A stretch of 64,000 nt of DNA. Origin: Akkermansia muciniphila (GTDB taxonomy: Bacteria > Verrucomicrobiota > Verrucomicrobiia > Verrucomicrobiales > Akkermansiaceae). The notes under the pieces were generated by a model that ran no database searches, was not told the DNA's origin, and worked only from the letters and a program-made list of their open reading frames with translations. The stretch lies in contig CAMCUY010000006.1 in assembly GCA_945879075.1 (NCBI GenBank), positions 1 to 64,000 on the forward strand. Reading direction: 5' to 3'. Shown in pieces: positions 1 to 64,000 of the stretch (position 1 is its first letter; every line of letters begins with the position of its first letter). The translations under genes and the position numbers were made by a program.

Positions 1-1013
1 GAATCGGAGACAATGTGAAGTTTTTTCCCGTCGTTGAGTGTCGCGCGGAAGCTCAGGGCCATCCCGGCCGCTCCGCTTTTGTTGCGGCCCTCGACGGCGA
101 TGACGTTGCGGCTGCCCGGCTTGAGGTGGGCGAGCACCTCGTAGCTGCGGGAACTTTTCCAATCGATCCCCCTTCCGAGATCCATGCCGTTGACGAGCAG
201 ACGGTGCTCGTCGTCGCAAACCACCGTGAGCGCCGCGCTGGCGACGTCCGCCGGCAGCTGGAATTCCCGCCGGAAAAACACCTTTTCATTCACAGTGGGC
301 TGGGCACTTTTCCAGATCCAGACTGCGGTCGGCTTGCCACCCGGCTCGGCCTTGACGCCCTGTTGAATTCGCAAATTCTTGAACTCCGTCTTCATCGCCG
401 GCCCGGCATGGACCTGCAGCGCGATCACGCCTTTGGCCGCGCGTTTTTCCGGCTGCACGTCCTGGATTTCCGCCGCCAGCTTGCCGTTGATGAAATGACT
501 GAGCATCTGCCCCTGCGCCACGATGCGGTAGGAATTCCAAACCGCCAGATCCACCGCCGGCACCTCGAGAGAGGCGGTCACTTCCGGAGTGTCGCCGAGC
601 TTGACCCGCTGGCCGCGCTGGCAGGCGATCCCCCTGCCCTTCTCCTCGTAGAGCATCCCGAGGTAGGTCGCCTGCGGATGCAGATCCATCTGATAGCCGC
701 CGACAATCCACTTGGCGGGATCAACCACACGGCTGCGGTATTGAACTCCGGAATTGTTGTTGCCGGTGACGCGGGCTTGGAATTCGAGTTCGAAATCCCC
801 AGGCTCGCCGCCCTGCCAGATCAGGAAGGAATTGGCGTTGATCTTTCTTCCGGCGTCGTCGGTCTCGCCGATCAGCACGCCGTCCTCCACCCGCCACAGC
901 CGGGGATCCCCGGACCATCCAGTGAGGTCCTTGCCGTTGAACAGCGGATGCCAGCCAGCCCGGCACGGTAAGATCGCCATCAGCAGGCAAAGCGGGATTA
1001 AAATTCGAGTCAT
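1..1013 (-). CDS. DUF1080 (3-keto-disaccharide hydrolase-like) secreted protein, 3' end truncated by window edge
   Basis: Manual reverse translation from CAT at 1011-1013: MTRILIPLCLLMAILPCRAGWHPLFNGKDLTGWSGDPRLWRVEDGVLIGETDD..., typical DUF1080 'LFNGKDLTGW' start with signal peptide; open to the window edge, so missing from the ORF track. Confidence 0.85.
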   Translation of the reverse strand, partial: MTRILIPLCLLMAILPCRAGWHPLFNGKDLTGWSGDPRLWRVEDGVLIGETDDAGRKINANSFLIWQGGEPGDFELEFQARVTGNNNSGVQYRSRVVDPAKWIVGGYQMDLHPQATYLGMLYEEKGRGIACQRGQRVKLGDTPEVTASLEVPAVDLAVWNSYRIVAQGQMLSHFINGKLAAEIQDVQPEKRAAKGVIALQVHAGPAMKTEFKNLRIQQGVKAEPGGKPTAVWIWKSAQPTVNEKVFFRREFQLPADVASAALTVVCDDEHRLLVNGMDLGRGIDWKSSRSYEVLAHLKPGSRNVIAVEGRNKSGAAGMALSFRATLNDGKKLHIVSD

Positions 1014-1089
1014 CTGTTTTGAATACGGGCCGCCGATTCCCGGGTTTTCAAAAATAATCGCGAACCGTCTCTTCCCGTCTCGAGCCATT

Positions 1090-2025
1090 TCAAGCCTCCG
1101 CCAAAAGCTTGCGGAAATAAGCGATGGTGGCGTCGAGACCTTGATCCAGCGAGATCGTCGGCTGCCAGCCAAGCTCGGCTTTGGCCAGGGTGATGTCCGG
1201 CTGGCGCTGCTTCGGATCGTCTCCCGGCAGCGGAAAATGGGTGATTTTCGACGGGCCACCGACTTTTTTCAGGACGAGCTCCGCCAGTTGCAGCATGGTG
1301 AATTCACCCGGATTGCCGATGTTGACCGGACCGGTGAGCGTCGGGTGGTTCATCAGCCGGATGAAACCCTCGATCAGGTCGTCCACATAACAGAACGAGC
1401 GGGTCTGGCTGCCGTCGCCGTAGATCGTGAGGTCTCTGCCCTGAAGCGCCTGGACGATGAAGTTGGAAACCACCCGACCGTCGTTCGGCAGCATCCGCGG
1501 GCCGTAGGTGTTGAAAATCCGCACCACCCGGATATCGACTTGGTTCTGGCGGTGGTAGTCGAAAAACAAGGTTTCCGCGCAGCGTTTTCCCTCGTCATAA
1601 CAGGCTCGGATGCCGATGGGATTGACGTTTCCGTGATACGATTCCGGCTGCGGATGGACGTCGGGATCGCCGTAAACTTCGGAAGTGGATGCTTGGAACA
1701 CCCGCGCCCCGGTGCGTTTCGCCAGACCAAGGCAATGGATCGCGCCCATCACCGAGGTCTTGGTGGTCTTGATCGGGTTGTGCTGGTAGTGCGGCGGCGA
1801 CGCGGGGCAGGCGAGGTTGTAAATTTGATCCACCTCGTATTTGAACGGCTCGGTCACGTCGTGGCGGACGAGCTCGAAGTAGGGATTGCCCATCAAATGC
1901 GCGATGTTGCGCTTCCGGCCGGTGAAAAAATTGTCGAGGCAGATGATTTCATTTCCCTCGCCGAGAAGCCGTTCACAGAGATGGGAGCCTAGAAAGCCTG
2001 CTCCGCCGGTGATTAAAATGCGCAT
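1090..2025 (-). CDS. UDP-glucuronate decarboxylase (UXS-type SDR family)
   Basis: [21 protein letters not shown]...[12 protein letters not shown]...STSEVYGDP...YDEGKR; start chosen at MRILITGG rather than the upstream start of the ORF track. Confidence 0.9.
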
Positions 2026-2259
2026 GCCGTCGAAATGGCAGCATCCGCCGACCAAATCAAGAATAGATCCCGCAAACTCCACGGCGGGCCCAGGGCGGTT
2101 GTCTGGTTAGCTGATTTTTGGAGGGGAAGTTTTGAGGAGGCTCAAGGCGGCGTGGGGCCGATCTCCTGAGGACCGGTGGGGGATCTGAGCGTTCGCGCTT
2201 TGGAAAAATTCTTTTCGTCGGGGGAGGCGCGTCGAAAATCCGCCATGACGAAAACCTAC

Positions 2260-3810
2260 CTACCGCACAAGGCGCGCAACCAAATAGGCGGGATCATCGT
2301 CTGCCACCTGAACATCCACCATGCTTCCGGCCCGTTCCAACATCCGGCGGCAATCGGGCGACAGATGCCTCACGTGCAGGACTTTACCGAGTTTACGGTA
2401 GCGCTCGGCCAGCGACCGGATCGCCTCCAGGCCGGATAGGTCGCATACGCGGGCGTCGTGGAAATCCAAGGTCACTTGGTCCGGATCGTTCGCGGGATCG
2501 AATTTCTCGGAAAAGTCCCGCACCGAGCCGAAATAGAGCAGCCCTTCGAGTCCGTAAATCCGCCCGCCTTCAGCATCCGCCAGCGTCGTGCGCCGCACGT
2601 TCTTCGAACTCTTCCAGGCGAACACGAGAGCGGATAGAACCACTCCGCATAACACCGCGATCGCCAGGTCCTGCCAGACGGTGATCGCGGTCACCACCAC
2701 GATCACCAGCACGTCCGAAAACGGAACCTTGCCGATCGTGTTGAAGCTCGACCACTCGAAGGTCGCGATCACCACCACGAACATCACGCCAGTTAGCGCG
2801 GCGATGGGGATTTGATCGATCAGCGGCGAGCCGAACACGATGAAAGCCAGCAACGCGCACGCGGCGATCACGCCGGACATCCGGCCGCGGCCGCCGGAGG
2901 TGATGTTGATGAGGCTCTCCCCCACCAGCGCGCAGCCGCCCATGCCCTTGAACAATCCGGCGACGATGTTAGCCGCGCCGAGGGCGATGGCTTCGCGGTT
3001 GCCTTTGCCGCGGGTCTCGGTGATTTCATCGATGAGCTGCAGAGTCATCAGCGTTTCTACCAGACCCACCATGGAGAAAATGAACGCGTAGGGCGCGACG
3101 AAACGCAAGGTCTCCCAAGTGAGTGGAATAGCGGGCCAGTGGGGCAGCGGAAAAGGCCCTTTCACGCTGGAAAGATCGCCCACCGTCTGCGTTTCCAGGC
3201 CAAGGGCCACCAGACTCACCACAATGATCGCGGCAAGAGACGACGGGATTTTCTTCGTGAACCTGGGCATCACGTAAATGACCGCCATCGTCAGCGCCAC
3301 CAATCCCAGCATCGTGTAAAGCGGCAAGCCATGCAGCCAGTCACCCACCGCCGCGCCGTCCCGCTCACGGAACATGCGAAGCTGGGAAATGAAAACCACG
3401 ATCGCCAGGCCGTTCACGAATCCCATCATCACCGGATGGGGCACCAACCGGATCAGCCGTCCTAACTTGAGCAAGCCCACCCCGACCTGGATCAGGCCCA
3501 TCAGAATCACCGCCAGAAACAAATACTCAAGTCCGGCGCCGGGACCGCCGCGACGATCCCCTTCCGCCACCAAGGCGATCATCACCACCGCCAGCGACCC
3601 GGCCGCCGAGGAGATCATGCCAGGGCGCCCACCGAACGCGGCGGTGATCAAACAGACGAAAAATCCGGCGTAAAGCCCGGCCAGCGGAGGCGCGCCCGCG
3701 ACAAAGGCGAAGGCAATCGATCCGGGAACCAGCGCGAGAGCCACGGTCAGGCCGGCGAGGGCGTCGTCTTTCCACGTGCCGCGTTTTTTTTGGAAGAATT
3801 GGGAGAACAT
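2260..3810 (-). CDS. SulP family inorganic anion transporter with C-terminal STAS domain
   Basis: SulP N-terminus (DALAGLTVALALVPGSIAFAFVAG), multiple TM segments, STAS-like C-terminus (VTLDFHDARVCDLSGLEAI). Confidence 0.9.
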   Translation of the reverse strand: MFSQFFQKKRGTWKDDALAGLTVALALVPGSIAFAFVAGAPPLAGLYAGFFVCLITAAFGGRPGMISSAAGSLAVVMIALVAEGDRRGGPGAGLEYLFLAVILMGLIQVGVGLLKLGRLIRLVPHPVMMGFVNGLAIVVFISQLRMFRERDGAAVGDWLHGLPLYTMLGLVALTMAVIYVMPRFTKKIPSSLAAIIVVSLVALGLETQTVGDLSSVKGPFPLPHWPAIPLTWETLRFVAPYAFIFSMVGLVETLMTLQLIDEITETRGKGNREAIALGAANIVAGLFKGMGGCALVGESLINITSGGRGRMSGVIAACALLAFIVFGSPLIDQIPIAALTGVMFVVVIATFEWSSFNTIGKVPFSDVLVIVVVTAITVWQDLAIAVLCGVVLSALVFAWKSSKNVRRTTLADAEGGRIYGLEGLLYFGSVRDFSEKFDPANDPDQVTLDFHDARVCDLSGLEAIRSLAERYRKLGKVLHVRHLSPDCRRMLERAGSMVDVQVADDDPAYLVARLVR

Positions 3811-3825
3811 ATCCAGCGGGTTACG

Positions 3826-3861
3826 AAAAAAGCCCGCTTCGGATAGACCGACGCGGGCTTT
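3826..3861 (-). terminator. Rho-independent terminator of atp operon
   Basis: On minus strand AAAGCCCGC-loop-GCGGGCTTTTTT just downstream of atpC. Confidence 0.8.
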
Positions 3862-3882
3862 GAAATTTCCGAAGGATCAACC

Positions 3883-4296
3883 TCAATGGCGGAATGTCTT
3901 CTTGAAGTGCAGCGCGGCGGCGGATTTCGCGATGACGCCCTGGAGATAGGCGACTTCCTCGGCGTCCATGCTGTGCTCCACGCCCTCGAGTTTTTCCTGG
4001 GCGCGCTTGATCGCTTCTTCCGCGTTGAGTTCGTCGATCTCGGCTTCGCCCAGCGCCATGTCGGTTAGGACGACGACCTTGGACTGGGAGACTTCAGCGA
4101 ACCCCGAACCAATGGCGAGTCTTTCGACTTTGCCGTCGTGGAGGTAGCGCAACTCGCCGGGCTTCAGCGCGGTCACCAGACCGGCGTGCTGCGGCAGGAT
4201 GCCCATTTCACCGTCCGCTCCCGGGAGATAGACGTTGTCCACGGTGTCCGAGAAGATCTTCTTCTCGGGAGTGACGATATCAAGTTGGAGAGCCAT
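3883..4296 (-). CDS. atpC: F0F1 ATP synthase subunit epsilon
   Basis: MALQLDIVTPEKKIFSDTVDNVYLPGADGEMGILPQHAGLVTAL; operon context. Confidence 0.95.
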   Translation of the reverse strand: MALQLDIVTPEKKIFSDTVDNVYLPGADGEMGILPQHAGLVTALKPGELRYLHDGKVERLAIGSGFAEVSQSKVVVLTDMALGEAEIDELNAEEAIKRAQEKLEGVEHSMDAEEVAYLQGVIAKSAAALHFKKTFRH

Positions 4297-4331
4297 GGTG
4301 ATGGTGGGTGCTGAAATACAGCAGGCTGAAA

Positions 4332-5813
<1,482 letters not shown>

Positions 5814-5834
5814 TTAAATGTTAAAAGTTACAGG

Positions 5835-6728
5835 TCACTCCATGGCCTTCATGGCCGTGGTAATTTCGAGAAGCTCGGAAGTGATGGCTCCCTGGCGGAG
5901 CTTGTTGTATTCGAGCGTGAGCTCCTTGATGAATTTCTTCGCGTTGTCGGTCGCGGACTTCATGGCGACCATCCGCGCGGAGTGCTCGGAAGCGCGGGCT
6001 TCCATGAGGGCCTGGAAGACTTCGTAATTGACGTAGAGCGGAAGAATGGCGCCGAGCACGCCGGCCGGACTTGGCTCGAAAATGTAGTCGCTGATCGGAT
6101 CGTTCTGGTGCTCCTCAACTTTGAACCCCGCGCCGATTTCCTCAAACGCCTGCTCCTCGCCTTGGCGATGGCCCTGGATCGGAAGAAGGGTCACGACTTC
6201 GGACTCCTGCCGCAGGGTGTTCACAAAGCTGGTGAAAGCGATGGAGACCTTGTCGTAGTTACCGTCTAGGAACTGCTGGGTGATGAACTTGGCGATCGGA
6301 CGAGCCTGGGAGAACGGCACCGGGTCCTTGACGGTGAAGTCCGCGATGACCTTGATGCCGAGCTTTTCAGCCATCGTGCGGAGCTTGCGGCCGACGGTCA
6401 CGAAGTGCGCGTCAGGCGAAGTCTGCAACTTGAGCTTGCGGGCGAGGTTGGTGTTGATCGGACCGCAGAGACCCTTGTCGGTGGAGATCACCAGCACCAG
6501 CTCGCGGCCGCCCTGGCGATGCTCTAGCAGCGGGTGGGATTCCTCGCCAAAGTTCCTGCGCATGTTGAACAGCATCTGGGTGAGCTGCTTCGCATACTCA
6601 CGCCCGCCGAGCGCCTGGTCCTGCGCCTTCTTCATCTTGGCGGCAGCGACAAGCTGCATCGCGCGAGTGATCTGCGCGGTGTTTTTGACCGACTTGATGC
6701 GCCGGCGGATGTCGCGGAGGTTTGCCAT
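5835..6728 (-). CDS. atpG: F0F1 ATP synthase subunit gamma
   Basis: MANLRDIRRRIKSVKNTAQITRAMQLVAAAKMKKAQ; C-terminus RQGAITSELLEI. Confidence 0.97.
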   Translation of the reverse strand: MANLRDIRRRIKSVKNTAQITRAMQLVAAAKMKKAQDQALGGREYAKQLTQMLFNMRRNFGEESHPLLEHRQGGRELVLVISTDKGLCGPINTNLARKLKLQTSPDAHFVTVGRKLRTMAEKLGIKVIADFTVKDPVPFSQARPIAKFITQQFLDGNYDKVSIAFTSFVNTLRQESEVVTLLPIQGHRQGEEQAFEEIGAGFKVEEHQNDPISDYIFEPSPAGVLGAILPLYVNYEVFQALMEARASEHSARMVAMKSATDNAKKFIKELTLEYNKLRQGAITSELLEITTAMKAME

Positions 6729-6770
6729 TTTTAAAAAGTGCTAGAGAAGAAAACTGCGGAGTGAACTCGA

Positions 6771-8312
6771 TTATTTCCAGGACTTCTTGAAGTCCTCGAT
6801 GCCTTGGCTGACGGCCTCGACCATCGACTTGTCCTTCTTGAGATCCGGCTTTTCGTTGCGGATCTTGTCGAGGAGGTCGCCCTTGCGGGTGTTGAAATAA
6901 TCACCCAACGCGGCTTGGAAGCGCTTCACGTCGGCGACGGAGACGTCGTCGAAGTAGCCGTTCTGCATCGCGAAGAGGTAGATGGACTCCATCTCCATGG
7001 CGAGCGGGCTGTATTGGTTCTGCTTGAAGAGCTCGACGATCCGGGCGCCGCGATCGAGCTTCTTCTTGGTGGAGGCGTCGAGGTCGGAACCAAACTGGGC
7101 GAAGGCCTGAAGCTCGCGATACTGGGCGAGGTCGAGCTTGGTCGTTCCGGCAACGGACTTGATCGTCTTGGTCTGGCAGGCGGAACCCACGCGGGACACC
7201 GAGAGACCGACCGAGATGGCGGGACGGATACCTTGATAGAAGAGGTCGGTTTCCAGGTAGATCTGGCCGTCGGTGATGGAAATCACATTGGTCGGGATGT
7301 AAGCGGAAACGTCGCCGGCCTGCGTCTCGATGATCGGCAGCGCGGTGAGCGAGCCACCACCCGCGGCTTCGGAAAGACGCGCGGAGCGCTCGAGCAACCG
7401 GGAGTGGAGATAGAAAACGTCACCTGGATAAGCTTCGCGCCCGGACGGGCGGCGGAGAATCAGCGACACCTGGCGATAGGCGACGGCGTGCTTGGAAAGG
7501 TCGTCGAACACGATCAAGCAGTCTTTGCCCTGGTCCATGAAATACTCGGCGATCGAGCAGCCCGCGTAAGGAGCGAGATACTGCATGGCGGCGGCGTCGG
7601 AAGCGGAAGCGGAAACGATGGTGGTGTATTCCATCGCGCCGGCGTCTTCGAGGATTTTTTGGATCCGCGCGACGTTGGAGAGCTTCTGGCCGATGGCGAC
7701 GTAGATGCAATACATCGGCTTGTGGTTCTGGAGCTTGCCGTTTTCCGCCGCCTTGTTTTGCTGGGCTTGGGAAATGATGGTGTCCACGGCGATGGTGGTC
7801 TTGCCGGTGGAACGGTCGCCGATGATGAGCTCGCGCTGGCCGCGGCCGACGGGGATCATCGCGTCGATGGACATGATGCCGGTCTGCACGGGGACGGAAA
7901 CGGACTTCCGCTTGATGATGCCTGGAGCGATCTTCTCCATCGGGTAGAAAGCGGCGGCGACGATGTCGCCCTTGCCATCGATGGGAGCGCCGAGGGCGTT
8001 GACCACGCGGCCGAGGACAGCTTCACCCACTGGAACAGAGAGCAACTTGCCGGTGGTGCGGCATTCGGCACCTTCCTTGACGGCTGCATAATCACCGAGG
8101 AGCACGACGCCGACTTCGCTTTCTTCCAAGTTGAGGGCCATCCCGGTGACGCCGGCACCGAACTCGATCATCTCGTTGAGCATGACGTCGGAGAGGCCTT
8201 CGACCTTGGCGACACCGTCACCGACTTGGCGGACGGTTCCGACGTTAGTTTTTGCGACGGAGGAAGTGATTCCGGCGATCTGTTGTTCGAGTTCTTGAAG
8301 GATGCTGCTCAT
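6771..8312 (-). CDS. atpA: F0F1 ATP synthase subunit alpha
   Basis: [18 protein letters not shown] Walker [29 protein letters not shown]. Confidence 0.98.
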
Positions 8313-8351
8313 GACAAGGTATCTATTGAAAAGTGAGAGTGTTTGAAAAGA

Positions 8352-8744
8352 TTAGAAAGCGTTGGCGAGACGTTCGAGGCGGCCTTGAACCGAGCCGTCG
8401 AAAACGTCGTTACCCACGCGGATGCAGAGGCCTCCCAGAAGGGCGGGAGTGATTTGATATTGGACCACGAGGCCGGGTCCGTACTGGTTGGTGAGACCGG
8501 CGACCACGCGCTGGCGGGTCGATTCGTCGATTTCCACAGCGCTCTCCACGGTCACCTCGCGGCGCTCGAGTTCGAGGCGGGTCAGGCGCTGGATCGCCAC
8601 GAGGATCGCGCGGTAATCACGCGGCTTGGACTCTACCAGGCGGGAGATGACCGTGCGCAGTTTCGACTCGTCAAACCGGCCGTTCGTCTGGCAGAGGCCA
8701 AACAGGCGACGAGCGGCGGCGGCGGCGGTCTTGGAAATCTTCAT
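8352..8744 (-). CDS. atpH: F0F1 ATP synthase subunit delta (short form, 130 aa)
   Basis: C-terminal delta signature LLGGLCIRVGNDVFDGSVQGRLERLANAF; position between atpF and atpA. Confidence 0.88.
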   Translation of the reverse strand: MKISKTAAAAARRLFGLCQTNGRFDESKLRTVISRLVESKPRDYRAILVAIQRLTRLELERREVTVESAVEIDESTRQRVVAGLTNQYGPGLVVQYQITPALLGGLCIRVGNDVFDGSVQGRLERLANAF

Positions 8745-8767
8745 GGCGAGGAGATGAAATGGGAGGA

Positions 8768-9310
8768 TCAGGCTTCGACCTTGGCGAGCGCGTCTTCGTT
8801 GATGCGCTTCTGGTCGTCGGCGTTGAGGATCTTGCCGGTGACCTGTGAGGTGGTGGCGGCGACGAGGCGGCCGAATTCGCGCTTCAGTTCGGTGCTAAGA
8901 CGGTCGCGGTCTGCCTTGGCGGCAGCCTCGGCCTTGGCAAGAATCTGTTGGGCACTGGCGATCGCCTCCTGGGCTTTCTGCTCGGTAAATGCGGCGGCGC
9001 CTTGCTTGGCTTCGTTAATCAGGCGGACGGCTTCGTCATTCGCCTTGGCGATGGCGGCGGCGGTGGTCGCTTCGGATTCCGCGAGCTGCTGTTCGATGCG
9101 CTTGAGCTTGTTTTCACCATCCGCGATGCGGGTGCGGCGTTGATCGAGGATGGCCTGCACCGGGCCGAAGGCGAACTTCTTGAGGACGAAGATCACCAAG
9201 AAGAAATTGACCACCTGTGCGATGAAAAACGGCCAGTTCAGTCCGAAGGTCGTCGAGATATTTTCCAAGACGCCGGGATTTTCGGCGGCGGCAGCGAGAA
9301 AGGTGGTCAT
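8768..9310 (-). CDS. atpF: F0F1 ATP synthase subunit b
   Basis: FGLNWPFFIAQVVNFFLVIFVLKKFAFGPVQAILDQRRTRIADG; N-terminal TM and Ala/Glu-rich helix. Confidence 0.95.
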   Translation of the reverse strand: MTTFLAAAAENPGVLENISTTFGLNWPFFIAQVVNFFLVIFVLKKFAFGPVQAILDQRRTRIADGENKLKRIEQQLAESEATTAAAIAKANDEAVRLINEAKQGAAAFTEQKAQEAIASAQQILAKAEAAAKADRDRLSTELKREFGRLVAATTSQVTGKILNADDQKRINEDALAKVEA

Positions 9311-9380
9311 ATCGTGAGAAGAGATTTCGTGTAGAAAGGAACCGCACGCGCCAGCTGGCCGGCGCGTGCGGAAAAGATGA

Positions 9381-9575
9381 TTAGAACGGGACAGCGAAAG
9401 CGGAGAGAATGAAGATTCCCTCGATAAGTGCCGCGAGAATGATCGAGATCACGAGGATTGGAGTGGCGGCACCGGGGTTGCGGCCGGTGGCTTCAGCGGC
9501 TTTCGAGCCGAGGATGCCGATACCGAGTCCACCACCGAGGGCGGCGAGTGCTACTGCAAATGACTTTGTAAACAT
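9381..9575 (-). CDS. atpE: F0F1 ATP synthase subunit c
   Basis: 64-aa two-TM hairpin, GSKAAEATGRNPGA loop, conserved Glu in ILAALIEGIFIL. Confidence 0.95.
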   Translation of the reverse strand: MFTKSFAVALAALGGGLGIGILGSKAAEATGRNPGAATPILVISIILAALIEGIFILSAFAVPF

Positions 9576-9650
9576 ATGGTGTGTTTTAGTGTGTTGTTGG
9601 GGTTTCCGGCCGACTCCACGTTCATGACATGGTCAGTCGGCTGAAAGGGG

Positions 9651-10508
9651 TCAATGGTGCTCTTCTTCGCCGTGATCGCAGATCAATTTGAGGAAAATAG
9701 CGCAGAGCAGTGTGAAGACTAGTGCTTGAACGAAGCCGACGAGGAGCTCCATGAAGTAGAAGGGCAGCGCGGGGATGAAAGCGAGGGTCTTTGGCACCAG
9801 CGCCATCAACGCTTCCAAGGTTTGCTCGCCGCCATAGATGTTGCCAAAGAGACGGAAGGTGAGTGCCACGGGGCGGATCGCGATCGAGATGACTTCGAGC
9901 ACGCCGACAAACAGGAATACCGGAATCATCACCAACAGCATGAGACCGGCGAAATTGCCCTTCGGTGCGAAAATGTGCGCGAGGAAGCCCTTCAGGTTGT
10001 TTTCCGTGAGTGCCCAGTAGAGCCAAAGGATGGCGAAACTGAAAGCCATCGCGGCCGTCATGTTGATGTCGGCATTCGCTCCGCGGAGGAACGGGGTCAC
10101 CATGTTCCCATGGCTGTCCACCCATCCGGCGGTTCCCACGCCCGGGATCAGCCCCAGATAGTTGCTCACCAGAATGAAGAAGAACACCGAGCCGAAAAAC
10201 CAAAACACGCGCTTCGTCAGATGCTCGCCCATCAGGCCGGCTAGGAAATCATATAGCGACTCGATCGCCCATTCCGCGAAGTTTTGGAAACCGGTGGGAA
10301 CCAAAGCCATTTTCTTGGTCGCCGCCTTGCAGAAAAAAACAATCAATCCCACGGCAAGCCACACCATGATCATGGAGTTGGTGATCGGCAGGGTCTCGCT
10401 GAGTCGCTGTGCGTCGAGCGGCAGCGCGTGGTGACCACCCTCTTCAGAGGCAAACGCCGCCAGCGGGCTCAGAATCCAGAAAATGGTGGTGGAGAGGAGG
10501 AAACGCAT
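9651..10508 (-). CDS. atpB: F0F1 ATP synthase subunit a
   Basis: VSNYLGLIPG, SIAIRPVALTFRLFGNIYGGE; start set at MRFLLSTTIFWILSPLAAFASEE. Confidence 0.95.
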   Translation of the reverse strand: MRFLLSTTIFWILSPLAAFASEEGGHHALPLDAQRLSETLPITNSMIMVWLAVGLIVFFCKAATKKMALVPTGFQNFAEWAIESLYDFLAGLMGEHLTKRVFWFFGSVFFFILVSNYLGLIPGVGTAGWVDSHGNMVTPFLRGANADINMTAAMAFSFAILWLYWALTENNLKGFLAHIFAPKGNFAGLMLLVMIPVFLFVGVLEVISIAIRPVALTFRLFGNIYGGEQTLEALMALVPKTLAFIPALPFYFMELLVGFVQALVFTLLCAIFLKLICDHGEEEHH

Positions 10509-10914
10509 GCAATGGAGCCTGCTGTCGGCGGGCGCGCGGTCTTTAATGAATCGCCGCCAACCTCCGCAAGTTCTATTTGTGAAAAATTTCACAAGCCCGG
10601 AAAATTCCGCTGTTTGACAAGGAATCCGCGCCACCCGCCCGGACGGACTACCGCGATATCGACCGGCGAGCCGGGGCTCCCGGCCGGCCGCGGCATGGCA
10701 CCGCCGGTTCCGGAACCACCGCGGGGAACGACGCGCTAACCTAACTTAACAAGGAAATCCAGCATGGCCGCAACGATCCACCGAACGCCGGATCCCGCGC
10801 GGCACAAGCCAGAAAGCCCCTGCAAGTCAAGCCGCCACTGCAAAAAAAATCCCTATATTTTCAATAGATTTTCTCTTGCCAAGCCCCGGTGCCATTCTCA
10901 GAAACGTCGTTGCC

Positions 10915-11190
10915 ATGAACAAATCTGAATTGATTGAAGCCATCCAAGCCGCTCTCGGAAAAGAAGCCACCAAGCGTTCCGCCGACGAAGCCCTCGAAGC
11001 CGTCCTCTCCTCCATCGCCGCAGGCGTGAAGAAGGACCAAAAAGTCCAGATCATCGGATTTGGAACCTTCGAAGTCAAAAAGCGCGCCGCACGCCAAGGT
11101 CGCAACCCGAAGACGGGTGAAGCCATGATGATCGCCGCCTCCAAGTCGGTCGGCTTCAAGCCTTCGTCCGTCCTCAAGGCCAGCCTGTGA
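10915..11190 (+). CDS. HU family DNA-binding protein
   Basis: MNKSELIEAIQAALGKE...VQIIGFGTFEVKKRAARQGRNPKTGE. Confidence 0.95.
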   Translation: MNKSELIEAIQAALGKEATKRSADEALEAVLSSIAAGVKKDQKVQIIGFGTFEVKKRAARQGRNPKTGEAMMIAASKSVGFKPSSVLKASL

Positions 11191-11235
11191 TTTACGCGGG
11201 AGGTGAAAGCCTCCCTAACCCACCCCTAAAAAACC

Positions 11236-11270
11236 AAAAACCCCGGCCATCAGGCCGGGGTTTTCTTTTT
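11236..11270 (+). terminator. Rho-independent terminator after HU gene
   Basis: AAAAACCCCGGCC-ATCA-GGCCGGGGTTTTCTTTTT. Confidence 0.9.
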
Positions 11271-11293
11271 GAAGCGATCCGGCGTCTGAATTT

Positions 11294-11557
11294 TCAGAAC
11301 CAACCCTTCTTGTTCGTGATGTAAGTCGCCACGAATTCCGCGTCGCTCTTGGTCAGGTAAATGATGCCTTCAATCAAGCCCACGATGCCGAATAAGCCGC
11401 AGGTTACCAGGCTGACGATGAGTTGGATCACTCCTTCCTTGGTGTATCCGAGGACGAATTTATGGGCTCCGGTCCATCCGAGGAGGATTCCGAGCAAGCC
11501 AGCGAGCAGTTTTTTTTCGGCGCCAGCAGGCGCGGGTGTTGCAGGTTCTGTGGACAT
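11294..11557 (-). CDS. TM2 domain-containing protein
   Basis: KKLLAGLLGILLGWTGAHKFVLGYTKEGVIQLIVSLVTCGLFGIVGLIEGIIYLTKSD. Confidence 0.85.
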   Translation of the reverse strand: MSTEPATPAPAGAEKKLLAGLLGILLGWTGAHKFVLGYTKEGVIQLIVSLVTCGLFGIVGLIEGIIYLTKSDAEFVATYITNKKGWF

Positions 11558-11607
11558 AGTGCTTTCGATCTACTAAGCCCTGCCCGACCAAGCAAGCCTC
11601 AAGAGCC

Positions 11608-12285
11608 ATGAAACCAAGAATCACTCTCGCAGAAACCCAACTTCCCGACGGGAACATCCTCTCGCTCCAGGAGCACGACGGACGCAAGTCCCTCCTCGTT
11701 CACGGCCAACAAATCTGCGGCCCCGCCACCCGCGCGGCCGAGGAGGAGCTCGCCCGGCTCGCCTGCGCGCCGTTCCGGCCCGCCCGCCAGCCGCAAATCT
11801 GGTTCGCCGGTCTTGGGCTCGGCCACAGCATCGCCGCCGTGGCGAAAGAGCTCCCGCAAAAGCGCGCCAGCTTTTTCGTCGCCGAGCCGCTTGCCGCCAT
11901 CCCCGACTGGCACCGCGCCCACATCCCCGACAGCCCGTTACTGACTGACCGCCGCATCGCGCTGGAAAACGATTGCGGCCCGCAGGCGCTCATGCGCCAC
12001 GCCGGACTACTCCACGCCATCCTCGTCCACCTCGACGCCTCCCCCACCGGCCCGCGCAACCGCAGCTGGGTGGACGAACGGCGCTGGGTTTCCGCCGCCT
12101 ACGAGGCGCTCCAACAAGGAGGCCTGCTTGCCATCGCCGGCTCGCGTCACGTCGCCAACCTCACCCGCCGCCTCCAAGGCTCGGGTTTCGAAGTGGCGGA
12201 ATTCACGGTTCCATCCTCCCCCAACGCGAAGCGCCCCCGTTTCCTCCCCATCTGGCTCGCCCGCAAAGGCAAAGCCGCTGATTGA
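11608..12285 (+). CDS. Spermidine synthase-like protein
   Basis: GLGLGHSIAAVAKELP and a VDERRWVSAAYEALQQGGLLAIAGS pattern resembling spermidine synthase-like folds. Confidence 0.5.
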   Translation: MKPRITLAETQLPDGNILSLQEHDGRKSLLVHGQQICGPATRAAEEELARLACAPFRPARQPQIWFAGLGLGHSIAAVAKELPQKRASFFVAEPLAAIPDWHRAHIPDSPLLTDRRIALENDCGPQALMRHAGLLHAILVHLDASPTGPRNRSWVDERRWVSAAYEALQQGGLLAIAGSRHVANLTRRLQGSGFEVAEFTVPSSPNAKRPRFLPIWLARKGKAAD

Positions 12286-12321
12286 TCTTTCGCCGGGCGC
12301 GTGCTTGAGTGCGCCGCACCC

Positions 12322-13722
12322 ATGGCCCGCCTCACCCCTTTTCACATCCTTCCCGCATTGATCGCAGCTGCCTCTCACGCCGGTGAAGTCACCATTGAGC
12401 CGCGGCCTTTTTCCGTCGAAAAATCGTTCAACACCACCGCCCTGCCGACTGGCGATTGCGTGCTTTTGAAACTTGATCCCAAAGTCTGGAAGGATTTCAC
12501 AGTCACTCAGGTCACCCCCCACGGCTCCAAAGTGGCCAAAGGCGACGTGTTAGTCCGTTTCGATTCCGAGGCAATCGACAAAAAACTCGAAGACTCCCGC
12601 CGCGCGCTTGAAGCCGGCACGCTCGCCCTCGCGCAGGCCGGGCAGGACTTCGCAATGCTGCAGGAAACCTCGCCTAACAAGCTGGATTCCGTCCGCCGCG
12701 CCGCCGACATCGCCAAGGAGGAAAACACCTATTTCACCCAAGTCCGCCGCAAGGCAGCCGAAGACAACGCCGCCCAAGCGCTCAGGCGCAGCGACCAGAT
12801 CCTTTCTAACCAGCGTGAGGAACTCAAGCAGCTCGCCAAAATGTATGAGGCGGACGACATCACGGAAAACACCGAGGAAATCATCCTCGTCCGCCAGCAG
12901 GACGCCGTCGCCGCCGCCGAGTTCGCCCAGCGCATGGAAGGCCTCGACCACAAGCGCACCCTCGAAATCACCCTTCCCCGCGAGGCCAAGGCCCTCGCCG
13001 ACACCGAGCGCGATACCGCCATCGCCCTCAAAAAAGCCGAGGCCGACATCCCTCGCTCCATCGAGCTGAAAAAACTCGAGCTCGAATCCCTCAAAACCGC
13101 CAACCAGCGCGCCAAACAGGACCTCGTCGACCTCGAAGCCGACCGCACCCGCTTCGAATTCAAAGCCCCCGCCGACGGCTGGTTCTATCACGGCCCCATC
13201 GAAAACGGCCGCTGGACCACCGGCAAGATCGTCGAGACCCTCGTCCCCCACGGCCACCCGCCCGCCCACGCCGCGTTCGCCACCTTCGTTCCCGGAGCCG
13301 CCAAACTGGCCCTCGTTTCATTCCTCGATGAAGCGACCGCCCGCTCGCTCAAGCCCGAACTCACCGGTGCCGCCACCCTGCCCGGCCGCGAGGATGTGGA
13401 AATCCCCGTCAAGCTCCTCAAGCTCGCCGCCACCCCCTGCCCCGACGGCACTTACCGCGCGGATTTCTCCGCCACCTGGCCGAAGGAACCCGTCCCCGCC
13501 GCCGGCGCGACCGCCCAGGTCCGCCTCATTTCCTATCAGCAAGCGGCCGCCATCGCCATTCCCACCAAGGCGCTCAACTTCACGGCCGGCGGCTGGACGG
13601 TCGAAGTCAAACTCGCCGACGGCAAGACTGAGCGTCGACCCGTCAAGCGCGGCCGGGTGTCCAAGGATGACACCGAGATTCTCTCCGGCCTCGAAGCCGG
13701 CCAAGTCGTCGTCGTGCCGTGA
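12322..13722 (+). CDS. Periplasmic adaptor / HlyD-like membrane fusion protein
   Basis: Long central coiled coil, flanking lipoyl-like segments (VTPHGSKVAKGDVLVRFDSEAIDKKL; FKAPADGWFYHGPI), C-terminal ...RGRVSKDDTEILSGLEAGQVVVVP. Confidence 0.7.
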   Translation: MARLTPFHILPALIAAASHAGEVTIEPRPFSVEKSFNTTALPTGDCVLLKLDPKVWKDFTVTQVTPHGSKVAKGDVLVRFDSEAIDKKLEDSRRALEAGTLALAQAGQDFAMLQETSPNKLDSVRRAADIAKEENTYFTQVRRKAAEDNAAQALRRSDQILSNQREELKQLAKMYEADDITENTEEIILVRQQDAVAAAEFAQRMEGLDHKRTLEITLPREAKALADTERDTAIALKKAEADIPRSIELKKLELESLKTANQRAKQDLVDLEADRTRFEFKAPADGWFYHGPIENGRWTTGKIVETLVPHGHPPAHAAFATFVPGAAKLALVSFLDEATARSLKPELTGAATLPGREDVEIPVKLLKLAATPCPDGTYRADFSATWPKEPVPAAGATAQVRLISYQQAAAIAIPTKALNFTAGGWTVEVKLADGKTERRPVKRGRVSKDDTEILSGLEAGQVVVVP

Positions 13723-13742
13723 GCACCTGAATCACCTGCCCG

Positions 13743-14135
13743 TCAGCCCACCACTTCCACCCGCAAATCAGGGATGGCCGAAAAGTGCCGGAGATTCCGG
13801 GTGATCAAAGGTTTGCCAAGTGCCACGCAAACCGCCGCGATCCAGAGATCATTCTGACCGATCTCGCGATAGCCCGGCGCGTCCTGAATCGCGGCACAAA
13901 TTCGCCCGTAAACCGGAATTACCGGTTCCGGGTCGAGGATTGGCACACCCACCGCAAGAAACCCCCGGACCAGCGCCGGATCATGTGCCGCCCGCGTCGC
14001 GCCATGCCAGAATTCACCCAAAACCACCCACGGCAGACCGAGCGACTTCGCCGCGTGAGCGGAGGCGTAGGCCACCGCCCACGGCTGCCGCCGCCAGAGA
14101 CCAATCAGGAACGAGGCGTCGGCAATCAAGTCCAC
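13743..14135 (-). CDS. PIN domain ribonuclease toxin (VapC-like)
   Basis: MDLIADASFLIGLW...VVLGEFWHGA...GQNDLWIAAVCVALGKPLITRNLRHF; PIN acidic residues. Confidence 0.85.
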   Translation of the reverse strand: MDLIADASFLIGLWRRQPWAVAYASAHAAKSLGLPWVVLGEFWHGATRAAHDPALVRGFLAVGVPILDPEPVIPVYGRICAAIQDAPGYREIGQNDLWIAAVCVALGKPLITRNLRHFSAIPDLRVEVVG

Positions 14136-14356
14136 GCATCCTCCTTGGCAGAAGACCGCCCTTCGATCGCTTGCTCCATCAAATCATTCCCAGCCAGAGC
14201 CTGCGTTTGGTTTACCTCAGCAAACCCCAGAAAAGCCCCCAAGCTGCCGGGTTCTGGAATCACCCGTTTGACCACGCTCGAAAACGATTCCCCCCGGCCC
14301 TTTTTCCAAGCCTTCAGACGTTCGTAAGCGATATCGTCAAGAGTGATTGTTTTCAT
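14126..14356 (-). CDS. Antitoxin (VapB-like), overlapping the toxin start
   Basis: MKTITLDDIAYERLKAWKKGRGESFSSVVKRVIPEPGSLGAFLGF; 10-nt overlap with VapC-like gene. Confidence 0.75.
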   Translation of the reverse strand: MKTITLDDIAYERLKAWKKGRGESFSSVVKRVIPEPGSLGAFLGFAEVNQTQALAGNDLMEQAIEGRSSAKEDAWT

Positions 14357-14357
14357 G

Positions 14358-14387
14358 TTTCGTGTATACACGACTGCTTACACGAAA
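14358..14387. promoter_or_regulatory. Candidate TA operator: inverted repeats of ACACGA half-sites
   Basis: Perfect palindrome TCGTGTATACACGA (14360-14373) nested in TTTCGTGTA ... TACACGAAA (14358-14366 / 14379-14387), directly upstream of the antitoxin ATG. Confidence 0.6.
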
Positions 14388-14491
14388 TCAATATAAAATC
14401 TCCCCGGATTTCTTCGCTTGTGTCTTGCCTCCCGAAGTCTTGAATTTCGCTCTAGACGTCCCTCAAGCTTTCCCCAGCCAATCCAAGCCCC

Positions 14492-15697
14492 TTGCCGATG
14501 CCCCTTCATTTTTCGTTCCCTTGGCATCACGGTATTCCCATCCTGGCTTCGCTGATTCTCACCCTCACCGCATCGTCGGCAGTCGCGGACGAGCCGCCTC
14601 CCAGAATCTCCCGTGAAACCCTCGACGCCTCCATCCGCCGCGGCGTCGATTTCCTGATCACCCACCAGAATTCTAACGGCTCTTGGGGTAGCGCCGCCCG
14701 CACCAAGAACATCAACATTTACGCACCCCTCCCGGGTGCCCACCACGCCTACCGCGCGGGAGCCTCTGGCCTCGCGCTGTCCGGCCTCATCGATGCCGCC
14801 GACCCGAGCCCCGAGGTCGAGGCCGCCATCGCCAAAGCCGCCGCCTGGACCGCCGCCGAACTGCCGAAACTCCGCCGCGCCGACCAAACGACCACCTACA
14901 ATATCTGGGGCCACGCCTACGGACTGCGCGCCATTTCCCGCCTTCACGCCCGCGAGAAAGATCCCGCGAAAAAGGCCGAATGGGCCGCCCTCGCCCAAGG
15001 CCAGATCGATCTCGCCAACCGCTACGCCGATATCAGCGGCGGCTGGGGCTACCTTGACGTCTTCGACAACCTAACCACCCAAAAACCTTCCGGCATCCCC
15101 ACCTCCTTCACCACCGCCACATTGCTTCTCGCCATGGACCAAGCCCGCCTCGCGATGGGAGTCAAACTCGATGAGAACCTCGTCCGCAAAGCCATCGCCG
15201 GCATCAACCATCAGCGCACGCCGGACTTCTCCTACACCTACTCGTTCAACCACCGGATGCGCCCGCGGAGCGACATCAACCGCCCCGCCGGCTCGCTCGC
15301 CCGCTCCCAAGCATGCAACGCCGCCCTCCGCATCCACGGGGAAAAAGCCGTCACCGACGAAGTCCTCACCACTTGGGCCGATCGATTCCTCGCCCGCGAA
15401 GGCTTCCTCAGCAACGTCCGTAAACGCCCGGTCCCGCATGAAGGCGCGTTCAAGATCGCCGGTTATTTCTACTACTACGGCATCTATTATTTCACCGAGT
15501 CCGTGAAACTCCTGCCCAAGGAAGCCCACGCCGCCTACGCCAAGCGCCTCGCCGCGATTCTGTTGGAACGCCAGGAAAAGGACGGTTCGTGGTGGGACTA
15601 TCCGCTCTACGACTACCACCAAGCCTACGGCACCGGCTACTCGCTTATGGCCCTCACCTGGTGCCGGGACACTCTGGCAGATCGGCCTTTCAACTGA
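14492..15697 (+). CDS. Secreted prenyltransferase/squalene oxidase repeat-containing protein
   Basis: Repeat-like QNSNGSWG, EKDGSWWDYPLYDYHQAYGTGYSLMAL; N-terminal signal-like segment. Confidence 0.75.
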   Translation: MPMPLHFSFPWHHGIPILASLILTLTASSAVADEPPPRISRETLDASIRRGVDFLITHQNSNGSWGSAARTKNINIYAPLPGAHHAYRAGASGLALSGLIDAADPSPEVEAAIAKAAAWTAAELPKLRRADQTTTYNIWGHAYGLRAISRLHAREKDPAKKAEWAALAQGQIDLANRYADISGGWGYLDVFDNLTTQKPSGIPTSFTTATLLLAMDQARLAMGVKLDENLVRKAIAGINHQRTPDFSYTYSFNHRMRPRSDINRPAGSLARSQACNAALRIHGEKAVTDEVLTTWADRFLAREGFLSNVRKRPVPHEGAFKIAGYFYYYGIYYFTESVKLLPKEAHAAYAKRLAAILLERQEKDGSWWDYPLYDYHQAYGTGYSLMALTWCRDTLADRPFN

Positions 15698-16949
15698 GCC
15701 CCGTCTTCAGCCGCCGCCTCACGGCCTCCAGCGCCGCCTGGCTGACCGCAAGTTTGAAATCCTTGCGATTGCGCGGATGAAACACGCTGAAAGCCTCCGT
15801 CGGAGCGCCCCGCACCGCCACCGCGATCCACGCCGTGCCCACCGGTTTCTCCTCCGAGCCACCGCCAGGACCGGCGATGCCGGTGACAGACACCGCGATG
15901 TCCGACCCACTCTTCTCAAGAGCCCCCTCCGCCATCGCACGGGCGACAATCCCGCTAACCGCGCCATGCGTTTCGATGTCCCGCGCGGAAACTCCGAGCA
16001 TCCCGGTCTTCGCCGCGTTCGCGTAGGTCACGAATCCGTGGGTGAAAACCCCGCTCGCGCCCGGCACGTTGGTGATCCGGTTGGCAATGAGCCCGCCCGT
16101 GCAACTCTCGGCGGTGGCGAAGCTCATCCCGCGCGCCTTGAGCAAGCGGACGACGGTTGCTTCCAATGAACTTTCATCATCACTGATCAGATAGGAGCCG
16201 AATCGTTCAAGCGCGATCTCGCGCCCCTCCTCCAACGCCGCCTCATCGCCTATCAGGCGCAAGTCCACCTCGCCGATGTGCGCACAGTAGCCGTATTCCA
16301 AACCGGTAACCTCCGCCAGCCGCGCGTCGATGCCTTGGTGGAAATCGCTCTCGCCAATTCCGGTGAATTTCAAAACCAGCGCCTGATGCAGCTGCTCCAC
16401 CCCCGCCAGGGCGCGCAACCGCGGCACAACCTCGGCGTGATACATCGGATAAAGTTCGCGCGGCGGTCCCGGCAGCAGAAACACCGCGCAATTCGACCGC
16501 CCGTTGAGGCGCGGCGGCACGTAGATTCCCGGTGCCGTGCCGTTCGCATTCGGTAGAATATCCGCGCCCACCGGACAAAGCGCCTGCTTGAGATTCGCAT
16601 CCACCATCGGCTTGCCGCGCAGGGCGAAAAAGCCTTCCAGCGAGCGCAACGCCGCCTCATCCGTGATCAACTCCAGCCTCAGCACCTCGGCCGTGATTTC
16701 GCGGGTGAGGTCGTCGCTCGTCGGCCCCAGCCCGCCCGTCACAATCACCGCGTCCGCGCGGCCGAGCGCTTCCTGCAACACGTCGCGGATCGCATCACCG
16801 TCCGGCACCGTCGTCTGGCGGGCGATCCGCAGGCCGAGTTTGAATAACTCGCGGCCGAACCACGCGCCGTGGGTGTTGAGCGTGTTTCCCAGCAGGAGTT
16901 CGGTTCCGGTGTTGATGACTTCGATTTTCACGTCGCGAATCTGCGGCAT
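15690..16949 (-). CDS. cinA: CinA family nicotinamide-nucleotide amidohydrolase
   Basis: VINTGTELLLGNTLNTHGAWFGRELFKLGL, VTGGLGPTSDDLTRE, ATAESCTGGLIANRITNVPGAS, SVTGIAGPGGGS. Confidence 0.95.
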   Translation of the reverse strand: MPQIRDVKIEVINTGTELLLGNTLNTHGAWFGRELFKLGLRIARQTTVPDGDAIRDVLQEALGRADAVIVTGGLGPTSDDLTREITAEVLRLELITDEAALRSLEGFFALRGKPMVDANLKQALCPVGADILPNANGTAPGIYVPPRLNGRSNCAVFLLPGPPRELYPMYHAEVVPRLRALAGVEQLHQALVLKFTGIGESDFHQGIDARLAEVTGLEYGYCAHIGEVDLRLIGDEAALEEGREIALERFGSYLISDDESSLEATVVRLLKARGMSFATAESCTGGLIANRITNVPGASGVFTHGFVTYANAAKTGMLGVSARDIETHGAVSGIVARAMAEGALEKSGSDIAVSVTGIAGPGGGSEEKPVGTAWIAVAVRGAPTEAFSVFHPRNRKDFKLAVSQAALEAVRRRLKTGLS

Positions 16950-16976
16950 CCCGGCGGCGACTCAAGGCCGGATATT

Positions 16977-17597
16977 TCAACGCGCGATCCTGCCGGCCGC
17001 CAGCCAGAGCAACGCCGGCGCCAGCAAGCTCAACCCGAACGCCCAACCCGGCGCCTCGTGCCCCGCCCGGCCGATCGCCGCGAACAGAAATCCCATCGGC
17101 GCGCTACCACAAGCCAAGGCCACCGTGAATTTTCGAAACGGCATCCGCACCAGTCCCGCCGTGCAGGAAATCACCTCCGGCAGAATCGGCAAAGCCCGCG
17201 ACAAAGCCACCACCCAGCCGCCGCCGTTGGCGAACAGCCGCCTGCCCCTATCATAATCGCGCTCACCCAGCCATCGCCGCGCGAACCGCTCGCCGCAAAG
17301 CCAGCCCAAGCCGTAGCCCGCCATCCCGGCTGACATCAATCCCGCCGCCGCCACCAAGCCCCCGACAAAAATCCCGTAAATATAACCCAGCGCCGAAATC
17401 ACCACCGTGCCGGGAACCGGCAACGCCAAGTCCGCCACTAACAAGGCGATTCCCGCCACCCAGGCCCACGGCCCGGCGCTGTTCAGCCACTCCACGCTTC
17501 CCGCGAGAGTGAACCGCTCGTCCCAGCCCGCCCCCCAGGCCGCCCACGTCCCGAGCAAGAGAATGGCGAGTCCCAAAAACCAAAGCAGCAGCCTCAT
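16977..17597 (-). CDS. VTT domain (DedA/SNARE-associated-like) membrane protein
   Basis: LALPVPGTVVISALGYIYGIFVGGLVAAAGLMSAGMAGYGLGWLCG; LSRALPILPEVISCTAG. Confidence 0.8.
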   Translation of the reverse strand: MRLLLWFLGLAILLLGTWAAWGAGWDERFTLAGSVEWLNSAGPWAWVAGIALLVADLALPVPGTVVISALGYIYGIFVGGLVAAAGLMSAGMAGYGLGWLCGERFARRWLGERDYDRGRRLFANGGGWVVALSRALPILPEVISCTAGLVRMPFRKFTVALACGSAPMGFLFAAIGRAGHEAPGWAFGLSLLAPALLWLAAGRIAR

Positions 17598-17608
17598 CGT
17601 CGGTTAGT

Positions 17609-20600
17609 TCAAGCGTATCCCAGCCACGGTCCCAGCCATTTCTCGGCCTCCTGCAAGCTGATCCCCTTGCGCCGGGCGTAATCATCGACCTGGTCCTTCT
17701 GCAGCTCGGAAATGGCGAAGTAATGGCTCTCCGGATGCGAGAAGTAGAGCCCGCAAACCGCCGCGCCCGGATGCATCGCGCAGCTTTCCGTCAAGGTCAC
17801 GCCGGTCTCCGCCGAAGCACCTAGCAATTCGAACAGCGGCGGCTTCTCGGTGTGGTCAGGCTGCGCGGGATAACCCGGCGCAGGACGGATGCCCTGATAG
17901 TTTTCATGGATCAACTGGTCGTGCGTGAGCTCGTCCTCGGTTTCATACCCCCACTCGACACGCGCCTTGTGATGGAGAAATTCCGCGAACGCCTCGGCGA
18001 ATCGGTCGGCGATGGCCTTGACCATGATCGAGCCGTAAGGATCGATCTGCTTGTCCAGTTCGTCCGCGAATTCGTGCGCGCCGTGGATGCCCACCACGAA
18101 GCCGCCGACATAATCGGGCGTAGCGGCGATCACCGGTCGCCGCGAGCCAGGATCCCCCAAAAACTCCCAATCCACCAGCCCCGCCGCTTTCGGGTTCCCC
18201 AGAATATAGCTCCGCTGATTCCAATAATCATCCGCATCCCGGACAATGTGATCATAAGACTCTTTCTGCCAAAGCGAGCCCTCGCGGCCCAACAGAATAT
18301 TGATTTCCTTGGCCGAAGCCGACTTTATTCCCTGCAAAATCTTCGACAGCGAATAACTCTCCCTGGGCTTGATCAGGAAATGCACGTGATTCGGCATTAC
18401 ACACCATGGCCCCAGGTCATAATGCTCACCGTCGAAATGAAACAACGTGTTTTTAACAATATCCGCAATCTCGGGTCGCTTCATCCAACATTCACCATGC
18501 CCGGCGTGAAGCGCGGTTTCCATCCGCTCGTTGTAAAGGCCTTCGAGTTCGTTTTTGAGTTGAGCTGAAAGAGCTGCGTTTCCCGCGTCTTCGGCTTGCT
18601 TGTGTTTGAGAAGGATTTCCTGCTTTTCCTGCTGATACTCGGTAAGGACGGATTGCGGGAGTGAATCAGCGAGCCGGAAGGTGATGGCATAGGTGGCTCC
18701 GTCCTGGTGCCAGTGAGGAAGATAGCCTTTGTCGCTGCGGGCGATGGATTTTCCGGGGTTTAGGAATGACGGGGCCATTCGCGGCGACCGGTGATCGCCG
18801 CTACATGGCGCCACCCAGTCGGCCAGTGCGACGTTCGGTTTTCCCGAGTCCTTCTTGAGCTGCTGGCGGAGACTGTGGAAACGCATGCGCTCGGTCGTCC
18901 GGGTTTCGTCGCTCCAGACGATGACGTCGTCACCTTCAGCATTTGCAGGGAAGAATCCGTAGATGCCTTCCGCCCGGAAGCGGTCCTCGGCGATGATCCG
19001 GTCCACCCAGCCCATCGCATCCTGATAGAGCTTACCGGCCTCAGCCGCGCCCTCGGCGTTTTTTGTTTTGAGAACCTTTTTTTCCCGGTCCCACACGCCG
19101 CGCAGTTCCCAGGCGTGGAAGAACGGCGTCCAGTCGATGAACTTGGCGAGCTCTCGCAGTGAAGGGCTTTTGATCGTCCGTGTGCCAGTGAAGGACGGCA
19201 CCGGTGGAGTGTAGTTCAACCAGTCGAACTTCGGCCCTGCAGCGCGCGCCTCAGCGAGTGTAAGGGTTTCTTTTTTCGGTCCGCCGAGGAAATTGTCGCG
19301 GAGCTTCTGCTGCTTCTCACGATTTTCCTGGGCGAAGGCATTGCGTTGGTCTTTCGAGAGCAGCGAGGTGGTCACCGGCACCGAACGCGAGGCGTCGAGC
19401 ACGTGAACCACCGGCCCGGAATAATGCTGCGCGATCTTGATTGCGGTGTGCGCGGCGGAGGTCGTCGCGCCACCGATGAGCAACGGCACCTTAAATCCAA
19501 GCCGCTCCATTTCCTTGGCGACATGCACCATTTCATCGAGCGACGGCGTGATCAGGCCGGATAGACCGATGACATCCGCCTCGAGCTCCTTGGCTTTGGC
19601 GAGAATCTTGTCACAAGAGACCATCACGCCCATGTCGGTGACTTCGAAGCCGTTGCAGGAAAGCACCACGCCGACGATGTTCTTGCCAATGTCGTGCACG
19701 TCGCCCTTGACCGTGGCGATGAGGAAACGGCCCGCCGAGCGGCCGCGTTCGGCGAGTTTGAGCGCCTCCTCATCCGTGAGCGCCGGGTTCTCCAACTTGA
19801 TGGCAGCGATGTCTCCCGCGAGAAATTCCGCCTTGTCCGCTTCCATGTAGGGGAACAACCACGCGACCGCCTTCTTCATCACCCGCGCGGATTTCACCAC
19901 CTGCGGCAGGAACATTTTCCCGGCTCCGAACAAGTCGCCGACCACGCCCATGCCATCCATCAGCGGGCCTTCGATCACCTTGAGCGGACGCACGTATTTC
20001 AATCGCGCTTCCTCGGTATCCTCGTCGATGTATTTGTCGATGCCGCGAAGCAGCGCGTGTTCAAGCCGCTTTTCCACCGGCTCATCGCGCCAGGACAGGT
20101 CTTCTTCGATCTTCTTGCCACCGACGTTTTTATAACTCTCCGCAAGTTCGAGAAGCCGCTCGGTGGAATCCTGGCGGCGGTTCAAGAGCACGTCCTCAAC
20201 GCATTCCAACAGGTCTTTCGGAATCTCGTCGTAAAGCTCAAGCATGCCGGCGTTGACAATTCCCATGTCCATCCCCGCCAGACCGGCGTGATAAAGGAAT
20301 GCGGAGTGCATCGCCTCGCGAACCTTGTTGTTGCCGCGGAAAGAGAAGGAAATGTTCGACACGCCGCCGGAAACCTTGGCACCGGTCAGGTTTTCCTTGA
20401 TCCAGCGGGTCGCGTTGATGAAGTCGAGCGCGTAGTTGTTATGCTCCTCGATGCCGGTGGCCACGGTCAGGATGTTGGGGTCGAAGATGATGTCATCGGG
20501 ATTGAATCCCACTTCATCCACGAGAATCCGATAGGCGCGCTCGCAAATGCGGATCTTCTCTTCATAGGTGGCCGCCTGGCCCTTCTCGTCGAAGGCCATG

Positions 20601-21049
20601 ACGACCACCGCCGCGCCGTAGCGCATGATGTGGCGGCCCTGTTTCTTGAAATTCTCCTCGCCCTCCTTCAGCGAGATCGAGTTCACAATCCCCTTCCCTT
20701 GAAGGTATTTCAGGCCTTCCTCGAGGATTTCCCACTTCGAGGAATCCACCATGATCGGCACCTTCGCGACGTCCGGCTCACCTTGGAGCAGTTGCAGGAA
20801 ACGGCTCATCATCGCCTTACCGTCGATGAGGCCGTCGTCGAAGCAGATGTCGATGACGTTCGCGCCGTTGGCCACCTGTTGGCGGGCCACCTCGACGGCG
20901 GCTTCGAGGTCACCCGCTCTAACGAGTTTCGCAAACTGCGGAGAGCCCGCGACGTTCGCGCGCTCGCCGATCATCAGGAAGCGCTTGTCGGAGGTGTGGT
21001 TGTAGGCCTCGGTGCCGGATAGACGGAGGGCGTGGGGAATGGTTTTCAT
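17609..21049 (-). CDS. metH: Cobalamin-dependent methionine synthase, C-terminal half (pterin-binding, B12-binding and activation domains) carrying an in-frame RAYT insertion
   Basis: [15 protein letters not shown]-like start ([12 protein letters not shown]), [21 protein letters not shown]12 motif [28 protein letters not shown], activation domain [20 protein letters not shown]; about residues 749-976 are foreign to MetH. Confidence 0.95.
18120..18145 (+). repeat. REP-like GTAG hairpin, left end of RAYT element
   Basis: GTAGCGGCGATCACCGGTCGCCGCGA; internal hairpin GCGGCGA-tcaccgg-TCGCCGC. Confidence 0.9.
18779..18804 (-). repeat. REP-like GTAG hairpin, right end of RAYT element (inverted copy)
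   Basis: Exact reverse complement of 18120-18145. Confidence 0.9.
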
Positions 21050-21054
21050 TTGGA

Positions 21055-21085
21055 TGAAGCGAAACGCGGAGGACGCAGAGGAAGA
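21055..21085 (+). repeat. 31-bp inverted repeat arm flanking the GxxExxY gene
   Basis: TGAAGCGAAACGCGGAGGACGCAGAGGAAGA; pairs with 21522-21552 with one mismatch. Confidence 0.9.
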
Positions 21086-21104
21086 GGAGGAAGACGCGGA
21101 GGGT

Positions 21105-21503
21105 CTATTGGGGAAAATTGATGACGTGGCGTTTGATGCCGTCGCGGAGAAGGATCACGTTGAAATTGATGAGCAGGCCCAGACACTTGTTGGACAAACG
21201 CATGTAGGTGTGAAGCTGGGCTTCGTGGATTGGAACGATTACCGAGACGGTTTTGACTTCAACAACGACGCATTCATCGACCAGAAGATCGATTCGATAA
21301 GCCTCTTCGTCCAGGTGCTCTCCTTTGTAGAAAACCTCGGTCGGAACCTGACGCCGTGAAGGAATGCCTCGCAAGAGAAGCTCCCGTTGCAAAGCCGCTT
21401 CGTAAACGCGCTCCAACAAGCCCGGCCCAAGCTCACGATGAACCTCCATCGCAGCATCAACAATGACGCCCGACAAGCTGTTCAGTTCATTCTTCGTTTT
21501 CAT
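21105..21503 (-). CDS. GxxExxY protein (PDDEXK-like family)
   Basis: [36 protein letters not shown]...[18 protein letters not shown]...[21 protein letters not shown]. Confidence 0.92.
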
Positions 21504-21521
21504 AAATCCAAATTCTCAGCG

Positions 21522-21552
21522 TCTTCCTCCGCGTCCTCCGCGTTTCGCTTCA
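21522..21552 (-). repeat. 31-bp inverted repeat arm flanking the GxxExxY gene (other side)
   Basis: Minus strand TGAAGCGAAACGCGGAGGACGCGGAGGAAGA; its first TGA is the stop codon of the metH N-terminal ORF. Confidence 0.9.
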
Positions 21553-22644
21553 CCCGATCACCGGCACTTCCCGCGGCGCGTATTTGGCCACGGCTCTGGC
21601 AATCGCGGCAACGTGCTCCGGGGTGTTTCCACAGCACCCACCCGCCAGATTGAGCAAGCCTGCCGCTGCGAACTCCGCCATATAATCATGCATGTGGTGG
21701 GGCTCGAGATCGAAGCCGGTGGGTGCCAGCGGATTCGGCAGGCCAGCATTTGGGTAACAAGAAAGGCAGGTGGCCGCGCAGGCGGAAAGTTCCTCAAGGT
21801 GCGGGCGCATCAGGTCAGGCCCCAGCGAGCAATTCAACCCGATGGCGAGCGGCTTGATGTGGGCGAAGGCATTCCACAAGGCCTCAACTTTTTGCGCAGA
21901 AATCATCGTTTCCCCACCCAGTCCGACGGCGGCGGAGATGATCACGGGAAGGCGCACCTTGTCTTCATCATAGACCTCCTGCACCGCCACGGCCGCAGCC
22001 TTGGCGTTGAGCGAATCGAAAATGGTCTCGATCATCAGGATATCGCAGCCGCCTTCAATGAGTCCGCGGACCTGGTGTTTGTAGGCGGCGAGTACTTGAT
22101 CAAAGGTCACCACGCGGAAGCCCGAGTCGTTTGCGTCCGGTGAATTTGTTAGGGAAACCGTCAGCGGCCCGATCGCGCCAGCGACGTAGCGCTTGCGGCC
22201 GGTGTCGGTGCCGATGTCATCCGCCCACTTGCGGCAGAGGCGGGATGACTCGACGTTCATTTCCCAGGCGAGGTCGTTGAGGAATGAATCGTCGAGGATT
22301 TTTTGGAAAAACTCCGGGTCCTTCCGGCCGCCTTTTTCGCGGGGATCTTCGACGAAAAACTCGCTCTGCGCGATACCGGTGGCGGAAAAGGTGTTGGTCT
22401 CGCAAATGTCCGAGCCCGCCTCGTAGAAGCGCTTGTGGATGTCGCCGATGACTTCCGGGCGGGTGATGGAAAGGATATCTCCGTTATTGAGGAGGTCCTT
22501 TTCGTTTTCCGCGTAGCGCTCGCCGCGGGCGGCCGCCTCGTTCAGACCGTAGGTGCGGATCGTCGTGCCCATGGCTCCGTCGAGAACGAAAATTCGTTCC
22601 TTCAGGGCACTTTGGATTTCATCAGTAAGGTCTGGCTGCGGCAT
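21550..22644 (-). CDS. metH: Homocysteine S-methyltransferase domain, N-terminal half of split MetH
   Basis: ALKERIFVLDGAMGTTIRTYGLNE, SIGPLTVSLTNSP-like, GLNCSLGPDLMRPHL, GGCCGNTPEHVAAIARAV. Confidence 0.93.
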   Translation of the reverse strand: MPQPDLTDEIQSALKERIFVLDGAMGTTIRTYGLNEAAARGERYAENEKDLLNNGDILSITRPEVIGDIHKRFYEAGSDICETNTFSATGIAQSEFFVEDPREKGGRKDPEFFQKILDDSFLNDLAWEMNVESSRLCRKWADDIGTDTGRKRYVAGAIGPLTVSLTNSPDANDSGFRVVTFDQVLAAYKHQVRGLIEGGCDILMIETIFDSLNAKAAAVAVQEVYDEDKVRLPVIISAAVGLGGETMISAQKVEALWNAFAHIKPLAIGLNCSLGPDLMRPHLEELSACAATCLSCYPNAGLPNPLAPTGFDLEPHHMHDYMAEFAAAGLLNLAGGCCGNTPEHVAAIARAVAKYAPREVPVIG

Positions 22645-22717
22645 GGCAGCAGGGTAACTACGAGCCAGCACGTTTCAAGCAACAAATCTTCATATCCAGA
22701 TATGATGATGGGAAAAC

Positions 22718-24181
22718 TTAAACGAAGAGTCCTTTGACCACTTTGGCCGGTTCCACGCCAGTGAGGCGCTGGTCGAGGCCTTGGAATTTGAAGCTGAGGC
22801 GCTCGTGTTCGAGACCGAGGGCGTGCAGTATCGTCGCGTGCAGGTCACGGATGTGGACGGGGTCCTTGACGATGTTGTAGGACATCTCGTCGGTCTCGCC
22901 GTAAACCTGTCCGCCCTTGATGCCGCCGCCGGCCATCCAGATGGTGAAGCAGCGCGGGTGGTGGTCGCGGCCGTAGTCGGTCTCGTCGAGTTTCCCCTGT
23001 GAGTAAACCGTGCGCCCGAATTCACCGCCCCAGACGACGAGCGTGTCTTCGAGCATGCCGCGTTGTTTCAAATCCTGGATCAGTCCGTAGCACCCTTGGT
23101 CCACGTCCTTGCACTGCGAGGCGAGATCCCGCGGAAGGTCGAAGTGCTGGTCCCAGCCACGGTGGAAAATCTGGACGAAGCGCACACCGCGCTCTGCGAG
23201 GCGGCGGGCCATGACCGCCGAGTTTGCGAAGGTGCCGCGCTTTTTACTGTCCTCACCGTAGAGCTGATAGACACTTTCAGGTTCGCCGGATAGATCGGTG
23301 AGTTCGGGCACGGAGGCCTGCATGCGGAAGGCCATTTCATACTGCTGGATGCGGTTTTCGATTTCCGGATCACCGATCGCGGAGAACGAGCGGCGGTTGA
23401 GCTCATTGAGTCCGTCGAGCATCGTGCGGCGGGTTTCCCGCGAGATCCCCGCAGTGTCCTTGAGGAAAAGCACGGGATCTCCAAGCGAGCGAAGCGCAAC
23501 GCCGGAGTGCTTGCCTGCGAGGTAACCGGATCCCCAGAGCCGAGAGGAAATCGCCTGCACATTTGCAAACGGCGAGGTGTGCGTGGCGTGCAGCACGACG
23601 AAGGAAGGCAGCTCCTCATTCATCGAGCCGAGGCCGTAGGACAGCCATGATCCGAGAGAGGCTTTTCCCGCCTGCATCGAGCCGGTGCAGATCAACTGGT
23701 TCGCGGGCTCGTGGTTGATGGCGTCGGTGTGCATCGACTTGATGATGCAGAGATCGTCCACCATTTTCGCGGTCCACGGCAGCAGCTCGCTGACGTAGGC
23801 GCCGGACTCGCCGTGCTGTTTGAAATTGAAGATCGAAGGAGCCAGAGGAAAGCTTGCCTGGCCGGAAGTCATTCCGGTGAGGCGCTGGCCTTGCTCTTTC
23901 AACCAGCCGTTGAGGTCCTCCTTGAAGCGCTTTTTCAAATCCGGCTTGTAGTCGAACAGATCGATTTGCGACGGCGCACCGATGAGGGAAATATAGATGA
24001 CCCGCTTCGCCTTCGGGGCGATTTGCGGTAGCATCCGGTTGATGCCGGCGAGGCTCTCGGCCGCGGAAACGCCGCGCTGGCCGAGCAGACTGGCGAGCGC
24101 GGCCATGCCGAGTCCGGTTCCGGATTTGCGGAAAAACTGGCGGCGGCTGTAGGAGGCGTTGTGGGATTCCAAGGGTGTCAT
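22718..24181 (-). CDS. DUF1501 domain-containing (sulfatase-like) protein with Tat-like signal
   Basis: [93 protein letters not shown]. Confidence 0.9.
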
Positions 24182-24187
24182 CGCGGT

Positions 24188-27100
24188 TCAGCGGGTGATG
24201 GTTTCGTCGAGATTGAGGATTTGGCTGGCGAGTAAGGTCCAGGCGGCGAGCTCCGGAACATCCGCATCCTTGCGGGGAGGGGTTTCTCCAGTGGTGATGA
24301 GTTTTTTGGCGTCATCCGGCTGCTTGCGGAAGGTCGCCAGCGCGGATTCGAGGGATCTCAGGGCGATTTTCCGCTCATCCGCATCGAAGGTCCGGCCGCC
24401 GAGGCGCAGGGTGATGAAGTCGAGACGCTCGTCGAAATCCTTGCCGTCCAAGAGTGCGTTCGATGCAAGCTGGCGGGATGCCTCGACAAACTGCGGGTCA
24501 TTCAGCAAGGCGAGTGCCTGCAGCGGCGTGTTCGTGAGATCGCGGCGGACGCAGAAGGTCTCGCGGGTCGGCGCATTGAAGATTTCCATCGTCGGCGGTG
24601 CGGCGGTGCGCTTCCACATGGTGTAAAGCGAGCGGCGGTAGAGTCCCTCGCCCTTGTCCTGGCGGTAGGTCTTGGTGTTCGACTGGGGCATGGCGACGGC
24701 CTCCCAAATCCCTTCCGGCTGATAGGGCCTAACCGACGGGCCACCCACTTTCGGCGAGAGCAGATCCGATGCGATCAGGGCAAGGTCGCGGATTTGTTCG
24801 GCATCCAAGCGGTGGCGCGGGCCACGGGCGAGAAGGCGGTTGGCGGGATCCTTTTCCAACAGCTCGGGCGAGACCACTCCGGACTGGCGGTAGGTGGCGG
24901 AGTTGACGATCTGCTTGATCATGTGGCGGTAGTTCCACTTGGAGTCCACAAACTCGGAGGCAAGCCAATCGAGCAGTTTCGGATGGCTCGGGCGGGCGCC
25001 CATGATGCCGAAGTCGGAGTTCGTATCGACGATGCCAGCGCCGAAGAAATAGAACCAGGTGCGGTTCATTGTCACGCGGGCTGGAAGCGGGTTCGCCGGA
25101 TCATTGAGCCAGCGGGCAAGGCCGAGGCGGTTCTTGGGCGCGTCCGCCGCCATCGGTGGCAGCACCGCAGGGGTGCTTGGGAAAACTTTCTCGCCCTTGT
25201 CGGAATAGACGCCCCGCGTCAGGACGTGGGCATAGGGTTCCTCCTTTTTCTCCGCCATCACCAGCGTGACCGATCCACGTGCACGGAGGGCGATTTGCTC
25301 GGCTTTTTTCCCATCCAGAACCGTCATCAGGTCGCGGGTCGGCGCATCGATATTGCCGAGGTAATAGTCCAGGACGGATGCGATCTGTTCCTTGGACCGC
25401 TTCTCCGCAGGCAGGGAAACGATGTGCTGGAGCTCGATGTTCTTCGCCAAGCCACCGATTTCAGACTCGGACAGAAGGCGCCGGTAAAAACGGAAATCCT
25501 GGAGCGCCACCTTACCGTTGAGCTTCGCGACCCCGCCATCGCGTGATCCGAGGCGCAGAGGCACGGCGGTCTCGATGTTTCCACCGACGGTGTTCGGGTA
25601 GGTTTTCGAGCCAGTCTTTTTTCCGTCGATATACATCGCGCTGGCCTGATGGCCGGAGATGGAGCCGTCGAAGGTGACTATGACGTGCTGCCACTTGCCG
25701 GGCTCCAAGGTCGCGTTTGCCAGGACCTTGTTCGCCGCCTTGTCCCACGAGTCGATGACATGATAGGCTAGCTTGCCATTCTCCAAATAAAGATCCCATC
25801 CGCGGAGAGCCTCGGCAGGATTCATGCGGGCGATGATCGATCCGGTCGGCTTGCCCTCGACTCGGATAAAGCCGCCGAAGGTCACGCGGTCGCCTCGCGA
25901 GAAGCTTCCGATGTCACCCAGCTCGACCGGCTCGTGGCTGATGACCGGAGCCTTGCCGAGCGGCGCGTCGATCCGCTGGGGAGCGGCTGGCCATTCGCGG
26001 GGTTTCCCATCGACGAGCCCGCGCAAGGGACCGTCCGCTTCCGTGAACGGCAGGTGGATGGAGAGGGTGGAATCGATCTCGCGGGATTGCTCGATGACGG
26101 CGGTGGTCAGCCAGGTATCGAACTCGGGGCGTGCCACGACGGCACGTTCGGCGAGTTGCTTTTCCACCCCGGCGATTTCATCGGCCAATTTCTCCCAGCG
26201 TGCGCGATCGTCCAAATGAGGCACGAAAACGTTAGGCGGGTGATCCTCCTTGTTCCCGTCCAAGGCAGACATCGGCGTGTTTCGGAAAAATGCGGTGAGA
26301 GAGTAGAACTCCTTGGTCGAGACCGGATCAAACTTGTGGTCATGGCAGGCCGCACAGCCCGCGGTGAGGCCTAACCAAATGGCGGACACCGTTTCCACGC
26401 GATCCGTGGCGTAGATCGCATCATATTCCTCGGCGATCGCCCCGCCCTCGCCGGTGGTGGCCAGGCAGCGGGAGAATCCGGTGGCGACAAGCTGGTCGAG
26501 CGTGCGGCCTGGCAGCATGTCGCCCGCGATTTGCTCGGTGGTGAACTGGTCCCACGGCATGTTCGCTTGGAACGCCCGGATGACCCAGTCACGGTAAGGC
26601 CAGATGGCGCGATAGTTGTCGATGTGGATGCCGTGGGTGTCGCCGTAGCGCGCTGCATCGAGCCAATGCCGGGCGAAATGCTCCGCACTGGCGGTCGTCG
26701 CGAGCAACTGGTCGGCGGCCGTATCGACAGCTTCCTGGGGGTTCTTGGCGAAGGATTTCTTGAAAATTTCGATCGCCTCGGGTGTCGGTGGCAGGCCGGT
26801 GGTGTCGAGGTGCAAGCGGCGGTAAAATCGCGCGGCGTCTTCCGGGGGATTCGGTTTAAGGCCAGCCTCATCGAGTTTTTCCGCGACGAAGCGGTCGATG
26901 GGATTCACAACCCAGCTCTTCCCGGAATCGGGGAGTTCGGGTTTCTTGACCGCGGCGAACGACCAATGCGGCTCGTATTCCGCGCCTTGTTCGATCCAGC
27001 GTTCCAACAGGGCGATCTCACGAGCGTTCATCGTCTTGTGACTCTTCGGCGGCGGCATGATCGAGTCCGGGTCCTTTTCGTGAAGCCGCTTCACGAGCAT

Positions 27101-27427
27101 GGACTCCGCCGGGTTTCCCTTGAGGATGACCGGCTTGCCATCTTCGCGCGGGAAAAAGGCGTCCTCGACCCGGTCCAAACGCAGCGGTGCTGCTTTGGGT
27201 TCGCGCGTCCCGGAATCCGGGCCGTGGCAATGGTAACAATACTCGGAAAGGATAGGCTGGACGTGCTCGTTGAAGGAAATTTTCACCGGCTCCGCCACCA
27301 CCGGCGGCGCGGGTTCCTCGACAGTTGCTGGCGCGCTCGAAACCTTCGAAGCCGAGGGATCACAGCCCGTCAGAAACCCGGTGACGAGAAGACTCAGCGC
27401 GGCGAGAGAGTGGGAACGGTTATTCAT
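24188..27427 (-). CDS. Planctomycete-type cytochrome C / DUF1549 / LamG / DUF1553 lipoprotein
   Basis: Lipobox-like LLVTGFLTGCDPS; haem motif CYHCHG; DUF1549 (PIDRFVAEKLDEAGLKPNPPED); DUF1553 (NRLGLARWLNDPANPLPARVTMNRTWFYFFG). Confidence 0.9.
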   Translation of the reverse strand: MNNRSHSLAALSLLVTGFLTGCDPSASKVSSAPATVEEPAPPVVAEPVKISFNEHVQPILSEYCYHCHGPDSGTREPKAAPLRLDRVEDAFFPREDGKPVILKGNPAESMLVKRLHEKDPDSIMPPPKSHKTMNAREIALLERWIEQGAEYEPHWSFAAVKKPELPDSGKSWVVNPIDRFVAEKLDEAGLKPNPPEDAARFYRRLHLDTTGLPPTPEAIEIFKKSFAKNPQEAVDTAADQLLATTASAEHFARHWLDAARYGDTHGIHIDNYRAIWPYRDWVIRAFQANMPWDQFTTEQIAGDMLPGRTLDQLVATGFSRCLATTGEGGAIAEEYDAIYATDRVETVSAIWLGLTAGCAACHDHKFDPVSTKEFYSLTAFFRNTPMSALDGNKEDHPPNVFVPHLDDRARWEKLADEIAGVEKQLAERAVVARPEFDTWLTTAVIEQSREIDSTLSIHLPFTEADGPLRGLVDGKPREWPAAPQRIDAPLGKAPVISHEPVELGDIGSFSRGDRVTFGGFIRVEGKPTGSIIARMNPAEALRGWDLYLENGKLAYHVIDSWDKAANKVLANATLEPGKWQHVIVTFDGSISGHQASAMYIDGKKTGSKTYPNTVGGNIETAVPLRLGSRDGGVAKLNGKVALQDFRFYRRLLSESEIGGLAKNIELQHIVSLPAEKRSKEQIASVLDYYLGNIDAPTRDLMTVLDGKKAEQIALRARGSVTLVMAEKKEEPYAHVLTRGVYSDKGEKVFPSTPAVLPPMAADAPKNRLGLARWLNDPANPLPARVTMNRTWFYFFGAGIVDTNSDFGIMGARPSHPKLLDWLASEFVDSKWNYRHMIKQIVNSATYRQSGVVSPELLEKDPANRLLARGPRHRLDAEQIRDLALIASDLLSPKVGGPSVRPYQPEGIWEAVAMPQSNTKTYRQDKGEGLYRRSLYTMWKRTAAPPTMEIFNAPTRETFCVRRDLTNTPLQALALLNDPQFVEASRQLASNALLDGKDFDERLDFITLRLGGRTFDADERKIALRSLESALATFRKQPDDAKKLITTGETPPRKDADVPELAAWTLLASQILNLDETITR

Positions 27428-27535
27428 GGATTCAGTGCGGAGGATACGTCCGGGCCACCGGGATCCTTTCAGAATCTTTTGTCCCGCCAAGATTTTTGCT
27501 TTCCGGCTCTAGCGGGACCGTCGGGACACGCTCGC

Positions 27536-28045
27536 TTACTGCGTGGCGAGGAATTTCAGGACGTCCTCGGCCTGCTGTTCGGTGGAGGCGCTGGTGTCAC
27601 TCCAGACGAGCTTGCCGTCCTTGAAGAGGAAGGCCTGGCGCTTGGCGAAGCCGAGGGTTTTCGGCACTCCGAAGGCGTCGATGACCTTGGCGTCGGCATC
27701 GGCTAGCAGATCGAAGGGGAGCTTGTATTTGTCCTTGAAAGCTTTCTGCGCGGGCACCTTGTCGGCGCTCACGCCGAAGATTTTCACGCCTTTGTCGGTC
27801 AGCGCGGCGTAGGAATCGCGCAGGCTGCACGCCTGTTTGGTGCAGCCGGGGGTGTCGGCTTTCGGGTAGAAATAAACGAGGGTGAAGCCCTTGGCCGCCG
27901 CTTCGGCGAGTTTCACCAGCTGGTCGTCTTGGTTCTTCTGCTCGACGGCAGGCAGCGGCGAACCCACGGCGAGCGGCTCGGCAAGCGCGTTGGTGGCAAA
28001 GATACCGGTGAAAACGGCGGTGAGGATCTGGCTGATTCGTTTCAT
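27536..28045 (-). CDS. Secreted peroxiredoxin (AhpC/TSA, BCP-like)
   Basis: MKRISQILTAVFTGIFATNALA signal; VYFYPKADTPGCTKQACSLRD peroxidatic motif. Confidence 0.92.
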   Translation of the reverse strand: MKRISQILTAVFTGIFATNALAEPLAVGSPLPAVEQKNQDDQLVKLAEAAAKGFTLVYFYPKADTPGCTKQACSLRDSYAALTDKGVKIFGVSADKVPAQKAFKDKYKLPFDLLADADAKVIDAFGVPKTLGFAKRQAFLFKDGKLVWSDTSASTEQQAEDVLKFLATQ

Positions 28046-28101
28046 CAGAGCGACCCTTGCACCGGATTTGGAAATGGCAACCGCGAGTTGCGGTTTCGCC
28101 G

Positions 28102-29478
28102 TCACGGCGGCTCCGCCCCGCGGCTGAAAATGGCGTCCATGCGGTCGAGGTATTTCGAGAGATCGTCGCTGCGGCGGTGCGGGTTGGCCTTGAGGCGGTC
28201 CTTGAGGCGCATGTAGTCGTCGAAGGCGCCGCTGGTTTCGCGGGCGCGGGTGATTTCGAACCAATCCAGATAGTCGCGAGCGCGCTTGGCCTTGGCGCTC
28301 ATGGTCGCGCGCCGCTCGTCGAGGGCGGTTAGCTGGTCGGCGACTCCGTCGGTTTTGTTTTTCGCGATGGCGCTGAGGACGATCTGATACTCGGCGAGGA
28401 TGGGCCGGTAAGAGGGGAAGCAGCGGTAGCTGAGGCGGACGAGGGCGTCCTGGGCGAGCCTGACCGCGGAGGCCCGGGCGGACTCGGGAAGCGCGGCGAG
28501 CTCGGGCCAGGCGCTGAGCTCCTTCTGTTGGAGAATGCCTTCCGCGGTGCGGAAATCCAGCCGCAGCGCCTCGTTGAGCGCGGCCTCGGTCTGGGCGATG
28601 GTGAGGATGTCGGTGGCGAGATTGCGGTCGCCGATGTTCGCCAGCTGAAGCGCCCACCATTTCGAAAGACTGGTCTCAGACAGGTTGAGCTCGGGGAAAT
28701 GTTTACGGAGCAAGGCGGGCGTCTCGCCCTCGAAGGCGGCGACATCGGTGAGAAACGCGCGGAAGCCTTCCTTGCCCTGCGGTTGCTGGAGCAGGGCCAT
28801 CACCAGCGAGCCGGCGGAGACCCGGAACGCGGCGCGCATCGCGGCGTCCATTTCCTCGAAGCCGCGCTCGTCGAGGGCGAAGAGCTCGTCGATTTTGAAG
28901 AGTCCGCCGGTTTTGAAAAGCGCTTCATAAAGGCGCCGGTCACTGTGGTTCAGCCGCCAGGCGGTGGCTTCGCGGAGGCCGTCCACCAGCCAGGGCGGCA
29001 CGAAAAACCGGCTCTCGGATTCCTGCGCCGGCAGTCCGCGGAGGGCGCGCTCGTAGATGAGCGCGGAGGTCACGGCGTGCTTGAAACGCTCGTGCTCGAT
29101 GCCGCGGCTGAGGTGGACGTCGAGCCGCAGACCGTAGCCGACATCGCTAACGAGAATCTGAATCGCCGCAGTCCGCAGCGGCATGGGATCGCCGGATTTC
29201 CCGTGGAGATCGATGGTCACCGGGATTTTCCAAGTATCCTTTTCCCCGGTCAGGCGCAGCAGTTCGTCCTTCGCGTCCTCGGCGAGCTGGGAGACGGTGG
29301 TGCGGTCACGGGTTTCGCCGCCGGAGACGCGGAACTGCTTGGTGCGGCTGACCACGCGGTCCATGCCGTCGAGCTTGAGCGGCTCCGGCGGCTCGACGAC
29401 TTGCACGGCGCGGGGGATTTCCTCCGCGAGCGTCAGCGCGGTGCAAAGGAATCCCAGAAACAGAAATCGGTGAGTCAT
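28102..29478 (-). CDS. Secreted hypothetical protein, distantly peptidase MA-like
   Basis: Signal-like N-terminus; FFVPPWLVDGLREATAW segment. Confidence 0.5.
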   Translation of the reverse strand: MTHRFLFLGFLCTALTLAEEIPRAVQVVEPPEPLKLDGMDRVVSRTKQFRVSGGETRDRTTVSQLAEDAKDELLRLTGEKDTWKIPVTIDLHGKSGDPMPLRTAAIQILVSDVGYGLRLDVHLSRGIEHERFKHAVTSALIYERALRGLPAQESESRFFVPPWLVDGLREATAWRLNHSDRRLYEALFKTGGLFKIDELFALDERGFEEMDAAMRAAFRVSAGSLVMALLQQPQGKEGFRAFLTDVAAFEGETPALLRKHFPELNLSETSLSKWWALQLANIGDRNLATDILTIAQTEAALNEALRLDFRTAEGILQQKELSAWPELAALPESARASAVRLAQDALVRLSYRCFPSYRPILAEYQIVLSAIAKNKTDGVADQLTALDERRATMSAKAKRARDYLDWFEITRARETSGAFDDYMRLKDRLKANPHRRSDDLSKYLDRMDAIFSRGAEPP

Positions 29479-29484
29479 TTCCAA

Positions 29485-30183
29485 TTAGAAAACCTTCGGC
29501 ATGCCTTGTTGGCCCATCGGCTCGCGGGGGTCGAGAACGAGGCGGTCGTTCTCAATGGTGATGCGGGCCATCTCGCGGAACGCGAGCTCGATTTCCTCGG
29601 GAAACGCCGCGGCGAGCTTCTCATAAGCAGGCATGACTAACAGCAGGAATCCCTGCGGCACCACGAGTTGGCCGAAGCGTCCGCCCCGCGGCGGGTTGGG
29701 GAAATCTTGGTGATAGGGCCCGCCGTGCATTTGGATCTCGGTGATGGTGCCTTTCCCACCTTCCATCCGGGCGACTTGCAGATACATCGAGACCGTGAAC
29801 GGCTTCCCGAGGAAATCGCGCTCCATCACCACTTCGGCGCGGCCGTCTTCGAGGCGCACCCAGACGCGATTGAGGGTGACTTTTCCCTTCAGAAACCCGC
29901 CCTGCCTAGCCACCAGCGTGCGGGCGAGCCACTGGTTGATTTCCGCTTCCGTGAGGGTGACGGGATAGCCGCGGTCGATCGCGTTTTTCAAAACGGCCTT
30001 CATATCCCGCTCGGTTCCGGGCTTGGCCGCTGCCGGGCCGTAGCCGCCGAGATCGGTCAAATCCTGGGGCTGGACGAGGCAAAACACCGCCGCGCCGAGG
30101 CCGATGCAGGGCACCAGCAGGATCAGGAAAAGCAGCTTGGAGAGACATCCACCGCCGGATTTGGACTTTTGGGATTCGGCCAT
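29485..30183 (-). CDS. Hypothetical single-TM membrane protein
   Basis: MAESQKSKSGGGCLSKLLFLILLVPCIGLGAAVFCLVQP; no family recognised. Confidence 0.6.
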   Translation of the reverse strand: MAESQKSKSGGGCLSKLLFLILLVPCIGLGAAVFCLVQPQDLTDLGGYGPAAAKPGTERDMKAVLKNAIDRGYPVTLTEAEINQWLARTLVARQGGFLKGKVTLNRVWVRLEDGRAEVVMERDFLGKPFTVSMYLQVARMEGGKGTITEIQMHGGPYHQDFPNPPRGGRFGQLVVPQGFLLLVMPAYEKLAAAFPEEIELAFREMARITIENDRLVLDPREPMGQQGMPKVF

Positions 30184-30238
30184 CGACTGGGTGCTTAGCA
30201 CGGCCCGGGCGACTTGCAAAGCCTCCCTTCGCAAGGCA

Positions 30239-30514
30239 TCATTCCGCGGACTTCGGCGCGGCGGCGGGTGCGGCCGGCGGTGGCGCGCTCGCCGCCCCGT
30301 CCGCCTTGGCTCCCGCCTGGTAGGACGAGGAGCGGTAGTCGGTCTGGTAAAATCCCGCGCCTTTGAAAATGATGCCGCCGCCGGTGCCGAGCAGGCGTTT
30401 CACCTTGCCGTCGCAGCCGGGCTGCGGGCAGTCGGTGAGTTTCGCGTCGTTCATGCTTTGAAAGATCTCGAAGCGCTTCCCGCATTTTTCACATTCGTAA
30501 TCGTAGTTTGGCAT
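30239..30514 (-). CDS. FmdB-family zinc ribbon protein
   Basis: MPNYDYECEKCGKRFEIFQSMNDAKLTDCPQPGCDGKVKRLLGTGGGIIFKGAGFYQTDYRS. Confidence 0.92.
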   Translation of the reverse strand: MPNYDYECEKCGKRFEIFQSMNDAKLTDCPQPGCDGKVKRLLGTGGGIIFKGAGFYQTDYRSSSYQAGAKADGAASAPPPAAPAAAPKSAE

Positions 30515-30621
30515 GGTCCTGGGCGCGTCTTGTAACACGTTCCGCCTGCCGCGCAACCCCGGCGTGGATTGCGGAAGGATTTCGCGTGCCGTGGGCGGTC
30601 CGATCTGGTTGAGTCGCCGCC

Positions 30622-31575
30622 ATGCCATCCCGCGTCAAAACCGTCGCCTCGATCTCCGTCGAGAAATTCTTCGATGCCCACACCGCCGCGCTCGGACTGA
30701 CGCTGCATGGCGAGCGCGTCGGCTTCGACCGCCTGATTAGCGAGCCGGCGATGAACCGCCCGGGCCTCGCGCTCGCGGGATTCTTCTCCTACTTCGCCAA
30801 AAAACGCGTTCAAGTGCTCGGCAATTCCGAGCTCTCGTATTTGAAAAAACTCCCCGAGTCGATGCGCGTGGACCGCTTCCGCCGGATGTGCGACCGCGAC
30901 ATCCCGTGCATCGTCGTCGCCCGCGGCTCCATGCTGGAGGCCAACCTCGCGGCCGTGGCCAAGGAACACGGCATCCCGGTCCTCGGCACCTCCCAGGTCA
31001 CCATGAATTTCGTCAACGCGGCCACCATCCGCCTCGAACATGATTTCGCCCCCAGCGTCACCCTCCACGGCTGCATGGTGGACATGCGCGGCGTCGGCGT
31101 CCTCATCATCGGCAAGAGCGGCTCGGGGAAATCCGAAACCGCCATCGGCCTGCTAGAACGCGGAGCTTCGCTCGTCGCCGACGACATGGTCCGCATCAAA
31201 TACGTCGGCGGCGAACTGGTGGCCACCTCGCCGGACCTCTCCCGCGGCTACATGGAGATCCGCGGCATCGGCATCATCAACGTCGCCAACCTCTACGGCC
31301 TCGCCTCGATCCGCCCGGACAAGCGGCTCGACCTCGTCGTCACGCTCAAGCCGCAGGCCGACCTCAACGAGGTGGACCGCGTCGGGCTCCAACAGAAAAC
31401 CTACGAGATCCTCGGCCAGCAGGTCGTCCACGTGGAAATCCCCGTCGGTCCCGGCCGCGACACCGCCCGCATGGTCACCATCGCCGCGCTCGACCAGCAG
31501 CTCCGCCGCCTCGGCTACAACATGGCCGACGAGTTCAACCAGAAACTGCTCGACCACATGTCCGGCGACAAGTGA
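30622..31575 (+). CDS. hprK: HPr kinase/phosphorylase
   Basis: Walker [36 protein letters not shown]-like [13 protein letters not shown]. Confidence 0.92.
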
Positions 31576-31601
31576 CCGATCCGGAAAAAGCCTTTCACAC
31601 C

Positions 31602-32477
31602 ATGAGGATTCTGACGATTTTTCTAACATTAACCATCGCCGCCGCAACCCTCCATGCCGCGCCTCTCGCTCCCCTGCCCCTCTGGCCGGCAGGCGCACCC
31701 GGTGCGCTGGGCGACAAGGACGACGACAAGCCGACCCTCACCGCCTTTCTTCCCGCCCCCGAAAAAGCGACCGGTGCCGCCATCGTGGTCTGTCCCGGCG
31801 GCGGTTATGGCGGACTCGCGCCGCATGAAGGAGCAGGCTATGCCGGGTGGCTCGCGGAGCATGGCATCGCCGGCATTGTCTTGAAATACCGCCTCGGCTC
31901 CAAAGGCTACCGCCACCCCGCGATGCTCAACGACGCGGCGCGCGCCATGCGCCTCACCCGCTCCCAAGCGGCCGCGTGGAAGATCGACACGAAACGGGTG
32001 GGCATCATGGGCTCCAGCGCCGGCGGACATCTCGCCTCCACGCTGCTCACCCACTCCGATGCCGGAAAAGCCGACGCCACCGATCCCGTCGAGCGCCGCA
32101 GCTCGCGCCCCGATCTCGGGATTCTTTGTTACGCCGTCATCTCGATGGGGCCTAACACGCACAACGGCTCCAGGAAAAACCTGCTGGGCGAAAATCCGCC
32201 GCCGGAACTCGTCGAGCGGCTCTCCAATGAAAAGCAGGTCACCCGGGAAACTCCCCCCTGTTTCATCTGGCACACCTGGGAGGACAGCGCGGTGAAGGTG
32301 GAAAACTCGCTCGATTTCGCCGCCGCGCTGCGCAAGAACAACGTGCCCTTCGACCTGCACATCTATCAAAATGGCGGCCACGGCATGGGACTCGGCGGCG
32401 GCCGCGCCGGCGGCGAGCGGCATCCCTGGGCGGCGGACTGCCTGTTCTGGCTGAAAGCCCAGGGCTTCGCGAAATAA
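31602..32477 (+). CDS. Secreted alpha/beta hydrolase (esterase-like)
   Basis: [18 protein letters not shown]; nucleophile elbow [14 protein letters not shown]-terminal HGMGLGG. Confidence 0.85.
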
Positions 32478-32623
32478 TGGCGGGCGCGGAGAATGTGTTC
32501 CGGCGGTCTCAGCCGGGAGCAGCGCCAAATGATTGGGTTGCGGGAATCGCTCCGCCGTGAGTGCCCGCACGTCGCCAGCAAGTTCAGCGTTTATTCCTTC
32601 CTGATTTCCATTACGCTCCCGCC

Positions 32624-33280
32624 ATGTCCTTGCTTGAACGCTTTCTCGACCTCTCCACCGTCTCGCTGAAAATCTGCGGCGTCACCACCCGCGACGACGC
32701 GGACCGCTTGGTCTCGCTCGGTGTGGATGCGCTCGGTGTGAACTTCTGGCCGCGCTCAAAACGATTTCTAGCGCCGGAAGACGCCGGGTGGCTGCAGGAT
32801 CTCGCCGGGAAGATCCTGCGCGTCGGCGTGTTTGTGAACGAGCCCGCCGAACTGCCACTGCGGTTAGTGCGCGAGGGTTATCTGGACGCGGTGCAGCTCC
32901 ATGGCGACGAGACTCCCGTAGACGCCGCACCATTTCGCGACGCGGGCATTCCCTTCATCAAGGCGATCGGCGTGAAGACCCGCGCGGACCTGCAACGCGC
33001 GACCGACTACGGCGCGGCGGCCATCCTCCTCGACGCGCACGCGCCGGGCATCTACGGCGGCACCGGCGAGGTATTCGATTGGGAGGTGGCGTCGGATTTC
33101 CGCAGGCTGCATCCGCAGCTCCCTATCATTCTGGCGGGTGGCATCGTCCCGGAAAACGCCGGGCTCGCCACGATGAGCGTGCAACCCGCCGCACTCGACA
33201 TCGCATCAGGCGCGGAGATTTCGCCCGGCATCAAAGACTTTCAAAAAGTCGCGGCATTCCTTACCGCCTTGCACCGCTGA
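32624..33280 (+). CDS. trpF: Phosphoribosylanthranilate isomerase
   Basis: LKICGVTTRDDADRLVSLGVDALGVNFWPRSKR; VQLHGDE; ILAGGIVPENA. Confidence 0.93.
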   Translation: MSLLERFLDLSTVSLKICGVTTRDDADRLVSLGVDALGVNFWPRSKRFLAPEDAGWLQDLAGKILRVGVFVNEPAELPLRLVREGYLDAVQLHGDETPVDAAPFRDAGIPFIKAIGVKTRADLQRATDYGAAAILLDAHAPGIYGGTGEVFDWEVASDFRRLHPQLPIILAGGIVPENAGLATMSVQPAALDIASGAEISPGIKDFQKVAAFLTALHR

Positions 33281-33285
33281 TTTCC

Positions 33286-34098
33286 ATGCTCACCGATTCC
33301 CACTGCCATCTCGCCTCCCATCGTTTCGAACCGGCTGAAATCCCCGGCCTTCTCGAACGCGCGCGCGCCGCGGGCGTAAGCCGCCTGGTGACTCTCGCGA
33401 CCGGCCTTGAGAATGTGCAGGCCAACCTCGATCTGGCGGAAAATCCGGCGGTTCACGCCTGCGTCGGCATTCATCCGTGCGACGTCCATCACGCGCCAAA
33501 CGATGCGGTCGCCCGCCTCTCCGCATTCACCGGCGATCCGCGCGTCTGCGCCATCGGCGAGACCGGCCTGGATTACTATCACCCCGCCCCGGAAGGCTGG
33601 GACGAGCAATCGTTCCGCGACCGGCAGCGCGATTTCCTGCGCCGGCATTTCCAACTCGCGGCGGCCGCGCGCCTCAACGTGGTCATCCACACCCGCGATC
33701 AAACCGGGCACGCGTCGTTTGAGGACGCGCTGGCGATCTATCAGGATTTCCACCCCTCGGTCCGCGCCGTGTTCCATTGTTTCATCGGCCCGTGGGAAAA
33801 CGCGCGGCGCGTGCTCGATCTCGGCGGGCTCGTCTCCTTCGGCGGTGTCGCCACCTTCAAGACCGCCCATCAAGTCCGCGAGACCGCCGGCCAATGCCCT
33901 GCGGGATCATTCATGGTCGAGACCGACGCGCCCTACCTCGCGCCCGAACCGCACCGGGGAAAGCGCAACGAACCGGCATTCGTCCGCGAAACCGCGGAGC
34001 GTCTGGCAGAGTTGCGCGGCGAATCGCTCGAAGCATTGGCGCTCCACACCGACAAGACCGTCCGCGCGTTTTTCCGGCTTCGCCCGGATTCCATTTGA
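33286..34098 (+). CDS. TatD family hydrolase
   Basis: MLTDSHCHLASHRF; GIHPCDV; AIGETGLDYY; VETDAPYLAPEPHRGKRNEPAFV. Confidence 0.95.
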   Translation: MLTDSHCHLASHRFEPAEIPGLLERARAAGVSRLVTLATGLENVQANLDLAENPAVHACVGIHPCDVHHAPNDAVARLSAFTGDPRVCAIGETGLDYYHPAPEGWDEQSFRDRQRDFLRRHFQLAAAARLNVVIHTRDQTGHASFEDALAIYQDFHPSVRAVFHCFIGPWENARRVLDLGGLVSFGGVATFKTAHQVRETAGQCPAGSFMVETDAPYLAPEPHRGKRNEPAFVRETAERLAELRGESLEALALHTDKTVRAFFRLRPDSI

Positions 34099-34190
34099 AT
34101 AAAAAATCCCGCTCGCGACGTTTCATGCCTGACGTTGGCGTGCCAACTTCCGCTCTTCACAACCCGACTCCAACCCGCTACATCCACACC

Positions 34191-34604
34191 ATGACTCCGA
34201 TCCGCATCCTCGCCCCATCGCTCCTCACATTCGTCTTCGCATCCTGCGCCGCGCCAAAAGCCGACACTTACGACACCGCCAACCCCTACGGCACCGCGGA
34301 CGCAGGCCAGGTCAACGCGCCAATTACCGAACCCGCCAACCCGGTGTATGACACTCCGGCGGCTTACGAGGACAGCTCCACCACCGCAGCCGCTCCCGCC
34401 GCCGAACCTAACATTCCAGCGGCGCCTGCTCCCAGGGCTCCCTCCAACGGCGCAGCCATCATCCACACCGTCGTCGCCGGTGACACGCTCTCCGGTATCA
34501 GTTCGAAATACAAAGTCCCCGCCGCCACCATCAAACAAGCCAACGGCATGACGAAAGACACTGTCGTGCTCGGCCGTAAAATGGTCATTCCTCCCGTCCG
34601 CTGA
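34191..34604 (+). CDS. LysM domain lipoprotein
   Basis: LLTFVFASCAAPK lipobox; IIHTVVAGDTLSGISSKYKVPAATIKQANGM LysM. Confidence 0.88.
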   Translation: MTPIRILAPSLLTFVFASCAAPKADTYDTANPYGTADAGQVNAPITEPANPVYDTPAAYEDSSTTAAAPAAEPNIPAAPAPRAPSNGAAIIHTVVAGDTLSGISSKYKVPAATIKQANGMTKDTVVLGRKMVIPPVR

Positions 34605-34614
34605 TTCATTCAAC

Positions 34615-34657
34615 CCGCCGCCGGGAGACTCCACTCTTCCGGGGGCTTTCTTTTTTT
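34615..34657 (+). terminator. Rho-independent terminator after LysM gene
   Basis: CCGGGAGA-ctccac-TCTTCCGG stem followed by CTTTCTTTTTTT. Confidence 0.7.
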
Positions 34658-34663
34658 CGCACC

Positions 34664-35596
34664 ATGCGCCTTCCAGCAGCCTGCCTCTCGTTGTTCGCGG
34701 TCATCGCGGCCGCCGCCGGAACCCCTCGGGAAGACGCGCTTGATAATCTCCTCTCCGAGCGAGATTCGAATCAGGCCTTCGCGGCCGTCATTGAGACGGC
34801 GAGGAAAGCCGGCGTCTCCGAACAGGCCGTTCTTGAAGCACGCTTCCTCTATCACATCGACCGCCGCGAGGACGACGCCATCGCCGCGATGCTTCCCGAG
34901 TTCCTCAAACAGCGCGAGGTTTTCAAGATCGAGGACTCGGCGATTTTCGGCGTGAAGGAAGACTGGCTCGCCGTGGTCGAATACGTCCAAGCCATCGCGT
35001 CGCTCAAGAAAGGCGACAAGGACGGTTTCAAATCCCACATCACCGAAGCGTTCTGGCTGAGCCCGCGCCAGGCCTCCGCCTTCGCTCCGCACATCGACCG
35101 CATGCGGCTTGAGGAAGCCATGCAAGCGGTGAGGATCGATTTTGAAACCAAGCTCATCGCGCTCGCAGGAGGAGATGCCGTCGCGCTCAAGAGCCTGATG
35201 GTGGATAGGAAGGCCATGATTCTCCACTTCTGGTCGCCCGCCAGCAAAGAATGCGAAGCCAGCCTGCCGGACTTCGCCATCACCGCGAAAGCCCTCGGGG
35301 AAAAGGGCGTCGCGATGCTTTCCCTGCTTCCCGAAGACTCACCGGAAGTTCTAACAATCGGCCGCGGGATGATCCGCCAGCTGGGCGGGAATCCGCCGGG
35401 AGCCTGGCTCATCGATCAAAAGGAAAGTCCGCTGGCCCGCGAGCTCCGCGTGCAGACGCTGCCGGTCTTCGTCCTTGTTTCTAACGAAGGACGCGTCCTC
35501 TTCAACGGCGATCCCGCGGACGACGGCTTGTGGGACGCGCTGAAGAAAATCGATCCGCAAATCATCCGCCCGGATGCGGGTGCTGCCGCGGAGTGA
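34664..35596 (+). CDS. Secreted hypothetical protein with thioredoxin-like C-terminal domain
   Basis: Signal-like N-terminus; MILHFWSPASKECEASLPDFAITAKAL; VQTLPVFVLVSNEGRVLFNGDP. Confidence 0.65.
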   Translation: MRLPAACLSLFAVIAAAAGTPREDALDNLLSERDSNQAFAAVIETARKAGVSEQAVLEARFLYHIDRREDDAIAAMLPEFLKQREVFKIEDSAIFGVKEDWLAVVEYVQAIASLKKGDKDGFKSHITEAFWLSPRQASAFAPHIDRMRLEEAMQAVRIDFETKLIALAGGDAVALKSLMVDRKAMILHFWSPASKECEASLPDFAITAKALGEKGVAMLSLLPEDSPEVLTIGRGMIRQLGGNPPGAWLIDQKESPLARELRVQTLPVFVLVSNEGRVLFNGDPADDGLWDALKKIDPQIIRPDAGAAAE

Positions 35597-35736
35597 CGGC
35601 GACTCCGAGCTACGCCTTCCGCAGTAACAGAAACACCGTCCGGAAAAATATTTAAGATTTCTTGAAATTCGGCACGTTTCAACTTGACGGATATTCAAAC
35701 TACTATTTTCATCGTCGTCAGCGAAGAGACTTTCTT

Positions 35737-36519
35737 ATGGCGCGGCCAACCCATCCATCCAATCTCGAACTTCAAGCCCTATCCGTTTTGTGGCATGAAG
35801 GACCATCGACGGTGGCGGCGGTCCACGAGACTCTTCCCGATAGAAAAGACCGGGCCTACACCACCGTGCTTTCCGTGATGCAAAGTCTCGAGCGCAAGAA
35901 CCTGGTGAAACGTGCGCTGATCGGCAGGGCGCATGTTTACGCGGCTGCCTACTCGCAGGAAGTGATCGTGCAGCGCGCGACCCACGACTTCCTAACCAAC
36001 GCTTTTGGAGGACGCCTCGGTGAGGCGCTCCTCGCTATCCTCTCCGCCGGCACATTAACGCCGGAAGAGAAAACAAACATCGAACGCGAACTCCAACGAC
36101 ACAAAACTATGGCTGCAAAAAAAGCACCGAAGAAAGTTGCCAAAAAGGCACCCGCAAAGAAGGCCGTGAAAAAAGCTGCAACCAAAGCCCCGGCCAAAAA
36201 GGCCCCGGCCAAGAAAGCAGCTAAAAAAGCGGTGAAAAAAGCCCCCGCCAAAAAGGCTCCTGCTAAAAAGGCAGCCAAAAAGGCGGTGAAGAAAGTCGCG
36301 AAAAGCGCCAAGAAAGCCGCCAAGAAAGCGGTGAAGAAGACGGTCGCCAAGAAAGCCGCCCCTGCAAAGAAGGCTGCTGCCAAGAAAGCCGCTCCTGCGA
36401 AAAAGGCTGCTCCTGCGAAGAAAGCCGCTGCCAAGAAGGCAGCTCCTGCGAAGAAAGTTGCCAAGAAAGCCGCCAAGAAAGCCGCCAAGAAAGCCGCCAA
36501 GAAGGCCGCTAAGAAATAA
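35737..36519 (+). CDS. BlaI/MecI-family winged-helix regulator fused to a histone H1-like Lys/Ala/Pro-rich tail
   Basis: N-terminal LELQALSVLWHEGPSTVAAVHETL...AYTTVLSVMQSLERKNLVKR; C-terminal about 135 aa of KKAPAKKAAKKAVKK repeats, same frame. Confidence 0.85.
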   Translation: MARPTHPSNLELQALSVLWHEGPSTVAAVHETLPDRKDRAYTTVLSVMQSLERKNLVKRALIGRAHVYAAAYSQEVIVQRATHDFLTNAFGGRLGEALLAILSAGTLTPEEKTNIERELQRHKTMAAKKAPKKVAKKAPAKKAVKKAATKAPAKKAPAKKAAKKAVKKAPAKKAPAKKAAKKAVKKVAKSAKKAAKKAVKKTVAKKAAPAKKAAAKKAAPAKKAAPAKKAAAKKAAPAKKVAKKAAKKAAKKAAKKAAKK

Positions 36520-36599
36520 TTAAAACCCTCGGAGTGGGCTTCGGACGTCGCGCTTGAGAGCCGGCCGCCTGTCTGCCCGCCATCCGGAGGGTTATCAAC

Positions 36600-36633
36600 G
36601 GCGGGAGATCCTCGGATCTCCCGCCTCTTTTTT
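36600..36633 (+). terminator. Rho-independent terminator
   Basis: GGCGGGAGATC-CTCG-GATCTCCCGCC followed by TCTTTTTT. Confidence 0.85.
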
Positions 36634-36704
36634 AGCCAAAAAAGGGGTTGCATCCGGAGGCGGGCCCGTCCTAGCTTCGCCCGCCCTTAGCGGGCGTCAC
36701 CTTT

Positions 36705-36779
36705 GCGCGGTTAGCTCAGTGGTAGAGCACCTCCCTGACACGGAGGGGGTCACTGGTTCGAACCCAGTATCGCGCACCA
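36705..36779 (+). tRNA. tRNA-Val (anticodon GAC), CCA encoded
   Basis: GCGCGGTTAGCTCAGTGGTAGAGCACCTCCCTGACACGGAGGGGGTCACTGGTTCGAACCCAGTATCGCGCACCA; anticodon loop CUGACAC. Confidence 0.95.
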
Positions 36780-36818
36780 TCCTTTTCTCCAAGACTAACG
36801 ATCCCATTGATTCCTGCG

Positions 36819-37661
36819 ATGAACGCAGTGCCGCCAGCACCTGACGAGCTGAGTGCTCTTCTTAGGTTGCTTGATGACGATACTCCCACAGTCCGCGAGC
36901 GCGTGGCCCAGAGGTTCGCCCTTTGCAGTGGAGATCTCAGCGAGTGGCTGGCGACCCAATCGCGCTCGTTGAGCAAACAGGAAAAATCCCTGCTCTCGGA
37001 AATGCTGGCAGTTCCCCGCCGCGAGGCTCTCTCGCGGGACTGGATCGCGCCATCCGGAGGCGCCGCCGCCCTGCAGGAGGACTGGGAATCCTTCGAAGCA
37101 CTGCTCCGGATTCTATCAGACTTCATTCACGACGGCATCTCGCTTCGCCAGCCGCTTTCCGACGCGCTCGACCTTCTCGCGGAAGAAGCCGCGGCCGAGG
37201 GGGTCTCCACCGCCAACGAGCTGCGCTCCTTCCTCTTCGATGGCACCCGCCTGAAAGGAAACCAGGCCGACTACTACGACCCACGGAACTCCGACCTCGC
37301 CTGGTCCATCGCGGAAGGATGGTCAAACCCGATAGGGCTCTGCCTTATCTACATGCTCGTCGGTCGCCGGCTCAATCTCGAAATCGAAGGGGTCAATTTC
37401 CCTGGCCATTTCATGTGCCGCATCTTCGAGGACGGGTATCCGGTCGTCATCGACTGCTTCGATAGCGGCCAGCTGCATCTCGAGTCCACGCTATTGGAAA
37501 GCCCGGACCTCACGCGCCCGCAGCGGAACCTGATCCGAGAGTCCGTCGATCCCGGACGCATCCTGCTCCGCCTGCTCAACAACCTCCACGTGGCTTTTGA
37601 AAAAGCCGGCAGGGGCGAGGACGCGCAGCTGGTCAAAGACCTGCTTGCGACCTTGCAGTGA
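36819..37661 (+). CDS. SirB1-like transglutaminase-family protein
   Basis: YYDPRNSDLAWSIAEGWSNPIGLCLIYMLVGRRLNLEIEGVNFPGHFMCRI. Confidence 0.8.
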   Translation: MNAVPPAPDELSALLRLLDDDTPTVRERVAQRFALCSGDLSEWLATQSRSLSKQEKSLLSEMLAVPRREALSRDWIAPSGGAAALQEDWESFEALLRILSDFIHDGISLRQPLSDALDLLAEEAAAEGVSTANELRSFLFDGTRLKGNQADYYDPRNSDLAWSIAEGWSNPIGLCLIYMLVGRRLNLEIEGVNFPGHFMCRIFEDGYPVVIDCFDSGQLHLESTLLESPDLTRPQRNLIRESVDPGRILLRLLNNLHVAFEKAGRGEDAQLVKDLLATLQ

Positions 37662-37703
37662 GACAAGAGGGATGGACGAGACGTCCGCACTCCTTATGGG
37701 AGT

Positions 37704-38420
37704 CTACCAGACACCCAGCGCGATCAGTTGGCGTTCCGCCGCCTCGGCCCAGCCTCGGTTCGCCGCCGGTGATGCGGGTGATGGATGCAGGACACGCCCG
37801 ACAGTCGCATCGCTTCCAACAGCCTCGGCGGCGCGTTTCAACCGTTCCTCGGCGAATCCTCCGACCCCGACCAGCCAGGAGGGCTTGAGCAGCGCGATGA
37901 CTTCCTGCAGGTGTTTCTGACATGCCGCCTCCACCGGAGCCATCTCCGCGGCGGGCAGCTTGTCAGGCGTTAGGTTCGCGCCGCTGGCGCTCATCCAGAC
38001 GAGCGGGCAGTAATTGAGCACGAAGTGGTCTTTGAAAAAGTCCCCGGCGTTTTCAAACCGCTCCGCAAAAAACCCCCACAAGCGCCGGCCGCTCACCTCC
38101 GAGCGTTTGCATTCGAATCCCTCGATCAAGCGCTTCGGATGTTCCGGCTCGGGCTTGCCGATCGGCGCTTGAATCCCCATCCAATCCCGCACCGCGGCCA
38201 CCTCCCCGAACGGCACGCCGGTCTGTGCCATCCCGAACGGGCCGGGGTTCATGCCGAGAAACACGACGCGCTTCCCGCCCTTGCCGAAGCGCTCCAGATA
38301 CTGCCGGTGCGCCTGCCACGTGTAGTCCAAGGTCCGGTAAACACAAGCCACCGGCGGCGAGAACCCGAGATCCCGCAGCCCGGCTGCCAGACGTTCCGTG
38401 GATGCGACCAGCTCGTTCAT
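37704..38420 (-). CDS. Single-strand-selective uracil-DNA glycosylase (SMUG1-like)
   Basis: VVFLGMNPGPFGMAQTGVPFGEVAAVRDWM; LHPSPASPAANRGW. Confidence 0.88.
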   Translation of the reverse strand: MNELVASTERLAAGLRDLGFSPPVACVYRTLDYTWQAHRQYLERFGKGGKRVVFLGMNPGPFGMAQTGVPFGEVAAVRDWMGIQAPIGKPEPEHPKRLIEGFECKRSEVSGRRLWGFFAERFENAGDFFKDHFVLNYCPLVWMSASGANLTPDKLPAAEMAPVEAACQKHLQEVIALLKPSWLVGVGGFAEERLKRAAEAVGSDATVGRVLHPSPASPAANRGWAEAAERQLIALGVW

Positions 38421-38427
38421 GGCTCTC

Positions 38428-39345
38428 CTAACTTTTCCACGCGAACACCAGCACAAGAAGCGCGACCGGCAAATACAGCAGGGTGAACAGAAACAAGCGC
38501 CGGGCCGAGGTTCGCTCGCCGTCGCGCGAGAATTTCAGCGCCAGTGCCATCATCACCAAGGCCAGCAGCGGCCCGATGATCGTCCACAGCCAGTTGGCGA
38601 AACCCAGCAAACCCGGCAGCAGCGAAAACACCGCGAGCACCAGCGAGAACATCGCGGAGAGCAGCCCGCTCTTACGTCCTGTCAGATCGCCGTTGGACCA
38701 CATCTTGTAATCCGCGGATTCATATTCCGCGCGACACAGCCAGTTGATCGCGATGAAATGCGGGAGCTGCCAGAGAAACAACAACCCAAACAGGAACCAC
38801 GCTTCCCAGCCGATGCCTCCGCCCGCGCCCACCCAGCCGATCACCGGAGGAACCGCTCCGGGAATCGCGCCGACCAGCGTATTGGTCGAACTCACGCGCT
38901 TCAACGGCGTGTAAATGAAAACGTAGATCGCGATCGTCGCCGCCGTGAGATACGCCGCAAGATTCCCGACCTGCACGGCCAGATGAATGATCCCGACCGC
39001 GGACAACACCCAGCCGATGCCGAACGCCACCAGCGGATCCATCCTCCGGGACGGCAGCGGGCGATCCGCCGTGCGCTTCATCCGCGCGTCCAGATCCACT
39101 TCCATCAGCTGGTTGAAAGCCGCCGAGCCGAACGCCGCCGCTGCCGTCCCGAGGATGGTGTGGAGCAGCTTCATCCAGTTCATTTCCACGCCACGGGAAT
39201 ATAACAGGAATCCGAAAAACGTGGTGACGAGCACGAAGAAATTCAGCCGCACCTTCATCAGGACCATCAAATCCTGCCGCAACCTCGGCGGCGAAGGGAT
39301 CGGCTCTTCGGCGGCGGCTTTTTCGTTCGTTGCGGATTCTTCCAT
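38428..39345 (-). CDS. ctaB: Protoheme IX farnesyltransferase (heme O synthase)
   Basis: UbiA-family NQLMEVDLDARMKRTADRPLPSRRM; YTPLKRVSSTNTLVGAIPGAVPPVIGW. Confidence 0.93.
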   Translation of the reverse strand: MEESATNEKAAAEEPIPSPPRLRQDLMVLMKVRLNFFVLVTTFFGFLLYSRGVEMNWMKLLHTILGTAAAAFGSAAFNQLMEVDLDARMKRTADRPLPSRRMDPLVAFGIGWVLSAVGIIHLAVQVGNLAAYLTAATIAIYVFIYTPLKRVSSTNTLVGAIPGAVPPVIGWVGAGGGIGWEAWFLFGLLFLWQLPHFIAINWLCRAEYESADYKMWSNGDLTGRKSGLLSAMFSLVLAVFSLLPGLLGFANWLWTIIGPLLALVMMALALKFSRDGERTSARRLFLFTLLYLPVALLVLVFAWKS

Positions 39346-39483
39346 AGGCGCTGCGGGATTATGACCACCTTCCCGTGATTTCCAAGCAGTGACTTGCCCG
39401 TACCGCGCTTTCCCGCGTGCAAGCCTCCACTCGACTCTTGGAGAAATCCGGCTACCGTTGCGTCTTCAAACCCATCTGCCCCC

Positions 39484-40647
39484 ATGCGAACTCTCTCCTT
39501 TTCCCTTCTATTCCTGAGCCTTGCCCATGCGGCGGAGGTCCGGTCATGGACCGACATCCAGAACCGCAAGATCGAGGCGGCCCTGCTGCGGGTCGAGGAC
39601 AAGACCGTCATTCTCAAACTCAAGGATGGCCGCGAAGTCCCCTACCCGCTCTCGAAACTCTCCTTGGCCGACTGCAAATACGTCGAGCAATCCCGCGCCC
39701 TGCCCAGCGCGGAGAAGGCCGAACAAGGCCTGAATTTCGGCCTTCCGTGGCCCGAGCGGATCAAGTTCGGTGAAGATCCCGAGGTCGACACGGTGGAGGA
39801 AGACCCGGAGAAAAAGCGCTTCATCTACGAGAGCGCCAATTACCGGTATGTCTGCGACGTGAGACTTTCCAAGTCCGTCGTCAAGGGTTTCGCGGTCCTG
39901 TTCGAGGCCACCCACCTTTATTGCCGCTCGCTGCCTCTGGCGATCAACGGCGGAAAAACCGTGGATGACAAACACCAGATCCTGCTTTTCGAAGAGTTCG
40001 ATGATTACGTGAAAGCCGGCGGCCCGCCTGGCAGCGCCGGCGTTTTCATCGGCGGGAGAGGCGTGGTGATGGTGCCACTAACCAGCCTCGGGGTGAGGCC
40101 GGTGGGCAGTGGTTATATGTTGGACCGGGATAAAAGCAGCAAGACCCTGCCCCACGAGCTCGTCCATCAGCTAACGCCCGAGGCCTATTTCGGAAAGGGC
40201 GCGATGGGTTGGTTCACGGAAGGACTCGCCGAATACGTCGCGGTGACGCCCTACCGATCCGGCGCGTTCAGCGTCCGCGGAAACCAGAAAGACATCTTCG
40301 ACTACGCGACCGGTTTTGGCTCCAAAGACATGGGCGGCCGCGGGCTCGGCACCAAGATCGGGCTGCCCGCCTTGAAGACTTTCATGTTTCAGGACTACAG
40401 CCAGTTCCTCGCACAGCCCCAGCTCAACTACGGCTGTGGACTGCTCATCACCACCTACTTTTTCCACCTGGACGGCGAAGGCGACGGAAAGCGGATCAAG
40501 GCGTTCCTCAAGGCACTGCATGACGGTGTGGTCGGCGAGAAAGCCCTCGATCTGCTATTGGGCGGCCGCGGCTTCGACCAGCTCGAAGAGGACATCATGA
40601 AAGCCTGGGGCCGTAAAGGCGTGGATTTCACCTTCGCGAAGGAATAG
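39484..40647 (+). CDS. SHD1-like domain plus HExxH (gluzincin-like, DUF1570-type) secreted protein
   Basis: RSWTDIQNRKIEAALLRVEDKTVILKLKDGREVPYPLSKLSLADCKYV; LPHELVHQLTPEAYFGKGAMGWFTEGLAEYVAV. Confidence 0.7.
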   Translation: MRTLSFSLLFLSLAHAAEVRSWTDIQNRKIEAALLRVEDKTVILKLKDGREVPYPLSKLSLADCKYVEQSRALPSAEKAEQGLNFGLPWPERIKFGEDPEVDTVEEDPEKKRFIYESANYRYVCDVRLSKSVVKGFAVLFEATHLYCRSLPLAINGGKTVDDKHQILLFEEFDDYVKAGGPPGSAGVFIGGRGVVMVPLTSLGVRPVGSGYMLDRDKSSKTLPHELVHQLTPEAYFGKGAMGWFTEGLAEYVAVTPYRSGAFSVRGNQKDIFDYATGFGSKDMGGRGLGTKIGLPALKTFMFQDYSQFLAQPQLNYGCGLLITTYFFHLDGEGDGKRIKAFLKALHDGVVGEKALDLLLGGRGFDQLEEDIMKAWGRKGVDFTFAKE

Positions 40648-40916
40648 GCGGGATCACTCCCCGAAGCGGATTCGCACGCCCATGAGCGCCCAGGCGGCGG
40701 AAATTTCGCCATCCAGTTCTTCAAAATCGCCTCCACCCAGCAGCGGCGCGGGTGATGCTTCGCCCTGGCGACCCGCGTGAAGGTCAACCGCTCGCCAGTC
40801 GTCGCAAGACAATTGGATAGGCCGGGCAAGGGTGAAGCGCCACCCGCAAGACTGGCTGCCACCGTGCCTCGGAGCAAGCCAAGCAAAAGAGCAAAAACCT
40901 GAAAAAAGCGGAACCC

Positions 40917-41066
40917 ATGAAGCATTCCGAGGGCGAAACCCCGATCGGAAGACGGATTCCGGCAAAAGCCGCAAGGAAGAATCCCTTCCGACGGAAGTGG
41001 GCAAGCACGCGGCCCGAGATTTCCAAAGCGAAGGAGCACGGCAAAAAAGACAAGGACGCCGAGTAA
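40917..41066 (+). CDS. Possible small basic protein (49 aa)
   Basis: MKHSEGETPIGRRIPAKAARKNPFRRKWASTRPEISKAKEHGKKDKDAE*; below the ORF-track length cutoff; followed 32 bp later by a strong terminator; weak RBS. Confidence 0.3.
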   Translation: MKHSEGETPIGRRIPAKAARKNPFRRKWASTRPEISKAKEHGKKDKDAE

Positions 41067-41097
41067 TCCGGCTTGGCACACTTGCTGGAATTCCATC

Positions 41098-41132
41098 ATC
41101 CGCGGTTCAATGCGTGAACCGCGGATTTTTTC
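41098..41132 (+). terminator. Strong rho-independent terminator, plus strand
   Basis: ATCCGCGGTTCA-ATGCG-TGAACCGCGGAT + TTTTTC, 12-bp perfect stem. Confidence 0.9.
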
Positions 41133-41155
41133 ATTTTCACGACCGTTGCAACGCC

Positions 41156-42247
41156 TCAGCCGATGCGTTGCAACAGCCAGAACCCGCCGGTCCCGGCGAT
41201 GGCGAGGCAACCCGCGATGCGCGCCCGGCGGTAGGCCGGCGTTCCGTGCCAGCCGGCCGTCAGGCACCAAGCCACGGCTAACAGGATCACCTGCGCGGCT
41301 TCCACGCCGAGGTTCGCGCAGAGCAGGGCCGGCAGGAAATCGGGGCCGGGCTTGATCCAGACGGCAAGTGCTCCGGCGAAGCCGAGACCGTGGATGAGGC
41401 CGAATCCGAACACGATGCCGAGGCGCGCCGCGCCCGTGGACTTTCCGGCGGGCCGGAGGTTTTCCAGCGCCACCACCAATACGCTCAGCGCGATGACTGG
41501 CTCCACCCAGTTTCCCGGAACCCGCACGAGTCCGGCGGCGGCGAGGCCCAGCGTCAGCGTGTGCGCCAGCGTAAAAGCCAGCGATTGCGAAAGCAGCGGC
41601 CGCCATGCCCGGCGATAGAAAAACAAGCCCATCACGAACAGCACGTGATCCATTCCCAACGGTAAGACGTGCAGGAATCCCTGGCGGAACGATTCGGCCC
41701 ACGGCGCGCGCCCGGCCACCACGTTTTCCGCCGCCGGCAAGGACTGGGATTGCCCCGGAGCGAGCGTGAGATAGCCACCTTGTTTTCCCGGCAGCTTCAA
41801 AACCAACGTCGGCCGCACGCCATCCCGCCATGCGATTTCCGAGCCGCTTGCCAAGGGTTCCCGCCCGGTGATCTTCATCCGGAAATAAGCGCCGTCGTTG
41901 AGCAGCTCGACGAATTCCGGCGGACTCTTGGCGAAGTCGATGAAGTCCACCCGCCATTCCTCGGGCTTGCCGCCGGATCTGACTTCCAGACATTCGCGCA
42001 AATACCGCTCCGCCTCCAGCCGCAGGGGAGCCCATCCGGCCTCGCCGATTTCCAGCAGCCAGGCGCGCTGCGGTGCCGGAGCTTGAGCGTCACCCCGCGA
42101 CTCGGGGATGGCGTAGCCGGCGTCGAACAGCACTTCCATTTCCCACGGCCGGCCGACTTTCCATTCGGCGGAGATCTGGGTGACCACGTGGCCGCACGCG
42201 GAAACCGCGAGGACCAGCCAGAGAAAAAGAATCCGCCAGTTTGCCAT
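41156..42247 (-). CDS. HupE/UreJ family membrane protein
   Basis: FLHVLPLGMDHVLFVMGLFF; SLAFTLAHTLTLGLA; IVFGFGLIHGLGFAGAL. Confidence 0.85.
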   Translation of the reverse strand: MANWRILFLWLVLAVSACGHVVTQISAEWKVGRPWEMEVLFDAGYAIPESRGDAQAPAPQRAWLLEIGEAGWAPLRLEAERYLRECLEVRSGGKPEEWRVDFIDFAKSPPEFVELLNDGAYFRMKITGREPLASGSEIAWRDGVRPTLVLKLPGKQGGYLTLAPGQSQSLPAAENVVAGRAPWAESFRQGFLHVLPLGMDHVLFVMGLFFYRRAWRPLLSQSLAFTLAHTLTLGLAAAGLVRVPGNWVEPVIALSVLVVALENLRPAGKSTGAARLGIVFGFGLIHGLGFAGALAVWIKPGPDFLPALLCANLGVEAAQVILLAVAWCLTAGWHGTPAYRRARIAGCLAIAGTGGFWLLQRIG

Positions 42248-42265
42248 TTCGGCACTCCATCAACC

Positions 42266-43363
42266 TCAGTTCGTCACGCGCATCGGCATGAGCACGTAGA
42301 GGAAGGAGCCTTCGATGCGCAGGACGCCGGGGCTCATTTCGTCGATGAGGTCGAGGTAAACGTCGTCGGTGTCCAAGGCGCGAAGCGGGGCTTGGAGGAA
42401 CTCGGGGTTGAAGGCGATCTGCATCGGCGGTCCTTGATAGATCACATCCATCGATTCCTGGGCCTCACCGACGTCCGGCGAGTTGGCGGTCACTTCGATG
42501 TGGTTCTCGCTGAAGACGAGTTTCACCGAATTCGACTTGTCCGAGGAGAGCAGCGAAACGCGGCGGACGGTTTCGAGCAGCGCCTCGCGGCCGATGACGA
42601 CGCGCTCGTTGCTATCGCCGGGGATGACTTGGCGGTAGTTCGGATAGTTGCCCTCGATCAGCTTGCTGGCCAGCAGGCTGTCGCCGATGGCGAAGGAAAT
42701 CTGGCTGTCGCTGAGCTTGACGATGACCTCGCCGGCGTCGCCGAGGAGGCGCTGGAGTTCCTGCACGGCCTTGGTCGGGATGATGACGTCGGTCTCGTGG
42801 GAAGCGGGGAATTCGAGGTCGGCATCGACCATCGCGAGGCGGCGGCCGTCGGTGGCGACGAGGGTCATTTTGCCGTCGCGGAACGAGGCGAAAATGCCGT
42901 TGAGCACGTAGCGGGTCTCGTCGGTGGAGATGGCGTAGGAGGTTTTCTTGAGGCCGTCGCGGAGGGTGGCTTGCGGGATTTTGAAAACCTTGGCTCCCTC
43001 GAAATCAGGCAGTGGCGGGAACTCCGCTTCGCCGAGGCCGATGATTTTGAAGAACGACGGTCCGCTGCGGATGGACGCGTGGTTTTTCGCATCGACGGAG
43101 ACTTCCACCTCGCTGGAGGGAAGCTCGCGGATGATGCTCACGAGGCGCTTGGCTGGCAGAGTGGTGGCTCCTTCTTTCTCGATCTGGGCTTCCACCGAGC
43201 CGGTGATTCCGACGTCGAGGTCGGTCGTGGTGAACTGGATGCGGCCGTCTTTGGCCACCAGCAGCACGTTGGAAAGAATCGGCAGAGTGGTGCGCGAGCT
43301 GACCACGTGTTGGACTTTTTGCAGGCCGTCGAGAAAGGCTTCCTTGGAGATGCGGAACTTCAT
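42266..43363 (-). CDS. dnaN: DNA polymerase III subunit beta (sliding clamp)
   Basis: MKFRISKEAFLDGLQKVQHVVSSRTTLPILSNVLL; C-terminal ...GSFLYVLMPMRVTN. Confidence 0.97.
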   Translation of the reverse strand: MKFRISKEAFLDGLQKVQHVVSSRTTLPILSNVLLVAKDGRIQFTTTDLDVGITGSVEAQIEKEGATTLPAKRLVSIIRELPSSEVEVSVDAKNHASIRSGPSFFKIIGLGEAEFPPLPDFEGAKVFKIPQATLRDGLKKTSYAISTDETRYVLNGIFASFRDGKMTLVATDGRRLAMVDADLEFPASHETDVIIPTKAVQELQRLLGDAGEVIVKLSDSQISFAIGDSLLASKLIEGNYPNYRQVIPGDSNERVVIGREALLETVRRVSLLSSDKSNSVKLVFSENHIEVTANSPDVGEAQESMDVIYQGPPMQIAFNPEFLQAPLRALDTDDVYLDLIDEMSPGVLRIEGSFLYVLMPMRVTN

Positions 43364-43453
43364 AAATTAAAAACTGGGGAGTGGTTGCCCCGCAGTCTCT
43401 GTTTTAGCCGCCCCTTGGCAAGACTTCTGTGAATATTCCCGAAAGTCTGAGCT

Positions 43454-44887
43454 TCAACGGCGGAGTTGGGACTCGATGCGGGCGATGCTTTCCTTCAACC
43501 CCGGCTCGCCATCGACCAGCCCGGCCACCTTCTTGCAGGCGTGGATGACGGTCCCGTGGTCGCGCCCGCCGAAGGCCTCGCCGATTTCCATCAGCGAGCC
43601 CTTGGTCAGCGAGCGGCTCAAATACATGGCCACTTGGCGAGGAAACGCGATGCTGGCGGGGCGGCGGCGGCTGGTCATGTCGGCCAGACGGACGTCGAAA
43701 TGTTCGGCGACGGCCTTTTGGATGGCGTCGATGCTGACCTGGCGGCTGGCTTCCTCGCGGATGAGGTCGCGCAGCAGGTGCTCGACTTTCTCCACGGTCA
43801 CGCTTTCGCCGGCGAGCGAGGCGTAGGTGGCGACGCGCATCAGCGCGCCTTCGAGGCGGCGCACGTTGGTGCGGATTTTCTCGGCCAGGAAACGCAGGAC
43901 CGACTCGTCCACGCGGACTTTCCAGTCGATGGATTTCTTTTTGAGAATGGCCATCCGCGTCTCCATTTGCGGCGGCTGCATCTCGACGGTGAGACCGCAC
44001 TCGAAGCGGGAAATCAGGCGCGGCTCGAGGCTCTTGATCTCGCAGGCCGGGCGGTCGCAGGTGAGGACGACTTGGTTGCGGCCGTCGAGCAGGGTGTTGA
44101 AAGTGTGGAAAAACTCCTCCTGCGAGCGCTCCTTGCCGGCGAGGAATTGGACGTCGTCGATGAGCAGGACATCCGAGCTGCGGTAGCGGCGGCGGAATTT
44201 CTCGATGTCGCCGCGGCGGATGGCGTCGATGAACTCGTTGGTGAATTTCTCGCAGGTCAGATAGATCACCCGCGAGCCGGGCTGGCGGCGGAGCAGTTCC
44301 TGGCCGATCGCCTGCATCAGGTGGGTTTTCCCGAGGCCCGGGCCGCCATAGATGAAGAGCGGGTTGTAGCCGACGCCGGATTTTTTCGCGACCGCCTCGC
44401 AGGCGGCGTGGGCAAACTGACTGTTCGCGCCGACGACGAAACTGGCGAAGGTGTGAGCCGGATTGAGGCCGGCCGCCTTGATGCGCTTGTCGAGCGCCTC
44501 GCCTTCAAGCGCGGCGGCCTTGGTCGGGCGGACGGGTGACGACAAATACTTCGGATGGCCGGTTTCCAAATCGTCAGGGCTGGCGAGATTCTCGCCGACG
44601 ACGACCCGGACTTCCCGGACTTCGTCGAAAATTCCGGTGACCGCCATCGTCAGCTCGGGCAGGTAGTTTGTCTCGATCCAAACCTGATGGATTTCTCCGG
44701 GCACGGCGATCGAGGCGACGTCGTCCTCCACGCCTAACCACCGTGCGGCGCGGAACCAGCGCTGGAAGGCGTCGTGGCTGACCATTACCCGCAAGGCGTC
44801 GCAGACTTCATGCCACCCTCCGTTTTCCGAAGAGATCTTTTCCAAACTCGCCGCCATCTCCTCAATTACCACTTCCTCAGTTTCCAT
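43454..44887 (-). CDS. dnaA: Chromosomal replication initiator DnaA
   Basis: YGGPGLGKTHLMQAIGQELL Walker A; DVLLIDDVQFLAGKERSQEEFFHTFN; DnaA box-binding ...FGGRDHGTVIHACKKV. Confidence 0.98.
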   Translation of the reverse strand: METEEVVIEEMAASLEKISSENGGWHEVCDALRVMVSHDAFQRWFRAARWLGVEDDVASIAVPGEIHQVWIETNYLPELTMAVTGIFDEVREVRVVVGENLASPDDLETGHPKYLSSPVRPTKAAALEGEALDKRIKAAGLNPAHTFASFVVGANSQFAHAACEAVAKKSGVGYNPLFIYGGPGLGKTHLMQAIGQELLRRQPGSRVIYLTCEKFTNEFIDAIRRGDIEKFRRRYRSSDVLLIDDVQFLAGKERSQEEFFHTFNTLLDGRNQVVLTCDRPACEIKSLEPRLISRFECGLTVEMQPPQMETRMAILKKKSIDWKVRVDESVLRFLAEKIRTNVRRLEGALMRVATYASLAGESVTVEKVEHLLRDLIREEASRQVSIDAIQKAVAEHFDVRLADMTSRRRPASIAFPRQVAMYLSRSLTKGSLMEIGEAFGGRDHGTVIHACKKVAGLVDGEPGLKESIARIESQLRR

Positions 44888-45207
44888 TATTAACGGGTCT
44901 TTTTAAAAATCATCAGGGGTCTCGGGATGCGCGGTCCAGAGTGGCGCGGCGCGGCGAGAGGCAAAAGATGCGCGGCTGAATTCGTATCGGGAAATTTTTT
45001 TTAGGCCATCTAACTAATGCTCGCGACGGGCCCTATTCCACAAGGGTTCCACAGATCATTTTTTTAAAAACTTAACCCCGGATTTGCTTAGGATTCCCGA
45101 AGCATGCAGCCCGGCATTTCTAGCGGATCTACGCAACCGCATGAAATCAAGGCACTCGCAGCGCTCCAGTTCTGTTACGATTTCGTCATCGTCCGTCGCC
45201 GGACGAT
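44888..45207. other. Putative replication origin region upstream of dnaA
   Basis: Intergenic; TATTCCACA (45034-45042) and GGTTCCACA (45045-45053) as weak DnaA-box-like motifs; AT-rich tracts GGGAAATTTTTTTTAG and TTTTTTTAAAAACTTA. Confidence 0.4.
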
Positions 45208-46866
45208 TCAGTGTATTCCACGTCCGCCAGCGTGAGCCATGGGACTCTTGAAACAGAGAGCGACGGCGACAGTCGCCAAGGTTCCGGCCATGATGCGCCA
45301 GGGGAATTCAATCACCGGCATCCACGCGAAATTTTTGTAGAGCGGGCCGCCGGAGACCATCTTCCAGACGTCGTTGGGCAGATTGCTGAGAAAGGCGACG
45401 ACGACGATCCCCGCAGCCATCGCGATCAGGTTGCCGGTCTCGCTGCCGCGCGATTTCGTAAACAGTGCGACCATGAAGATTCCGAGCAGCGAGCCGTAGG
45501 TGTAGCCGAAGCTTCCGAGGATGATCCCGATGATGCTCAGGCCGGGGTTGTGCGCCTTGACGAAGGCGGTCGCCAGTCCCACTAAAATGAGCACCAGCGC
45601 GAAGCCCACGGTGCTGAGCTTGATGATGCGCACCCGCGCGCGGTCGTCATCCGGCGTTTTGAACCAGCGGAAATGGAAGTCGCGTGAATAACTGGTGGCC
45701 AGCGAATTCATCGCCGTGCCCAGCGAGCCCATGGTGGTCGCCAAGACGCCCGCGATGACCAGTCCGCGGAGGCCGCCGGGCATCACATCGACGACGAAAT
45801 AGGGGAAAACCCGCGTGTTATCGGGCTTGCCCGCCGCCATCGGCAGCGCCGGGTCGTTGACCACGTGGCCGTAGTAAACGGAGAGCAGGATGCCAATGGT
45901 TAGAACGGCGTAAGTCACCGGGATGTCGGCCAGCCCGGAGAGGATGGTGGCCACCGCGCTCTGGCGTTTGTTTTTAGCGGTGAGCATGCGTTGCACCATG
46001 TCTTGGTCGGTGCCGTGGGTGGCCAGCGTGACGAACAGCGAGCCGAACAGCGCGGCCCAGACGGTGAACTCGCTTTCCAGCACGCTCTTGATGGCGCCCC
46101 AACTGGAGCCGTAGTTTTTCACGAATTCCGGGTCCGCCGGGACATCGCCTTGCCATTCCCAGAGTTTCAAATCGTGCGGGCCGGTGAGGTGGCTTTTCGC
46201 GCCCTCCCAGCCGCCGGGGATGTGCCCCAGCAGATACCAGACCGAGAACCCGAGCGCGCCGAAGAGCACCGCGATTTGCAACACATCCGTCCAGATCACC
46301 GCCTTGATTCCGCCGACCGCCGTGTAGGCCGCCGTGAGAATGGTGATGAGAACCAGCGCGCCGCCGGTGGCCCAGAATTGTTCCCAGGTGCCGAGCGGCC
46401 GCTCCGGATTGAGCTGGTTCCAAATCACGATCATCAGCAGCGTCGGCACCCACAGCCGGGAGCCGCTGGCCAGCGAGCGGGTCACCAGGAAAATCACACT
46501 CGCCACGCTGCGGGTGCGCGGGCCGAAACGGATTTCCAGAAACTCATAAATGCTCACCACGTTGTGTTTGTAAAACGCCGGGATGAACACCGCGCTCACC
46601 ACCAGCCTCGCCAGCAAATAGCCGACCATCAGCTGCGCATACGTGTAATTCCGCAGCCGGAATCCCTCGCCCGGCGTGCCGAAAAACGTCCCCGCGCTGA
46701 TCTCGGACGCGAGAATGGACGCCAGCACCGCCCACCACGGGATCGACCGGCCGCCGAGCGCGAAATCCGAGACGTTTCCGCTCCGGCGGCTGAAATGCCA
46801 GCCGATGCCGATGATGATGGCGAAATAAATTCCAACGATGAGCAGATCCAACCACAAAGCCGACAT
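45208..46866 (-). CDS. Sodium:solute symporter (SSS family)
   Basis: FALGGRSIPWWAVLASILASEISAGTFFGTPGEGF; many TM segments; AYTAVGGIKAVIWTDVLQ. Confidence 0.92.
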   Translation of the reverse strand: MSALWLDLLIVGIYFAIIIGIGWHFSRRSGNVSDFALGGRSIPWWAVLASILASEISAGTFFGTPGEGFRLRNYTYAQLMVGYLLARLVVSAVFIPAFYKHNVVSIYEFLEIRFGPRTRSVASVIFLVTRSLASGSRLWVPTLLMIVIWNQLNPERPLGTWEQFWATGGALVLITILTAAYTAVGGIKAVIWTDVLQIAVLFGALGFSVWYLLGHIPGGWEGAKSHLTGPHDLKLWEWQGDVPADPEFVKNYGSSWGAIKSVLESEFTVWAALFGSLFVTLATHGTDQDMVQRMLTAKNKRQSAVATILSGLADIPVTYAVLTIGILLSVYYGHVVNDPALPMAAGKPDNTRVFPYFVVDVMPGGLRGLVIAGVLATTMGSLGTAMNSLATSYSRDFHFRWFKTPDDDRARVRIIKLSTVGFALVLILVGLATAFVKAHNPGLSIIGIILGSFGYTYGSLLGIFMVALFTKSRGSETGNLIAMAAGIVVVAFLSNLPNDVWKMVSGGPLYKNFAWMPVIEFPWRIMAGTLATVAVALCFKSPMAHAGGRGIH

Positions 46867-47001
46867 GCGCCGCATGCTAGGGGGGCGGTCCGCCGATCCA
46901 AGCCCCAAGTTTCGCCGTCATTTTTCGGTGCCCCGGCGCCGGGTGATTTTTCCCTTCCCAAACCGGAAGTCATGGATTACCCATTCCGCCCCGCCTGAAA
47001 T

Positions 47002-47078
47002 GGTGGTCGTAGCTCAGTTGGTAGAGCCCCGGATTGTGATTCCGGTTGTCGCGGGTTCGAGTCCCGTCGATCACCCCA
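47002..47078 (+). tRNA. tRNA-His (anticodon GTG), G-1 and CCA encoded
   Basis: GGTGGTCGTAGCTCAGTTGGTAGAGCCCCGGATTGTGATTCCGGTTGTCGCGGGTTCGAGTCCCGTCGATCACCCCA; loop UUGUGAU. Confidence 0.95.
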
Positions 47079-47142
47079 TCTTTCCCATCGGAATTTCAAG
47101 TGAGGTTCGGAAGGGAGAGGAGGAAACGTAGGAAAACGATCG

Positions 47143-47826
47143 ATGCAGCCGCTGGAGAGCCGGATTCATTACAAATTTCGCAATTCGCTGTTACTGGCGG
47201 AGGCGCTGACCCATCCCAGCCTGGCCTACGAGTCGCACAAGCCGCACTTCGACAACCAGCGGATGGAGTTCCTCGGCGACGCGGTCTTGCAGCTGGTCAT
47301 CACCGAAGAGCTTTTCAAAATGTTTCCGGATTTCACGGAAGGCCGGCTGACCAAGCTGCGCTCGCGGGTGGTTTCCCGCAGGGCGCTGGCCCGCTTCGCG
47401 ATGGCGATCCATCTCGGCGACTACGTCTTGCTCGGCAAGGGTGAGGAAGCGACCGGCGGGCGGCGGCGCTTGTCCACGCTGGCGGACGCGTTCGAGTCGC
47501 TGATCGGCGCGGTCTATCTGGACACCGGGTTGAGCCCGGCGCGGGACTTGATCCTGCGCCTGTTCGAGGCGGAAATCGGCAACATGGTCACCAGTCCGGA
47601 AGAGCGCAACCCGAAGGGCGAGCTCCAGGAATTTTTGCAAGCCATCCATCCGCAGGCACCCGCTTACCGGGTGATCGGCGAGAGCGGCCCCGACCACCGG
47701 CGGGTTTTCCAATCCGAGGTTTCCTGGCAGGACAAGATTCTCGCGACGGGCAAAGGGAAGAGCAAAAAGGAAGCGGAAGCCCGCGCCGCCGCGGAAGCCT
47801 TGCGCGCGCGGGTGTGGGAGAAATGA
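47143..47826 (+). CDS. rnc: Ribonuclease III
   Basis: NQRMEFLGDAVLQLVITEELF; dsRBD NPKGELQEFLQAIHPQAPAYRVIGESGPDHRRVFQSEV. Confidence 0.96.
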   Translation: MQPLESRIHYKFRNSLLLAEALTHPSLAYESHKPHFDNQRMEFLGDAVLQLVITEELFKMFPDFTEGRLTKLRSRVVSRRALARFAMAIHLGDYVLLGKGEEATGGRRRLSTLADAFESLIGAVYLDTGLSPARDLILRLFEAEIGNMVTSPEERNPKGELQEFLQAIHPQAPAYRVIGESGPDHRRVFQSEVSWQDKILATGKGKSKKEAEARAAAEALRARVWEK

Positions 47827-47934
47827 GCCAGCCGGAAGGACGGAGCGCGGGCGGCCCCTTGCATAACGTGGAAAACGTGGCTTGTTGATGCTATTCCCTC
47901 GTATCTGACATGACGGGAAAACCAAGGAGATCGC

Positions 47935-48729
47935 ATGAAAAAAAATTCCCTGCTCAGCGGGTTGTTCATGGTGACGCTAGGCCTGACGCCTTCCGCACGC
48001 GCCCAAACAACAGCCGAGCCGCCTGCCAGCGCGGAAGCCGTTTGCGATCAGGCGCTGCTCTCCGCCGTCATCAGCTTGGCGGACGCCCATTTGTCGCAGA
48101 CCCGTCTCGCACTCGAAATCCTGGCCCGGACGGCGGAGGTGCGATCGGGCCAATGGGAACGCATGAAACCGCTGGTGAGCGCGTCCGTACCGCCGATGCT
48201 GCCGCAAGTGCTGTGGTTCGCACAGCCTGACGGCACGTATTACACAACGGCCGAGGGACTGGTCGGCCAGAAGCTGAGCGACCGCGCCTATTTCCCAAAA
48301 CTGATGGCCGGCGAGACGGTGTGCGGCGATTTGGTGGTCAGTAAATCGACGGGGAAAAAGTCGGTGATCATGGCGGTGCCCGTCACCGATGGGGATCGGG
48401 TGGTGGGCGGGCTCGGCGCCTCGATTTTCGTGGACGACCTGAGCCAATTGCTCAACGAGCGGCTGAAGTTGCCGGCCGGGTCCTTGTTTTACGCGCTGCA
48501 CACGAATGGGCTGACCGCGTTTCATATCGATCCGAAGCTGGATTTCGTGGATCCACGACGACTTCAAAGCCCCAGCCTGAGCGACGCGGTGGAAACGATC
48601 CTGAGTCGGACGGCGGGCGAGGTCCGCTACGAATTCAACGGCTCACCGAGACGCGTGTATTTCAACACCTCGCCACTGACCGGCTGGCGGGTGGCGTTTG
48701 GCCGCGTGTTGCCAAAAGCGCGGGAGTAA
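47935..48729 (+). CDS. Secreted stand-alone Cache-like sensor domain protein
   Basis: Signal peptide; VLWFAQPDGTYYTTAEGLVGQKLSDRAYFPKLMAGETVCGDLVVSKSTGKKSVIMAVPVTDGDRVVGGLGASIFVDDLSQLL is dCache-like; no TM or output domain. Confidence 0.65.
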   Translation: MKKNSLLSGLFMVTLGLTPSARAQTTAEPPASAEAVCDQALLSAVISLADAHLSQTRLALEILARTAEVRSGQWERMKPLVSASVPPMLPQVLWFAQPDGTYYTTAEGLVGQKLSDRAYFPKLMAGETVCGDLVVSKSTGKKSVIMAVPVTDGDRVVGGLGASIFVDDLSQLLNERLKLPAGSLFYALHTNGLTAFHIDPKLDFVDPRRLQSPSLSDAVETILSRTAGEVRYEFNGSPRRVYFNTSPLTGWRVAFGRVLPKARE

Positions 48730-48758
48730 ATCATGTGGTAAGCTTCGCGCCCTCCACC

Positions 48759-49304
48759 CTACTTGATCCCGTGCTCTTTCGCGAACCCGGCGGCGGCCTG
48801 CTTGCCGGCGTCGTCGCTCTGCGGCCATTTTTGATAGATTTTCATGAGGGTCTGGCTCCGGTCCTTGCCGGGCGGCCGGATCAGCATCTGCTCGAGCATG
48901 ACGCGGGATTCCGCCGGCAGATCGAGCGCGGCAATCTCATCCAGCGCGGCGACGAGTTCCTCCTTGCTCATCGCCTGCAGGCGCTGCTGGAAACGCATCA
49001 TCGTCCGCATGTCGCCCATGCCGCCGCTCTGCTGCATTTCCGCGAACTGGGCGGCGATTTTCTTCCAATCGAGCGGCTCCTTGTCTTTCGCCGGCTTGCC
49101 GGACGGCGCGTTTTTTGGATGCGGGGAATCTCCGTCCCCGCCGGACGAACGGTCGGCGATGTGCTTGCGCAAAAGCTCGCTTTCCTGCTCAAGGGTGGCG
49201 ATCGACTGGCGCTGGCTGCCGATCCAGCCACCGGCGATGATCAGCGCGACGACGGGCGGGATGAATGATGTGGGTTTCAATGCGGTGTCTGTTAGATATT
49301 TCAC
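48759..49304 (-). CDS. Hypothetical protein, N-terminal TM
   Basis: SFIPPVVALIIAGGWIGSQRQSIATLEQESELLRKHI; no family recognised. Confidence 0.6.
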   Translation of the reverse strand: MKYLTDTALKPTSFIPPVVALIIAGGWIGSQRQSIATLEQESELLRKHIADRSSGGDGDSPHPKNAPSGKPAKDKEPLDWKKIAAQFAEMQQSGGMGDMRTMMRFQQRLQAMSKEELVAALDEIAALDLPAESRVMLEQMLIRPPGKDRSQTLMKIYQKWPQSDDAGKQAAAGFAKEHGIK

Positions 49305-49346
49305 CTCGTGCCGTCAAGGGCCGCGGCCACCCGCGAGGCGAAGGCT

Positions 49347-50633
49347 TCACGCGGCGCTGGCGGCCAGCCGCGAGATCTCCATGCCGATGAGACAGACGTC
49401 GTCGGAGAACTCCTGACCTTGCGCGAAGTGCTCGACCTCGTCGAAAACATCCTGCAGCAGATCTGCCAGCGGCAGGCCCGCGCGGCTGCGGATCGACTCG
49501 CGCAGGCGTTCGATGCTGAAGGGTTCCGCGTTCGCGTTCTCGACCTCGAACAGCCCGTCGGTGAAGGCGAGAATCCGGTCGCCGGCGGCGATCGGCAGCT
49601 CGTGGGTGCGATACTCCACGTCGTCGATCAGGCCGAGCGCGGGCCCCGGCACGCGGCGGGCGGTGATGGGCTCCACCCCGCGGGGGGTGCCGTGCAACAG
49701 CAGCGGGCTCGGGTGGCCGGCGTTGGCGAAGGTGAGCCGCCCGTTGGAGACGTCGACGATGATATAACAGGCGGTGGTGAAAAGGGTGGTTCCTAACTGC
49801 CGCAGGATGCCGCGCAGCGCCCGGTTCATTTCCGTGAGCAGCGCGCCGGGGTTGCCCGCCAGCTCGCCGAGTTGCTCCTCCAGCGCGCGCATCATCGCGG
49901 TGACCAGCGCGGCGCGCACGCCGTGGCCCATCACGTCGCAGATGAAAACGCCGACGGCGGTGTCCGAGACGCGGACGACGTTGAAAAAGTCCCCGCTCAC
50001 CGAACTGGTCGGGTGGAAGATGCTGCAGAATTTCACGGCGCTGGCCGCCTGCTCCGCGCCGCGCGGGAGCGTCGGAAAATGCTGGGGAAGGAACGCCATC
50101 TGAAGCTCGCGCGCCATGTCCAGATCCTCCTCCATGATCGCGTTTTTCGCCCACAGCTCGCGCGTGCGGTCGGTGACGCGCTGTTCGAGCTGCTCGTTGA
50201 GCGCGCGCAGGTCGGCCTCGGCCTGGCGGCGGGCGTCGCGCTCCGCGACTTCCCGCAGCGCGCGGCCGACCGCCGGCACGAGGCGGCCGTGGATCCGGTC
50301 TTTAAGCACGAAATCCGTCGCGCCGTTCTTGAGCAGTTCCACCGCGGTTTCCTCGCCCACGGCTCCTGAAATGATGATGACCGGGACATCCGGGCAGCGC
50401 TCCCTGGCCATCGCCAAGGCCTGCGCGCCGTTGAAAGTCGGCAGCCTGTAATCCGCCAGGATCAGGCCGGGTTGGAATTCCGCGAGCGCGCGCGCGAAGT
50501 CGTCGCCGTTCTGCACGCGGGTGGAGACGAACTCGAGTCCTCCCTGCTTGAGCTCGCGCAGGATCAGTTCCGCATCCAGCTCGGAGTCCTCCAGCGAGAG
50601 AATGCGGAGCCCGGTTGTTTCGGCGGTGTTCAT
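49347..50633 (-). CDS. Receiver domain-PP2C (RsbU/SpoIIE-type) phosphatase, paralog 1
   Basis: REC: ILSLEDSELDAELILRELKQGG...LILADYRLP; PP2C: SSVSGDFFNVVRVSDTAVGVFICDVMGHGVRAALVTAMM; start at ATG 50633 rather than the long ORF-track start. Confidence 0.92.
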   Translation of the reverse strand: MNTAETTGLRILSLEDSELDAELILRELKQGGLEFVSTRVQNGDDFARALAEFQPGLILADYRLPTFNGAQALAMARERCPDVPVIIISGAVGEETAVELLKNGATDFVLKDRIHGRLVPAVGRALREVAERDARRQAEADLRALNEQLEQRVTDRTRELWAKNAIMEEDLDMARELQMAFLPQHFPTLPRGAEQAASAVKFCSIFHPTSSVSGDFFNVVRVSDTAVGVFICDVMGHGVRAALVTAMMRALEEQLGELAGNPGALLTEMNRALRGILRQLGTTLFTTACYIIVDVSNGRLTFANAGHPSPLLLHGTPRGVEPITARRVPGPALGLIDDVEYRTHELPIAAGDRILAFTDGLFEVENANAEPFSIERLRESIRSRAGLPLADLLQDVFDEVEHFAQGQEFSDDVCLIGMEISRLAASAA

Positions 50634-51076
50634 GGTTTCATGAGCGGTATTTCGTTCAGGAGCAGCCAATACCGCCCCATATGGGTCACGGCGTCGGAAA
50701 AGTTCTCGAAATCGACCGGCTTGACGATGTAGCTGTTCGCCCCGAGCTGATAGGCATTGATCAGATCGCTGTTTTCGCGGGAGGAAGTGAGGATCACGAC
50801 GGGCAGCAGCTTGGTGCGCTCGTCCGCCCGGATCTGGCGCAGGACCTCGATCCCGTCCACCTTCGGCAACTTCAAATCGAGCAGCACGACCTTGGGCTGG
50901 AGAACGACATCGCGCCCTTCGTAGGCACCGGTGCCGAACAGGAAATCGAGCGCCGCGCGGCCGTCCTCCACGTGGACGAGACGTTTCGCGAGGTTGTGTT
51001 TCCTGAGGGCGAGGATCGCGAGCTCCGCGTCGTGCGGGTTGTCTTCTACCAGGAGGATTTCCAAGAGCGTGTTCAT
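50630..51076 (-). CDS. Rcp1-like response regulator, paralog 1
   Basis: MNTLLEILLVEDNPHDAELAILALRKHNLAKRLVHVEDGRAALDFLF...KVVLLDLKLPKVDGIEVL; ATGA overlap with downstream phosphatase. Confidence 0.93.
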   Translation of the reverse strand: MNTLLEILLVEDNPHDAELAILALRKHNLAKRLVHVEDGRAALDFLFGTGAYEGRDVVLQPKVVLLDLKLPKVDGIEVLRQIRADERTKLLPVVILTSSRENSDLINAYQLGANSYIVKPVDFENFSDAVTHMGRYWLLLNEIPLMKP

Positions 51077-51081
51077 CAGGT

Positions 51082-54006
51082 TTAACTCGGGAGGGTGAAA
51101 TAGAAAGTCGCGCCTTGCCCCACTTGCCCCTCCGCCCAGACGCGGCCGCCGTGGCGCCTGACGATGCGCTGGACGAGCGCGAGCCCGACGCCGTTCCCCG
51201 GGAATTCCTCCTGGCTGTGCAGGCGCTGGAAGACCCCGAAGAGCTTGTCCACGTAGCACATGTCGAAGCCGATGCCGTTGTCTTTGACGTAGTAAATCCG
51301 CCCGCTGTTGCCGCCGTCCCACGCGCCGATCTCAATCTCGGCGACCTCGCGCTCTTTGGTGAACTTGATAGCATTGCCGATCAGGTTCACCCACACCTGC
51401 CGGATCATCGCCTCCGATCCGCGGGCGGGCGGTAGCGGGCACAGATCGAGCCGCAACCGATCGTTAGGCTCCTGCGCGGTCAACTCGTCGAATACCGATC
51501 GCGCAAGCTCCTCCATCTCAATGCCCGCCGCCTCGATGGGTTGCCGGCTGAGCCGGGAAAACGCCAACAGGTCGTCGATGAGCTGCCCCATCCGCTGCGC
51601 CTCGCCGCGGATCACGCCGAGCATCCGGCAGCCTTCTGGATCGAGCTTGGGGGCGTAGTCGGCCAGCACCATGCGCGAGAATCCATCCACCGCCCGCAGC
51701 GGTGCGCGCAGGTCATGGGAGACGGAATAGCTGAACGCCTCCAGCTCCCGGTTGGACTCGAGCAGCTCCGCGGCCTGGCGCTGGAGGTTGGCGTTGAGTT
51801 CTTGGATTTTTTTCTCCGACTGCTTGCGCTCGGTGATGTCGAGGTTGACCCCGACGATGCGCGCCGCCTCGCCGTTGGCTCCGGGGATGACTCGCTCCGC
51901 GGCTTGGATGACGCGCACGGCGTGGTCGGAAGCGCGCACGATGTGGAACTCGCGCTGGTCCTGGCCACAGGCTGCGATGGTGCGCTGCAACCGCTCTTCC
52001 TGCTCGGGAAGGTCGGCCGGCAACACCCGCGCCTGCCAGTCACGATAGGAAACCAACGCTTCCGGTGTCGCGGGCATCCCATAGATCGCGAACATCCGGG
52101 CGTCCCACCTGAGCAGGTTGCTTTTCGGGTCCCGCTCCCACACGCCGATACTTGCGGCTTCGGTGGCGAGCCGCACGCGCTCCTCGGTCTCCCGCAGCGC
52201 CTCTTCCGCGCGTTTGCGCTCGGTGATGTCGGAGCGGATCGTGATGAACTGGGCCGGCTTTCCGTCAGGACCGAGAAACGGAACGATGGTGCTGTCCACC
52301 CAGTAAATCGAGCCGTCCTTGGCGCGGTTTTTCATCTCGCCCTTCCACACCTGGCCCTTGCCGATCGTCTGCCAGAGGTCACGGATGAAGGCTTTGGGGT
52401 GATGTCCCGAATTGATGATGCGGTGATCCTGGCCGAGCAGCTCCTCGCACGAATATTTGGAAATCGTGCTGAACTTGTCGTTGGCGTAGGTGATCGCTCC
52501 GCGGGCGTCGGTGATGGCGACGATGGCGTGTTGATCCAGCGCGGCTTTGAAATCGCCGAGGGTGGCGTTGGCCGCTTGCAGTTCGGCCGTGCGCTCCGCC
52601 ACCCGCTGCTCCAGCCCTGCGGTGAGATTGCGGATTTTCTCCTCCGCCCGCTTCCGCTCGATGGCGATGCGCGTGACATCCACCGCCCGCGCGATCAGAT
52701 CCAGCTCGGCGGGGGCGGGGCGGCCGGGTTGCCGATGGTAAATACAAAAGATTCCCAGAAGCTCGCCGCCGTGATCATGAATCGGCGTGGACCAGGCGGC
52801 GCGCAAGCCGTGCTCCGCTGCCAGTTCGCGGTATTCCGCCCACAGCGGGTCGGTGAGGATGTCCGGGACGATGACCTGCCGGTCAAAATGAGCCGCCGGG
52901 CCGCACGAGGCGGCGGGCCCCGGAGTCAAGCCGTCGAAGGCGAGGTTGAACGACTCCGGCAGGCTCGGTGCCGCCGCGGATTTCAGCTGCCCGCCTTCGA
53001 GCAGGCGGGCGACACAGCGCGCGCCCTGCAGGTGCTTTTCAACGCCTAGCAGCAGTCCGTCCAGCACCTCGTGGAGCGTGGCCGGGCTGCTGATGAGTTC
53101 GAGGCCGCCTTTCTCCCAGGCTAACACCCGGGTCCCGCGCAGGCGGGTGGCCATCTCGCGGTTGAGCCGCAGCAGGCTGGAGCTGAGGAGCAGCACGCTC
53201 ACCAGCACGCCGGCCGGCAGGATGGCGAACGCGTGGCCGCCGAGCGCGCGCCGCTCCACCTCGCCCACGGCAAGTTCTTGCTGTTCCTCCACCGCCATCG
53301 CGTCGAGGCCCTTGCGGATCTCCTCGGACTTGGCCGCGCCCTCGGTGCTCATCAGCAGCGCCGCCGCTTCAAACCCCGCGTCCCGCCGGGTGTCCGCCAT
53401 CCGCCGCATGGCTCCGAGCTCCGCGGCGATCCGCGCGTCGAGCTCGCCGAGCTGCTCCTGCCGCCTTGCATGGCCCGACGTCATCTCACGCAGCTCCCGG
53501 ATGGTTTCCGCCCACTTGGAATCCCCCTTGTTGGAAATTGTGAGAAATTTCTCCTGCCCCGTGATCACGTATCCGAGCAACGCGTCCCGCGATTCATCGA
53601 TGTGGCTGCGCAGCTCGCGAATCCCGGCGATGACTTGATAGGCATGCTTCTCCCGCGCGGCGGCATCCGCCAGATTTCTCGAACTTCGTTGGGCTAACAT
53701 CGCGATGACCAGCAGTATGGCCAGTCCGCCGGCGATGCCGACGGTGCCGGCGGTGCGCCACGGACTGATCAACCAGCGCATCCCCGCGTCCCGCCAGCCG
53801 GTGCGGAGCGTCGCCAAGCCAATCACGAAGACCAGCGACGCCGTGGAAATCGACGCGACGGAAAGACCCCGATCGCTACCCGGTCCGACCGGATAAACGA
53901 ACAGCGCAACGAACAAGATCGCGCCCACAATCGCCGCCAACCCGGCGACCAACATCGTCAAGGCGCGGCCGGTCAGACGGTGGGCGGGAGCAGGCGGGGT
54001 GTCCAT
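51082..54006 (-). CDS. Membrane histidine kinase (CHASE3-like, GAF, 2 PAS, HisKA, HATPase), paralog 1
   Basis: GAF-like DRQVIVPDILTDPLWAEYRELAAEHGLRAAWSTPI; PAS repeats; FSYSVSHDLRAPLRAVDGFS H-box; NGIGFDMCYVDKLFGVFQRLH. Confidence 0.92.
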   Translation of the reverse strand: MDTPPAPAHRLTGRALTMLVAGLAAIVGAILFVALFVYPVGPGSDRGLSVASISTASLVFVIGLATLRTGWRDAGMRWLISPWRTAGTVGIAGGLAILLVIAMLAQRSSRNLADAAAREKHAYQVIAGIRELRSHIDESRDALLGYVITGQEKFLTISNKGDSKWAETIRELREMTSGHARRQEQLGELDARIAAELGAMRRMADTRRDAGFEAAALLMSTEGAAKSEEIRKGLDAMAVEEQQELAVGEVERRALGGHAFAILPAGVLVSVLLLSSSLLRLNREMATRLRGTRVLAWEKGGLELISSPATLHEVLDGLLLGVEKHLQGARCVARLLEGGQLKSAAAPSLPESFNLAFDGLTPGPAASCGPAAHFDRQVIVPDILTDPLWAEYRELAAEHGLRAAWSTPIHDHGGELLGIFCIYHRQPGRPAPAELDLIARAVDVTRIAIERKRAEEKIRNLTAGLEQRVAERTAELQAANATLGDFKAALDQHAIVAITDARGAITYANDKFSTISKYSCEELLGQDHRIINSGHHPKAFIRDLWQTIGKGQVWKGEMKNRAKDGSIYWVDSTIVPFLGPDGKPAQFITIRSDITERKRAEEALRETEERVRLATEAASIGVWERDPKSNLLRWDARMFAIYGMPATPEALVSYRDWQARVLPADLPEQEERLQRTIAACGQDQREFHIVRASDHAVRVIQAAERVIPGANGEAARIVGVNLDITERKQSEKKIQELNANLQRQAAELLESNRELEAFSYSVSHDLRAPLRAVDGFSRMVLADYAPKLDPEGCRMLGVIRGEAQRMGQLIDDLLAFSRLSRQPIEAAGIEMEELARSVFDELTAQEPNDRLRLDLCPLPPARGSEAMIRQVWVNLIGNAIKFTKEREVAEIEIGAWDGGNSGRIYYVKDNGIGFDMCYVDKLFGVFQRLHSQEEFPGNGVGLALVQRIVRRHGGRVWAEGQVGQGATFYFTLPS

Positions 54007-54346
54007 GATTCGTTCCAACGGGTTAGCAGGTGATAGGGGGGAGAGGGGGCCGCCATGAGGCGGAAATACATCCGTTTGACGGATCATCACTATCTGTCAT
54101 GAGGAACGGATGATGGCAAGAATCTTCCGCGTCATTTTTGCGCGCGGACTGACGAATCACGGGCCGCAGTCCGGGGGGATGAGTAGGCAAGCGATGAAGG
54201 CATTGGGCTTGAGGGGAGTGGACATCTTGTCCACTTGCCGATGCGCCGCGCAAGAGAAGCGCGCAAAGCTCATCCCTTTCTCTCCCCATCGTCCGGGCGG
54301 ACAAAAATGTCCGCCCCCCTTATGGCTGCCATCTCCGCGCGCCTCC

Positions 54347-55708
54347 TCAGCGGTTGCCGGCGAGGGCCATGCGGGACGAGCCGTTGGCGACGGCTTGGAA
54401 CCCGTTCTCGCCGGTGCCGGAGGCTTTTCCGGCGTGGATGTCCAGCCGCGCGATTTCCATGCCGACGAGGCAGACGTCGTCGGGAAACGCCTCGCCTTCG
54501 GCGAAGGTTTCGATCTCCGAGAAGACATCCTGCATCAGTTTGGCAAGCGGCAGGCCGGCGCGCTGCTGGATCGCCTCGCGCAGGCTTTCAACGCTGAAGG
54601 TGTCGGCGCACGAGTTCTCCACCTTGTATAGGCCGTCGGTGAAGACGAGCAGGGAATCGCCCACTTCCACCGGCAGCTCCTGGGTATGGAATTGCACCTC
54701 ATCAAACAGGCCGAGCGCGGGGCCGGAGGCGTTGGGAGTGGTGATAGGCGCCACCTCGTCGGTCGCGGCGCGCAGCAGCAGCGGGCTCGGGTGGCCGGCG
54801 TTGGCGAAGGTGAGCCGCGCGGTCGCGACGTCCACCACGACATAACAGGCGGTGGTGAAAAGGGTGGCTCCCAGCTGGCCGAGGATGCCGCGCAGCGCGT
54901 GATTCATCTTGGTGAGCAGCGCGCCGGGGTCGCCTGCCAGATCGCTGAGTTGCTCCTCAAGCGTGCGCATGATGGCGGTGACGAGCGCGGCGCGCACGCC
55001 GTGGCCCATCACGTCGCAGATGAAAATGCCGACGGCGGTGTCCGACACGCGGACGACGTTGTAATAGTCGCCGCTGACCGAGCTGGTCGGGTGGAAGATG
55101 CTAGAGAATTTCACGGCGCTTGCGGCTTGGGCCGCGCCCCGAGGGAGGGTGGGAAATTGGTTGGGCAGGAAGGTCATCTGGAGCTCGCGGGCCATTTGCA
55201 AATCCTCTTCCATCAGCGCGTTCTTCTCGCGCAGCTCGCGGGTGCGGTCCGCCACGCGCTGCTCGAGTTGTTCGTTGAGCGTGCGCAGGTCCGCCTCCGC
55301 CTTGCGGCGGGCGTTGCGCAGTTCGACTTCCCACAGCGCCCGGTCCACCGCCGGCACGAGCCGCCCGAGGCGATCTTTCAGCACGAAATCCGTCGCGCCG
55401 TTCTTGAGCAGCTCCACTGCGGTTTCCTCGCCCACGGCTCCGGAGATGACGATGACCGGCACGTCCGGGCAGCGCTCCTTGGCGATCGCGAGAGCCTGCC
55501 CGCCGTCGAAGGTCGGCAGCCGGTAATCCGCCAGAATCAGTTCCGGCTTGAATTCAAAAATGGCGCGCTCGAAGTCGGCTCCGGTCTGCACGCGGGTCGC
55601 GGTGAATTCGATCCCGCCCTGCCTGAGTTCGTGCATGATCAATTCCGAATCAATGTCGGAGTCTTCGAGTGCGAGAATACGGATTTCAGTCTTTTCAAGT
55701 GCGTTCAT
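54347..55708 (-). CDS. Receiver domain-PP2C (RsbU/SpoIIE-type) phosphatase, paralog 2
   Basis: Same architecture as paralog 1: ILALEDSDIDSELIMHELRQGGIEF...SVSGDYYNVVRVSDTAVGIFICDVMGHGVRAALVTAIM. Confidence 0.92.
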   Translation of the reverse strand: MNALEKTEIRILALEDSDIDSELIMHELRQGGIEFTATRVQTGADFERAIFEFKPELILADYRLPTFDGGQALAIAKERCPDVPVIVISGAVGEETAVELLKNGATDFVLKDRLGRLVPAVDRALWEVELRNARRKAEADLRTLNEQLEQRVADRTRELREKNALMEEDLQMARELQMTFLPNQFPTLPRGAAQAASAVKFSSIFHPTSSVSGDYYNVVRVSDTAVGIFICDVMGHGVRAALVTAIMRTLEEQLSDLAGDPGALLTKMNHALRGILGQLGATLFTTACYVVVDVATARLTFANAGHPSPLLLRAATDEVAPITTPNASGPALGLFDEVQFHTQELPVEVGDSLLVFTDGLYKVENSCADTFSVESLREAIQQRAGLPLAKLMQDVFSEIETFAEGEAFPDDVCLVGMEIARLDIHAGKASGTGENGFQAVANGSSRMALAGNR

Positions 55709-56142
55709 AATTTAATTAGGGGAGATTGATTCAGGTTTATCCAATACGAGCCCATATGGCTCACGACCTCAAGGAAGTTTTCAAAATCGACGGGCTTTAC
55801 AATAAAACTGTTGGCTCCTAACCGGTAGGCATCCGCCACGTCGCAGTCCTCGCGGGACGAGGTCAGGACCACGACGGGCAGCAGTTTCGTGCGCTCGTTG
55901 GCGCGGATCTCGCGCAGGACTTCAAGGCCGCTCACTTTCGGCAGTTTCAGGTCGAGAAGCACGACTTTAGGCGGTTTGCAGCCCCCTTCGGCCGCGCTGC
56001 CGTGCAGGAAATCAAGCGCCTCCCGGCCGTCGCAGACATGGGCCAGATGGCTAACGGGCAGGCATTCCCTGAGGGCGCGGATCGCGAGCTCCGCGTCCTG
56101 CGGATTGTCCTCGACAAGGAGAATTTCGAATTTGTTGTTCAT
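55705..56142 (-). CDS. Rcp1-like response regulator, paralog 2
   Basis: MNNKFEILLVEDNPQDAELAIRALRECLPVSHLAHVCDGREALDFLHG...KVVLLDLKLPKVSGLEVL. Confidence 0.93.
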   Translation of the reverse strand: MNNKFEILLVEDNPQDAELAIRALRECLPVSHLAHVCDGREALDFLHGSAAEGGCKPPKVVLLDLKLPKVSGLEVLREIRANERTKLLPVVVLTSSREDCDVADAYRLGANSFIVKPVDFENFLEVVSHMGSYWINLNQSPLIKL

Positions 56143-59100
56143 GAATTTTGATTAGGTAACATAAAATAAAATGTCGCGCCGCGGTTGACTTCGGCCTCGG
56201 CCCAGACGCGGCCGCCGTGGCGTTGGACGATGCGCTGGACGAGCGCGAGTCCGACGCCGGTCCCCGGGAATTCCTGCTGGCTGTGGAGGCGCTGGAAGAC
56301 TCCGAACAGCTTTTCCGCATAGCGCATGTCGAAGCCCACGCCGTTGTCTTTCACATAATAAACGCGGCCGCCGCTTTCGTCCTCTGTCACGCCGATTTCG
56401 ATCTCCGCGACCTCCCGCTCCTTGGTGAACTTGAGGGCGTTGCCGATCAGGTTGATCCACACTTGGCGGATCATCGACTGCGTGCCGAGGGCGGAGGGCA
56501 GCGGGTGCAGCTCGAAGCGCACTTGGCGCTCCGGTTCGAGCGCCAAAAGCTCGTCGCAGACCTCCTGCACCAGCGCGTGCATGTCGATCCGCGCGGACTC
56601 GATGGTCTGCCGGCCGAGCCGGGAAAAGGCGAGCAGGTCATCGATGAGCCGGCCCATCCGCTGGGCCTCGCTGCGGATCACGCCGAGCATCCGGCGGCCC
56701 TCGTCGTCGAGCTTGGGGGCGTAGTCGGTGAGGACCATCCGCGAGAATCCATCCACCGCCCGCAGCGGCGCGCGCAGGTCGTGGGAGACGGAATAACTGA
56801 AGGCCTCGAGCTCCTTGTTCGCCGCTTCAAGGGCGGCGGCGCGGCTTTCCAGCACGGCGTTGAGTTCGCGAATCCGCTCCTCCGCCAGCTTGCTCTCGGT
56901 GGAGTCGAAATTAATCCCCACCACCCGCTCCGCCTTGCCATCGGCACCCGTGATGATCATCTCGGAGGCTTGGATGACGCGCACCGCGTGGTCGGACGCG
57001 CGGGTGATCCGGAACTCGCGCTGGTCGCGGCCGCAGGTCGCGATGGTGTGCTGCAGTCGCGTCTCCTGCTCGGCGAGTTCCTCAGGCAGCAGCGCGGAAG
57101 TCCAATCCTGATAGGTCGCCCGGCCATCCGGATTTGGCGGCAGGCCGTAAATTTCGAACATCCGCGCGTCCCACTTGAGTTCGTTGGTTTTCAGGTCCCA
57201 CTCCCACACCGCGATGTCGGCCGCCTCGGCCGCCAGCCGCACGCGCTCCTCGCTCTCGTGCAGCGCCTCCTCCATCCGCTTGCGCACGCTGGTGTCGGTG
57301 CGGATGGCGATGTATTGCTGCGGCTTCCCGTCCGGGCCGAGGAAGGGGACGATGGTGCTGTTCACCCAATAGATCGAGCCATCCTTCGCGCGGTTTCGGA
57401 TTTCGCCCTTCCAAGTCCGGCCGCTGCTGATCGTCTCCCAAAGTTCGCGGAAAAAAGCTTCCGGGTGATAACCCGAATTGACGATGCGGTGGGTCCGGCC
57501 GAGCAGCTCTTCCCGCGAATATTTGGAAATCGCACAGAACCGGTCGTTGGCATAGGTGATCGTTCCTTCCGGGTCGGTGATGGCGACGATCGCGTGCTCG
57601 TCGAGCCCGTGTTTGAAATCGACGAGGGAGGCGTTGGCGGCTAGCAGCTCGGCGGTGCGCTCCTCGACCCGCCGCTCGAGGCCCACGTTGAGCTGGCGGA
57701 TTTTCTCCTCCGCCTGCTTGCGCTCGATGGCGATGCGCGTGACACGCACCGCCCGCTCGATGAGTTCCAACTCGGCGGTCGCGGGGTGGCGCGGCTCCCG
57801 ATAGTAAATCGTGAAGGTGCCGAGGACTTTCCCCTGGCTGCCGTCGATCGGCGTGGACCAGCAGGCGTGCAGGCCGTGGTGGAGCGCCAGCTCGCGGTAG
57901 TCCTTCCAGAGCGGATCGCTGCCGATGTCAGCCGTGATGACCTGCTGGTCCAGATAGGCCGCCGTGCCGCACGGGCCTGCGGCGGGACCGATGGCGCCCC
58001 CCTCGACGGCGCGGTTATATGCCTCCGGCAGGTGCGGGGCGGCGGCGAGCCGCAGGTGGGTGCCGTCCTCATCCAGCAGCAGGACCGAGCAAACCGCGCC
58101 CGGCAGCTGCTCTTCCAGGCCCAGCATCACGCCCTCCAGCATCCCGCCTAACGAGTCCACGCTGACGATCGCCTCCAAAGCGGTCTTCTCCCATGCCAGA
58201 AGCTGTTGGGCGCGCCTGCGGGCGGAGACGTCCATCACCAGGGAGGCGACCCCGGTGCAGGTTCCCTGGTCGTCGATGAGCGGCGTGTTATACCACTCGC
58301 AAAGGATCTCCGCGCCGTCCTTGCGGATGTTCTTGTTGGAGCTTCGTTCGCCGCCGCGGCGGTGGATCAAGTCCTGCCAGGTTTGATCCACGCCGCCGCG
58401 GAATTCCTCCGGCACGATGAACGACCCGTATTGGCCGGCAGCCTCCTCGGGGCTGTAGCCGAAAATCACCTGCGCCGCGGGATTCCAGCGGCCGACCCGG
58501 AAATCCATGTCCCACTCGATGGCCGCCATCGGCGTCTGTTCGAAGTGCAGTTGCAGCTTCTGGGTGGCCATCCGCAGCGCTTCCTCGGCCTGCTTGCGCT
58601 CGGTGATTTCGGAGTGGGCGACGATGGCGCCGCCGATGTCCCCGGCCGGGCGAACCACTTCCATCGTGAACCAGCGCGCGCGTCCGGGCGCGTCGCAGGG
58701 ATACTCCAGCCTGAAACGCGTCTGCTCGCCGGACAGCACAGCTGTCACTCCGGCGACCGCGGCTTGCGCGTATGGATCGCCGACGTAGCAGGCCGGGATG
58801 CAAACTTCGAGGTAATCCGCGCCGACGCCGATTTTCTCTTCGTCAGGATTGCCGTTCTCGCGGGCGAAGCGCAGCCACGGCTCGTTGACCGCAAGGATTT
58901 TCCCCGCCTTGTCCAACACCACGACGTGCGCGGGAAGGGAGTTGAGGATGCACCGCTGGAACTCCGCGCTCTCGCGCAGCACTACCTCGGCCTGTTTAAT
59001 TTCGGTGATGTCGAAGGCGGCGCCCACCAGGCCGGTGACGGTCCCGTCTCCGTCGCGCAGCGGCACTTTGTTAATCAGCAAAATCCTCGGCTCGCCGCCG

Positions 59101-60338
59101 GCGATTTGCTTCCGGATTTCCTGATTCACGATCGGGATGCCTTTCAAAACCCCTTCCTCCTCGAGGCGCAGGCGTTCGGCGACTTCCGGCGGATAGAAAT
59201 CTGCGTCGGTCTTGCCGATCAATTCCTGCGGCGAGGCCGCGCCCATGTTGGTCGCGCAGGCGCGGTTGGCTAACAAGAAGCGGCTTTCCAGGTCTTTCAC
59301 GAAGACCCAGGTGGGCAGCAAATCCACTAGGGTGCTCAACAGCTGCCGCTCGGCGGTCAGTGTCGCTTCCGCCCGCTTGCGCTCGCCGACGTCTCTCACC
59401 GTCGCCGCGAAGCTGAAGATTTCGCCATTCTTGTTCGCCACCGAGAACGGGCTGATGGTCACCGGAAAGCGCTCGCCGTTGCGCCGCATGAAGGTCAATT
59501 CAAAAATCCGCGAGCCGCCTCTCATCGTCTCGCGGAGCGCGGCTTGGATCCGCTCGTGTTCCTCCGGCGGCCAGAAGGGGTGCGGCGTTCCGGCGCCGAC
59601 GAGTTCCTCCCGTGAAAACCCGGTCATCTGGCAGAGGGACGGGTTCACATCCATGATGACGCCGGCCGGATCAAGGATCGAAAAGCCGTCCTGCATCGAG
59701 TGGATCAGGTTGTTGGAAAACTCGAGCGAGTCGCGCAGCGCCTCCTCCGCTTGCTTGCGCTCGCTGATGTCGCTGACCACCAGGCGGAGTTCCGGCGTGC
59801 CCTCGGCGTCCTGCGCGAGGGCGGCGGCGAGATGCGTCCAGACCGGAGCCATGTCGCTCTTCAGCAGGCGCAGCTCGCAGGCCTGCGGCTCGCCGCTCAC
59901 CAGCAGCCGCTTCCGCGTTTGATAGAAAATGTCCTGGTCCGCCGGCAGGATGATGCCGGAAAACTGCCGCTGGACCAGCGTGCGGCGGGCCACGCCGAGC
60001 AGGTTGGCGGCGCTGAGATTGGCCTGCTGGATCAGCCCCGGCTCGCTGAGGGTGAGATAACCGACCGGAGCCAGCTCGTAGAGGTCGAAGTAGCGCGCGC
60101 GCCCGGCGCTCAATTCCGCCTGCGTCCGCCGCAGCTCCTCGTTCTGCAACTCCAGCTCGATCTGATGGACCTGGAGCTCATGCAGCACCTTCTCTACCTC
60201 CTCCAGCGACAATCTGGCGAGCCGGGCCGGCGAGCTGGTCGTCCGTTCCCGGGAGACGGCCTCGGCCCGGCGGCGCAGCGCCTCCGCGGCGTTTGCCGGA
60301 TCGACCTTGTCAGCGGGGGATGGATTCGGGTCGGGCAT
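56139..60338 (-). CDS. Multi-PAS/GAF histidine kinase (1399 aa), paralog 2
   Basis: Repeated PAS-PAC cores, GAF, FSYSVSHDLRAPLRAVDGFSRMVLTDYAPKLDDEG, HATPase. Confidence 0.92.
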   Translation of the reverse strand: MPDPNPSPADKVDPANAAEALRRRAEAVSRERTTSSPARLARLSLEEVEKVLHELQVHQIELELQNEELRRTQAELSAGRARYFDLYELAPVGYLTLSEPGLIQQANLSAANLLGVARRTLVQRQFSGIILPADQDIFYQTRKRLLVSGEPQACELRLLKSDMAPVWTHLAAALAQDAEGTPELRLVVSDISERKQAEEALRDSLEFSNNLIHSMQDGFSILDPAGVIMDVNPSLCQMTGFSREELVGAGTPHPFWPPEEHERIQAALRETMRGGSRIFELTFMRRNGERFPVTISPFSVANKNGEIFSFAATVRDVGERKRAEATLTAERQLLSTLVDLLPTWVFVKDLESRFLLANRACATNMGAASPQELIGKTDADFYPPEVAERLRLEEEGVLKGIPIVNQEIRKQIAGGEPRILLINKVPLRDGDGTVTGLVGAAFDITEIKQAEVVLRESAEFQRCILNSLPAHVVVLDKAGKILAVNEPWLRFARENGNPDEEKIGVGADYLEVCIPACYVGDPYAQAAVAGVTAVLSGEQTRFRLEYPCDAPGRARWFTMEVVRPAGDIGGAIVAHSEITERKQAEEALRMATQKLQLHFEQTPMAAIEWDMDFRVGRWNPAAQVIFGYSPEEAAGQYGSFIVPEEFRGGVDQTWQDLIHRRGGERSSNKNIRKDGAEILCEWYNTPLIDDQGTCTGVASLVMDVSARRRAQQLLAWEKTALEAIVSVDSLGGMLEGVMLGLEEQLPGAVCSVLLLDEDGTHLRLAAAPHLPEAYNRAVEGGAIGPAAGPCGTAAYLDQQVITADIGSDPLWKDYRELALHHGLHACWSTPIDGSQGKVLGTFTIYYREPRHPATAELELIERAVRVTRIAIERKQAEEKIRQLNVGLERRVEERTAELLAANASLVDFKHGLDEHAIVAITDPEGTITYANDRFCAISKYSREELLGRTHRIVNSGYHPEAFFRELWETISSGRTWKGEIRNRAKDGSIYWVNSTIVPFLGPDGKPQQYIAIRTDTSVRKRMEEALHESEERVRLAAEAADIAVWEWDLKTNELKWDARMFEIYGLPPNPDGRATYQDWTSALLPEELAEQETRLQHTIATCGRDQREFRITRASDHAVRVIQASEMIITGADGKAERVVGINFDSTESKLAEERIRELNAVLESRAAALEAANKELEAFSYSVSHDLRAPLRAVDGFSRMVLTDYAPKLDDEGRRMLGVIRSEAQRMGRLIDDLLAFSRLGRQTIESARIDMHALVQEVCDELLALEPERQVRFELHPLPSALGTQSMIRQVWINLIGNALKFTKEREVAEIEIGVTEDESGGRVYYVKDNGVGFDMRYAEKLFGVFQRLHSQQEFPGTGVGLALVQRIVQRHGGRVWAEAEVNRGATFYFMLPNQNS

Positions 60339-60349
60339 CGAGGGGATTT

Positions 60350-63300
60350 TTAGACTATCACAGGCCGCTCGGTGGTCGCAACCTCATAAATCTGTCCGGC
60401 TGCATCGAGCAACGCGGTGGCGATGATCCTGACATTGATGACTTCGCCCTGCTTGGTGAGCCTCTGGGTTTGATAGGGTTCAAGAATCTCGGCGCGGCTC
60501 AGTTGATTCAGCAGCGCCAGTTCTTCCTCGCGCCGCTCCAGCGGAATCCGGTCGCGGGTGTTCATTGCCAGCGCCTCGGCCTCGGACCAGCCGTAAATCC
60601 GCTTGGCGCCGGGGTTCCAGGCCGTGATCTGGCCTTTCAGATCCTGCACGGTGATGGCGTCACTGGCGTCGCGCACGACGACCGCCAGCCGCTGGAGCTG
60701 CTCGTTGGCCTGGCGCAGCGCGTCGCGGGTTTGCACGATTTCGGTAACATCGACGAAGGAAATGACTGCGCCTTCGATCACGTTTTCGAGCGTGCGGTAA
60801 GGCTGGATGTGCATCGCATACCACTTGCCGTCGAGGGCTTGGACGGTCGTGTCGATGGTCACCAGCGTGTCGAGCACGGACCGCGCGTCCGCCACCAACC
60901 GGTCATAGCTGACGAGGTTGGAAACGATGTGGGCGACCGGCCGGCCGACGTCGGAAGGGATCAGGTTGATGACGGCGCTGGCGGCCGGGGTGAAGCGCAG
61001 GATGCGCAGCTGGAGGTCCACGAACACGGTGCCCACGCCGGTGCCGGCGAGCAGGTTGTTCATGTCGTTGTTCGCCCGCGTCAGGTCGCTGACCTTGGCT
61101 TGCAGCTCGGTATTGACCGTGGCGAGTTCCTCGTTGACCGACTGCAATTCCTCTTTGGAGGTTTCCAGCTCCTCGTTGGAGGACTGCAGCTCCTCGTTGA
61201 CCGACTGCATTTCCTCGTTCGTGGCCTTGAGCTCCTCGGTGGAGCTTTCCAGCTCCTCGTTGGCGCTTTGGAGGTAGTCCTCCTTGGCCCGCAGTTCCTG
61301 CTTGAGCGCCAGGATGAGCGCGGCGGTGTCCTGGTCGGTGGTGGCCGGCGGCGCGGCTGGCGGCGGATGGGTGGCCGGGGCCTCCTCCAGAATGATCAGA
61401 TAGAGCGGCGCCTCCAGGCTCGCCGCGGCACCGCTGGTCACCGGCCGGACCGTCAGGTTGACCGTGGTGTAATGGCTGTTGGTCTTCACATGCAGGCCCG
61501 GACAGCACGCGGTTTCCCGGGTGCCGACCGCCTTGTGGAAAGTCGTGATCAGGCCGGGACGCAGTCCTTCGCGGGCCATTTTCAGGATGTTGTTGATGCC
61601 CGTCTCGCCCGGCGCGAGTTCCAGATACATCCCGCTGCGGCCATGCAGATAGAGGATGTCGCCCTGGCCGTTGACCAGCGCGCCGGCCGGGGCGACCTGC
61701 TGCAAGAGCGCCTGTTCGGTGAGCTCGCGCAATGGCGCCTTCGCGGGCAGCGGCGGCTTGGCGGTATCCCGCGCCAGCGCCGGATAGGGCGTCCCGGCGG
61801 GCGGCAGGAACTGCCCCAGCACCGCGCGCGGCAGGCTGTGGACATTCCCCTTGCGCTGGTAGATCTTGGACTTGCGGTCCAGCGCGGTGAACAAATCCGC
61901 GAACTCGCCCACGCCCTCGGAGGTCCCCAGAAACAGAACGCCGCCCGGTTTCAGAGCGTAGTGAAACAGCGGGATGAGCTTCTTCTGCAAATCCGCTCCC
62001 ATATAAATGAGTAGGTTGCGGCAGCTGATCAGGTCGAGCTTGGAGAAGGGCGGGTCCTTGATCACGTCCTGCTCGGAAAACACCAGCAGGTCGCGGATGT
62101 TTTTGTGAATCCGAAAAACACTGCCGTTCGCCTCCGCCGTGAAAAACCGCGCCAGCCGCTCCGGCGTCACGTCCGCGGCGATGCTCGCCGGATAGAGTCC
62201 CGTGCGCGCCGCGGCGATCGCCCGGCTGTCGATGTCGGTGGCGAAGATCTGCACCGGATAGTGCCGTTTCAAGATGTCCATGGCTTCCACCAGCAGGATG
62301 GCGATGGAATACGCCTCCTCGCCGGTGGAGCAGGCTGTCGTCCAAATCCGGATGGCCTCGCCCGCGGGCTTGTCTTTCAAGAGCTTGGGAATGACCTCCT
62401 GTTCAAGGCTCTCGAACGCCTCGGGATCGCGGAAAAACTTCGTCACGCCGATCAACATGTCGCGGAACAACGCCTCCACCTCAGCCGGGGTGTTTTGCAG
62501 GAACTTGACGTATTCATCCACCACTTCGATCTGATGGACGGCCATCCGCCGGTCGATGCGGCGATGCACGGTGCTCGGCTTGTATTGCGAGAAATCGTGG
62601 CCGGTCTGGGCGCGCAGCAGGATGAAAATTTTCCGCAGCGCGTTCTCGGTCTTGGCCTCCGGCGAGGCGACCGTCAGCTCGGGCTTGCCGAACGCCTGGC
62701 CGGCGTAAGCGATGAGCCGGGCGGGCATCTCCGCTGGCGGCAGCACGTAATCCACCAGCCCGGTGGCGATGGCGCTGCACGGCATGCCGTCGAACTCGGT
62801 GGACTCCGGACTCTGCGCCATGACCATCCCGCCCTCGCCTTTGATCGCCCGCACGCCGAGCGTGCCGTCACTGCCGGTGCCGGAAAGCACGATGCCGATG
62901 GCCCGCTCGCGCTGGTCCTGCGCCAGCGAGCGAAAGAAGAAATCGATGGGCAGCCGCTGGCCGCGCGGCTCGGAAGGTGGCAGCAGTTGCAGCGCGCCGT
63001 TGAGAAACGCCATGTCGTGGCCCGGCGGGATGATGTAGGTGCAGTTCGGTTGCACGACCATTCCGTCCTCCACCTCGAACACCTGCATCCGGGTGCAGCG
63101 GCGGATCAAATCGGTGAGAATGCTCTTATGATCCGGAGCCAGATGCTGGACCAACACGAAGGCCATTCCCGGATCGGTCTCGGCCGGCATTCCTGCGAAA
63201 AACGCCTCGAACGCCGCCAGCCCGCCCGCAGACGCGCCGATGCCAACCACCGGAAATCCTTTCGTCGGCTCCCCCGGTCTTGGGGGCGACCCGGTCTCTT

Positions 63301-63355
63301 CAGCTGCCCCGATCTGGACTTTTTGCTTATGAATTCCTTCCTTCTTCCGGGTCAT
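60350..63355 (-). CDS. CheB methylesterase-CheR methyltransferase-PAS fusion protein
   Basis: CheB: VGIGASAGGLAAFEAFF...PPGHDMAF; CheR: DMLIGVTKFFRDPEAFE...IWTTACSTGEEAYSIAIL...FSKLDLISCRNLLIYM; S-helix coiled coil; C-terminal PAS domains. Confidence 0.95.
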   Translation of the reverse strand: MTRKKEGIHKQKVQIGAAEETGSPPRPGEPTKGFPVVGIGASAGGLAAFEAFFAGMPAETDPGMAFVLVQHLAPDHKSILTDLIRRCTRMQVFEVEDGMVVQPNCTYIIPPGHDMAFLNGALQLLPPSEPRGQRLPIDFFFRSLAQDQRERAIGIVLSGTGSDGTLGVRAIKGEGGMVMAQSPESTEFDGMPCSAIATGLVDYVLPPAEMPARLIAYAGQAFGKPELTVASPEAKTENALRKIFILLRAQTGHDFSQYKPSTVHRRIDRRMAVHQIEVVDEYVKFLQNTPAEVEALFRDMLIGVTKFFRDPEAFESLEQEVIPKLLKDKPAGEAIRIWTTACSTGEEAYSIAILLVEAMDILKRHYPVQIFATDIDSRAIAAARTGLYPASIAADVTPERLARFFTAEANGSVFRIHKNIRDLLVFSEQDVIKDPPFSKLDLISCRNLLIYMGADLQKKLIPLFHYALKPGGVLFLGTSEGVGEFADLFTALDRKSKIYQRKGNVHSLPRAVLGQFLPPAGTPYPALARDTAKPPLPAKAPLRELTEQALLQQVAPAGALVNGQGDILYLHGRSGMYLELAPGETGINNILKMAREGLRPGLITTFHKAVGTRETACCPGLHVKTNSHYTTVNLTVRPVTSGAAASLEAPLYLIILEEAPATHPPPAAPPATTDQDTAALILALKQELRAKEDYLQSANEELESSTEELKATNEEMQSVNEELQSSNEELETSKEELQSVNEELATVNTELQAKVSDLTRANNDMNNLLAGTGVGTVFVDLQLRILRFTPAASAVINLIPSDVGRPVAHIVSNLVSYDRLVADARSVLDTLVTIDTTVQALDGKWYAMHIQPYRTLENVIEGAVISFVDVTEIVQTRDALRQANEQLQRLAVVVRDASDAITVQDLKGQITAWNPGAKRIYGWSEAEALAMNTRDRIPLERREEELALLNQLSRAEILEPYQTQRLTKQGEVINVRIIATALLDAAGQIYEVATTERPVIV

Positions 63356-63466
63356 GTCAGGGTTTTACTACCTCCAACTAGCAGCAAAGGCACACCCTTC
63401 CAAGACGGAAATTCCCGAAGAGGCGGAAAAATCCACAAGTTGCCGATTCAGTGCCGAAAACGACTA

Positions 63467-64000
63467 TCACTTCGTTAGCTTGGTGATGCGGCCGGTCTTG
63501 TTCCAATCCTGGACGTAGAGATTTCCCGCCTTGTCGAAACTCAGGCCATGCGGCGCGGTGAAAATCCCGAGCTGTTGCTCCTGCGGCGTTACCTTGAAAT
63601 TCGCCCACTGCGCCTGGTTCGGGTTGTCGCCGAGGAAGGCCACCGGGGTGCCGGTCTTGTCGAGAACGGTGACGCGGGATTCGAGCTCCGCGACCGCCGC
63701 GGTGTCGCCTAAAATGCTGACCGCGCACGGCCGGCGGAGGTTGATGGCATGGACGCCGAGCCAGTTTCCTTCGAGGTCGAAGTGGACGAGGCGGCGTTTT
63801 TCACGATCCGCGACGAGCAGGCGCGGCTCGCCGAAACGGGTGTCGATCGCCAGTCCGTGGGGGGTGTTGAACTGCTGTTCTCCAGCTCCCTTGCTGCCGA
63901 AGGATTTCAGCAGCTTGCCGGTGGCGTCGAACTTGTGGACGATGTTCGCGCCGTAGCCCGTGGCCGCGAAAATGCTGCCGTCCGGAGCCACCGTCACCGC
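63467..64000 (-). CDS. NHL-repeat protein, 5' end truncated by window edge
   Basis: FNTPHGLAIDTRFGEPRLLVADREKRRLVHFDLEGN; FTAPHGLSFDKAGNLYVQDWNKTGRITKLT. Confidence 0.8.
   Translation of the reverse strand, partial: AVTVAPDGSIFAATGYGANIVHKFDATGKLLKSFGSKGAGEQQFNTPHGLAIDTRFGEPRLLVADREKRRLVHFDLEGNWLGVHAINLRRPCAVSILGDTAAVAELESRVTVLDKTGTPVAFLGDNPNQAQWANFKVTPQEQQLGIFTAPHGLSFDKAGNLYVQDWNKTGRITKLTK

Follow-up and report, generated by a model that had tools for sequence, protein, structure and literature searches.

Features of the metH Fusion Gene

The window, that is, the whole stretch of 64,000 nucleotides analysed here, comes from the genome of an uncultured member of the Verrucomicrobiota (Akkermansiaceae) and contains a metH fusion ORF at 17609–21049 on the minus strand. 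The ORF encodes 1146 aa without internal stops, and ORF and Pfam analyses identified it as a B12-dependent methionine synthase with a RAYT within its activation domain. According to Pfam and the alignment with empty-site MetH, residues 1–748 (18806–21049, minus strand) comprised the pterin-binding part, the B12-binding part and the first part of the activation domain, while the rest of the activation domain formed the C-terminal part (17612–18115, minus strand). A REPtron of 685 bp from REP to REP (18120–18804, minus strand) lay in frame between VAP and DYVGGFVV of MetH, as defined by its inverted repeats and the empty-site alignment. The two arms, characterized by repeat, copy and fold analyses, were 26 nt each, 100% complementary and spaced by 633 nt. 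The 5′ arm, GTAGCGGCGATCACCGGTCGCCGCGA (18779–18804, minus strand), was translated as CSGDHRSPR, and its perfect inverted copy at the 3′ end (18120–18145, minus strand) as SRRPVIAAT. Each arm folded alone as a GTAG-tagged REP-like hairpin. In the Pfam search of the fusion, Met_synt_B12 was interrupted by Y1_Tnp at residues 877–929 (E 6.3e-8), with 33.2 bits against a Pfam cut-off of 23 bits. A preliminary description of this DNA had proposed an in-frame RAYT/MetH chimera, and the open 1146-aa frame, the perfect 26-bp ends, the split Met_synt_B12 and the significant Y1_Tnp match of the insert all agree with it.

The RAYT core domain of 196 aa (18161–18748, minus strand) was delimited by HMM, alignment A1 and a structure match to E. 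coli TnpA-REP (4er8), which the profile of the RAYT group of this element also matched (E 4.5e-9). The HUH motif was PNHVH (18380–18394, minus strand), with both His invariant in alignment A1. The catalytic Tyr was residue 948 in SYILGNP (18206–18208, minus strand), which aligned with position 115 of 4er8 in the alignment and the profile match. Retention of both HUH and Tyr, claimed earlier, was confirmed by these alignments. A Tyr in a SYDH motif was rejected as the catalytic residue because the invariant Tyr aligned with 4er8 was that of YxxxNP. Hence, the MetH element possessed the HUH and catalytic Tyr of the Y1 core together with flanking inverted REP hairpins, as RAYTs do.

The segment from KPN to HG was 254 aa in the window MetH and 27–28 aa in about 28 relatives, in which the unoccupied site was a hypervariable loop of 3–5 residues. 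This agrees with the earlier proposal of an insertion into a tolerant loop, and these empty sites contradict the refuting case of a non-homologous domain at this position in all relatives. Independent assemblies, including the one-contig genome G004, carried the element, which speaks against an insert that a re-assembly would lack. Immediately upstream of metH was a small ORF (21105–21503), which we take to resemble GxxExxY proteins.

REP Copies in the Genome

The 17-nt REP core of the MetH element had 35 exact copies in the 2.39-Mb genome, and the reversed-pattern control had none. Among the 30 of these 35 copies that were examined, several occurred as +/− pairs 38–51 bp apart, as REPINs do. 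Accordingly, the MetH element was accompanied by the cognate genomic REP/REPIN population expected of a RAYT. The notion that each REP type identifies, one for one, the RAYT now found in MetH was only partly true: G001 carried a MetH guest of another RAYT type, yet had 37 copies of the REP of the window element, and G047 had an empty MetH site, yet 10 copies. Solo copies of this REP were also seen within open frames of other genes (L231, L239, L240 and L248), one of them UvrA-like.

Properties of the Host Proteins

A MetE-type domain was missing in 14 of the 17 genomes with an occupied MetH, the source genome among them. Two genomes with an occupied MetH, G031 and G001 (C30 and C21), had a 353-aa protein with a weak MetE-type domain. 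Similarly, the fused AlaRS was the sole AlaRS in eight of the nine genomes carrying one, the exception being G005, which had a second copy. The host dN/dS values were 0.02–0.25, and the activation-domain motif was mostly invariant across 29 occupied and empty MetHs.

In AlphaFold models, the fused and the empty MetH domain had the same elements on either side, with the insert between a helix and a strand. The fused model matched MetH reactivation-domain structures across the insert (2.7e-14) and, separately, 4er8 (3.1e-7). In this model, built from a shallow alignment, the pLDDT of the RAYT was about 80–94, the mean pLDDT was 72 and the pTM was 0.46; the confidence was moderate, and the C-terminal weak spots were similar in the empty-MetH control. 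Judged from their sequences, the RAYT-carrying host proteins look functional. A recent damaging insertion, one of the possibilities raised in the preliminary description, did not agree with these results, as MetH was under purifying selection, MetE was absent from the genome and the AdoMet motif was intact. A host pseudogene was rejected on the basis of the low host dN/dS and the open frames.

Selection on the Guest RAYT and Its Probable Mode of Expression

The dN/dS of the fused RAYTs was about 0.09–0.13 in well-diverged pairs. Of the 116 fused elements, a pattern search found HUH in at least 114 and the catalytic Tyr in at least 111; three had visibly lost the Tyr (L173, L204 and L210). Terminal inverted repeats scored at least 16 in 72 of 99 elements, compared with a 95th percentile of 11 in the control with mismatched arms. 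The fused RAYTs therefore look to be under selection.

No SD-like start was found ahead of the RAYT core in the fused elements scanned. An ATG before the core was rare in the MetH, IspG and LeuRS elements and present in 9 of the 11 AlaRS elements. An internal start codon was thus rejected as a general mode of expression, and translation of the RAYT as part of the host protein would be the simplest reading. In the MetH element, the start-codon scan showed an internal ATG after the 5′ REP (18776–18778, minus strand), from which separate expression had been suggested. This was not favoured, since it had no SD-like sequence and was lacking in most homologous MetH elements, i.e., it was not conserved as a start. 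The fused RAYTs may be active as transposases.

Occurrence of Fused RAYTs in Other Genes and Phyla

The source genome contained three further in-frame RAYTs, in AlaRS, IspG and LeuRS. Of the 107 RAYT matches in 31 congeneric genomes, 57 lay in frames of at least 400 aa, none in frames of 320–400 aa and 50 in frames below 320 aa; as the seed of the census profile consisted largely of fused RAYTs, the fused fraction is inflated and not an unbiased estimate. In relatives, IS200-type proteins of this Pfam family were never in such long frames (0 of 22). The best 80 named loci, to which the host survey was confined and whose fractions are likewise not unbiased, placed the RAYT group in Akkermansiaceae and relatives, with further hosts in other lineages. 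These hosts were ValRS, FabZ and DinG in Planctomycetota; Sua5, ValRS and CarB in Chthoniobacterales; CCA-transferase, PriA and XseA in Kiritimatiellota; adenosine deaminase in Verrucomicrobiota and one gammaproteobacterium; and restriction/methylation proteins in Bacteroidota and others. The in-frame residence of RAYTs is a real, recurrent phenomenon, and the window element is not the isolated oddity for which it might have been taken.

Within one host gene, the insertion point was identical in most members, the exceptions being one IspG, two ValRS sites and two MetH sites. Two species had RAYTs at both MetH sites; L095 (G062) and L096 (G064) each had two different RAYTs in one open MetH frame, of 1425 and 1452 aa, respectively. 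In addition, L100 (G061), L101 (G024) and L104 (G054) had a MetH insert of about 300 aa at about residues 407–437, which was unrecognised by the RAYT search, and in L103 (G050) MetH was split into several frames with inserts. The AlaRS of G047 (L255) was without a RAYT; where the RAYT lies in other AlaRS, it had an additional stretch of about 45 residues, which may be either a remnant or an unrelated insert. When the flanks of 38 stand-alone RAYTs were searched for host pieces, no out-of-frame RAYT was seen in a known host; such pieces were present only at L131, where an N-masked FabZ flanked the RAYT on both sides, and at L126, where one flank contained Sua5.

Turnover and Probable Movement of the Elements

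In the tree of the MetH host part, occupied and empty species were intermixed, and at least seven changes were forced by well-supported branches. The site in sister species was occupied, empty, or held a different RAYT; for example, the occupied MetH of G000 and the empty MetH of its nearest relative, G047, had about 97% of their residues in common. Furthermore, the 684-bp insert was without any difference between G021 and G023, at a MetH dS of about 1 and a host identity of 81–85%. Outside the insert, the identity continued for no more than a few dozen flanking bases. Ordinary recombination is possible as the carrier of this RAYT, because a nearby block of 2.4 kb (L258 9514–11878, L259 1–2365), containing a stand-alone RAYT, was also 98% identical between the two genomes, with surroundings of 81–87%. 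For G008 and G051, the MetH bases were 96% identical and the flanks at the site nearly identical, and the RAYTs were different.

In the RAYT tree, elements from the same site of the same host gene grouped together, even when they came from different phyla, with 41 label changes compared with 110 for shuffled labels. Well-supported clades corresponded to MetH site A, MetH site B, IspG, adenosine deaminase and PriA, and 9 of the 10 AlaRS elements were in one supported clade. In G061, MetH site A held a remnant that was internally deleted and still in frame.

Comparison with Known Systems

The elements resemble the RAYT/REPtron (TnpA-REP) system in their HUH and Tyr core, flanking inverted REPs, genomic REP copies and 4er8-like fold. 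However, RAYTs have been described as single-copy, vertically inherited genes (PMC8049555), whereas in our study the stand-alone, single-copy, vertical habit gave way to in-frame fusion, several elements per genome and turnover at the site. The fused elements lie inside essential protein genes without a stop of their own, and their lineages keep to particular host sites and are exchanged among species. Palindromes in frame within functional genes have been reported before. Di Nocera (2013) found short in-frame REPs of the GTAG/CGTC type in genes such as those for tRNA synthetases and uvrA of O. terrae (PMC3733652), and the RPEs of Rickettsia are similar in-frame palindromes within genes (PMC10969869). 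Those encode 20–82 residues and no transposase, while here an entire transposase lies inside the host protein; the MetH insert, which encodes it completely, is not a short non-autonomous palindromic insert of the RPE type.

The likeness to inteins with homing endonucleases lies in an in-frame guest of essential genes, with conserved sites, a patchy distribution, empty sister sites and a DNA-cutting enzyme. Sporadic occupancy, site clades and exchanged guests fit the homing pattern as far as sequences can tell. The intein-like passenger of the preliminary description held as to lifestyle. The RAYT guest differs in that it has no splicing domain and stays in the protein, an HUH transposase replacing the homing endonuclease. 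IStrons are also transposase elements made harmless inside genes, in their case via a group I intron (PMC4227781). In a survey of TnpA-Y1 proteins, unexpectedly long ones were removed as fusions or errors (Quentin 2018, PMC6006769). In open-access PMC texts, we found no description of complete RAYTs that reside within housekeeping proteins.

Interpretation and Alternative Explanations

The reading that we prefer, with a probability of about 0.75, is that REPtrons live in frame within essential genes without being spliced out, and turn over much as inteins do; its parts on expression, spread and activity are inferred. A REPtron, i.e., a RAYT gene with REP ends, would occupy a surface loop of MetH that tolerates insertions, and would be translated within MetH. 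The fused RAYT domain would fold independently and may stay active on REP single-stranded DNA, maintaining the genomic REP/REPIN copies. When passing from one species to another, the element would enter the gene at the site it occupied before, and homing-like exchange via the conserved host flanks is the probable route. The guest would persist because its frameshift, nonsense or imprecise deletion would kill the essential host gene. A broader proposal, to which we give an even chance, is a widespread homing-like element class, in which RAYTs are permanent unspliced in-frame domains of essential proteins, each lineage being specific to a single site of a single protein and colonising empty copies of that site in other species and phyla.

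Rather than homing, the pattern might reflect neutral survivor bias: REPtrons would insert anywhere, and the essential-gene cases would be the in-frame ones that host selection could not remove, with no homing and no continuing activity. Host selection demands the frame under either reading, solo REPs are likewise in frame within genes (here and in PMC3733652), and the MetH site is a variable loop. However, the match of RAYT clades to particular sites even across phyla, a guest swapped faster than the host diverges, and the low dN/dS with catalytic residues and ends kept make this explanation rather unlikely. Purifying selection on the guest would also be expected of a domesticated insertion domain that gives the host a useful function, e.g., nucleic acid binding or regulation, and several hosts do bind nucleic acid (AlaRS, LeuRS, ValRS, CCA-transferase, PriA and XseA). 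This is improbable given the unrelated hosts MetH, IspG, CarB and FabZ and the sister species without a RAYT or with a different one.

Removal of the insert before function, by RNA or protein splicing (IStron or intein) or by DNA excision, would suit the intein-like choice of conserved genes and sites, and IS200/IS605 relatives excise precisely. For the MetH element, however, a group I intron or IStron was rejected, as an Rfam search found neither a group I nor a group II intron, and an intein was rejected, as Pfam on the fusion showed neither a Hint nor a homing-endonuclease domain and the intein end residues at the splice junctions were absent. Moreover, both REP arms were in frame and stop-free, which splicing would not require. 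We consider removal very improbable. The majority of the genomes are metagenome assemblies, which might suggest an assembly artefact or a pseudogene; this is hardly credible in view of the independent assemblies of many species, the one-contig genome G004, the absence of stops within the census fused frames and the low host dN/dS.

On the preferred reading of unspliced guests, tolerance in the finished protein would be a third route into essential genes, beside inteins and self-splicing introns. This reading would connect RAYT biology to the long-standing puzzle posed by palindromes that lie in frame within protein-coding genes, and it would give a reason for the frame-keeping of the guests. 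For annotators, RAYT-carrying proteins resemble fusions or errors and were discarded in a survey. Natural insertions of a large domain, as in MetH and the tRNA synthetases among others, are directly testable. Beside some fused RAYTs (L203, L204, L039 and L129), the linkers contained tandemly expanded peptides, e.g., PSTSSQ, TAATTAAT and repeated REP peptides, all in frame.
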